Under the pieces are notes generated by a model. It did not search any database, had not been told where the DNA came from, and saw nothing but the letters and a program-made list of their open reading frames with translations. 36,707 bases of DNA, taken from NCBI GenBank assembly GCA_030704845.1, contig JAUYKZ010000022.1:1-36707 (forward strand), given 5' to 3'. The stretch is from an archaeon (GTDB lineage: Archaea > Nanobdellota > Nanobdellia > Woesearchaeales > GW2011-AR9). Each line of letters opens with the position of its first letter. Positions within the stretch are counted from its first letter, which is position 1. Both the position numbers and the translations under genes were made by a program. Positions 1 through 36,707 of the stretch are shown piece by piece.

Positions 1-2
1 TC

Positions 3-131
3 CAAAGAATGAACTATGAAAAAGTCCATGATTGCCTTTCATATGTAAATTATTATAACTATGAAAGGATTCATCAGTCATTAGGTTATGAAACACCCGC
101 ACATGTTTATTTAGGTGTAAACTCAATATAG
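3..131 (+). mobile_element. Transposase, C-terminal fragment (DDE integrase type)
   Basis: The frame open from base 3 to the TAG at 129-131 encodes about 42 residues ending in a YNYERIHQSLGYETPAHVY-type segment. This is the typical C-terminal end of IS3/IS481-like DDE integrases, whose last domain carries a YNxxRxHxxLGxxTPxxxY pattern. The gene is cut by the window edge, so its catalytic residues are not visible. The bases right after the stop, GGATAGAACAC (131-141), partly match in inverted orientation GGGGACTATCC at 36525-36535, upstream of the transposase start at the other window end (8 of 11). That would put the right end of the insertion sequence near 141. Family assignment rests on one motif. 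Confidence 0.7.
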
Positions 132-149
132 GATAGAACACTTCTTTTT

Positions 150-383
150 CTAGCCATTATTTTCAAATACCTTATTTCTCCACCAAATCCAAGTTCCTTT
201 TCCAGATCCGATAGCTTTTCCCCTAATTAGCTGATCTCCTCTCAATAAATTTAGACGATAAAGGAGCTTTGTTCGCGTAACATTCTTCAGAACCAATTCT
301 ATTTCCTTCGTTTCTAAAGGAGACTTTGCTTCCAATAATATTTTAAGAATAGCTCTACTTATTTTATCATCTGTTCTGCGCAT
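150..383 (-). CDS. Small winged-helix DNA-binding protein (77 aa)
   Basis: A 77-residue basic protein. Residues about 1-60 read as a winged helix-turn-helix: helices around DDKISRAILKILLEA and LETKEIELVLKN, a recognition-like helix around RTKLLYRLNLLRGDQLI, and a basic GSGKGTW wing. No other domain is present. It is transcribed away from the transposase tail and follows the nucleotidyltransferase-HEPN gene on the same strand with a 149-nt gap. An A/T-rich TATA-like stretch (about 405-416) lies 25-30 nt ahead of the ATG, so it probably has its own leaderless promoter. A 12-nt repeat array (418-465) directly abuts that promoter, suggesting autoregulation or control by another factor. The family is not recognised. 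Confidence 0.6.
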   Translation of the reverse strand: MRRTDDKISRAILKILLEAKSPLETKEIELVLKNVTRTKLLYRLNLLRGDQLIRGKAIGSGKGTWIWWRNKVFENNG

Positions 384-417
384 TGAAGAAAATTATTTTT
401 TAAGATTATTTAAATCT

Positions 418-465
418 ATCGAAACATTCATCGAAACATCTATCAAAACATTCATCGATAGATAA
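418..465. repeat. Four 12-nt tandem repeats next to the promoter of the winged-helix gene
   Basis: Consecutive units read ATCGAAACATTC (418-429), ATCGAAACATCT (430-441), ATCAAAACATTC (442-453) and ATCGATAGATAA (454-465). The first three differ at one to three positions; the fourth is degenerate. They lie immediately upstream of the TATA-like box of the minus-strand gene starting at 383, where an archaeal activator or repressor would bind. Partial echoes (CATCTATC) occur at about 480-487. Confidence 0.6.
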
Positions 466-531
466 ACTGGTCATAAAAACATCTATCTCAAATAATTTAA
501 AATGCAAAATGATTCTAAGTAGAAATTCTTA

Positions 532-1341
532 CTAAAACTCACCGTTCTCAACTAGTTTCTTCATTCTCTTGACGAATTCATCTGCTTCCAGATAACAAAG
601 ATCAAATTCCCTTCCGGAAACATGTTGAATATGTCGATGAGTAATATCTTTACTTAACTTATAGAATTTACGCATTAAATCTACATATCTTTTTTCAAGC
701 AATTTGCGGTTAACGTAAGTTGTCTCTAACAAATCAGCTACATGTTCGGGTGAAGGGGGTATTTGGTTTGCTCGCATTAAAGCTGCATGAGCAGAATCAA
801 TCACGGCCCAGTATAAATCTAACGTAGCTTGAAGAACGTGCCATTGAGAATTTAAAAGAGTTTTTGGAGCTCTTCCAAAATAACGCCAAACACTTTCACG
901 GGTAGGGCGAATCTTACCTTCTTTGAGTAATTTTTGTAACGGATCAAAGAATCCGCTATCTAAGACAGCAATTCCATCACGGAGGATATTGGTTACTATC
1001 GGATCTCCGTTTCTAGCATGATCCCAGAACGAAGTAAATGTCATGGAAGTAATATGAAATCTATTAGAAATCTTTTGAATGACTTCTCCAACAATAATCC
1101 GGTAACTTTCAATAAGGGCTTCCGTAATAATATATGTTGAATCATCATTTATGATCAATACATCAATATCGCTTTCGGAAGTCGCTTGCTGTCTTGCAGA
1201 ACTTCCAAAGACAACAACAGCTAGAACAAAATCTTGAAATTCTTTACGTATACCATCTGCCAATTTCTGAGCTAATTGAACGTCTTCGGTAGGATATTTG
1301 TAAATATTCTCGTTCTCTTTTTTCTGTATGCGGAATTCCAT
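532..1341 (-). CDS. Nucleotidyltransferase-HEPN fusion protein
   Basis: 269 aa. Residues about 28-70 form a minimal nucleotidyltransferase core: VVVFGSSARQQATSESDIDVLI is the GS-x-AR...SDIDV signature, with the two metal-binding aspartates in SDID. The C-terminal half (about 150-265) is helical with a DSAHAALMRANQIPPSPEHV stretch typical of HEPN domains that follow MNT nucleotidyltransferases; a THRHIQH segment near residue 235 could be the HEPN Arg/His site, but its spacing is not canonical. In related systems MNT and HEPN form toxin-antitoxin pairs where the MNT modifies the HEPN RNase; here both are in one chain, which also occurs in solitary archaeal proteins. Promoter-proximal repeats lie upstream (1342-1407). 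Function is inferred from domains. Confidence 0.75.
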   Translation of the reverse strand: MEFRIQKKENENIYKYPTEDVQLAQKLADGIRKEFQDFVLAVVVFGSSARQQATSESDIDVLIINDDSTYIITEALIESYRIIVGEVIQKISNRFHITSMTFTSFWDHARNGDPIVTNILRDGIAVLDSGFFDPLQKLLKEGKIRPTRESVWRYFGRAPKTLLNSQWHVLQATLDLYWAVIDSAHAALMRANQIPPSPEHVADLLETTYVNRKLLEKRYVDLMRKFYKLSKDITHRHIQHVSGREFDLCYLEADEFVKRMKKLVENGEF

Positions 1342-1407
1342 TTAAGTTTGTTAAAGAAGATAACGGTTATTAAGTTTGTTAATTACTGGAAGGGAGTTAA
1401 CCGGTTA
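1342..1407. promoter_or_regulatory. Repeats and palindromes upstream of the nucleotidyltransferase-HEPN gene
   Basis: TTAAGTTTGTTAA occurs twice exactly (1342-1354 and 1370-1382, 28 nt apart). Between and beyond them lie ATAACGGTTAT (1360-1370) and the perfect palindrome TAACCGGTTA (1398-1407). The first repeat touches the start codon at 1341, so a bound protein would block transcription or translation. These look like operator sites; the binding factor is unknown. Confidence 0.45.
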
Positions 1408-1430
1408 CTTAATCTTAAGATACGACAACC

Positions 1431-1553
1431 GGCTAATATGAAACCCTCTTTATCTTTTGTATTAGCGCCCTGTCGGAGACGAGGCGGGTACTCGTAAGAG
1501 TACGATATCCGCCGTGCTCTAATACAAAGATTATTGAGGGTTTCATATTAGCC
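1431..1553. mobile_element. 123-bp palindromic element with 18-bp TIRs and 9-bp target duplication
   Basis: The ends GGCTAATATGAAACCCTC (1431-1448) and GAGGGTTTCATATTAGCC (1536-1553) are perfect inverted repeats. Exact direct repeats ACGACAACC flank the element at 1422-1430 and 1554-1562, as expected of a target-site duplication. Inside, TTTGTATTAG (1456-1465) pairs with CTAATACAAA (1519-1528), then GGCGG (1483-1487) with CCGCC (1509-1513), then GTACTC with GAGTAC around a GTAA loop. It has no coding capacity. This is a MITE-like, non-autonomous element; the transposase that moves it is not in the window. It sits between two divergent genes. Confidence 0.85.
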
Positions 1554-1567
1554 ACGACAACCCATAC

Positions 1568-1605
1568 TTTTATATAACTAGTATTCTTCTAAATATAAAT
1601 AGGTG
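1568..1605 (+). promoter_or_regulatory. TATA box and ribosome-binding site of the exporter operon
   Basis: CTTTTATATAAC (about 1566-1577) would place transcription start near 1600. AGGTG at 1601-1605 lies 7 nt before the GTG start at 1613, supporting that start. A second TATA-like AAATATAAAT (1591-1600) is too close to the start to be the main promoter. Confidence 0.55.
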
Positions 1606-1612
1606 TTTCCGC

Positions 1613-2854
1613 GTGAAAAAAATATCAGTTTTTGGAGTAGTTGCAATATTATTTCTTAGTCTTGTTACCGTAGCTTTCGCTGATGCCGGAGATATTGATG
1701 TGACTTTGATGTCGCAATCACCAGATCCAGTTGAACCAGGTCAGATAGTTACGGTTAAATTCAAAGTTGAAAATGCTGGAGCAGAAACAACCAAAGATAC
1801 AATTGTTCATCTTAGACCTTCATTTCCGTTCTCGCTTTACGGAGATGTTGTCGATAAAAATATTGGAAAATTAAGAGCAGGATCAACTGGAGCAAATGCG
1901 ATTATTGTGGAGTATAAATTAAAAGTTGATGAAGAAGCTGTCGAAGGATATACCGAACTCGAATTAGAGGTGGGTGTTAATCAGGCTGGAGTGGCTTTCG
2001 TAAATGATGAATTCTTGATTAATATTGAAACTCACGATGCAGTTCTTGAAATCACTAAAATTTCAATGGAACCAGAACGTATTGCTCCTGGTGGAACAGC
2101 TACGTTAACCATATTCACAAAAAATTTAGCAGATTCACTATTGAAAGATATTAAGTTTACTTTTGATTTTGAAAGTAGCGATTTACCTCTAGCTCCATAT
2201 CAAACATCTTCTCAGAAAAGAATTGCTCAATTAAATTCAAACAATCAATTGCCTTTAACTTTACCAATAATTGCCGATCCGGAAGCAAAACCTGGATTGT
2301 ATAAAGTGCCGGTAAATATTACTTATAATGATGAGAAAGGAAACAGATTAACAATTGAAGACGTAGTTGCGGTACAAATTGGTAGCGCACCAGATTTAAA
2401 AACTTACATCAAACGAAGTACTGTTCTAAGGAAAGGAGAAACAGGTTCAATCACAATTGAATTAGCTAACACTGGAACTGACGATATTAAATTTTTAGAA
2501 TTGGAAATTCTGCCAACAAAAGATTTTGAAGTTCTTTCAACAAGTCCTTACGCATACATCGGCGATGTCGATTCTGACGATACTGAAAGTGAAGAATTCC
2601 AGATATTTGTAAAGAGAAGTGTTAAAACATTAATGGTCCCGGTTATGTTAAGATATACTGATGCTAACAATAATCCAATTGAAGAAAAAACCGATTTAGA
2701 ATTGAGAATATATTCTGGATTTCAATTGAGAGAATTTGGTCTTGTTGCGAGTAGTTCTAGCGGGGTATACATCTTATTGATACTTCTTGGGGTGGGTGGG
2801 TATTTCTTCTATACAAAGCGTTATAAGAAAAAGAAACGTTCACAAGAAGAATAA
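1613..2854 (+). CDS. Secreted membrane-anchored NEW3/CARDB-like protein of an ABC exporter operon
   Basis: 413 aa with a GTG start. An N-terminal signal peptide (about residues 1-23, ending TVAFADA) is followed by repeated immunoglobulin-like beta domains (about 25-135, 140-250, 255-370) and one C-terminal membrane helix (about 380-400) with a basic KRYKKKKR tail, so the beta domains face outside. It resembles the COG1361-type S-layer-related proteins that precede MacB-like ABC transporters in archaea, where they may act like the periplasmic adaptor. It leads the operon of two permeases and an ATPase, with a 30-nt gap to the first permease. Role in substrate capture or as adaptor is inferred from context. 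Confidence 0.7.
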   Translation: MKKISVFGVVAILFLSLVTVAFADAGDIDVTLMSQSPDPVEPGQIVTVKFKVENAGAETTKDTIVHLRPSFPFSLYGDVVDKNIGKLRAGSTGANAIIVEYKLKVDEEAVEGYTELELEVGVNQAGVAFVNDEFLINIETHDAVLEITKISMEPERIAPGGTATLTIFTKNLADSLLKDIKFTFDFESSDLPLAPYQTSSQKRIAQLNSNNQLPLTLPIIADPEAKPGLYKVPVNITYNDEKGNRLTIEDVVAVQIGSAPDLKTYIKRSTVLRKGETGSITIELANTGTDDIKFLELEILPTKDFEVLSTSPYAYIGDVDSDDTESEEFQIFVKRSVKTLMVPVMLRYTDANNNPIEEKTDLELRIYSGFQLREFGLVASSSSGVYILLILLGVGGYFFYTKRYKKKKRSQEE

Positions 2855-2884
2855 ATAGTTTCTTCAATTAAGGACTCTAGTAAC

Positions 2885-4099
2885 ATGATACAAGATTATT
2901 TTAAATTAGCATATAAAAGCGCACGGCAAAGAAAAATGCGGTCTTGGCTTACTATGATCGGTATTTTTGTGGGCATCGCTGCGGTAGTTGCATTAATCTC
3001 TTTAAGCCAAGGTTTGAAAGTAGCTATTTCACAACAATTTCTTAGTTTAGGTACAGATAAACTAATTGTGCAAGCGGCAGGTGGCGGATTTGGTCCGCCG
3101 GGGACTGCAGTTTCAAAACCATTAACAGAAAAAGATAAATCGGTTATTGAAAAAGTGAGGGGTGTTGATTTAGTCGTTGGTCGTTTAATACGTATTGTTC
3201 AAATGAAATTTAACGATGAAATTAAGTATGGTTATGTGGTAACCATGCCCAAAAATAAAGAAGAACAAGTCTTAACAATTGAAGCAAATAATTATAAATT
3301 GGCTGAAGGTAAATTCTTAGAGAACGAAGATTCTTTTGAAGTTTTGATAGGCAATGATTTTGCAGATGATTTTTTTGATAAGAGTCTTCATTTGCGAGAT
3401 ACGATTGTTCTTCAAGATCACGAATTCAAAGTTGTCGGGATACTTCAAAAATCGGGAAATCCTCAGCAAGATGGTACAATCATTTTGCCAGAATCTCCTT
3501 TACGAAAGATTTTGGGAGTAGATGATATTTATGATATAATCCCGTTAAGAGTAGAAGAAGGTGAGAATGTAGACGTAGTGGCAGAAAATATCAGGGAAGA
3601 ATTACGTAAAGAACATAATGTTGATGAAGGCAAAGAAGATTTTTCGGTAGAAACTCCTCAGCAAGTTTTGTCAATTTTAAATAATATCTTGGCAGTAGTG
3701 CAGGGGGTATTGGTTGGCATCGCAGCAATATCTTTAGTTGTAGGTGGAATTGGGATCATGAATACCATGTATACTGCTGTCATTGAAAGAACAAAAGAAA
3801 TAGGGGTAATGAAAGCGGTTGGAGCTACAAGTAAGAATATCATGTTACTATTTTTAATTGAATCAGGATTCCTGGGTTTATTTGGGGGAATAATTGGAGT
3901 TACACTCGGTTTTGGAATAAGTAAATTGATTGAAATAATTTCATTCCAGATTTTTGAAAGTGCTTTAATTACAGCTGAAATATCGTTATCATTACTATTT
4001 GGAGCTCTCCTATTTGCATTTTCAGTTGGGGCTATTTCTGGCGTTTTTCCGGCAAGACAGGCAGCTAAATTAAAACCGGTAGAGGCATTTAGGAGATGA
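2885..4099 (+). CDS. MacB/FtsX-type ABC transporter permease (first copy)
   Basis: 404 aa. One N-terminal membrane helix after a basic start (RQRKMRSWLTMIGIFVGIAA, about residues 14-40), a long extracytoplasmic MacB_PCD-like domain (about 45-265), then three C-terminal helices (about 270-400) with the FtsX-family segment GIGIMNTMYTAVIERTKEIG and a terminal FPARQAAKLKPVEAFR motif. The MacB/LolCE family exports lipoproteins, peptides or drugs by mechanotransmission rather than carrying substrate through the membrane. The next gene is a clear paralogue, suggesting a heterodimeric permease with the LolD-like ATPase at 5319. The substrate is unknown. Confidence 0.88.
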   Translation: MIQDYFKLAYKSARQRKMRSWLTMIGIFVGIAAVVALISLSQGLKVAISQQFLSLGTDKLIVQAAGGGFGPPGTAVSKPLTEKDKSVIEKVRGVDLVVGRLIRIVQMKFNDEIKYGYVVTMPKNKEEQVLTIEANNYKLAEGKFLENEDSFEVLIGNDFADDFFDKSLHLRDTIVLQDHEFKVVGILQKSGNPQQDGTIILPESPLRKILGVDDIYDIIPLRVEEGENVDVVAENIREELRKEHNVDEGKEDFSVETPQQVLSILNNILAVVQGVLVGIAAISLVVGGIGIMNTMYTAVIERTKEIGVMKAVGATSKNIMLLFLIESGFLGLFGGIIGVTLGFGISKLIEIISFQIFESALITAEISLSLLFGALLFAFSVGAISGVFPARQAAKLKPVEAFRR

Positions 4100-4105
4100 A
4101 ATTTT

Positions 4106-5326
4106 ATGATTAAGGATTATTTTCAACTACCCTGGAGAGAAATTAAACGACGTAAATTGCGTTCATGGTTAACATTATTAGGAGTAATAATAGGGATTGC
4201 GGCAGTTGTTTCTTTAATTACTTTGGGACAAGGATTACAAAATGCAATTGAAAAACAGTTTTCAGCTCTTGGAGAAGATAAATTATTTATTACTGCGAAA
4301 GGAAGTGCATTAACTCCTGGTTTAAGTACCGATGCGGTTAAAATAAGAGATAAAGATGTTAAAGTTGTAGGAAGAGTTTCAGATGTTAGAAAAACAGCCG
4401 GGATGATTTTTACAACGGCAAGGATAGAATTTAATGACAACGTCCGTTATTTTGTAGTAAGCGGTATGCCCACGGATCCAGAAGAAAGAGCATTGCTTGG
4501 GGAAGCACAAAGTTATAAGATTGAAAGTGGAAGAAGTTTGGAGAAGAGTGATAGATTTAAAGTTGTGGTGGGTTTTGAATACACTCAGAAAGGATTATTC
4601 GGTCGTGCCGTAGAATTGGGAGATAGTTTATTAATTTTAAATCAAGAATTTAAAGTAGTAGGAATTCTTGAAAGAATTGGGAGTCCTCCAGATGATCAAT
4701 CTTTATTAATTCCCTTTGATACATTTGGAGATGTTTTTGGAACGGGAGATGAAGTTGGTTTAATTGTTGCTCAAGTTCAACCCGGTGAAGATACTTCAGC
4801 AGTAGGAGATGAGATCACCAAAGAACTTAGAAAATCAAGAGGATTAAAAGAGGGCGAAGAAGATTTTTCTGTTCAAACTCCAGAACAATTATCCGCAGCT
4901 TTCACGACAATTTTAGATATAGTGCAAGTGGTTTTAGTTGGAATAGCCGCAATCTCTTTACTTGTTGGTGGAGTAGGAATCATGAATACTATGTATACCG
5001 CTGTATTGCAGAGAACAAAAGAAATTGGGGTAATGAAAGCACTTGGGGCTAAAAATAGTCACGTATTAACCTTATTTGTAGTCGAATCTGGGTTTTATGG
5101 TTTGGGTGGCGGTTTAATTGGAGTTATTTTGGGGATAGGTTTTGCAAAATTAGTTGGCATAATTTTTGTTGCTGTTGTTGGCCCGGCCTTTTTATCGGTA
5201 GAAGTAAATTATTCGTTGGTTGTAGGCACATTAATCTTTTCATTTGTTATCGGTTGTTTATCCGGATTGGCTCCAGCAAGAAGAGCATCACAATTAAATC
5301 CGGTACAAAGTTTAAGATATGAATAA
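4106..5326 (+). CDS. MacB/FtsX-type ABC transporter permease (second copy)
   Basis: 406 aa, same layout as the preceding gene: basic RRKLRSWLTLLGVIIGIAA N-terminal helix, extracytoplasmic domain, three C-terminal helices with GVGIMNTMYTAVLQRTKEIG and a terminal APARRASQLNPVQSLR. It starts 6 nt after the upstream stop, with GGAGATG overlapping that stop as ribosome-binding site. The end overlaps the ATPase start by 8 nt, implying translational coupling. The two permeases look like a tandem duplication that has diverged mostly in the outer domain. Confidence 0.88.
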   Translation: MIKDYFQLPWREIKRRKLRSWLTLLGVIIGIAAVVSLITLGQGLQNAIEKQFSALGEDKLFITAKGSALTPGLSTDAVKIRDKDVKVVGRVSDVRKTAGMIFTTARIEFNDNVRYFVVSGMPTDPEERALLGEAQSYKIESGRSLEKSDRFKVVVGFEYTQKGLFGRAVELGDSLLILNQEFKVVGILERIGSPPDDQSLLIPFDTFGDVFGTGDEVGLIVAQVQPGEDTSAVGDEITKELRKSRGLKEGEEDFSVQTPEQLSAAFTTILDIVQVVLVGIAAISLLVGGVGIMNTMYTAVLQRTKEIGVMKALGAKNSHVLTLFVVESGFYGLGGGLIGVILGIGFAKLVGIIFVAVVGPAFLSVEVNYSLVVGTLIFSFVIGCLSGLAPARRASQLNPVQSLRYE

Positions 5327-6098
5327 AATTAAGAAAACAAAAAAAAATTATAATTCAAATGGTAGAACATATAAACCAGAAAAAAAATCGGAAAAACATA
5401 TGAAAGATCCAATAATCTCGGTACGTGATGTATGGAAGACTTATTACTTAGGTGAAAATGTCTTGAATGTATTGAAAGGGGTTTCTTTGGATATATTTCC
5501 CGGAGAATTTGTTTCAATCATTGGGCCATCTGGAAGTGGAAAATCTACCATGATGAACATGGTGGGGGTTTTAGATATACCTACAAAAGGAAAAGTGTTA
5601 TTGAAAGGAAAGGATATTGCTCAATATTCGGAATCTGGTTTAGCTCAATTACGTGGAAAATCTATCGGTTTTATATTTCAACAATTCAATCTTATTCCCA
5701 CTCTTACTGCTTTAGAAAATGTAATTTTCCCAACGATTTTTCAAGGTGTACCCGAGAAAGAACGAACAAAGAGAGCCAAAAAACTTCTGGAAATTGTTGG
5801 TTTATCTGATCGGATGCGTCATAAACCAAATGAATTATCTGGCGGACAGCAACAAAGAGTAGCTATCGCTAGAGCTTTAATAAACAATCCAGAAATAATT
5901 CTTGCAGACGAACCGACGGGAAATCTGGATTCTATTTCCGGTAAACAAGTCATGGATTTATTATCAAGGCTTCATCGTGAAGAAAAAAAAACAATAGTTT
6001 TGGTTACTCACGATATAGAATTAGTTAAATATTCTAGTCGTAAAGTCTATATCAAGGATGGGATTATCCAAAAGATAACTCATAATCATCACGGATAA
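5319..6098 (+). CDS. LolD/MacB-type ABC transporter ATPase
   Basis: 259 aa. Walker [10 protein letters not shown] (residues 69-77), Q-loop around FIFQQFN (118-123), signature LSGGQQQR (173-180), Walker B IILADE (193-198) and H-loop His231 are all intact. It energises the two FtsX-type permeases upstream. The start used overlaps the permease stop (ATGA arrangement) and gives 27 extra Lys/Asn-rich residues before the usual family start; an internal ATG at 5401 ([12 protein letters not shown]) would give the normal length and cannot be excluded, though no clear ribosome-binding site precedes it. Confidence 0.92.
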
Positions 6099-6182
6099 TC
6101 AGTCGAGAATATCTTTTAAATCATATAAATGTTTATAAAACGATTATCATCTACTAGTTTTAGTAAAAGGGGGTGTAAGTTA

Positions 6183-7397
6183 ATGGAACAGAAACAGCTT
6201 GACGAGATTGATGAATCTTATTTCGGCGAGGAGTTTATAGATGACGAAGAGTTTGATATTCTTGCAGAGGTAAAACCGGAGAGATCCAGGGTTACCGATT
6301 ACGCTGACGATGAGATTAAAATAGAAGCAGTAACGCCTAGAAGAAAGATGGAAAAACTAGCGAAAAGAAAAACTGTTAAAAAAACTGCTGAAAAAACTCA
6401 AATGAAACATGAGTCCAAAGAAAATTTTAAAGTAAACGTCACGGATAATTCCTCTAAAGACATGCATAAGAAAGCTTCGTCTGTAAAAATGGATTCGTTT
6501 GTTGAAACTAAAAAAGAAATGCCGGTTAAAGAGGCTAAACCAGTCGATCTGAAACACGAAACAAAAACAGTGCCAGAAACCGTAGTATATCACGAGCCCG
6601 CAAAAAAACCGATAGAAACAGCTCCTAAATTTGATCCATGGGATGATGATTCAGCTGACAATCCTAGTTTCTTTAAAGAGACTTCAACTTGGAAAGCAAT
6701 CACTGGAATAATTTTGGTGCTTTTGGTATTTTCAGTATTCACACAAGGTTTCAGATTTGCCGAAGAAAGTTCTCCTTTAACTGGAGCAGTGGTGTCGATA
6801 ACTGACGCTGAACAAATGGCAGTGAGATATGTAAATTCATATTTGTTACAACCACCATTCTATGCAGAAATTGTAAATCGTGAAGAGACTGGAGAATTTT
6901 ACAAGTTTACTTTTTCTGTAGCTGGAGATCTTTTTGAATCGTATGTTACCAAAGACGGAGAAATGCTTTTCCCGCAAGGTTTTAACACTGCAAAGACGCC
7001 TGAAGAACAATTACCTTATGTAACTTCTTCGGAAGAGTTTACGGAAGTAACAGAAGAACCAGTTACTGAAGAACCAGTAGTGGCAGAAACTGAACCAATC
7101 GTGGAAGTAGCAGAAGAACCAGTTACAACTGGCAATCTTCATGAAGAAACAATAACTGCCAAAAAATGGTTATTCTCTCCACATGTGGTAACTGTAACTC
7201 AAGGAGACACGGTTAGATTAACAATTGTTCCCCAGAACATGGAATTCACCTTTGCTATTCCTACAATGGATATTGAAGAAGAAGTTTCAGGAAGAACGAC
7301 TGTAGAATTTGTAGCAACTCACACTGGATCATATGAATTCATTTGTGAAAGTTGTGAAGATTTCCGTGGAATGAATGGGTTAATTGTTGTTAAATAA
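6183..7397 (+). CDS. Membrane-anchored protein with C-terminal cupredoxin-like domain
   Basis: 404 aa from the ATG at 6183, chosen because GGGGGTG lies just upstream; an in-frame ATG at 6129 lacks this. Residues 1-165 are acidic then Lys-rich and probably disordered in the cytoplasm. A membrane helix (about 173-189) is followed by a TGAVV segment often seen in Woesearchaeota exported proteins, and a small domain with a YVTKDGEMLFPQGF ending. An acidic EEPVTEEPV linker leads to a cupredoxin-like domain (about 318-404) resembling cytochrome oxidase subunit II: FSPHVVTVTQGDTVRL, FTFAIPTMD, YEFICESCEDFRGM. The first copper His is replaced (EFTFAIP), the Cys pair is CxxC rather than CxxxC, and the later His is Arg, so classical copper binding is doubtful. 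Confidence 0.75.
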   Translation: MEQKQLDEIDESYFGEEFIDDEEFDILAEVKPERSRVTDYADDEIKIEAVTPRRKMEKLAKRKTVKKTAEKTQMKHESKENFKVNVTDNSSKDMHKKASSVKMDSFVETKKEMPVKEAKPVDLKHETKTVPETVVYHEPAKKPIETAPKFDPWDDDSADNPSFFKETSTWKAITGIILVLLVFSVFTQGFRFAEESSPLTGAVVSITDAEQMAVRYVNSYLLQPPFYAEIVNREETGEFYKFTFSVAGDLFESYVTKDGEMLFPQGFNTAKTPEEQLPYVTSSEEFTEVTEEPVTEEPVVAETEPIVEVAEEPVTTGNLHEETITAKKWLFSPHVVTVTQGDTVRLTIVPQNMEFTFAIPTMDIEEEVSGRTTVEFVATHTGSYEFICESCEDFRGMNGLIVVK

Positions 7398-7423
7398 ATT
7401 TTATCTTTTTTTTATTAATTTTA
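7398..7423 (+). terminator. T-rich terminator after the cupredoxin-like gene
   Basis: A nine-T run interrupted by few bases (TTTATCTTTTTTTTTATT) directly follows the stop. Archaeal RNA polymerase terminates at such U tracts without needing a hairpin. The two-hairpin element begins right after. Confidence 0.5.
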
Positions 7424-7582
7424 TACTAAAAAACCAAGAAAACTCCTGCATTTATGCATGGAGATGAATTGGCAGGAGTTTCAATTCTCTGGGTTTTTGG
7501 TATCCCAAAGTGCGTGGTTAAAAAGCGCTCCGGTTCAAACCCCACCATTCATGGTTGGGGTCGGAGCGCTTCCCGCACTTTG
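7424..7582. ncRNA. Two-hairpin structured element, copy A
   Basis: Hairpin 1 (7424-7502) begins TACTAAAAAACC and closes with GGGTTTTTGGTA, with an inner ACTCCTGC/GCAGGAGT stem. Hairpin 2 (7506-7582) has stem I CAAAGTGCG/CGCACTTTG, a 9-nt 5' internal loop, stem II AGCGCTCCG/CGGAGCGCT (both perfect 9 bp), a GTTCAAA internal loop (7533-7539), and stem III CCCCACC/GGTTGGGG around ATTCAT. It lies between convergent genes. A second element with the same boundaries and fold but different stem sequences is at 35350-35499. It could be a structured RNA, a bidirectional terminator or a repeat family; strand and expression are unknown. Confidence 0.55.
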
Positions 7583-7612
7583 TTGATATTTTTCTAGAAT
7601 TTATTAGAAAGA

Positions 7613-7987
7613 CTAATTAGCATGCGGAGAAAGAATTCCAAGAATAATACCTTCAAGTTCTCTATTCCCAGTAGAAATTTCTATACTATTATCAGGCTTT
7701 ATTAATCCAATACCTTCATATCTAGGTTGTATTTTTGGGATGATTTTTCTAAGACCTTTAAGAAATAAAGGAAGACGTTCTGGGAGAGTTTCTTGTGATA
7801 CATAATAAAAGAAAGTTCCTTTATTTCCTTGCTCAGGGTCATATTCAAAGAATAAATTGAATTCTGGAGTTTTTCCTGCGAATCTATCGAAATATGATTT
7901 ATACCTCACATCTGCAGCATTTAAAAGGGCTTTAATATCTCTCTTTGAATATAAATCGTTAGCATCAGTTAAACAGACTGTAACCAT
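7613..7987 (-). CDS. Hypothetical protein (124 aa)
   Basis: Start placed at the ATG at 7987 (MVTVCLTDANDLYSKRD) rather than the longer frame at 8092. TTTATATAAA at 8013-8022 is a strong TATA box about 30 nt upstream, which fits a leaderless mRNA, and the extra residues of the long form would lie across the promoter. The protein is a soluble mixed alpha/beta chain with no membrane segment and no motif I recognise. It is divergent from aspS and convergent with the cupredoxin-like gene. Confidence 0.6.
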   Translation of the reverse strand: MVTVCLTDANDLYSKRDIKALLNAADVRYKSYFDRFAGKTPEFNLFFEYDPEQGNKGTFFYYVSQETLPERLPLFLKGLRKIIPKIQPRYEGIGLIKPDNSIEISTGNRELEGIILGILSPHAN

Positions 7988-8012
7988 TTTCACAAAAAAA
8001 GATAAAGCTCTT

Positions 8013-8022
8013 TTTATATAAA
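8013..8022 (-). promoter_or_regulatory. TATA box of the 7987 gene
   Basis: TTTATATAAA on the minus strand, centred about 30 nt before the ATG at 7987. It decides the start of that gene. Confidence 0.6.
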
Positions 8023-8095
8023 TTCTTTGGTTGATTTGATTAATATTCCATAATTTCAGAAAACAATAAAAAGGGTAGACCTTTCTAACCAAACA

Positions 8096-9460
8096 ATGTT
8101 AAGAAGCCATACCTGCGGGGAATTATCAAAGAAAAATGCTGGCGAGAAAGTTACTTTAGCCGGTTGGGTAGATTCAGTACGGATTGGTGGAAAAATTGGT
8201 TTCCTCCATCTTAGAGATAGATATGGGAAAACTCAGATATTTCTCGATGCGGAAATAGCACCAGAGTTTAAACATCTTGGTAGAGAAGATATTATACAAG
8301 TTGAAGGCGAGGTTAAAGCTCGTCCAGAATCTCAAGTTAAAGAATCAGGGACAGGAGAAATTGAGATATCTGCGATTTCAATAAAAATTCTTAAGAAAGT
8401 TCCCCCATTACCGTTAGAACTTGATAAGAATATAGAATCTTCTGAAGAAACACGTTTAAAATATCGTTACATTGATTTGCGAAGACCAGAGATGCAGGAA
8501 GCATTGATTATGAGATATAACATTACCAAGGCTATTAGACATTTCTTAGATAAAGAGGGATTCCTCGATTTAGAAACTCCAATATTAGCAAAATCTACTC
8601 CGGAAGGAGCACGAGATTACATAGTTCCTTCAAGAACAGCTCCCGGTAACTTCTTTGCTCTCCCGCAATCACCCCAAATATTTAAACAATTATTTATGGT
8701 CGCTGGATTTGACAGATATTTCCAGATTGCTAGATGTTTCAGAGATGAGGATTTACGAGCTGATAGGCAACCAGAATTCACTCAATTAGACATGGAAATG
8801 TCTTTCATTGATGAAGAAGATGTTTATGATTTAATGGAAAGATTGATGGAACACATCTTTAAAGAAGTAAAAAATATTGATTTAAAGATTCCTTTTAGGA
8901 GAATGTCCTATGCCGATGCCATGAAGAAATATAATTCTGATAAACCTGATTTAAGGAAAGAAACCAACGAGGAATTTGCTTTTACTTGGATTACCGAATT
9001 TCCAATGTTTGAGTTCAGTGAAACTGAAAATAGATTTGTTAGCATGCATCATCCGTTCACTTGTCCAAATATGGAAGATCTGAAATATCTTAAAAATAAT
9101 AAAGAAAAAGTAAGAAGTCGAGCTTACGATTTAGTTCTTAACGGTATTGAGTTAGGCGGTGGTTCAATTAGAATTTCCGATGGAGAATTACAAAAAGAAG
9201 TTTTTAAGGAACTAGGGCTAACCGATGAAGAAGCACGTCAAAAATTTGGATTCTTACTTGATGCATTACAATTCGCTCCACCGCACGGAGGATTGGCATT
9301 TGGTCTTGATAGATGGGCAATGTTGATGGCAGGAAGAGAAACAATTAGAGATGTTATTGCTTTCCCTAAGAATAAAGAAGCTAAAGATTTGATGATGGAC
9401 GCACCTTCACCAGTAAGTAATGAGCAATTGAAAGAAGTTCATGTTGTTGTGAAGAAGTAA
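8096..9460 (+). CDS. aspS: Aspartyl-tRNA synthetase, bacterial type without GAD domain
   Basis: 454 aa class II synthetase charging tRNA with aspartate. Residues 1-105 are the OB-fold anticodon-binding domain (VTLAGWVDSVRIGGKIGFLHLRD). The catalytic core follows: YRYIDLRRPEMQ (124-134), TPEGARDYIVPSR (168-180), ALPQSPQIFKQL (188-199), motif 2 FRDEDLRADRQPEFTQLD (215-232), and motif 3 with GLDR (403-406). These are bacterial AspS signatures, not the archaeal/eukaryotic ones. Bacterial AspRS is near 590 aa because a GAD domain is inserted between motifs 2 and 3; here the chain runs from KPDLRKE (283-289) to FTWITEFPMF (296-305), so that insert is missing. pyrE follows after 2 nt. Interdomain transfer is likely; whether it also charges tRNA-Asn cannot be told. 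Confidence 0.95.
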   Translation: MLRSHTCGELSKKNAGEKVTLAGWVDSVRIGGKIGFLHLRDRYGKTQIFLDAEIAPEFKHLGREDIIQVEGEVKARPESQVKESGTGEIEISAISIKILKKVPPLPLELDKNIESSEETRLKYRYIDLRRPEMQEALIMRYNITKAIRHFLDKEGFLDLETPILAKSTPEGARDYIVPSRTAPGNFFALPQSPQIFKQLFMVAGFDRYFQIARCFRDEDLRADRQPEFTQLDMEMSFIDEEDVYDLMERLMEHIFKEVKNIDLKIPFRRMSYADAMKKYNSDKPDLRKETNEEFAFTWITEFPMFEFSETENRFVSMHHPFTCPNMEDLKYLKNNKEKVRSRAYDLVLNGIELGGGSIRISDGELQKEVFKELGLTDEEARQKFGFLLDALQFAPPHGGLAFGLDRWAMLMAGRETIRDVIAFPKNKEAKDLMMDAPSPVSNEQLKEVHVVVKK

Positions 9461-9462
9461 AA

Positions 9463-10209
9463 ATGGAACCATATACTAAAGAAGATTTAGCGGTCGCATT
9501 AGCAAATTCAGGAGCTTTATTTTTTGATGATAATTTAAAATTAAAAGATGGCAGACCTTCTCCCTATTTCGTTAATTTTGGAAGAATGAATTCCGGTAAG
9601 GACTTATTAATTTTAGGTGAAGCGTATGCTAGATTTATTCTTAATAGCGGTTATGGTTACCTCGCCAACGTTCTTTTTGGTCCATCCTATAAAGGAAGCC
9701 AGATAGCTTCAGTTACAGTGATGAAACTTGCTGAATGGGGTATAAATGTTAAAGCGGAATATGATCGAAAAGAACCAAAGACGCATGGAGAAGGTTCTAA
9801 ACAAGCAAAAAGATTTGTGAACGATGCTTTCTATGATAAGGCACAAACTTTAATTGTTGATGATGTGGCTACATCAATGGATACTAAAAATCAATCGTTA
9901 GAATTAATTGCTAAAGAAGCCGAAGAGAAAGGGTGGGTAATCCCGGTATGGGCAGTTGTTATCGGAGTTGACCGTGAACAGAAAGATGCTGACGGAAATG
10001 ATCCTAAGAAAATATTTAGAGATAAAACTGACGTATCAGTTCATTCTATTTTAGGAATAAGAGAAATGATTTATTTCTTACATCATCAAAAAGTTCCAAT
10101 AATGAATCGTGGTGAGAAGAAAGCTTTAGATGACGTAACAATGGGCGTATTTGAAACTTACATGGCCCAATATGGTTTATTGCCACAATATTCTGACAAT
10201 GCTTTCTGA
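9463..10209 (+). CDS. pyrE: Orotate phosphoribosyltransferase
   Basis: 248 aa. Transfers phosphoribosyl from PRPP to orotate giving OMP in pyrimidine synthesis. The N-terminal LKDGRPSPYFVNFGRM resembles the LksGr.SpYfvd segment of OPRTases; FGPSYKGSQIA follows; the PRPP-binding loop is TLIVDDVATSMDTK (about residues 122-136). It is somewhat longer than typical (about 210 aa), with an extra loop around VDREQKDADGNDPKKIF and a helical C-terminal end. It begins 2 nt after aspS, so the two are cotranscribed. Confidence 0.88.
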   Translation: MEPYTKEDLAVALANSGALFFDDNLKLKDGRPSPYFVNFGRMNSGKDLLILGEAYARFILNSGYGYLANVLFGPSYKGSQIASVTVMKLAEWGINVKAEYDRKEPKTHGEGSKQAKRFVNDAFYDKAQTLIVDDVATSMDTKNQSLELIAKEAEEKGWVIPVWAVVIGVDREQKDADGNDPKKIFRDKTDVSVHSILGIREMIYFLHHQKVPIMNRGEKKALDDVTMGVFETYMAQYGLLPQYSDNAF

Positions 10210-10240
10210 TAGCTTCAATTCCAGTTAAAACCTTTGTAAA

Positions 10241-10250
10241 GTTTATATAC
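10241..10250 (+). promoter_or_regulatory. TATA box of the DUF4349 gene
   Basis: GTTTATATAC about 36 nt before the ATG at 10283, giving a short leader that carries GGTGATG as ribosome-binding site. Confidence 0.5.
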
Positions 10251-10282
10251 CTCCTTTTCTTTAAGATTATTGGTGATGCAAA

Positions 10283-11254
10283 ATGGCATTAAAATCCGAA
10301 GAATTTTCAAATAAGTCGCAGTTGTCTAAGGATACTTCTTCTAAATCGAAGGAAGAAAATTCTTGGACTCAAAAGAAATCAATCAAGAAAAGATTCCTTT
10401 TAGAGGATCAATGGAAAACGATTAAAAATAATTGGTTATTGATAGCAGTAGTATTATTGTTGGTATTATTACCTAGTTTTTTTACAACTTCTGGAAGTTT
10501 TCAGAAAGCTTTGATGGCAGATTCTTTTCAAGGAGGAATCATGGGAATGGTGGAGTCAGCTCCAGCGATTAGGTATTATGGAGAAGATTTTGCTCCGGGA
10601 GTTGAAGAAAGAAAAATTACTAAGTATGGTTCAATTGATGTAGAAATAAAACGCGGTGATTTTAAAGATAAAGAAACTAGAATGAAAGATGTTGTTAAGA
10701 GTACCAATTCAATTCTAACTTCAGAGAATGTTCAGAAATATGGAGATGACGGTTCTTTTGTTGGTTATTACACAATTAAAGTTGAAGCCGATAAATATAA
10801 TGCAATTATTGGACAATTGCGAGATTTAGGCGAAGTAACTTCTTTCTCTGAGAATGCTGAAGATATCACCGGTAGTTTTGTAAGATTAGAAGATGAATTG
10901 TCAGCGGAAAGAGCAAGATTACAAAGATATCAACAACTATTTTCCGAAGTTAAGGATGTTGGAGAGAAAATCCAATTAAGTGATCGAATTTTTGAGCAAG
11001 AAAGAATTATCAAATCTTTAGAGGAAGCTATCAAGAATGTTGATCGGAGAGTTGAATATACTACAATCTCTTTAACAATTCATGAAAAAGAATCCAAGTA
11101 TCAAAATATTATCTTAGCAGGATTGTCAGATTTAGTTAGAAAGTTTGTAGATAGTCTTAACAGTGTGCTTTATTTACTGGTTGCAGTAATTCCTTACGCA
11201 ATACTTGGTTTGCTTGGATGGCTGGCAGTAAAATTCTTTAGAAGAAGGCGTTAA
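10283..11254 (+). CDS. DUF4349-type membrane protein
   Basis: 323 aa. Basic cytoplasmic N-terminus, membrane helix (about residues 49-66, NNWLLIAVVLLLVLLPSFF), an external domain with ITKYGSIDVEIKRGDF and YYTIKVEADKYNAIIGQLRDLGEV, a coiled coil (about 205-255: ELSAERARLQRYQQLFSEV...), the closing TTISLTIHE strand, and a second helix (about 292-317) followed by RRR. This layout matches DUF4349 proteins, which occur in bacterial and archaeal envelopes with unknown function. The preceding promoter shows it is a separate unit from aspS-pyrE. Confidence 0.75.
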   Translation: MALKSEEFSNKSQLSKDTSSKSKEENSWTQKKSIKKRFLLEDQWKTIKNNWLLIAVVLLLVLLPSFFTTSGSFQKALMADSFQGGIMGMVESAPAIRYYGEDFAPGVEERKITKYGSIDVEIKRGDFKDKETRMKDVVKSTNSILTSENVQKYGDDGSFVGYYTIKVEADKYNAIIGQLRDLGEVTSFSENAEDITGSFVRLEDELSAERARLQRYQQLFSEVKDVGEKIQLSDRIFEQERIIKSLEEAIKNVDRRVEYTTISLTIHEKESKYQNIILAGLSDLVRKFVDSLNSVLYLLVAVIPYAILGLLGWLAVKFFRRRR

Positions 11255-11292
11255 GCTTTCTATTTTTTCTTTTTTTTAGAATTTTTTTAAAA

Positions 11293-11895
11293 CTATTTCT
11301 TAATGTTCTCCATAATAACTTGATAAGCAAGATACAATATCATCATACTAACTCCGCCTAACAAGAACCATAAAGCAATATCAGGAGACGGAATAGCCTC
11401 CATCGGAGCAGAAACTGGAACACTGGCGGCAAGAGATTCAACAGAATCTTTTAAAGCCATTTCTGCTGTAGGTGGTGTTGCAGAAAAGATTTCTGAACTG
11501 GATGTCAATAGTTTGATTATAGCACTAATCCCTAAAATAACTAATCCCCCCGGAAGGATACCCCTCAACTTCTTTCTTAAACCAGATACATTCTTTGGAG
11601 CAATAATTATGTACTTATTTGCTAGTTGATAATGGTTCACTTCTCGTCCTTTTTCGGAATAATGAAATTCTTTGACAATGACCAATCCTGCCTCTTGTAA
11701 TTTTTGAAGGTGGTAATGTACAGTTGAGATTGGAATATTAAGCGATTTGGCAATGTTTTGTTCTGAATCATTCTTTTCAACAAGGAAATTAAGAATTTTT
11801 CTACTAGTGTCGGAAGTGATAGTCTCAGCTAGTTTCTTTGTTTTAGCTTCATTAAGATCTACCAATAGGAAATTACTTTTTGTCATGGAAAGCAA
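11293..11895 (-). CDS. Membrane-bound ArsR-type winged-helix regulator
   Basis: 200 aa. Residues about 20-95 are an ArsR-like winged helix: SDTSRKILNFLVEKNDSEQNIAKSLNIPISTVHYHLQKLQEAGLV, with the recognition helix in STVHYHLQKL and a wing EFHYSEKGREVNHYQL. Two C-terminal membrane helices follow (about 110-130 GILPGGLVILGISAIIKLL; 173-193 ALWFLLGGVSMMILYLAYQV) with an external loop of about 40 residues. It probably links an envelope signal to transcription. No metal-binding cysteines are seen. It is convergent with the DUF4349 gene and 68 nt downstream of the exchanger gene. Confidence 0.82.
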   Translation of the reverse strand: MLSMTKSNFLLVDLNEAKTKKLAETITSDTSRKILNFLVEKNDSEQNIAKSLNIPISTVHYHLQKLQEAGLVIVKEFHYSEKGREVNHYQLANKYIIIAPKNVSGLRKKLRGILPGGLVILGISAIIKLLTSSSEIFSATPPTAEMALKDSVESLAASVPVSAPMEAIPSPDIALWFLLGGVSMMILYLAYQVIMENIKK

Positions 11896-11963
11896 ATAAC
11901 TGTTTCTTTTTAAATAGGTTTTGATAATTTTAAATCAATTTGAAGTTAATTATAATTTTGGCC

Positions 11964-12935
11964 TTAGAAATCAACAGGGAAATAAATTTGTCTGAATATC
12001 AAATAAATAAAGAATAAAGCTATTAAAATAATCGCATGCTTCTTATTAAGACCCTCGTTTTTCCAGAGGAAGTAGTAAATTAAGAATGCTGTAATAATCT
12101 TGATAGGCAAATCATAGAAAATAATTACATCTGGTACAACATATCCAGAGATTAAAGCTCCCAATCCAATCCCAAACAAAGGATTAGTGATATTACTTCC
12201 AATCAAAATACCCGCAGAAATATCTCTCTTTTTCTTTAAAACCGCAATTAATGATGTTGTTAATTCAGGAAGAGCAGATGCTACACCTAACAAGATTACC
12301 CCAAAGAAAGAGGCACTGATTGGCAATGCTCTTACCAGGATCGTTGCAGCCGTTAAAACTTCATTGGTAACAAAACCCATTATTCCAAAACAGATTAAGA
12401 TTAGAATCCCAGCAAACCATACCTGGCGGGGGGCAAGGCGGTTTATTGCATTAAATTGTTCACTAATTTTGCTGGTCTTGAGATAAATCAAATAGGCAAT
12501 GTAAGCAACAACTAGGATTAATCCTTCCGCACGAGAAATAAAACTGTTTAATGAGAACAACCAAACAAGGACAGCCGAGCCAATCAATACTCCTACTTGA
12601 GGATTAAGATTTTTTTTAATAACCACTACTGCTCCAAGAAGGCCAATCACAGCAAGGACAAAATTTTGCTGAAAGATATCTGAACCGATATTGGTTCCCA
12701 ATAATAAACCCGAGAGAGTATTCATCAAGGAAGGATTTTTGACAATTTGTGAGCTGCCCATGATATGAGTTATAATCTCAGGTATGCTTGTGCCTATAGA
12801 GAGAAGAGTTAAACCAATAAACGTGCCAGACATATGAAAATGTTCAGCTAATTGGATAGATTTTTTGATAATTAACTCGGCTAAACCTACAATAATAGCC
12901 GTACCAGCGATAACCATCAAAAATTCGTTAAGCAT
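11964..12935 (-). CDS. Calcium/sodium:cation exchanger (CaCA family)
   Basis: 323 aa with about ten membrane helices. The two alpha repeats are visible: LLSIGTSIPEIITHI with LGTNIGSDIF in the first half, and LGVASALPELTTSLIAV with IGSNITNPLFGIG in the second. The conserved acidic residue of each repeat (Glu in IPE and LPE) coordinates Ca2+ or Na+ in this family. The inverted-repeat, 10-helix layout matches YrbG-like exchangers. It probably exports Ca2+ using the Na+ or H+ gradient; ion specificity cannot be read from sequence. Confidence 0.88.
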   Translation of the reverse strand: MLNEFLMVIAGTAIIVGLAELIIKKSIQLAEHFHMSGTFIGLTLLSIGTSIPEIITHIMGSSQIVKNPSLMNTLSGLLLGTNIGSDIFQQNFVLAVIGLLGAVVVIKKNLNPQVGVLIGSAVLVWLFSLNSFISRAEGLILVVAYIAYLIYLKTSKISEQFNAINRLAPRQVWFAGILILICFGIMGFVTNEVLTAATILVRALPISASFFGVILLGVASALPELTTSLIAVLKKKRDISAGILIGSNITNPLFGIGLGALISGYVVPDVIIFYDLPIKIITAFLIYYFLWKNEGLNKKHAIILIALFFIYLIFRQIYFPVDF

Positions 12936-12989
12936 TATCTACAGAAGAAAGAAATAATAGATAAAGTTTTTTGTTTATTTGACTTCTAA

Positions 12990-13407
12990 TTATTCACTAA
13001 GTAACTTCCACAAACTATCCTCATCGCTAGCGGAAGATCTTATTTGTTCAAGAAATCCGAAGAATTTTTCATCAGAATGTTTTTTTCTAGAAAGAATATT
13101 GGCTGCAGTCATTCCCACAACATGGCAGCTATAACCTTCGGTAATAAGGCGGTGTAGGGTTTCTAGTGCTGAAGAACGACCTTCTTCCCAGAGTGTGTTA
13201 ATTTGAGTAATCTGGTTCCAATAAGGTATTTCGCCGATATGAATCTTATCAGAGAGTAATATACTAAAATGCGTTAGATTTCGAATATATTAACACATTT
13301 TATATATATAAAGTGCCAAAAATAAGTTCGAAAGCTTTGGCACTTTAGTATACATCTGGTAAAAGGAGGTTTCTAATTTCAATCAAATAAGCTGTATCCT
13401 GACGCAT
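12990..13407 (-). pseudogene. Small hypothetical gene interrupted by the 89-bp element
   Basis: Without 91 nt (the element 13262-13350 plus one TA), the minus strand reads continuously from ATG at 13407 (MRQDTAYLIEIRNLLLPD) through VLLSDKIHIGEIPYWNQIT to the TAA at 12990-12992, a 108-aa protein. TTTAAATTA at 13427-13435 would be its TATA box; an in-frame ATG at 13425 is an alternative start. With the element present, translation stops at its TAC TAA after about 19 residues. The rest of the frame has no further damage, so the insertion is recent or is removed at some level. The protein family is not recognised; it is mainly helical. Confidence 0.75.
13262..13350 (-). mobile_element. 89-bp two-hairpin element, copy 1
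   Basis: Ends TACTAAAATGCG and (inverted) TACTAAAGTGCC form imperfect 12-bp terminal inverted repeats. TA at 13260-13261 and 13351-13352 is the target duplication. Two internal hairpins, AAAATGCGTTA/TAACACATTTT and AAAGTGCCAAA/TTTGGCACTTT, each have TTCGAA in the loop and are joined by TATATATATA. It is identical at 88 of 89 positions to the reverse complement of 20322-20410. It encodes nothing. It lies in the same orientation relative to its host gene as copy 2. Confidence 0.92.
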
Positions 13408-13451
13408 AACCGCCGAATTAGGCATCTAATTTAAAAATCATTCGGTCAAAA

Positions 13452-13461
13452 ACTATAAATA
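13452..13461 (+). promoter_or_regulatory. TATA box of the aldolase gene
   Basis: ACTATAAATA centred about 27 nt before the GTG at 13484, supporting a leaderless mRNA and that GTG as the start codon. Confidence 0.6.
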
Positions 13462-13483
13462 CTCTCTTCTCTTTCTTCAAACC

Positions 13484-14398
13484 GTGTTTGCATCAACTAC
13501 AAGTCTTCTAAAGAAGGCACAGAAAGGAAAATATGCGGTAGCGCATTTTAATATTAACAATATGGAAATTGTGCAAGCAGTAGTATCGGCTGCATCAAAA
13601 TTAAGAGCTCCAATAATTCTTGCTACTTCGGAAGGGGCTTTAAAATATGCGGGAATGGAATATCTTTTCTCATTAGCTAAAACTGCGGCTGAACAGACAA
13701 AGGTTCCAGTAGCATTTCATTTAGATCATGGTCGGGATTTGGAAATAATTCAGAAGGCAATTAATATGAGATATTCTTCGGTAATGTTTGATGGGTCTCA
13801 TCTTCAATTTGAAAAAAATGTTCAAGTGACAAAAAAGATAGTTAAAATGGCTCACGCCAAAGGTGTGTCGGTAGAAGCCGAACTTGGAACAATTGGCGGA
13901 GCGGAAGATTTAGTTTTTGCAAGAAAAATAATTTATACAAATCCCGAGAAAGCTAAAGAATTTGTTGAAAGAACTGGTTGTGATGTTTTGGCGGTAGCTA
14001 TCGGGACATCTCATGGCGCATATAAGTTTAAAGGAAAAGCAAATCTTCAATTAGAAATTTTAGAACAGATAAGAAAGAAAGTAAGTGTGCCCTTGGTTTT
14101 ACACGGAGCTTCTGGTGTGCCAAAAAATGTTGTTAAAACCGCCGAGAAATATGGGGCAGACTTATCTGGAGTTAAGGGAGTACCAGATTCTCAGATTAAG
14201 AAAGCTATCAAATTAGGAATTACAAAAATTAATACCGATACCGATTTAAGATTGGCATTTGATGCAGGGGTAAGACAATTTATTAAGAATAAACCTAAAG
14301 ATTTTGATCCTCGGCATATTCTTGGGCCGGCAAGAGAGATGATTAGGAAAGTTGCTGAAGAAAGAATTAAGTTATTTGGTAGCGTAAGGAAAGCGTAA
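13484..14398 (+). CDS. fba: Class II fructose-bisphosphate aldolase
   Basis: 304 aa, GTG start set by the TATA box. It cleaves fructose 1,6-bisphosphate (or a related sugar bisphosphate) to two trioses using Zn2+. Visible residues: catalytic Asp81 and zinc His82 in FHLDHGRD, Glu133 in EAELGTIGG, zinc His177 in GTSHGAYKF, zinc His207 in LHGASG, and phosphate-binding KINTDTDLR (248-256). A tagatose-bisphosphate aldolase role (GatY/KbaY) is possible, as the subfamilies are similar. It sits upstream of rpiB and rpe, so the block handles sugar phosphates. Confidence 0.92.
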   Translation: MFASTTSLLKKAQKGKYAVAHFNINNMEIVQAVVSAASKLRAPIILATSEGALKYAGMEYLFSLAKTAAEQTKVPVAFHLDHGRDLEIIQKAINMRYSSVMFDGSHLQFEKNVQVTKKIVKMAHAKGVSVEAELGTIGGAEDLVFARKIIYTNPEKAKEFVERTGCDVLAVAIGTSHGAYKFKGKANLQLEILEQIRKKVSVPLVLHGASGVPKNVVKTAEKYGADLSGVKGVPDSQIKKAIKLGITKINTDTDLRLAFDAGVRQFIKNKPKDFDPRHILGPAREMIRKVAEERIKLFGSVRKA

Positions 14399-14521
14399 AG
14401 AAAGGTTCAGAGATAGAAACATTAAAAAACGATAACGTTTTCTTTGATTTTACACAGATTATAAAAATACAATTATTTTGTGTTTTTATAAAACCAATCT
14501 GGGGAAAAGAGGTTGCAGAAG

Positions 14522-15040
14522 ATGGGAAAGAAAATCTATCTAGGATCTGATCATGCGGGATTTAAACTTAAACGTAAGATTGAACGCTGGTTACATAAAA
14601 AAAATATGCCTTATGAAGATCTAGGAAATATTACATACGATCCGGAAGACGACTACCCTGATTTTGCTGAATTGGTGGCAAGAAAGTCAGTAGATGAAAA
14701 GAGTTTTGGTATTCTTATCTGTGGCTCGGCTCAAGGGGTGTGCATTGCCGCCAACAAAATCAAAGGTGCGAGAGCAGTAATTCCTTCTTCTAAGAAAGAA
14801 ACAATCTTGGCACGATTACATAATGATGCGAACATTTTATGTCTTTCTGGATGGAAAACTGGTTGGATAAAAGCAATTTCTTTGATAAAAGCATTTTTAA
14901 CCACTCCGTTTTCAAGTGAAGAAAGACATAAAAGGAGATTAAACAAAATTAAATCTCTCGAAGAAGGTAAAACTATTTTGAAAGAAGATAAGTCGAATTC
15001 TATGTTGAAAAAAAGAATGGTTAAACAAGAGGAAATATAA
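14522..15040 (+). CDS. rpiB: Ribose-5-phosphate isomerase B
   Basis: 172 aa from the ATG at 14522, preceded by GAGG at 14509-14512; an upstream TTG at 14513 is less likely. Interconverts ribose 5-phosphate and ribulose 5-phosphate. IYLGSDHAGFKLK holds the conserved Asp-His, and GILICGSAQGVCIAANKIKGARA holds the catalytic Cys; the usual GTGIG loop is GSAQG here. LHNDANILCLSGW completes the active site. A basic C-terminal tail of about 25 residues exceeds the usual length. rpe starts 4 nt downstream. Confidence 0.9.
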   Translation: MGKKIYLGSDHAGFKLKRKIERWLHKKNMPYEDLGNITYDPEDDYPDFAELVARKSVDEKSFGILICGSAQGVCIAANKIKGARAVIPSSKKETILARLHNDANILCLSGWKTGWIKAISLIKAFLTTPFSSEERHKRRLNKIKSLEEGKTILKEDKSNSMLKKRMVKQEEI

Positions 15041-15044
15041 CCTC

Positions 15045-15668
15045 ATGAAACCAAAGATATTTCCGTCAATCATGGGTAAAAGTCAGAAGGAAATTAATGG
15101 ATTTTTTAAAAAACTGGCCGGTGTTGCTGAGACACTTCATTTAGATGTAGCTGATGGGAAATTTGTTCCAAATAAATCATTATGGTTCGATTTTAAGTTG
15201 TCTTCCAAGTTTAAGTATAATGCTCATTTAATGATTGAAAATCCAAAAAAATGGATTGAAAAGTATGGGGATAAAGTTGATTTATGTATCATTCATGAAG
15301 AGGCAGTAGAAGATCTAGGAGAATTTATTTCTTGGATGAAAACAAAGAAAAAGAAAGTTGGTTTAGCATTAAAACCAGAAACAAAAGTTTCAAGTATTAA
15401 AAAATATCTAAGTTCTATTGATTACGTTTTGATATTGACTGTCCATCCCGGTTTTTATGGCGGGAAATATTTGAAAGCTCCTTTGCGAAAAATTGAATTT
15501 ATTAAAAAAATAAATCCCAGGATTAAAACAATAGTTGACGGGGGGATGAATCCAAGAACGGTTAAAGATACCGTAAAATCAAAGGCAGATTTTATAGTGT
15601 CCGGTTCTTTCACGACTAAATCTGATAATCCTAAAGAATCTTTACGGTTGTTACGTGGGGCGATGTGA
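15045..15668 (+). CDS. rpe: Ribulose-phosphate 3-epimerase
   Basis: 207 aa TIM barrel converting ribulose 5-phosphate to xylulose 5-phosphate. Conserved segments: LHLDVADGKFVPN (catalytic Asp and metal site), NAHLMIENP, VHPGFYGGKY and IVDGGMNPRT with the second catalytic Asp. Slightly shorter than the usual 220 aa. It is coupled to rpiB upstream and to the flavodoxin-like gene, whose start follows 1 nt after this stop. Confidence 0.9.
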   Translation: MKPKIFPSIMGKSQKEINGFFKKLAGVAETLHLDVADGKFVPNKSLWFDFKLSSKFKYNAHLMIENPKKWIEKYGDKVDLCIIHEEAVEDLGEFISWMKTKKKKVGLALKPETKVSSIKKYLSSIDYVLILTVHPGFYGGKYLKAPLRKIEFIKKINPRIKTIVDGGMNPRTVKDTVKSKADFIVSGSFTTKSDNPKESLRLLRGAM

Positions 15669-15669
15669 G

Positions 15670-16368
15670 ATGAACCAGTTAAATAAAAGTGTTAACTATC
15701 TGAAGAAGAAGAAGAAAATTCTTTTCATTACAACATCTAATCGATGGAGTGGTGATAAAGAATTACCAAAAAGTTCACTTCTTGCACATAAACTCGCAGA
15801 ATCAGTGGGTAAGGATAAAGTGACCATCTTAGATGTTTCTTCATTGAATATATTTCATTGTGAAGGAAATATCTCTAGAAAAGCTGGAAATAATTGCGGA
15901 GTAATTGGAGCAACGTTAAAAAATAAAAATAAAAATCCGACCGGCAATCATCGATGTTGGGCTAGTATTAACAACAAAGATGATGATCTGTGGAAAGTAT
16001 CTAAAGAATTATTTCAATCTGATTGTGTCCTGTTTTTTAGTTCAGTTCGTTGGGGGCAGTTAAATGCACATTATCAAAAATTAATTGAAAGATTAAGTTG
16101 GATAGAAAACCGGCATAGCACCTTGAAAGAAAAGAATGTGGTTGGTGATGTTGATGTTGGTCTTATCGTGATAGGTCAAAATTGGCGGGGAAAAGAGATT
16201 TTGAGAACACAAAAAGAAGTTCTTGGTTTCTATGGTTTCAATGTCGTTAATGATCTTTGTTGGAATTGGCAATTTACCACGAACCTCGAAGATGAAAGTA
16301 AAAAATCTTACAAAGAAGCATTTACAGTATTTAGTAAGTATGTTCTTTCTGGTCTAAAAAATAGATAA
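15670..16368 (+). CDS. Flavodoxin-fold NAD(P)H-dependent FMN reductase-like protein
   Basis: 232 aa from the ATG at 15670, with GGGG of the preceding coding end acting as ribosome-binding site. KILFITTSNRWSGDKELPKSSLLAHKLAESV is the first strand and phosphate-binding loop of NADPH-dependent FMN reductase/flavodoxin folds; SDCVLFFSSVRWGQLNAHYQKLIERLSW matches the family's second conserved region for a flavin-adjacent loop. It has a Cys-containing insertion (FHCEGNISRKAGNNCGV...RCW). It is cotranscribed with rpe. The physiological substrate is not clear. Confidence 0.72.
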   Translation: MNQLNKSVNYLKKKKKILFITTSNRWSGDKELPKSSLLAHKLAESVGKDKVTILDVSSLNIFHCEGNISRKAGNNCGVIGATLKNKNKNPTGNHRCWASINNKDDDLWKVSKELFQSDCVLFFSSVRWGQLNAHYQKLIERLSWIENRHSTLKEKNVVGDVDVGLIVIGQNWRGKEILRTQKEVLGFYGFNVVNDLCWNWQFTTNLEDESKKSYKEAFTVFSKYVLSGLKNR

Positions 16369-16410
16369 GACCATCATAATCTTTTTAAAAAGAATTTAAA
16401 TTTTTATTAG

Positions 16411-17064
16411 GTGAGACTTGCAGACAAAAAATTGTCATTAGAAGAACGTTTGGCAGCAGATCATTTCTTTGAACGGATAGGAGAAACAGATTCTTTAGCT
16501 GTAAGAAGATTGGTTAAAGTAGTAAATTCTCGGGCAAGAAGTTATTTTTATTCATGGGAAATTGAAAGAGTTGCTCCATATTTTCAAGGTTGTGAAGTTT
16601 TTTTTGCAGTTTATGGAATTGGTGGCAATCTTACTAAAGAAGGTGAACGGCCAGATGTTGATGTAATGGTAGTTACTAATATGAGATATAAAAAAGGATT
16701 CATGGATGATTTCGAAACGGATGGAGATTTCCGTGGAGAATGTAGAGTTGAACCGTTATGTAGAAAAATTTACTACCGGTTCCGTTCAACTATGAATTTC
16801 GAAATCACGGGCAAAATTCCAGATAATTATAATCTAGGAGTAACTGGCGGGAAGTGTTTAATTACTTTAACTCCATTTGAAAATGGAAGAAAAATTGATG
16901 TTGTTTATGTAAAGAGTGTTATGGCTAAGGGTAGCGAATTTGGAAAGCATAATGATCAGTTATTTTTATCAGAAAAAGATTTTATTTCTAAAGATATTGA
17001 TGCTGGAGGCAATCAATTGCCAAAGGTTTTGTTATATAGAGCAAAAGCTGAAGGTAATGAATAG
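16411..17064 (+). CDS. Nucleotidyltransferase-fold protein
   Basis: 217 aa with a GTG start; CTTTTTAAAAAG about 25 nt upstream suggests a leaderless message. VYGIGGNLTKEGERPDVDVMVVTN resembles the GG-x(n)-DxDV signature of pol-beta-like nucleotidyltransferases, and RKIDVVYVKS could supply the third carboxylate. The N-terminal 50 residues are helical. No known subfamily is recognised and there is no partner gene. The assignment rests on the one motif. Confidence 0.5.
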   Translation: MRLADKKLSLEERLAADHFFERIGETDSLAVRRLVKVVNSRARSYFYSWEIERVAPYFQGCEVFFAVYGIGGNLTKEGERPDVDVMVVTNMRYKKGFMDDFETDGDFRGECRVEPLCRKIYYRFRSTMNFEITGKIPDNYNLGVTGGKCLITLTPFENGRKIDVVYVKSVMAKGSEFGKHNDQLFLSEKDFISKDIDAGGNQLPKVLLYRAKAEGNE

Positions 17065-17136
17065 TCTTTGAACTAGCTGCCTTTACATAATCTGTAATCA
17101 CGTTCTAAATTGACTTTTTCAGTAAATACAACAACA

Positions 17137-17146
17137 TTTAAAAATA
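17137..17146 (+). promoter_or_regulatory. TATA box of endA
   Basis: ATTTAAAAAT, about 25 nt before the ATG at 17166, fitting a leaderless mRNA. TTTGAACTAG further upstream (17067-17076) matches half of the palindrome in the next promoter. Confidence 0.5.
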
Positions 17147-17165
17147 CGCTTTCTAAATATAGCTT

Positions 17166-17762
17166 ATGGCAAAGAAAAAAGCCTCTGAGGAAGCAGCAGT
17201 GACTGAATCTTCATCAGAGAAAAAGAAAAAGAAAACAATTGTAACGGGCGTGCTTACGGAAGTACGTGTGCTTACAGAATCGTCCGATGAAGCGAGAGAA
17301 CTATATAACCAATCGCGGTTTGGAATGATTACTGACATCAACGGGAGAGTAGAACTTTCTTTACTGGAAGGTTTATATCTGATGGAACGTGGAAGGCTTG
17401 TGATTAAAAGTGAAGCCGGAAGAACGTTGAATTTTGACGGGTATTTACGAAAAGCAAAGAAGGAAGAACCCAATTTCTGGATAAGATATTGTGTATTCCG
17501 AGATATGAGAAATCGGGGATATATCGTTAAAACAGCGTTGAAATTTGGTGCTGATTTTAGGGTATATGATCGTGGAGTTAAACCAGGAGAAGATCATGCT
17601 CGTTGGATAATTTATCCAGTTCATGAAGCGAGTGTATTTACCTGGCATGAATTTAGTGCAAAGAACAGAGTAGCTCATTCTACAAAGAAACGGCTCCTGA
17701 TGGGAATTGTTGATGCAGAAGGGGATGTAACATACTACGAAATCCGTTGGATGAGACCTTAA
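17166..17762 (+). CDS. endA: tRNA-splicing endonuclease
   Basis: 198 aa. Cleaves introns at bulge-helix-bulge motifs in archaeal pre-tRNA. After a Lys/Ser/Glu-rich tail (1-25) comes the N-terminal domain, then the catalytic domain (about 105-198): YIVKTALKFGADFRVYDRG, HARWIIYPV, VAHSTKKRLLMGIVDAEGDVTYYEIRW. The catalytic triad fits Tyr134, His144 and Lys174 or Lys175. Length matches the homotetrameric or homodimer-subunit alpha4-type enzyme. It is upstream of the fen1 operon but has its own promoter. Confidence 0.93.
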   Translation: MAKKKASEEAAVTESSSEKKKKKTIVTGVLTEVRVLTESSDEARELYNQSRFGMITDINGRVELSLLEGLYLMERGRLVIKSEAGRTLNFDGYLRKAKKEEPNFWIRYCVFRDMRNRGYIVKTALKFGADFRVYDRGVKPGEDHARWIIYPVHEASVFTWHEFSAKNRVAHSTKKRLLMGIVDAEGDVTYYEIRWMRP

Positions 17763-17824
17763 TTATCGGGTTTATCTGTCTTTACGTATAGGGACATACT
17801 CTCTGGGCTAGAAAACTATTTAAA

Positions 17825-17840
17825 TCTAGTTTGAACTAGA
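17825..17840. promoter_or_regulatory. 16-bp palindrome in the core promoter of the fen1 operon
   Basis: TCTAGTTTGAACTAGA is a perfect 7-2-7 palindrome between the TATA-like ACTATTTAAAT (about 17815-17825) and the leaderless ATG at 17847, covering the expected transcription start. A repressor bound here would block initiation. The 10-mer TTTGAACTAG recurs at 17067-17076 ahead of endA. Confidence 0.5.
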
Positions 17841-17846
17841 AAGCCT

Positions 17847-19037
17847 ATGCACGTGCACGACCAAATCCTTCTCTTTATTAAAGCGAACGGGCCAGTTGTT
17901 CCTACGAAGATAGCTAAGACCATCAAGTCTGAGATTTTGATAGCTTCTGCTCATCTTTCTGATTTGGCAACACAGGGTAAAGTAAAAGTTTCTTATCTTA
18001 AGATTGGTGGATCGCCATTATACTATCTGTCTGGTCAAGAAGATCAACTGTTAAATTTTGCTCAGGGTAACACTAATCCAAAGGATTATGCGGTTTTAGA
18101 AACGCTAAAAGATCAAAAAGTTCTTAGGGAATCCGATTTAGATCTATTGTCAAAAGTAGCTCTTAGAGAATTGAAAGATTTTGCTATCCCATTACATGTA
18201 AGAACAAAAGATTCAGCGGAATTGTTTTGGAAATATTATCTTACTTCTTCTGAACAAACAAATGAACTAATTGGAAAAATTTTAGTGCCAGAAGAAACCG
18301 AGATAGAAACTAGAGAAGAAATAAAAGAAGAAATAAAAGAAGTAAGAGTTGTAAGAGAAGAAGAGTCAATTATAGAACCCCCAGTTGAAGATTTAAAAAA
18401 TGAAGAAATTATTCCTTCTACTGTTGAAGAATCTATAGAAGAATCTATCAGATCATCAATTCCAAATGAAGTCTTTGAAGAGAAAGTTATTGAAAAACCA
18501 GAAATTAAAGAGAAGACGATATTTAAAGAAGTAGAGAAACAAAAAGTTTCATCAAAAAAGAAGGAAGAAAAAACAGAGAAGACTGAAAAATCTTTAAAAG
18601 AAGATAAACCCAAAGAGGACAAACCAAAAGAAGATAAACAAGAAACATTAGAGAAAAAACCTTTATTTAAGAAGATTAAAGAAACTCTGGTGAAAAGTTC
18701 TTCCGTGGAAGATGTTTTCTTAATGAAAATCGAAGATTATTGTAAGGAGATGGATATCAGGATTGAACAAAAAGATATAATTCGAAAAAATAAAGAAATC
18801 GATTTAATTATTTCAATCCCTTCAGTTGTGGGGAGGGTAAGTTTCTTTTGCAAAGCTAAAAGTAAAAATAGATGTGATGAAAAAGATTTGTCCTCAGCAT
18901 ACATGGAATCACAAATTAAAAAGTTGCCCCTATTATTTTTATATTCTAATGAATTCACTAAAAAATCACAGGAAATGCTGGAATCCGGAGCATTCGATAA
19001 TGCTGTCGTGAAACGGCTTGAAAAGAATGGGTCTTAA
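17847..19037 (+). CDS. Winged-helix protein with Lys/Glu-rich linker and nuclease-like C-terminal domain
   Basis: 396 aa. Residues about 1-75 form a winged helix (HDQILLFIKANGPVVPTKIAKTIKSEILIASAHLSDLATQGKV). About 155-285 is a charged Glu/Lys-rich, likely coiled or disordered stretch. Residues about 295-396 look like a restriction-endonuclease fold: NKEIDLIISIPSVVGRVSFFCKAKSK holds an Asp, a strand and a CKAK that matches the D...xxK layout, then DEKDLSSAYMESQIKKLPLLFLYSNEFTKKSQEML. The usual Glu of ExK is replaced, so activity is uncertain. It overlaps fen1 by 11 nt, implying coupled synthesis and a role in DNA repair or replication. I have the impression that similar proteins occur in DPANN genomes; the function is unknown. 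Confidence 0.65.
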   Translation: MHVHDQILLFIKANGPVVPTKIAKTIKSEILIASAHLSDLATQGKVKVSYLKIGGSPLYYLSGQEDQLLNFAQGNTNPKDYAVLETLKDQKVLRESDLDLLSKVALRELKDFAIPLHVRTKDSAELFWKYYLTSSEQTNELIGKILVPEETEIETREEIKEEIKEVRVVREEESIIEPPVEDLKNEEIIPSTVEESIEESIRSSIPNEVFEEKVIEKPEIKEKTIFKEVEKQKVSSKKKEEKTEKTEKSLKEDKPKEDKPKEDKQETLEKKPLFKKIKETLVKSSSVEDVFLMKIEDYCKEMDIRIEQKDIIRKNKEIDLIISIPSVVGRVSFFCKAKSKNRCDEKDLSSAYMESQIKKLPLLFLYSNEFTKKSQEMLESGAFDNAVVKRLEKNGS

Positions 19038-20067
19038 TATCAAAGATTTAATTGTAAAAGAAGAGATTACAATTAAAGCATTAAAAGGGAAAATACTGGC
19101 CGTCGATTCGATGAATATTCTTTACCAGTTTTTAACAACAATTAGAGGTATTGATGGTTCGGTATTAACAGATTCTAAAGGAAGAGTAACTTCGCACTTA
19201 ATAGGGCTATTCAGTCGAACAACTGTTCTAATGGAAAATGGAATCAAGTTAGTTTTTGTTTTTGATGGGAAAGCACCCGCAATAAAACAAGAGACCTGGG
19301 AGAAACGAAGAGGTATCAAAGAAGAAGCAGAATTAAAATTCCAAGAAGCTGAAGAGGCGGGAGATTCTGAAGAGATGAAAAAATATGCCGTTAGAACAAC
19401 TAGATTAACTAAAGAGATGGTTGCTGATGCAAAAAATTTAATTACAGCGTTAGGTTTGCCAATTGTTCAAGCACCTTCGGAAGGAGAAGCTCAAACGGCA
19501 TACATGGTGAAAACGGGAGATGCGTATGCTTCTTTATCACAAGATTATGATAATCTGATTTTTGGATGTCCGAGATTAATTAGAAATCTTTCTGTTGCTG
19601 GTAGAAGAAAAAAATCCGGAAAGGCCGTAGGTTATATTACAGTTACACCGGAAATGATTGAACTTCCTAAAGTTTTAACTGAACTTAAAATTACCATTGA
19701 TCAACTAATCGTATTAGCTATCTTGATTGGAACTGATTATAATCCGGGTGGAATAAAAGGAATTGGACCAAGAAAAGCTTTGAAATTATTACAGGAACAT
19801 AAAGATAATTTTGAAGAAATTTTTAAGATAGCTAAATGGGATGAACAGTATCCTGAAAGATCTTGGCAAGAAATATTTGACACGATAAAACATATTCCAG
19901 TGACCGATAACTACGAGTTATCTTGGAAAAAGATTGACGAAGAAAAATTGGTTAAATTGTTAGTTGACGAGCACGGATTTAGTTCAGAAAGGGTACATAA
20001 AAAATTGGATGACATAAGGAAAGAACAGAAAATATTAAATCAAAAAGGATTAAATAGCTTCTTTTAG
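19027..20067 (+). CDS. fen: Flap endonuclease 1
   Basis: 346 aa from the ATG at 19027 (MGLNIKDLI), the family's usual start; it overlaps the upstream stop at 19037. It removes 5' flaps in Okazaki fragment maturation and repair. Metal and DNA-contact residues are present: Asp27 in LAVDSMN, FVFDGKAP, SEGEAQ, SQDYDNLIFG, GTDYNPGGIKGIGPRKAL (helix-hairpin-helix). The C-terminus QKGLNSFF is a PIP box for PCNA. The second active-site region has Asn in DYDNL where Ser is common. Confidence 0.95.
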   Translation: MGLNIKDLIVKEEITIKALKGKILAVDSMNILYQFLTTIRGIDGSVLTDSKGRVTSHLIGLFSRTTVLMENGIKLVFVFDGKAPAIKQETWEKRRGIKEEAELKFQEAEEAGDSEEMKKYAVRTTRLTKEMVADAKNLITALGLPIVQAPSEGEAQTAYMVKTGDAYASLSQDYDNLIFGCPRLIRNLSVAGRRKKSGKAVGYITVTPEMIELPKVLTELKITIDQLIVLAILIGTDYNPGGIKGIGPRKALKLLQEHKDNFEEIFKIAKWDEQYPERSWQEIFDTIKHIPVTDNYELSWKKIDEEKLVKLLVDEHGFSSERVHKKLDDIRKEQKILNQKGLNSFF

Positions 20068-20084
20068 AATTTATTACCGATAAA

Positions 20085-20772
20085 ATGGATTATAAAACTA
20101 TTACTCGGGAAGCATATGATCATTATGCTAGAACTCTAGATCGAAAATTTTCAGACTACTTTGAGAATCATGTTCGTTCTTATGCCGACGAATTTCTTAG
20201 AAATCTTTCCGGTAGAGAAATTCTAGATTTGGGTTCTGGACCAGGGAATCATGCGATTTATTTTAAGATGCAGGGGATGAATCCCTGTTGTTTTGATCTT
20301 TCTGAAGAGATGGTTGAGTTATACTAAAGTGCCAAAGCTTTCGAACTTATTTTTGGCACTTTATATATATAAAATGCGTTAATATATTCGAAATCTAACG
20401 CATTTTAGTATATGTAAAGAAAAAGGGTTATTAGCTCAACAAGGAGATATGGAGAAAATAGATCTTCCAAAGGATTATTTTGATGGGGTGTGGGCGCATG
20501 CATCATTACTTCATGTGTCAAGAGAAAATATCCCTTTAGTTGTAGATCAGATTATGAAAGTGTTAAAACCATCTGGATTATTGGGTCTTACGTTGAAGGA
20601 AGGAGTCGGGGAAGGATTTGAAGATTATAAAGATAGGAAGAGATGGTTTACTTACTATTTAGATGACGAGATCAGAGATTTATTTGGTGAATTTGAGGTT
20701 TTATCTTTTAGAAGAAATCCAATCGGAGATAAATACGTTTTCTTAAATTATATACTTAAAATGAAATTTTAG
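20085..20772 (+). pseudogene. SAM-dependent methyltransferase interrupted by the 89-bp element
   Basis: The first part (20085-20321) encodes a class I methyltransferase start with motif I EILDLGSGPGNHAIYF, motif II CFDLSEEMVEL, then reading stops at TAC TAA inside the element. The second part continues after 20412 as CKEKGLLAQQGDMEKIDLP, FDGVWAHASLLHV and VLKPSGLLGLTLKEG. Deleting 20322-20412 (element plus one TA) gives one 198-aa frame with no other defect. A shorter C-terminal product could start at ATG 20449. Close to fen1 upstream (17 nt). Family is the UbiE/Methyltransf_11 type with unknown substrate. Confidence 0.9.
20322..20410 (+). mobile_element. 89-bp two-hairpin element, copy 2
   Basis: Begins TACTAAAGTGCC and ends in CGCATTTTAGTA, flanked by TA at 20320-20321 and 20411-20412. 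Hairpins AAAGTGCCAAA/TTTTGGCACTTT and AAAATGCGTTA/TAACGCATTTT, with TTCGAA in each loop, are separated by TATATATATA. It differs from the reverse complement of copy 1 at one position (G for A in the ACGCATT stem, which restores a C-G pair). The last 9 bp including the TA, TATACTAAA/TTTAGTATA, are perfectly complementary. Confidence 0.93.
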
Positions 20773-20808
20773 GATGTTTTTGGTAAAAATGTTTTCTTAA
20801 AGATAGTT

Positions 20809-20818
20809 TTTTATAAGC
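20809..20818 (+). promoter_or_regulatory. TATA box of trm5
   Basis: TTTTATAAGC centred about 24 nt before the ATG at 20837; leaderless arrangement. Confidence 0.5.
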
Positions 20819-20836
20819 CTAAACAATCCCGGATAT

Positions 20837-21850
20837 ATGTTTGCTGCACAGGTTGAATTAAAAAAAGCTGAGGCTACTAAAAGAAAATTGTTGAAAGAGG
20901 GAGTTTTAAATCCAGATTATAAACCATTACAGAAAAACGGTTATCTTTATTTCCCGTTAATTAAAAAGATAAAAGGGGTTAAGACCGTTGAAGTTTCTTT
21001 CAGATTTCCTCAAAAAGAGAAACAGTTAACTGTAAAGGATTTATTAAAAGGAAAATTAACTCCAGCCGAAATAAAGTTGATACCTCATTCCCAAGAAATT
21101 TTGGGAAAAATTATGATTTTAGAAATCCCAGAAGAGTTTGAAAAAAAGGAGAATACGATTGCTCAAGCATATTTAGATGCAGGACATCATATCGATACGG
21201 TTGTAAAAAAAAATACTTCTTATACAGGTGTTTTTAGGACAAGAAAAATCAAAGTTTTAGCTGGGAAAAAGACAAAAGAGACAGTTCATAATGAAAATGG
21301 GGTAAAAATTATGCTTCATTTAGAAGATGTTTATTTTTCTGCCCGTTCAAGTAACGAGAGATTAAGAATAGCCAAATTAACAAAAAAGGGGGAAGAAGTT
21401 TTAATAATGTTCTCTGGAGCAGCTCCATACCCCCTAGTTATTGCAAAACATTCCGAAGCTAAAAAGATTTATGGGGTAGAATTAAATCCCGATGGACATC
21501 GTTATGCAGAAAAGAATGTGCGATTAAACAAATTTGAGAATAGAATAGTTCTATATGATGGTGATGTGCGAAAAGTTGTTCCAAAATTAAAGAAAAAGTT
21601 TGATCGCATTGCCATGCCTCTTCCAAAAACCAGCGAAGAATTCCTGGATGTAGCATTAGCGGCGACAAAAAAAGGGGGAACTATTCATCTTTATACTTTC
21701 CTTAATGAAGAAAAAATTTCCGAAGAAGCTAAGAGAGTTAAAAAAAGATGTCATGAATTAGGTTATCAAGTAAGGATTATCCGAAAAGTTAAATGTGGTC
21801 AGTTTTCTCCAGGAATATTTAGAATTTGTTTCGATATTAAAGTAGAATAA
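20837..21850 (+). CDS. trm5: tRNA (guanine37-N1)-methyltransferase Trm5
   Basis: 337 aa. Methylates N1 of G37 next to the anticodon to keep the reading frame. N-terminal D1/D2 regions (to about 150) are followed by the Rossmann domain: VYFSARSSNERLRIA, LIMFSGAAPYPLVIAK (SAM site), IYGVELNPDGHRYAEKNVRLN, VLYDGDVRKVVP and the catalytic-site loop DRIAMPLPKTSEEFL. Archaeal Trm5 length is typical. It stands alone behind its own promoter. Confidence 0.93.
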   Translation: MFAAQVELKKAEATKRKLLKEGVLNPDYKPLQKNGYLYFPLIKKIKGVKTVEVSFRFPQKEKQLTVKDLLKGKLTPAEIKLIPHSQEILGKIMILEIPEEFEKKENTIAQAYLDAGHHIDTVVKKNTSYTGVFRTRKIKVLAGKKTKETVHNENGVKIMLHLEDVYFSARSSNERLRIAKLTKKGEEVLIMFSGAAPYPLVIAKHSEAKKIYGVELNPDGHRYAEKNVRLNKFENRIVLYDGDVRKVVPKLKKKFDRIAMPLPKTSEEFLDVALAATKKGGTIHLYTFLNEEKISEEAKRVKKRCHELGYQVRIIRKVKCGQFSPGIFRICFDIKVE

Positions 21851-21892
21851 AAAAAGATAAAAAAATAAGAATAATTTGAATGAATATTATGA

Positions 21893-22189
21893 TTAATATT
21901 CCCCTTCGTCTTCTGCGTCAGATTCTTCTGAGTCTTCACTTTCGTCTTCTGCATCAGATTCTTCACCTTCTGGAAGATCTCCTCTATCGGATGCTTTCTC
22001 AAGAAGTGTTACATTAACGGCTTTTGGTCCGCGTTCTCCTTCGTCTGTATCAAATGACACTTTGTCATTATCTCGAAGAAAGGTTCCTTTCGCAAGACCT
22101 GTAAAGTGAACGAAATAGTCCTTTCCATCTTCACCTGCAATAAACCCAAATCCTTTTTTCCTGTTAAAAAACTTAACTGTTCCTTCCAT
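21893..22189 (-). CDS. Cold-shock protein with acidic tail
   Basis: 98 aa. Residues 1-65 are a bacterial-type cold-shock domain: KFFNRKKGFGFI (RNP1 KGFGFI), DYFVHFTGL (RNP2) and RGPKAVNV, for single-stranded RNA or DNA binding. Residues 66-98 are an Asp/Glu/Ser-rich tail, unusual for bacterial CspA (about 70 aa). GGAGG (22197-22201) is 7 nt before the ATG. Unlike most genes here it has a leader of about 65 nt, from TATA box 22277-22284, that can fold over the ribosome-binding site. Confidence 0.9.
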   Translation of the reverse strand: MEGTVKFFNRKKGFGFIAGEDGKDYFVHFTGLAKGTFLRDNDKVSFDTDEGERGPKAVNVTLLEKASDRGDLPEGEESDAEDESEDSEESDAEDEGEY

Positions 22190-22254
22190 TTTTTTTCCTC
22201 CAACTTGGCTACCTAGACTAGGCCAACGCCCAAACCAGTAGCTTGGTTCTTTAG
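22190..22254 (-). promoter_or_regulatory. Structured csp leader with competing hairpins
   Basis: On the transcript, CCAAGCTAC (22246-22238) can pair with GTAGC (22212-22208) and, across a CAAG bulge, TTGG (22203-22200), which overlaps the GGAGG ribosome-binding site. Alternatively TTGGC (22226-22222) pairs with GCCAA (22209-22205), leaving the site open. The two folds exclude each other, as in thermosensing cspA leaders. This reading is from pairing by eye only. Confidence 0.4.
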
Positions 22255-22276
22255 AAGTGAAGAAATTGAGTGATGT

Positions 22277-22284
22277 TTTATAAA
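22277..22284 (-). promoter_or_regulatory. TATA box of the cold-shock gene
   Basis: TTTATAAA, placing transcription start near 22254, about 65 nt before the ATG. Confidence 0.5.
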
Positions 22285-22330
22285 CTTTACTGCCCGGAAG
22301 TTTTATAATGGGTTAACTCTATGAAATCCT

Positions 22331-22416
22331 GTGGAGAGCGCAATGACGGTAGTGAACACCCACTGAGCTTCGGCAATGATGAACGGTAGTAACTTCCCAG
22401 CGCCCATAAAACCCTT
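22331..22416 (+). ncRNA. Candidate C/D-box-like sRNA
   Basis: TTTTATAAT (about 22299-22307) is a plus-strand TATA box about 27 nt before 22331, and CCCTTTTTG (22410-22418) would terminate. Between them, CTGA (22363-22366), a GC-TTCG-GC mini hairpin (22367-22374) and ATGATGA (22376-22382) form a canonical D'/C' kink-turn. AATGACG (22342-22348) could be a variant C box, but no good D box precedes the GCGC closing stem, and two similar CGGTAGT segments could be guides. Targets cannot be checked here. The 234-nt gap between pan and csp holds no other gene. Confidence 0.4.
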
Positions 22417-22437
22417 TTTGTGAAATTATCTGAGATT

Positions 22438-23700
22438 TTATCCAAAGAATTCTGCTGTGTCGTCATCTCCATCATCAATGCGAACTTTCACTATAGCAGA
22501 TGAAAAATCTTCAGTAGTAACAAACTCTCGATCTTCTCGAATAGCGCAGAATCCAGCTTCCGTGCATATGGCTCGAAGTTCGGCGCCACTCATGTTTTCT
22601 GTTTCCTCGGCAATCTTTTTAATACTCACTTTTTTGAGATTCATATTCTTGGTATGAACCTTTAGAATTTCAATTCTTCCCTCGATAGAAGGAAGTCCTA
22701 TTTCTAGAAGTCTGTCTAATCTTCCAGGGCGGATTATGGCCGGATCTAAAATATCTAACCTATTAGTTGCTCCAATTATTTTAACATTGTCTAAGTGTTT
22801 GAAACCATCTACTTCAGCTAATAATTGCATAAATGTTCGGTTAACTTCTCTCTCACCAGAAGTGCCAGTATCCATTCTAGTGGCAGCAAGAGCATCAATT
22901 TCATCAATAAAAACGATGGATGGAGATTTTTTTCTGGCAAGTTCAAATATATCTTTTACTAATTTTGCTCCTTCTCCAATAAACTTTTGAACCAATTCCG
23001 ATCCAACTACTTCAATGAATGTTGCATTTGTGCTGTGAGCAACAGCTTTTGCCAATAAAGTTTTACCAGTTCCTGGCGGACCATACAATAATACTCCTTT
23101 TGGTGGTTGAATCCCTACTTTTTTAAAAAGTTCGGGTTTTTTTAATGGAAGTTCAATCACTTCTTTAACTTCTTCAATTTCTTTTTTCAATCCACCAATA
23201 TCTTTCCAATTTTCTTGAGGTTTTTCTACAATAACATATTTTTCCACATCAAAGTTGTTAGTAATATGTATCTTTTCAATCACATTGAGGGATTTTTGAT
23301 CAACTAATACCGAATCTCCTGGAGAAAGTTGTTTGATATCTTTAGAAACATAACAATAAAATTTATTTCCGTTTGGAAGTCGAATAACTGCTTTATCATT
23401 CCCAACAACATTAGCTATCTCCGCAACAAGAAGTGAAGGTTTTTTTAGATTATTTAGTTCATTATTGGTGTTGTTGAACAATTCACTAAGCATGATTCGT
23501 TCTTCTTCAGATCTTCTAATGGTTTGTGCCATTAATTTATTTTCTTCTTCAAGTTTAAGTATTCTTGGATGTAAGAAAATATCTTCGTTTTCCATGATGT
23601 TTTCTTCGTTTTTCTCGACGATATTGTTGTTTTTGATTACATCATCAAAAGATCTATTTTTTACAGTTTCAGCGCCTTTAGTTGATTCTCTTGGTGTCAT
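22438..23700 (-). CDS. pan: Proteasome-activating nucleotidase (PAN)
   Basis: 420 aa AAA+ ATPase that unfolds proteins for the 20S proteasome. Residues about 40-88 are the coiled coil ending in Pro88 (KKPSLL), the OB domain follows, then the ATPase: Walker A GPPGTGKT (207-214), pore loop KFIGEG (239-244), Walker B VFIDE (263-267), sensor-1 ATNR (311-314) and Arg-finger region RPGRLDR. The last residues are DTAEFFG, where the usual gate-opening HbYX ending has Phe in place of Tyr. A leaderless start follows from TTTATATAAA at 23721-23730. The N-terminus carries about 30 residues ahead of the usual start. Confidence 0.95.
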   Translation of the reverse strand: MTPRESTKGAETVKNRSFDDVIKNNNIVEKNEENIMENEDIFLHPRILKLEEENKLMAQTIRRSEEERIMLSELFNNTNNELNNLKKPSLLVAEIANVVGNDKAVIRLPNGNKFYCYVSKDIKQLSPGDSVLVDQKSLNVIEKIHITNNFDVEKYVIVEKPQENWKDIGGLKKEIEEVKEVIELPLKKPELFKKVGIQPPKGVLLYGPPGTGKTLLAKAVAHSTNATFIEVVGSELVQKFIGEGAKLVKDIFELARKKSPSIVFIDEIDALAATRMDTGTSGEREVNRTFMQLLAEVDGFKHLDNVKIIGATNRLDILDPAIIRPGRLDRLLEIGLPSIEGRIEILKVHTKNMNLKKVSIKKIAEETENMSGAELRAICTEAGFCAIREDREFVTTEDFSSAIVKVRIDDGDDDTAEFFG

Positions 23701-23720
23701 TTTATCAAAAAAAGCTTTGT

Positions 23721-23773
23721 TTTATATAAAGGTTATGAGGACAAATTTTAGTTGATTAAATGATTTAATCAAC
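23721..23773 (-). promoter_or_regulatory. pan promoter with 23-bp palindrome
   Basis: The TATA box TTTATATAAA (23721-23730) lies 21-30 nt before the pan ATG. About 20 bp further upstream GTTGATTAAAT-G-ATTTAATCAAC (23751-23773) is a perfect 11-1-11 palindrome, the position of an archaeal activator or operator. The rest of the 350-nt gap to 24051 is AT-rich; GTTGAA/TTCAAC (around 23885-23913) could form a loose hairpin, and AACTTTTAAAAAGG (about 23990-24003) may be the promoter of the basic protein gene. Confidence 0.5.
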
Positions 23774-24050
23774 CGTTTTACGTTTTTGGTGGTATATTTT
23801 AATTAATTTTGATGGTTTTTTTACTAATTAAATTATTTTAAATAAAATTATTTGGTTTTTTTCTCGACGTGAACACCACATCTTGTTGAAATTCATCTTA
23901 AATTAATTGTTCAACAGCAGTTCTATTTTTTATTTTTTTTCAAAAATAAAATCGTTTTTTAGTGTTCTTAAAAACTCTCAGTTTTTAGAAACTTTTAAAA
24001 AGGTAAATTACTTTTCCAATGATAAAGAAATCTATAAAGAGGTGATTTTG

Positions 24051-24266
24051 ATGGCTGCAAGAAAAAAAACTGCAAAAAAAGCTGCTGGTCGTAAAACCGC
24101 TGCAAGGAAAACAGCTAGAAAAAGAACAGCTAAGAAAGCTGTAAAAAAAGCTGCTCCTAGAAAAACAGCAAAGAAAAGAACGGCTAAGAAAGCAACTAAA
24201 CGTAAAGCTGCTCCTAAAAGAAAGGCTGCTGCACGTAAGAAATCTGTTTCTAGACGTAAGAAATAG
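24051..24266 (+). CDS. Histone H1-like Lys/Ala/Arg-rich protein
   Basis: 71 aa from the ATG at 24051, where GAGGTG (24039-24044) is the ribosome-binding site; the longer frame upstream is not coding. The whole chain is Ala/Lys/Arg/Thr repeats of the KKTAKKA, RKTAARKTA type, like histone H1 tails, bacterial HU tails (AKPKAA repeats) and chlamydial Hc1. It should be an unfolded nucleic-acid-binding polycation that compacts DNA. Poly-T tracts right after the stop (24270-24293) form the terminator. Confidence 0.8.
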   Translation: MAARKKTAKKAAGRKTAARKTARKRTAKKAVKKAAPRKTAKKRTAKKATKRKAAPKRKAAARKKSVSRRKK

Positions 24267-24269
24267 ACC

Positions 24270-24293
24270 AATTTTTTTATTTTTTTTATTTTT
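24270..24293 (+). terminator. T-rich terminator after the H1-like gene
   Basis: Runs of 7, 8 and 5 T separated by single A bases immediately follow the stop codon, the archaeal U-tract terminator pattern. Confidence 0.5.
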
Positions 24294-24342
24294 CAAAATT
24301 TTTAATTCTGACCAATATTAAAGTATTTAAGATGCATTTTAA

Positions 24343-24378
24343 TAAATTGTCAAATAAATTATCAAATAAATTATCAAA
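24343..24378. repeat. Three 12-nt tandem repeats between convergent genes
   Basis: TAAATTGTCAAA, TAAATTATCAAA, TAAATTATCAAA in direct succession. The first differs by one base. They lie between the H1-like gene and the transglutaminase-like gene, which end toward each other, so a promoter role is unlikely. Confidence 0.65.
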
Positions 24379-24419
24379 GAATAAACTAAATTCTACCCAA
24401 TAAATACAAAATTAAGATA

Positions 24420-26411
24420 TTAAGAGAAAATGGTAACAATTTTATTGAAAAACATGACGATTCGGTCTTTAAAAGATCTCGGGGTAACTTTAATTGAATT
24501 CTCTACAGTTGTAGAAAATATATTTTGATTATCGTCTTCCCATTGAGCTATAACCATTATCTTGGTATTTGAACTTAGTCGTGGCATTTCGACTTTAGCG
24601 ATAGTTGTTTGAGGTTGTTGTAACTCATCTATGTTCCATTGCTGAATAATTCCTGCCCCTGTTACAACTATTTTAAGATGTTTAGGGGCACTGAATGAAT
24701 TTTTCTTAATCTCAATAGGTATTTCTAAATATTCTCCATAAACCATCTCTTTCGGAGAATTAATGGTAATATTAACTTTCGGTTGATCCAGAACTTTATA
24801 TTGGAATGATTCGCGTTGGTCGACGTTATGATTTTTTGCGTGAACTAAAAATTTATGGAATCCCTCCACAGATGTATCGAGAGAGACGGTTTTTGAAACT
24901 TCTTGATTGATGAAAATACTAACCGGAAAACAAGATAAATCTAAACATAAAGATACATCGGGAAGATTGGTATTACCTTTATTCTTTAAAGTACAAGTTA
25001 CATCTAATGAATCTCCTACTTTTACACTCTCTGGGATATCACATGAAATAGATACCTCTTGAGAAAAGATTCTATCATCATCTGTTGTTACGAGAGATTT
25101 GACTTCTTCTAATGAATAAACATTTCTTTCGTTTTGGGCAATAAATTCATCGTTGACCGTAAGATTCTTCTCAGTATAAATTATACTTGGAAAAGAATAC
25201 CAAAAGTTTGGATCAAGATTTTCTGGAACTTTAATTATCCAAAAAACTTCTCTCATTTCATTTGGTCCTAGAAGAATAGCTTGTTTATTTTTTCCAATAA
25301 TCTCAATCTCATTCGGGATTGCATATCTTAATGTGGTTGCTGAATAATAATTTGCATTGTTTTTTACGACAGCTCTGATAAGATTATAACTGCCAAAACC
25401 GACTTCTTTAGAAAGAATTTCTTGTTCAATACTAACTCCGTTAGGAACAAAATTACCTTGATCAACGATTGAAACATCAAAATCTAGTGGTTTTGGAACT
25501 AATTGTATGTTATTTGATCTCCAAGAAAAAGTTGCAGCAGATTCAGTAGGGTCATTGGCCTCACGAAGTTTTATGTGTGTGGGATCAATATAACCATATT
25601 CATTAAAAGTAACATCAAAACTTATCCAGCCGGTTCCGGGAAAATAAACTTCAGCCCATCCATGTCCCAGCCAGTTTTTACCTACTTGTTCAAGGATATC
25701 TGGATCTTCAGTATAAGAAATTCCTTGTACGAATCTAGCGGGTATACCAACAGCTCTTGCCATAGCGACAAGTAAGGAAGTCATTTCATCACATACTCCT
25801 CGTTTATTTTGAAGAACCCAACTTGCTTTTTGTGAAGATTCTCTGATCACCGTATCTCTGATATCATATTCAGTATTTTCTTCCACCCATTGAGCAAGTT
25901 TAAAGACTGCTTGAAATAAGTCATCTTCCCCTTCAACTAATTCGGAAGCTTTAGCGATAATTAAAGGATTATTAGAATCAATATTCTCTGATGGTTTAAG
26001 ATATTCTCCAAATGATGCAACCTCAGCATCAGATAAAGGAAAATTAATTTTTTGTGTTACTTTACGACGTTCACTTTTAGTTGTAACTAGTGCTTTATAT
26101 CCAAAACTTTTTGGTTCCAGAGAATTATCTTTCCAAAGAAAGTGTAGGGCGTTATCTTGAATGCTACCTTCTGTTTGTTGTATTTTAACAGTTTGACGAA
26201 AACTATCTTGGGGAAGAAGAAACAAATCGGCAGAAATTTCATTAACGGAAGGATTTGGTCCGGTCGGTTGAAGTTGAAAACCACTTATCAGTTCTAAAGA
26301 AAGACTTAATGAATCTTGAAAATAAATGGAATTATCAGCATAAGAGATAGGTATAACTATCAAAAATATAGTTAATACTAAAAGAAGGACATCACCAAGC
26401 TCTTTTTTCAT
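24420..26411 (-). CDS. Secreted transglutaminase-like protein
   Basis: 663 aa. Signal peptide or anchor at residues 6-25 (GDVLLLVLTIFLIVIPISYA). The transglutaminase-like core (about 150-275) has the papain-like triad Cys207 (KRGVCDEM), His250 (LGHGWAEVYF) and Asp266 (WISFDVTFN). Beta-rich domains follow (about 300-640), including a NEW3/CARDB-like section around DVTCTLKNKGNTNLPDVSL. It probably cuts or links proteins outside the cell. The minus-strand promoter CCTTTATATTC (26433-26443) gives a leaderless start; it is divergent from the ThiI-like gene. Confidence 0.82.
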   Translation of the reverse strand: MKKELGDVLLLVLTIFLIVIPISYADNSIYFQDSLSLSLELISGFQLQPTGPNPSVNEISADLFLLPQDSFRQTVKIQQTEGSIQDNALHFLWKDNSLEPKSFGYKALVTTKSERRKVTQKINFPLSDAEVASFGEYLKPSENIDSNNPLIIAKASELVEGEDDLFQAVFKLAQWVEENTEYDIRDTVIRESSQKASWVLQNKRGVCDEMTSLLVAMARAVGIPARFVQGISYTEDPDILEQVGKNWLGHGWAEVYFPGTGWISFDVTFNEYGYIDPTHIKLREANDPTESAATFSWRSNNIQLVPKPLDFDVSIVDQGNFVPNGVSIEQEILSKEVGFGSYNLIRAVVKNNANYYSATTLRYAIPNEIEIIGKNKQAILLGPNEMREVFWIIKVPENLDPNFWYSFPSIIYTEKNLTVNDEFIAQNERNVYSLEEVKSLVTTDDDRIFSQEVSISCDIPESVKVGDSLDVTCTLKNKGNTNLPDVSLCLDLSCFPVSIFINQEVSKTVSLDTSVEGFHKFLVHAKNHNVDQRESFQYKVLDQPKVNITINSPKEMVYGEYLEIPIEIKKNSFSAPKHLKIVVTGAGIIQQWNIDELQQPQTTIAKVEMPRLSSNTKIMVIAQWEDDNQNIFSTTVENSIKVTPRSFKDRIVMFFNKIVTIFS

Positions 26412-26459
26412 GAAACTAGAATGGGTAATGGAGAATATAAAGGTTACTCTCCCACAAAT

Positions 26460-26469
26460 CTTAAATAAT
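26460..26469 (+). promoter_or_regulatory. TATA box of the ThiI-like gene
   Basis: CTTAAATAAT, about 26 nt ahead of the ATG at 26490; leaderless. Confidence 0.5.
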
Positions 26470-26489
26470 TCATCTTTTCTTTTATTAAA

Positions 26490-27104
26490 ATGGAAAAAGG
26501 GGTTGCTTTATTGTCTGGTGGGATAGATTCTCCTGTAGCTATTAATTTAATGCAGGAGAGACTGGAGATTATTGCGGTACATTTTCATCAGATGCCATTA
26601 AGTGATGAGAAGGAAGTTGAGAAAGTCAAAGAACTTGCAAAAATTCTTAATTTAAAGAAAGTATATCTGGTGCCTTTCATTGACGTTCTAAAGTTATTAA
26701 CTGAAAAATGTGCTCATAAAAATTATTTTGTTCTTGGAAAGATAATGATGCTTAAGGCAGCTGAGATTGTTGCGCGAAAGGAAGAAGCGGAATATTTGAT
26801 AACGGGAGAAAATTTAGCTCAAGTTTCAAGTCAAACTTTAAGTAATTTATCGACAATTACTAGTCATGTTTCCATGGAAATTTTCAGGCCGGTTTTAACT
26901 TATGATAAAAAAGAGATTATTATTACGGCTAAAAAGATTGGGACTTACGAAATTTCTAAAGGTCCAGAAATATGTAATTTACTTGGTCCAAAAAATCCAG
27001 CTACTAGAAGTAATTCCGATACTATTAGGAAAGAATTAGAAAATATTGAAGTGGAAAAAGTTCTTAATGAGAGTATTAGTAAAGCTGAGATTATTGAATT
27101 CTAG
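26490..27104 (+). CDS. ThiI-like PP-loop protein without THUMP domain
   Basis: 204 aa. SGGIDSPVA (residues 9-17) is the PP-loop that adenylates the tRNA target uridine, and GENLAQVSSQTLSNL matches the ThiI segment GExxGQVxSQTLxNL. Bacterial and most archaeal ThiI proteins are near 390 aa with ferredoxin-like and THUMP domains in front; these are absent, as is a rhodanese domain. Cys72 (EKCAHKN) and the Cys in GPEICNLLGPKNPATRS are candidate sulfur carriers. It may make 4-thiouridine in tRNA with a separate THUMP protein, or feed another thiolation. Confidence 0.8.
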   Translation: MEKGVALLSGGIDSPVAINLMQERLEIIAVHFHQMPLSDEKEVEKVKELAKILNLKKVYLVPFIDVLKLLTEKCAHKNYFVLGKIMMLKAAEIVARKEEAEYLITGENLAQVSSQTLSNLSTITSHVSMEIFRPVLTYDKKEIIITAKKIGTYEISKGPEICNLLGPKNPATRSNSDTIRKELENIEVEKVLNESISKAEIIEF

Positions 27105-27160
27105 ATTAATAGGGTAAGAAATTATATAAACAGTAATGTTCTAGTTAAATAAAAAAAGAG

Positions 27161-28405
27161 ATGGCGACCGCATTAATAATAATTCTAATTTCGTTAGGTT
27201 TTGCCTATTTTCTTTCTGAAATTGTAAAATGGTTAGGTTTACCAAGAGTTGTTGGACAAATCTCCGCGGGATTAATTTTGGGTATTCCTCTGATTAAAGG
27301 TTATTTGTTTACCGGAGATCATCTTGACATCTTATCATTCTTGGCTAATTTGGGAATAGTTTTACTATTTTATTATGTTGGATTGGAATCAAATTTTAAT
27401 ATTTTAACAAAGAATCTTAAACTTTCAGCATCGATTTCGATATTGAATACATCAATTCCTTTAATCATTGGTTTTGTTTTTATGAAGTTTTTATTACATT
27501 TTTCTACAATTGTAAGTTTAATTATTGGTGTATCTTTAGCTGTTAGTGCTCAATCGGTATCTTTAGATATTCTTGAAGAATTGAAATTGTTGAAATCTAA
27601 AGTTGGAAGACTTATCATCAGTGCGGGAGCAGTTGATGATGTTTTTGAATTGGTTTTAGTGGGTATATTGTTTTCATTATTTCATGTAGCGGTAAGTAAT
27701 GTTACTCTTACTCGTTTACTTATTGATATCCTGACTTTTATAGTGATAATAGTCATAGCTAGATTATGGCTTATACCGTGGGGTTTACAATTTTTTCATC
27801 GGCAAAAATCAAGCACGGCTAGATTTACAGGTTCTTTGCTGATTGTACTATTTATTGCATCACTTGCCGAATATCTGGCAGTTGGATTACTAATTGGAGC
27901 AATGATTGCCGGAATAATTGTTAGGCAAATTATTTTCAAGGATGAATTAATTCCAAATTGGGAAGAACATGATATTTCAAGATCCATTCATATCATTTCG
28001 TTTGGATTCTTAATCCCATTATTTTTTGTATGGGTCGGTTTAAATGCCGATCTTACTCTTTTTGTAAAAGATTTTTGGTTCTTATTTGTGTTAGTTTTGA
28101 TATCTTTATTGGGAACAGTTGGTGGATCTTTAATTGCGGTAATGGCCAATAAAGGGTCATTTAAGGAAGGTATAACTCTTGGTTGGGGTTTAAGTCCAAA
28201 GGGAGACATAGAACTGGTTATTGCAACTCTCGCCTTCAATAATAACATAATCACTTCTTCGGTATTCACCTCATTAGTTTTGATGGCTTTACTTACAACA
28301 ATTATCTCTCCGATTGTGTTTAAGTATTTAGTTACAAAACATGTCGCAAAAAATTCCAAGAAGATTATCAAAAAGAATTCTCGGTCATTAATATCCTGGC
28401 GATAA
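27161..28405 (+). CDS. Kef-type cation:proton antiporter
   Basis: 414 aa with about twelve membrane helices and no cytosolic regulatory domain. VVGQISAGLILGIPLI, LGIVLLFYYVGLESN and the long helical hairpins match the CPA2 Na+/H+ exchanger domain; ISAGAVDDVFELVLVGILF carries the Asp-Asp pair of the ion-binding helix. The basic tail KHVAKNSKKIIKKNSR is cytoplasmic. TATA ATTATATAAA precedes the start at 27121-27130. It should exchange Na+ or K+ for H+; ion choice is unknown. Confidence 0.87.
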   Translation: MATALIIILISLGFAYFLSEIVKWLGLPRVVGQISAGLILGIPLIKGYLFTGDHLDILSFLANLGIVLLFYYVGLESNFNILTKNLKLSASISILNTSIPLIIGFVFMKFLLHFSTIVSLIIGVSLAVSAQSVSLDILEELKLLKSKVGRLIISAGAVDDVFELVLVGILFSLFHVAVSNVTLTRLLIDILTFIVIIVIARLWLIPWGLQFFHRQKSSTARFTGSLLIVLFIASLAEYLAVGLLIGAMIAGIIVRQIIFKDELIPNWEEHDISRSIHIISFGFLIPLFFVWVGLNADLTLFVKDFWFLFVLVLISLLGTVGGSLIAVMANKGSFKEGITLGWGLSPKGDIELVIATLAFNNNIITSSVFTSLVLMALLTTIISPIVFKYLVTKHVAKNSKKIIKKNSRSLISWR

Positions 28406-28479
28406 GATTTATAAAGAAACTTTTCTAAAAGAATAATTTAAATAAATAATCAAGTAGATCATAATTGGAGGAAAACAAA

Positions 28480-28794
28480 ATGATTGTAACAACAACCGAA
28501 AATGTTCCTGGAAAAAAAGTAGTTAGTATTTTAGGAATTGTTAAAGGTAACACCATCAGAGCTAGACATGTTGGGAGAGATATCTTGGCTGGTTTGAAAA
28601 GCGTAATCGGGGGAGAAATCACTTCTTATACCGCGTTACTTACAGAAGCTCGTGAGGAAGCTCAGAAACGAATGGAAGGAGAAGCAAAAAAACTTGGAGC
28701 GGATGCAATAATCATGGCCAGGTTTGAAACATCTGAAGTAATGCCTCAGGCAGCCGAAGTCTTGGTTTATGGGACAGCTGTTAAGTTAGGGTAA
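28480..28794 (+). CDS. YbjQ/UPF0145 family protein
   Basis: 104 aa from the ATG at 28480, with GGAGG 7-11 nt upstream; the in-frame TTG at 28465 is not needed. MIVTTTENVPGKKVVSILGIVKGNTIRARHVGRD and ITSYTALLTEAREEAQKRMEGEAKKLGADAIIMARFETSEV are the hallmark segments of this small family. YbjQ proteins form pentameric rings with dodecin-like fold; function is unknown. It is convergent with the lipoprotein gene. Confidence 0.9.
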   Translation: MIVTTTENVPGKKVVSILGIVKGNTIRARHVGRDILAGLKSVIGGEITSYTALLTEAREEAQKRMEGEAKKLGADAIIMARFETSEVMPQAAEVLVYGTAVKLG

Positions 28795-28800
28795 AAATTC

Positions 28801-30192
28801 TTACCCAACTTTAAACACGTGAACTACACTCAATTCATCTGGTCCATCAGCCATTCTTTCAAAGACATAGAATAATCCGTTCTCTCTATCAAAAGCAGGA
28901 GCACCTAAAGAATATCTTTTTCCTCTTTCTATTTCAAATCCAGGATCGATGAGGTATGGATTAAGATTAAGGGTTGCGTAAGGTTGAGGTTCCCAAGAAT
29001 TCATTTCTCCTTTAGCAACGGCGGCTAAATCATTTGGATTATAGAAAATCATTTGAGCTTGGATATCTTCCGACCACCATCCTCTTTGATCGTTAGGCCA
29101 ATCTGGAACGTCAGGATAAATCTCATTTTCATCACCGCTGGTAGGATATTCAATACCATTTGCAAAACCATACCATGTTTTTCCAACACCTTTAGTACCA
29201 ACAAAAACTAAAGCAGCTTTATTACCTGAAGTTAACCATTCTCCACCCGACCATTCATCGGTTTCACTGAAACTATTCATAGCCATTGATTCATCGCTGA
29301 TAATTTCTGGATTACCCTGTTCTGGGGTTCCATAAAGGAGTAAGGTGGTAGTATCAAGAACTCTGTTAGTGGGATTTGTACTAATCGCAAACAGTGCTGG
29401 TCCTCTTCCGGACCATAATCCATCTCTAAACCTTCCGGTTGCTAATGGTTTGCCCGGTGTGTTTGTAGCAACCCAGGATGAAGGAATTTCAAACATATAA
29501 TCATTAACAACGTAATTTGTGAAATCGTCAACTGACCATAAACCTTCGGTCTGCGGATTAGATAGGTCAACATTACTTCTTCCGTGGGTTGGAGTAATTT
29601 CAAATTCAAAATGTTGTCCCCAAGCGAAATATAACTTGTTGTTATAATACACTAACCCTGCTCGAGGAATTTCTTGTTCTCCATATAAATTTCCACGAAT
29701 GTCAGCAAATGGTTGTAAAGTGGTAGCGGCGTTTAAATTTTCAAGATTCTTAGAGTTAATCGGTTCAGGAATACTTATCTCGGAAACTTGCTGTTGATAT
29801 TCATGGCCGACAGCAAAAATTGAACCGGGGTAATTATCGTTGGAGGAAGGATCACCATTTGGATAAAAAGTCGCAGCATAACCACTATATCCCCAACCAG
29901 ACCCTCCAGATGGTTCAGGCAAACGGAAAGCTCCAAGGTAAGTTATATCTCCAGGCTGTAAAAGACCTGAGGGAGTTGCGGTTTGAGGTGGTGAAGTTGT
30001 TTCTTCAGTAAGAGTATTTGAATTATCCAATCTTGGGGGAGTTCTTCTTACTTCCGGAGTATCTTGAATATCTTCAGGCGGACTAATTTCTTCCTGATTT
30101 TCTTGGAGAACATTCTCTGAGGAATCTTTGGAACATCCAACAAGGAATAAACAAAATAAAGTAATTACGATTAAAGCAAGGATTTTTTTCAT
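28801..30192 (-). CDS. Large lipoprotein, beta-rich, unknown function
   Basis: 463 aa. Signal peptide MKKILALIVITLFCLFLVGCS with lipobox LVGC (Cys20), then a Pro/Thr/Glu-rich linker (about 21-75), then a beta-rich domain starting LLQPGDITYLGAFRLPEP with many Trp/Gly turns (GLWSGRGPALFAI, ENGLFYVFERM). The spacing suggests a beta-propeller that binds or acts on something extracellular. No catalytic motif is recognised. CTTAAATATCCC (about 30211-30222, minus) is a likely TATA box with a leaderless start. Confidence 0.65.
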   Translation of the reverse strand: MKKILALIVITLFCLFLVGCSKDSSENVLQENQEEISPPEDIQDTPEVRRTPPRLDNSNTLTEETTSPPQTATPSGLLQPGDITYLGAFRLPEPSGGSGWGYSGYAATFYPNGDPSSNDNYPGSIFAVGHEYQQQVSEISIPEPINSKNLENLNAATTLQPFADIRGNLYGEQEIPRAGLVYYNNKLYFAWGQHFEFEITPTHGRSNVDLSNPQTEGLWSVDDFTNYVVNDYMFEIPSSWVATNTPGKPLATGRFRDGLWSGRGPALFAISTNPTNRVLDTTTLLLYGTPEQGNPEIISDESMAMNSFSETDEWSGGEWLTSGNKAALVFVGTKGVGKTWYGFANGIEYPTSGDENEIYPDVPDWPNDQRGWWSEDIQAQMIFYNPNDLAAVAKGEMNSWEPQPYATLNLNPYLIDPGFEIERGKRYSLGAPAFDRENGLFYVFERMADGPDELSVVHVFKVG

Positions 30193-30237
30193 AATCTAGG
30201 AAGAATTTTGGGATATTTAAGTTTTGCTCTGAACAAC

Positions 30238-30247
30238 TTTTATAAAT
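30238..30247 (+). promoter_or_regulatory. TATA box of cysS
   Basis: TTTTATAAAT about 26 nt before the ATG at 30269, a leaderless arrangement. Confidence 0.55.
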
Positions 30248-30268
30248 GTCCGTACTATTTATTCCATT

Positions 30269-31672
30269 ATGCCCGTAACTTTGTATAATACTCTTACCCG
30301 GAAAAGGGAAAAATTTGTTCCATTAAAGAAGACGGTAGGTCTTTATACTTGTGGACCAACGGTGTATAATTACGCTCATATCGGAAATTTGCGTAGTTAC
30401 ATCTTTGAAGATATTCTGAAAAGAACTTTGTTGTTCAATAATTTTAAAGTTAAACATGTAATGAATATAACTGACGTTGGTCATCTGACTTCAGATGCTG
30501 ATACTGGAGAAGATAAACTTCTCAAAGGAGCAAGACGTGAGAAAAAAACAGTTCCTGAAATTGCCGATTTTTATACTAAATCTTTCTTAAGTGATATTAA
30601 TAAATTAAATATCCAAAAGCCGGATATTCTTAGTAAAGCAACCGAACATATTGCTGAACAGATCCAAATGATTCAGCAGTTAGAAAAAAAGGGATTTACT
30701 TATACTGCAGGTGGCAATGTATACTTTGATACTAATAAAATCAAAGATTATGGAAAACTGGCTCAACTTAAATTAGCGAATAAAGGTAAGAGTAAGGCCA
30801 GAGTTGACAAAGATCGAAATAAAAAAAATCCGTACGATTTCGTGTTATGGTTTACAAAATCAAAATTTCAAGATCAAGAAATGAAATGGAAATCGCCTTT
30901 TGGAGAAGGATACCCAGGTTGGCACTTGGAGTGTAGCGCAATGGCTTCTAAATACTTAGGAAATCAATTTGATATTCATTGTGGTGGTATTGATCATATT
31001 TCTGTACATCACACTAACGAGATTGCTCAGTCTGAAGCGGCTTTCGGAAAAAAACCCTGGGCCAAATATTGGCTACATAATGAATTTCTGGTTTTAGGTA
31101 AAGGAGAAAAGATGGCGAAATCAGGAGATAATTTTGTTACAATTTCTTCTTTAGAAGAAAAAGGTTTTGATCCATTAGATTATCGTTATTTTTGTTTAGG
31201 AACACATTATCGAAAACCATTAATGTTTAGCTATGAAGCTTTAGAAGGAGCGAAAAGTTCTAGGCGCAAGTTAGTTGACAAAGTATTAGAGATACAACTT
31301 TCTAAAGAAAAGAAATCAAAAGAAAATTCTACTAAACAAAAAAAGTATTTGGATAGGTTCATGAATAGTGTTAATGATGATTTGAATACGCCTAAAGCTT
31401 TAGCTGTAGTTTGGGAATTATTGAAAGATGAGAAATTAAATGATAAAGACAAATATTCTTTAATCCTGAAATTTGATTCGGTCTTTGGATTAGGATTAAA
31501 CAAACTAAAAGAAGAAACAATTCCAAGTAATATAATCAAATTAGCAAAAGAACGTCTTAAAGCCCGTCAAAATAAAGATTGGGTTAAGTCTGATGAATTG
31601 CGAGAAAGAATTTGTTCATTAGGTTATGAAATAGGTGACACCAAAGATGGGTATGAACTTAAAAAGATATAA
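30269..31672 (+). CDS. cysS: Cysteinyl-tRNA synthetase
   Basis: 467 aa class I synthetase. HIGH motif within TCGPTVYNYAHIGNLRSY (residues 27-44), zinc ligands Cys28 plus the WHLECS Cys and HHTNEIAQSEA His/Glu, and GEKMAKS as KMSKS. The C-terminal helical domain is complete. The last 26 nt overlap the start of the GH114-like gene, so the two are translated together. Confidence 0.96.
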   Translation: MPVTLYNTLTRKREKFVPLKKTVGLYTCGPTVYNYAHIGNLRSYIFEDILKRTLLFNNFKVKHVMNITDVGHLTSDADTGEDKLLKGARREKKTVPEIADFYTKSFLSDINKLNIQKPDILSKATEHIAEQIQMIQQLEKKGFTYTAGGNVYFDTNKIKDYGKLAQLKLANKGKSKARVDKDRNKKNPYDFVLWFTKSKFQDQEMKWKSPFGEGYPGWHLECSAMASKYLGNQFDIHCGGIDHISVHHTNEIAQSEAAFGKKPWAKYWLHNEFLVLGKGEKMAKSGDNFVTISSLEEKGFDPLDYRYFCLGTHYRKPLMFSYEALEGAKSSRRKLVDKVLEIQLSKEKKSKENSTKQKKYLDRFMNSVNDDLNTPKALAVVWELLKDEKLNDKDKYSLILKFDSVFGLGLNKLKEETIPSNIIKLAKERLKARQNKDWVKSDELRERICSLGYEIGDTKDGYELKKI

Positions 31673-32543
31673 TCTAGTTGTTGCTCTGATTTTTTTACTT
31701 ATTATAGCAGGATGTTCTTCAGATAATATCTCCGATACACTTTCAGATAATCCTGATGAGATTGTTTCTAATAATAATAATAATAATAACCGTGATATTT
31801 TATTCCATTATCAATTACAAGGAGCTAATTTTGAAGATTTGAAAAACCTAGGTGCTCAATACCTAGTAATTGATGTTGATGATGCAGATTTAACTGTTGG
31901 AGAGATGGAAGAACTAAAGAAATTGTCAGTAGTATTATCTTACTTAAGTATCGGTGAAGCAGAGGATTACAGAGATTACTGGCAGGAAGATTGGAAAGTT
32001 GGTAAACCATCTTTTATAGATGAAGAAAATCCACAATGGGCGGGGAATTATAAGGTTAAATATTGGGACCCACAATGGCAAGAGATTATTCTTAACAAGG
32101 TAAAAGAGATTAAATCTCTAGGATATGATGGAGTTTATTTAGATATAATAGATGCTTATGAATATTATAATGCAAAAGAAGTTCTTGATGCAAAAGAGAA
32201 GATGATTGATTTTGTGGCAAGAATAAAAAGTGAAAGTGGGTTATTAGTATTTCCTCAAAATGCTGTAGAATTATATGAATCTGATAAGTATAAACGTATT
32301 GTTGACGGTTTTGGAGCAGAAGATACTTGGTACGACGATAATAATTTACAGGAAGAAGATTATACTTTGAGCGTGTTGTCTTATTTAAGAGAAGCAAGAG
32401 ATGACGGAAAAGTAATCTTGAGTATTGATTATCCCTCAGAAAAGCCGAAAGTATGCGATTTTTATACTAAATGTAATAATGAGGAATTCCTTTGTACTGT
32501 TAGTAATCGTAACTTAGATTTTTCACATCCCGTTGAATGTTAA
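31647..32543 (+). CDS. GH114/TM1410-like lipoprotein (putative endo-galactosaminidase)
   Basis: 298 aa from ATG 31647, chosen because AGGTG (31633-31637) precedes it; GTG 31635 and ATG 31653 are alternatives. Signal peptide with lipobox IIAGCSSD, an Asn run, then a TIM-barrel domain: LVIDVDDADL, VVLSYLSIGEAEDYRDYW, VKYWDPQWQEIILNKVKEI, GYDGVYLDIIDAYEYY. These match the TM1410/MJ1477-type GH114 family, some of which act on alpha-1,4-galactosamine polymers; the Asp in YLDIID and the Glu in GEAE are candidate catalytic residues. It overlaps cysS by 26 nt. Confidence 0.82.
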   Translation: MGMNLKRYNLVVALIFLLIIAGCSSDNISDTLSDNPDEIVSNNNNNNNRDILFHYQLQGANFEDLKNLGAQYLVIDVDDADLTVGEMEELKKLSVVLSYLSIGEAEDYRDYWQEDWKVGKPSFIDEENPQWAGNYKVKYWDPQWQEIILNKVKEIKSLGYDGVYLDIIDAYEYYNAKEVLDAKEKMIDFVARIKSESGLLVFPQNAVELYESDKYKRIVDGFGAEDTWYDDNNLQEEDYTLSVLSYLREARDDGKVILSIDYPSEKPKVCDFYTKCNNEEFLCTVSNRNLDFSHPVEC

Positions 32544-32565
32544 TCCAGAACTTTGTATGATCAAT

Positions 32566-32575
32566 CTTAAATAGG
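32566..32575 (+). promoter_or_regulatory. TATA box of the frameshifted gene
   Basis: CTTAAATAGG about 28 nt before the ATG at 32598. It supports a genuine leaderless gene despite the frame break. Confidence 0.5.
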
Positions 32576-32597
32576 CGTTGTTTCATATAATCAGAAA

Positions 32598-32926
32598 ATG
32601 ACAAAAAAAAGATTGAATTATCATCACAAAGGATCGCTTCCGGATTAGGAGCAAGAGTCATAAATATTCCGGAAATTTCTAAGGAAGAAGCTGAGAAGTA
32701 TCAAGCGATAGGTTCGCCAGTCGGTATTCCAAGCGCATATGCAGATAAACTTTCTATTTATCATTATCATTTTGGTTCAAGAATGCTAAATGATTATTAC
32801 GGTCAGGAAAAATCTCTTGATGACGTTGTAGGTTATCGCGTCTTAGATCCAGATGAAGAAGTGGAATTCCGCGAGGAAATAGGAAAAAATGATTTTACTG
32901 TCGTACGATATTACGTGAACAGATAA
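32598..32926 (+). pseudogene. Small gene with a frame break at an A8 tract
   Basis: From the leaderless ATG at 32598 the frame reads M-T-K-K-R-L then stops at TAG after 16 residues. One extra A in the eight-A run (32603-32610) gives a single frame of 109 aa ending at TAA 32924-32926, running through KIELSSQRIASGLGARVINI, EEAEKYQAIGSPVGIPSAY, YHYHFGSRMLNDYYGQEK and VVRYYVNR. That frame has no ATG or GTG of its own near its 5' end. It could be a sequencing error, a real mutation, or slippage during transcription or translation. The protein family is not recognised. Confidence 0.7.
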
Positions 32927-32946
32927 ACTTAGTTTAGATTCAGAAC

Positions 32947-32956
32947 TTTTAAATAG
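32947..32956 (+). promoter_or_regulatory. TATA box of the thiol-redox cluster
   Basis: TTTTAAATAG, about 27 nt before the ATG at 32978; leaderless first gene. Confidence 0.5.
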
Positions 32957-32977
32957 GTTTTTCTTTATTAATAAAGA

Positions 32978-33574
32978 ATGGCTTTGAAAATAAATAGAAA
33001 GAAAGGAATCTGGCTTCTGATTATAATAATTTTTCTTGTGACTTCTATTTTTTATTATCAATCATCTAAATCTCTCTTAAAAGATGAATTGTCTTTAGAA
33101 AATGAAATCCCGCTAGAAGAAATTATCCCAGATTTATACGCCGGTTATAGTTTTGCTCTTTCTAATAGTCAATCTATTGGTAATACTGGGGGGTTTGTTA
33201 AAGATAAAGTGTCTTCATATTATATTAATGGAAAATTAGAACCCAACAAGATTTATCTTTCAGGGTCTTGGAAAAGTAATCCTAATAATTTAGAAGCAGT
33301 ATCGGATTCAGTCATATTTCTTGATTTTACTGCATCAGAAGTCCTGGTTGCAGCATCTCCTGGTAATGGTCAACATAAAATTAAAGTAACTCTTGGTGGA
33401 GAACCACTTACTAAAGAACAAGCAGGGCAAGATATTGTTTTTGAAAATGATGAATCTTTTATCATTGTAGATGAATTAGCATTATATTCTCTTGTCAACC
33501 AGAAATTTAATCGAGGACTTCTTCAGTTGGAATTAGATCCCGGAATTAAAATTGGCGTGTTCAGTTTTGGTTAA
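32978..33574 (+). CDS. Membrane-anchored DipZ-like C-terminal (Thioredoxin_10) domain
   Basis: 198 aa. Basic start and one membrane helix (about residues 11-28, IWLLIIIIFLVTSIFYYQS), then a linker, then residues about 80-198: YYINGKLEPNKIYLSGSWKS, SVIFLDFTASEVLVAASPG, IKVTLGGEPLTKEQAG, FNRGLLQLELDPGIKIGVFSFG. This resembles the jelly-roll, carbohydrate-binding-like C-terminal domain of DipZ proteins, which there follows CcdA and thioredoxin domains; here it stands alone. It precedes VKOR and CcdA genes, so the three DipZ-like parts are separate proteins. The resemblance is from memory of the family pattern. Confidence 0.72.
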   Translation: MALKINRKKGIWLLIIIIFLVTSIFYYQSSKSLLKDELSLENEIPLEEIIPDLYAGYSFALSNSQSIGNTGGFVKDKVSSYYINGKLEPNKIYLSGSWKSNPNNLEAVSDSVIFLDFTASEVLVAASPGNGQHKIKVTLGGEPLTKEQAGQDIVFENDESFIIVDELALYSLVNQKFNRGLLQLELDPGIKIGVFSFG

Positions 33575-33619
33575 TTTTAAATAGTTAATTGTTCTTATTA
33601 AACTTAAAGAGGAGATAGG

Positions 33620-34468
33620 ATGAAGAAAAACGGTAAAAAGACTCTAATCTGGGTACTGATAATTCTTGCAGTTCTTGGTCTATTTACTTCTTTTTATTTA
33701 ATAAAAAATCATTATGTTGGTGCAGTATCCGGGTCTGCATGCGATTTTAACGAAACTATTTCTTGTTCAATTGTTAATACCAGCATATATTCAGAATTAC
33801 TAGGAGTTCCAGTAGCAATATTTGGAGCATTATGGTTTGTGGTGTTATTAACCGTTCTTGTAAAACTTTTAGCGAAAAAGAATCCCCGTAAAAGTGTTCA
33901 CAACTTTATTTTATTAGGTTGGTCTATTTTAGGTGTATTGTTTATTGTTTACATGGTTGTGGCAGAGATAATATTGAAATCGATATGTCCATTTTGTACC
34001 TTGGTCCACATAATTGTTTTAATAACGTTTATTTGTGCAATTGTTTTATACAGAAGATCTCCATTGAAGTCAATGAAAAATTTATCATCGTTATTAGTTT
34101 CATGGATTGTATTAATAGCAATTATTAATTTAATTCCCTTAGTTTTACTTAATATCCCTTCAAATAATGATGTAAACTATGATGCTCTTGCTCAGTGTAT
34201 TAATGATAATGGGGTTGAAATGTATGGTTCTTTCCGTTGTGGAGTTTGCGCAAAATCTAGAGCAATGTTTGGGGATTCCTTCCAATACATTAAAGAAATT
34301 GAATGTCATCCTCAAGGTGAAAATAATCAGTGGGCATTATGTCAAGAGGTTGGAATAGAAGGTACGCCTACCTGGATTAAATCTGAAAACGGCGTAGAAG
34401 TTAAACGACAACAAGGATTCATGTCAATTGCAGAACTGAGAGAGTTCTCTGGTTGTGGTGATATTTAA
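33620..34468 (+). CDS. VKOR-thioredoxin fusion
   Basis: 282 aa. The four-helix VKOR domain (1-150) has Cys41 and Cys49 in the outer loop (GSACDFNETISCS) and the quinone-proximal Cys123-Pro-Phe-Cys126. After a fifth helix (about 158-178) a thioredoxin-like domain carries Cys207-Gly-Val-Cys210 and a TP cis-proline region (TPTWI, 249-253). VKOR oxidises the Trx domain, which oxidises exported proteins, passing electrons to quinone, as in bacterial VKOR homologues. GAGGAG upstream is the ribosome-binding site. CcdA starts at this gene's stop. Confidence 0.92.
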   Translation: MKKNGKKTLIWVLIILAVLGLFTSFYLIKNHYVGAVSGSACDFNETISCSIVNTSIYSELLGVPVAIFGALWFVVLLTVLVKLLAKKNPRKSVHNFILLGWSILGVLFIVYMVVAEIILKSICPFCTLVHIIVLITFICAIVLYRRSPLKSMKNLSSLLVSWIVLIAIINLIPLVLLNIPSNNDVNYDALAQCINDNGVEMYGSFRCGVCAKSRAMFGDSFQYIKEIECHPQGENNQWALCQEVGIEGTPTWIKSENGVEVKRQQGFMSIAELREFSGCGDI

Positions 34469-35175
34469 TGGTTGAAGGATTAACTTTAGGAATTTTGGTA
34501 ACGGCAGCCATCTTAGATAGTATCAACCCGTGTGTTTTTGGTGTATTGATATTCTTGATAGCTTTCATGACTCGTGTGTTTAAGTCAGCAAATAAGATGC
34601 TTCTAGGCGGATTGATTTATACTCTTGTAGTGTACATCAGTTATTTGTTGATTGGGTTAGGTCTCCTTAAATTTACCGTGTCCTTTGGGTTCTCTGAAAT
34701 AATTTATTGGATAGCTGCATCAATTGCCATTTTTGCAGGAGTATTAGAGATTAAAGATTTCTTCTGGTATGGTAAGGGATTAACATTGAAAATGCTTCCC
34801 GGAGCTGAGAAAAGGATTAAGATGTATACTAAGAAAATTGAGATACTTCATAAAAAAGATGGTTACTTAAGTTACCTAGCTGCAGGATTACTTGGATTTT
34901 TTGTGGTTCTTGTTGAATTACCTTGCACGGGAGCTCCTTATTTGGCAATTTTAGCTATACTTGGTCAAGGAAATTTTACGGAAGGTTTACCATTATTATT
35001 GTTATACAATCTCATATTCATTCTCCCATTGTTCGGTATAATTGGGGTAGCTTATTTTGGTAAATCGTCTAAAGCTTTAGAGAAGTGGAGAAAGAAACAT
35101 CGAGGATTTATGAGATTAGCAGTTGGCTTGTTTATGGTTAGTTTGGGAGCCTACATGATTTATTCAATTTATTGA
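34468..35175 (+). CDS. ccdA: CcdA/DsbD-beta-like thiol-electron transporter
   Basis: 235 aa, six membrane helices. Conserved redox cysteines are Cys22 in DSINPCVFG and Cys153 in VELPCTGAPY. CcdA carries electrons from cytosolic thioredoxin across the membrane to reduce outside disulfides. A long basic cytosolic loop (about 100-130: KGLTLKMLPGAEKRIKMYTKK) lies between helices. It overlaps the VKOR stop by 1 nt. Its neighbours suggest both oxidising (VKOR) and reducing (CcdA) routes in one operon. Confidence 0.88.
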   Translation: MVEGLTLGILVTAAILDSINPCVFGVLIFLIAFMTRVFKSANKMLLGGLIYTLVVYISYLLIGLGLLKFTVSFGFSEIIYWIAASIAIFAGVLEIKDFFWYGKGLTLKMLPGAEKRIKMYTKKIEILHKKDGYLSYLAAGLLGFFVVLVELPCTGAPYLAILAILGQGNFTEGLPLLLLYNLIFILPLFGIIGVAYFGKSSKALEKWRKKHRGFMRLAVGLFMVSLGAYMIYSIY

Positions 35176-35188
35176 GGGGTGAAATATT

Positions 35189-35293
35189 ATGGCAGCAAAA
35201 AAAGCAACTAAAAAGAAAGTAGCAAAAAAAGTAACAAAAAAAGCAGTTAAGAAAAAAGTTGTAAAGAAAGGAAAAACCTGTGAATTCTGTTAA
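35189..35293 (+). CDS. 34-aa Lys-rich peptide ending in CxxC
   Basis: ATG at 35189 after GAGGGGTG. The 34 residues are almost only Lys, Ala, Val and Thr (KKVAKKVTKKAVKKKVV), ending KGKTCEFC, a CxxC at the very C-terminus. It follows ccdA by 13 nt, so it is the last gene of the redox operon. The body resembles H1-like tails; the CEFC could bind metal or carry thiols. Too short for standard ORF finders; in-frame, well-placed ribosome-binding site supports it. Confidence 0.65.
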   Translation: MAAKKATKKKVAKKVTKKAVKKKVVKKGKTCEFC

Positions 35294-35349
35294 CTGTTAA
35301 TTTTTTTATTTATATTTTTATGATTCTTCAAATTAGTTCTATCTCTTTA

Positions 35350-35499
35350 TACTAAAAAATTTTGATAGGAATTTTTAGTGGGGTACAATACTCCAACCTT
35401 TAGGTCGAAATTTTTGGTATCACAAAAATCTGCTGTAAGAGAAAGTGTTCGTTCATACTCCATCTTTATGGTGGAATAGAACACTTTCAGCAGATTTTT
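35350..35499. ncRNA. Two-hairpin structured element, copy B
   Basis: Hairpin 1 (35350-35419) starts TACTAAAAAATTTT and closes with AATTTTTGGTA; hairpin 2 (35424-35499) has stem I AAAAATCTGCTG/CAGCAGATTTTT (12 bp), 6-nt 5' bulge, stem II AAAGTGTTC/GAACACTTT (9 bp), internal loop GTTCATA (35451-35457), and stem III CTCCATC/GGTGGA around TTTAT. Boundaries and loop match copy A at 7424-7582 while most stem bases differ. It lies between convergent genes and its end meets the stop codon of the next gene. No coding potential. Confidence 0.55.
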
Positions 35500-36185
35500 C
35501 ATGATGATAAATGCCAGGTAAGAACAATAAATGCGGTGTATAACAAAGTGCCAAGGACAAAATAACTTACATTTCCTTTTCTTCCGAAAGGGATATGATG
35601 TCTGATTACGGCATATAATAAGATCCCAATCGCAGTTCCAATCAGAGAGAATTCAAACCACAATGGAATTTTTAATGTAATAGCAAGTATAACTCCGATT
35701 AATGTCGAACTCGCTAAAGCAATAGCTTTGGGTTTCGAATTATGGGCTCTTAAGGGGATTGTACTCACAAGCGTAAACGTAAGGATTGGAATAAAAGCTA
35801 GAATTCCTTGAATAAAACTTTGTCTTGAGAACACGACTAGAATAATACCAAGAATAATATGGTAAGAAAATGAGAATACATTCTCTTCTATAGTTAAGAG
35901 TTTTACTAACTCATTTCTTTGGTTATGTTGATAAATTTCTTTCTCAATAAGATGATGAATTACAAATCCTAAAAGGATTGTTATAAATAAATATCTATTA
36001 ATGATAAAAGCTACTTCCGTAAATGAAGGAAATAATTCTAACAGAATGTACGTAACTGAAACACCGGCAGCAATTGAAAGAAGTTTTTCGTGGCCGGGCC
36101 TATTTTTAATTTTAAGTTTATTTACATAATAATACGTTAAACCGATAACAATCGAGAATATTAACGGCAGTACATATATCTTCAT
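35499..36185 (-). CDS. Multi-pass membrane protein, ZIP-like
   Basis: 228 aa, about seven membrane helices. The second helix begins HEKLLSIAAGVSVTYILLELFP, recalling ZIP transporters' TM2 (Glu/Pro), and FSYHIILGIILVVF has a lone membrane His near the position of the ZIP metal site. The classical HxxPEG motif is not seen, so zinc transport is only a guess. No metal-rich loop is present (HQNQRN only). Start ATG at 36185 is the first available. Confidence 0.55.
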   Translation of the reverse strand: MKIYVLPLIFSIVIGLTYYYVNKLKIKNRPGHEKLLSIAAGVSVTYILLELFPSFTEVAFIINRYLFITILLGFVIHHLIEKEIYQHNQRNELVKLLTIEENVFSFSYHIILGIILVVFSRQSFIQGILAFIPILTFTLVSTIPLRAHNSKPKAIALASSTLIGVILAITLKIPLWFEFSLIGTAIGILLYAVIRHHIPFGRKGNVSYFVLGTLLYTAFIVLTWHLSS

Positions 36186-36256
36186 TTAAAGGATAAATTG
36201 ACGAGTGCTTAATAATTTTTTGTTTTATGAAAAAATATAATAAAAAAAGAAGTCAT

Positions 36257-36418
36257 TTATTTTTTATTTCCAAGAATTCTGAACATTGTTGTTCCGCAGT
36301 TAGGGCATTTTCCTTTCATAGCTCTTCCTGTTTTTCCGCCTTTTCTTTCCATAGTTACTTCCTTGGCGTCTTTCATTTCTCTTTTTTCTTTACACTTAAC
36401 ACAATAAGCTTCAACCAT
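36257..36418 (-). CDS. DUF5679-type zinc-binding protein
   Basis: 53 aa with two CxxC pairs: YCVKCK near the N-terminus and KCPNCGTTMFRI near the C-terminus, with a basic AMKGK hinge. MVEAYCVKCKEKREMKD and CPNCGTTMFRI match the DUF5679 pattern, a zinc-ribbon-like module found in many archaea and some phages. GAGGTG lies 7 nt before the ATG at 36418. Function is unknown; nucleic-acid contact is possible. Confidence 0.82.
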   Translation of the reverse strand: MVEAYCVKCKEKREMKDAKEVTMERKGGKTGRAMKGKCPNCGTTMFRILGNKK

Positions 36419-36442
36419 TGTAGGCACCTCGAATATTTATAA

Positions 36443-36632
36443 GAACGTCTGGTTTAAACGCCCCATTAACTTTAAAATTATTACGTCCCTTAAAAAGATT
36501 TCGTAGATTTAAGCGTAAATTGGTGGGGACTATCCGGGAGTGATTAAAAAAGCAGGTTATGTTTATCGAAGTGACCCAAAATAGATACTATTAAATACTA
36601 GTTCTACTTTCTTTTTATCGAGGTAAATTTCG
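36443..36632. other. Intergenic region upstream of the right-edge transposase
   Basis: 190 nt without a gene. GGGGACTATCC at 36525-36535 may be the left terminal repeat of the insertion sequence, and TATTAAATAC (about 36588-36597) a TATA box for the transposase. GAGGT at 36620-36624 is its ribosome-binding site. Nothing else is apparent. Confidence 0.4.
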
Positions 36633-36707
36633 ATGAAAAAAATACGAAAATTAGATATTGCATGCCCAAATCAATCTTGCAACCAATTTAATAAAGTTGG
36701 GCTGAGA
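36633..36707 (+). mobile_element. Transposase, N-terminal fragment (zinc-ribbon type)
   Basis: ATG at 36633 with GAGGT 8 nt upstream. The 25 visible residues read MKKIRKLDIACPNQSCNQ then FNKVGLR, the N-terminal CPNxxC segment common in archaeal IS1-like and IS481-like transposases that continue with a zinc ribbon before the DDE core. The frame runs off the window. It has the same orientation as the C-terminal fragment at 3-131, so the two ends may be two copies, or the two halves, of one insertion sequence. Confidence 0.55.

Follow-up and report, generated by a model that had tools for sequence, protein, structure and literature searches.

The window, that is, the whole stretch of 36,707 nucleotides analysed here, represents contig 16 of a 24-contig host genome (1.02 Mb, 97% complete) and contains two copies of an 89-bp element which, together with its relatives, very probably belongs to the non-autonomous, gene-less MITEs of the IS630/Tc1-mariner type. 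The element has no transposase ORF inside, is multicopy and is bounded by terminal inverted repeats with 32-nt arms that are 78% complementary. A non-autonomous IS630/Tc1-mariner element had previously been proposed by a sequence-only reading of this DNA, and this assignment is supported by the additional copies, by the comparison of empty and filled sites and by IS630 elements of the same order, whose ends are in register with those of the element. Every sequence-level feature of an IS630-type MITE that was looked for was found, with one exception: the genome yielded no cognate transposase, although such an enzyme is usual rather than essential for a MITE. The two copies and their parts are arranged as follows.

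13262..13350, minus strand: family-A element, copy 1 (89 bp)
13260..13261, no strand: left TA target duplication of copy 1
13351..13352, no strand: right TA target duplication of copy 1
13265..13302, minus strand: ATGCG hairpin of copy 1, one stem mismatch
13309..13347, minus strand: GTGCC hairpin of copy 1, perfect 12-bp stem
20322..20410, plus strand: family-A element, copy 2 (89 bp), identical to 17 further genomic copies
20320..20321, no strand: left TA target duplication of copy 2
20411..20412, no strand: right TA target duplication of copy 2
20322..20346, plus strand: left outer IS630-register end of copy 2, TACTAAAGTGCCAAAGCTTTCGAAC, with TCGAA at positions 20-24
20386..20410, minus strand: right outer IS630-register end of copy 2, TACTAAAATGCGTTAGATTTCGAAT
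20325..20363, plus strand: left hairpin of copy 2, 12-bp stem
20370..20407, plus strand: right hairpin of copy 2, 12-bp stem
20360..20373, no strand: TTTATATATATAAA centre of copy 2, where the two inner ends meet over TA; insertion site of family B in other A copies

The description given by the sequence-only reading proved accurate in its coordinates, the TACTAAA/TTTAGTA ends, the TA on both flanks, the TTCGAA loops and the AT centre, as well as in the near-identity of the two copies, which lie on the minus and the plus strand and agree at 88 of 89 positions. They are distinguished by a G-to-A change in a stem of copy 1, which gives rise to the mismatch of that stem. Folded as single-stranded DNA, each strand is predicted to form two hairpins of 12 bp (z = -6.7 and -7.0 relative to shuffled sequences).

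A search of the host genome for the 89-bp sequence, suggested by the same reading, revealed many copies. The element occurs approximately 30-40 times, including about 28 near-complete family-A copies within 1.02 Mb, and 18 of these, the second window copy among them, are identical. TA is present on both sides of 27 of the 28 A copies, the remaining one being flanked by TA and GA, and the flanks differ at all 32 element sites compared. A second 89-bp element with two hairpins, family B, is characterized by TACTCAAC/TACTGAAC ends and gave about 23 matches, either full or cut by contig ends. Only three of its 18 distinct contexts are unrelated DNA; in the others, B is located inside or directly adjoining A, C or D elements. 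B is often nested in A, as an exact insertion of 89 bp plus TA relative to intact A. Removal of 89 bp and one TA from a B-filled A restores the A consensus, so that intact A copies represent the empty single-TA sites for which the earlier reading had called. In two composites, on contigs 18 and 20, the same mutated A (TTTTTTGCAC) carries B at the same position, but the flanks differ, indicating that a B-carrying A was copied as a unit to a second place. Accordingly, some B contexts may be amplified composites instead of separate insertions. Copy identity in combination with the composites suggests recent activity. As a separate observation, ten host contigs have ends in or beside a B element, which apparently explains these assembly breaks.

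The sequence-only reading had further stated that the two window copies interrupt two genes, and this holds for one of them. The frames concerned are:

20085..20321, plus strand: class I methyltransferase, N-terminal piece of the interrupted gene
20413..20772, plus strand: class I methyltransferase, C-terminal piece of the interrupted gene
12993..13427, minus strand: orphan 108/114-aa frame broken by copy 1, gene status unproven

In a profile search the methyltransferase pieces (20085-20321 and 20413-20769) matched positions 1-35 and 50-97 of Methyltransf_25, respectively. They also fit abutting stretches of the unbroken homologues of relatives: the N-terminal piece reaches residue 78 and the C-terminal piece starts at residue 79 of the intact homologue L261, while the boundary in homologue L258 falls at residues 82 and 85. 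The 198-aa methyltransferase is thus truly split, and the intact homologues provide its empty site at the protein level, the relatives searched all being of other genera than the host. For copy 1, deletion of the element does restore a frame, of 114 aa from an upstream start or the proposed 108 aa from the next Met. However, a search of 96 genomes with the downstream piece gave matches in its own genome only, and the frame may therefore not be a real gene. The split methyltransferase also bears on the notion that the elements are ancient fixed repeats, inherited in place and immobile. Their common architecture in many genera of the group would fit such an origin, but homologues of the gene split here are intact in relatives, 18 identical copies have different flanks, and both the clean nested insertions and the comparison of empty and filled sites contradict it, which leaves fixed repeats a negligible probability.

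Interruption of genes is atypical for family A. A copy was counted as lying in an ORF if a frame of 80 aa or more runs across its joined flanks, and TA sites in the same loci served as control. By this measure 5 of 28 A copies are in ORFs, compared with 86% of the control TA sites. Since the other 23 copies are intergenic, family A is strongly intergenic and the genic insertions of the window are exceptional. This distribution also decides the question of whether the insert is tolerated in genes by removal or bypass at the RNA level, as an intron or translational-bypass element. Both copies of the window are located in reading frames and can form hairpins, as this explanation would have it, but tolerance predicts the opposite of the deficit observed in ORFs; with no preference for coding genes, an intron or bypass element was rejected and is hardly credible.

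The twin-hairpin anatomy was compared across 55 distinct doublets, which comprise 74 distinct units. The layout is as follows: a TA, a unit that runs from an outer TAC through stem, loop and stem to an inner GTA or ATA, a central TA, the same unit inverted, and a final TA. The arm tips read TACTAAA on the outside and TACAAA or TATAAA on the inside, and in 64 of the 74 units the outer arm exceeds the inner arm by exactly one unpaired nucleotide. TCGAA begins at base 20 in 45 of 49 outer ends, whereas counting from the inner end places it mostly at 21-24. The conserved blocks of the outer ends are TACTAAA at positions 1-7 and TCGAAC at about positions 20-25, with an outer tip of TACT in 22 of 22 aligned units. 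The length of the element stays at 88-91 bp across unrelated stem sequences. For 22 representative units with differing stem sequence, stem pairs were scored in register from each end. Positions 7-15 are paired in 92% at the one-nucleotide offset as opposed to 21-44% at other offsets, and swapping the arms between units lowers pairing to 45 ± 4%, with a maximum of 63% in 5000 trials. Each half is a hairpin whose stem covaries across 55 distinct elements. The pairing is kept, but its cause is not shown by these counts, since related units share ancestry and the arms of a hairpin can correct each other. Inversions of the loop between otherwise equal copies (L143 and L145, L180 and L140) point to hairpin-mediated events. 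In addition, solo units with one hairpin are found (L144:1091, L187:3792 and L152:3359).

The strong retention of stem pairing across families could also reflect a role at the RNA level, with the hairpins kept as terminator, transcript stabiliser or small RNA and IS630 transposition being secondary or past. The copies are intergenic and often no more than 70 bp from the end of a gene, as such a role would favor. On the other hand, convergent gene pairs are not preferred (5 convergent, 6 divergent and 16 tandem), an Rfam search of the window gave no match, and both the identical copies and the composites speak for recent mobility. Moreover, correction by template switching can hold the arms paired without selection, which the loop inversions fit. 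A retained RNA role is consequently regarded as quite unlikely.

Across about 85,000 species genomes, the whole-element pattern gave 68 matching stretches, exclusively in MAGs of Woesearchaeota, Pacearchaeota and Nanoarchaeota, and most of these matches are in two genomes, JAGVYH and JACQSP. The half-element pattern was detected in 19 of 115 relatives, with a reversed-pattern control near zero. A viral origin was considered and dismissed, as no relative of the element or of the transposase is present in IMG/VR.

A connection to autonomous IS630 elements is provided by contig L139 (JAUYJY010000011.1), which terminates in an A element identical over 89 bp and the start of a B element. This contig carries an IS630 unit of 1110 bp, flanked by TA, with the ends TAGTTAATTTCCATAGAATCCGAAC and TGGTATAATTCTTTAGAATCCGAAC. 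Its transposase is encoded in two overlapping frames, ORF1 matching HTH_33 (47.5 bits) and ORF2 matching DDE_3 (103 bits) and NF033545 (116.5 bits). The ends of this IS630 share the 25-base register and the CGAAC block with the MITE ends, although only about 18 of 27 positions of the better end match A, and IS630 ends lack hairpins of the MITE type. A weight matrix built from MITE ends alone was used to scan TA sites. It ranked the ends of the L139 IS630 third and sixth of 1273 TA sites on this contig, the first and second being A itself, and placed those of the L208 IS630, from another family of the order, first and third of 336. Several, but not all, further IS630 termini are the top matrix site of their own locus; the IS630 ends of L212 and the right end of L217 rank poorly. 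Other IS630 subgroups of the relatives, with GATAACTGCG and GTCAGCGACA ends, showed no link, which instead runs through the L139 IS630 and its subgroup. The sequence-only reading had suggested a search for an IS630-type transposase with TACTAAA ends, and its expectation was borne out in part: TA-flanked IS630 elements in the same register exist in the same order, but their ends begin with TAG or TGG, not TAC, and a profile search of the 97% complete host genome gave no DDE_3 or IS630 transposase. Nor was a DDE_3 gene detected in the incomplete assemblies JAGVYH and JACQSP, the most element-rich genomes. The host encodes five tyrosine recombinases, and nothing links them to the element.

The affiliation of L139 deserves caution. 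Exact overlaps of 141 bases connect its termini with two host contigs, at the start of contig 17 and at the end of contig 10. Together with k141 in the record name, this makes an origin from the same assembly graph as the host likely. The contig was binned with Pacearchaeota; in tetranucleotide usage it resembles that bin more than the host, without being typical of either. L139 may be a mis-binned piece of the host, belong to a third organism or represent DNA that was transferred recently.

The build of the element also resembles that of REPINs and BIMEs, in which palindromes in inverted pairs are mobilized as hairpins of single-stranded DNA by a Y1 transposase (IS200/IS605-type, RAYT). Both are extragenic repeats of palindromic units in inverted pairs, and a conserved tip, lineage specificity and covarying stems complete the likeness (PMC2817692). 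Nevertheless, the Y1 profile (PF01797) gave 0 matches in the host genome, so that a Y1/RAYT gene is missing there, and hairpin-type ends were not seen beside any of ten Y1 loci inspected. The element makes a precise TA duplication, unlike IS200/IS605 members, which make no larger duplications, and in place of the 5' GTAG-type tetranucleotide next to the palindrome of REP tips its units carry TACT (PMC2817692). As the ends additionally match IS630 termini in register, transposition of the REPIN type is very unlikely.

Under the favored reading of an IS630-type MITE, the match between element tips and IS630 tips indicates that an IS630-type enzyme probably moves the element. A DDE transposase of this type, supplied in trans and presumably lost or absent from present carriers, would bind the outer ends, cut at TA and insert the 89-bp unit at another AT-rich TA, and the surviving insertions would be mostly intergenic. 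Since each half is palindromic, it contains a second, inner IS630-like end. However, the inner arm is one nucleotide shorter and TCGAA is out of register from the inside, which would probably prevent cleavage in the middle, so that the doublet would move as one. The one-nucleotide offset may thus mark the inner ends as non-cleavable. As the half-size solo units suggest, the doublet could have originated from one solo unit landing beside another, and its stems probably stay paired through copy-correction of the arms, through an importance of the hairpin form in transposition, or both. A more far-reaching proposal, offered tentatively and considered doubtful, is that of a class of mobile DNA specific to DPANN and built of two IS630-end palindromes, in which the hairpin is part of transposition, the conserved offset selects the cut among four TIR-like ends and the stems are free to diversify in sequence with their structure retained.

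The element is common in several woesearchaeal genomes, where it explains split genes, and the literature searched contains no study of MITEs from DPANN archaea or Woesearchaeota. With many stem sequences combined with a fixed end register, it constitutes a natural experiment: the diversity of the stems separates the cues an IS630 transposase might read, each of them possibly, into sequence (TACTAAA, TCGAAC) and structure. Should L139 come from another archaeon, two DPANN genomes of one sample would share an identical element, a sign of very recent transfer between them.

To our knowledge, no described MITE has a twin-palindrome design of fixed length whose inner ends are off register; for the Correia elements of Neisseria, whose sequence is different, we know of no twin-palindrome layout. 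Correia elements are nonetheless named as an IS630-related prokaryotic MITE (PMC2817692). The Sulfolobus elements SMN1 and SM3A are likewise archaeal MITEs moved in trans, but they measure 164-320 bp, are linked to ISC1733 and ISC1058, and are not described as twin hairpins (PMC3718332). The nearest known case is RUP of Streptococcus pneumoniae, a 107-bp element attributed to IS630-Spn1 (PMC2229807, PMC3049150). In contrast to RUP, which has its cognate IS630 in the genome while none was found in the woesearchaeal host, the element described here has a hairpin of its own in each half and stays at 88-91 bp across unrelated stems. Both elements are short, gene-less and intergenic, target TA and have ends like those of the IS630 of their lineage, and the reported tendency of RUP to insert in or near other mobile elements parallels the insertion of B in A (PMC2229807, PMC3049150). 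The woesearchaeal element thus works like RUP.

The assembly of the host genome (G000, contigs C1 to C24) appears to be broken by the repeats of the two 89-bp twin-hairpin families, A and B, because many contigs end within or just beyond a B element (C1, C8, C10, C12, C18, C19, C20, C22, C23 and C24). At these ends, B lies mostly within or next to a copy of A.

Exactly 141 bp are common to contig JAUYJY010000011.1 of a Pacearchaeota bin (L139), at its positions 1–141 and 7504–7644, and to two host contig ends. These shared stretches are a signature of k-mer overlap, which suggests that both derive from the same metagenome assembly and that L139 may have been mis-binned. The repeat common to L139:1-141 and G000:C17:1-141, which is at least 141 bp long and contains CGGCATATACGG, is unrelated to A and B.

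Two tyrosine recombinase genes (G000:C6:68952-71396) are situated within about 3 kb of a composite in which B is inserted in A. Another small reading frame, which was recognised as RelE/ParE-like by eye alone, is split by the copy of B at L081 (G000:C21:43015-43103).

The elements themselves vary in architecture. Longer forms at L128:956 and L130:1498 carry one or two additional hairpins in the centre, between the usual halves. The variant L035 (G000:C8:205240), directly adjoined by B, combines the left half of A with a different right stem (AAAATGCGC..GCGCATTTT). Between the copies at L143 and L145, and likewise L180 and L140, the stems are the same but the hairpin loops are inverted, as if the hairpin had been flipped.
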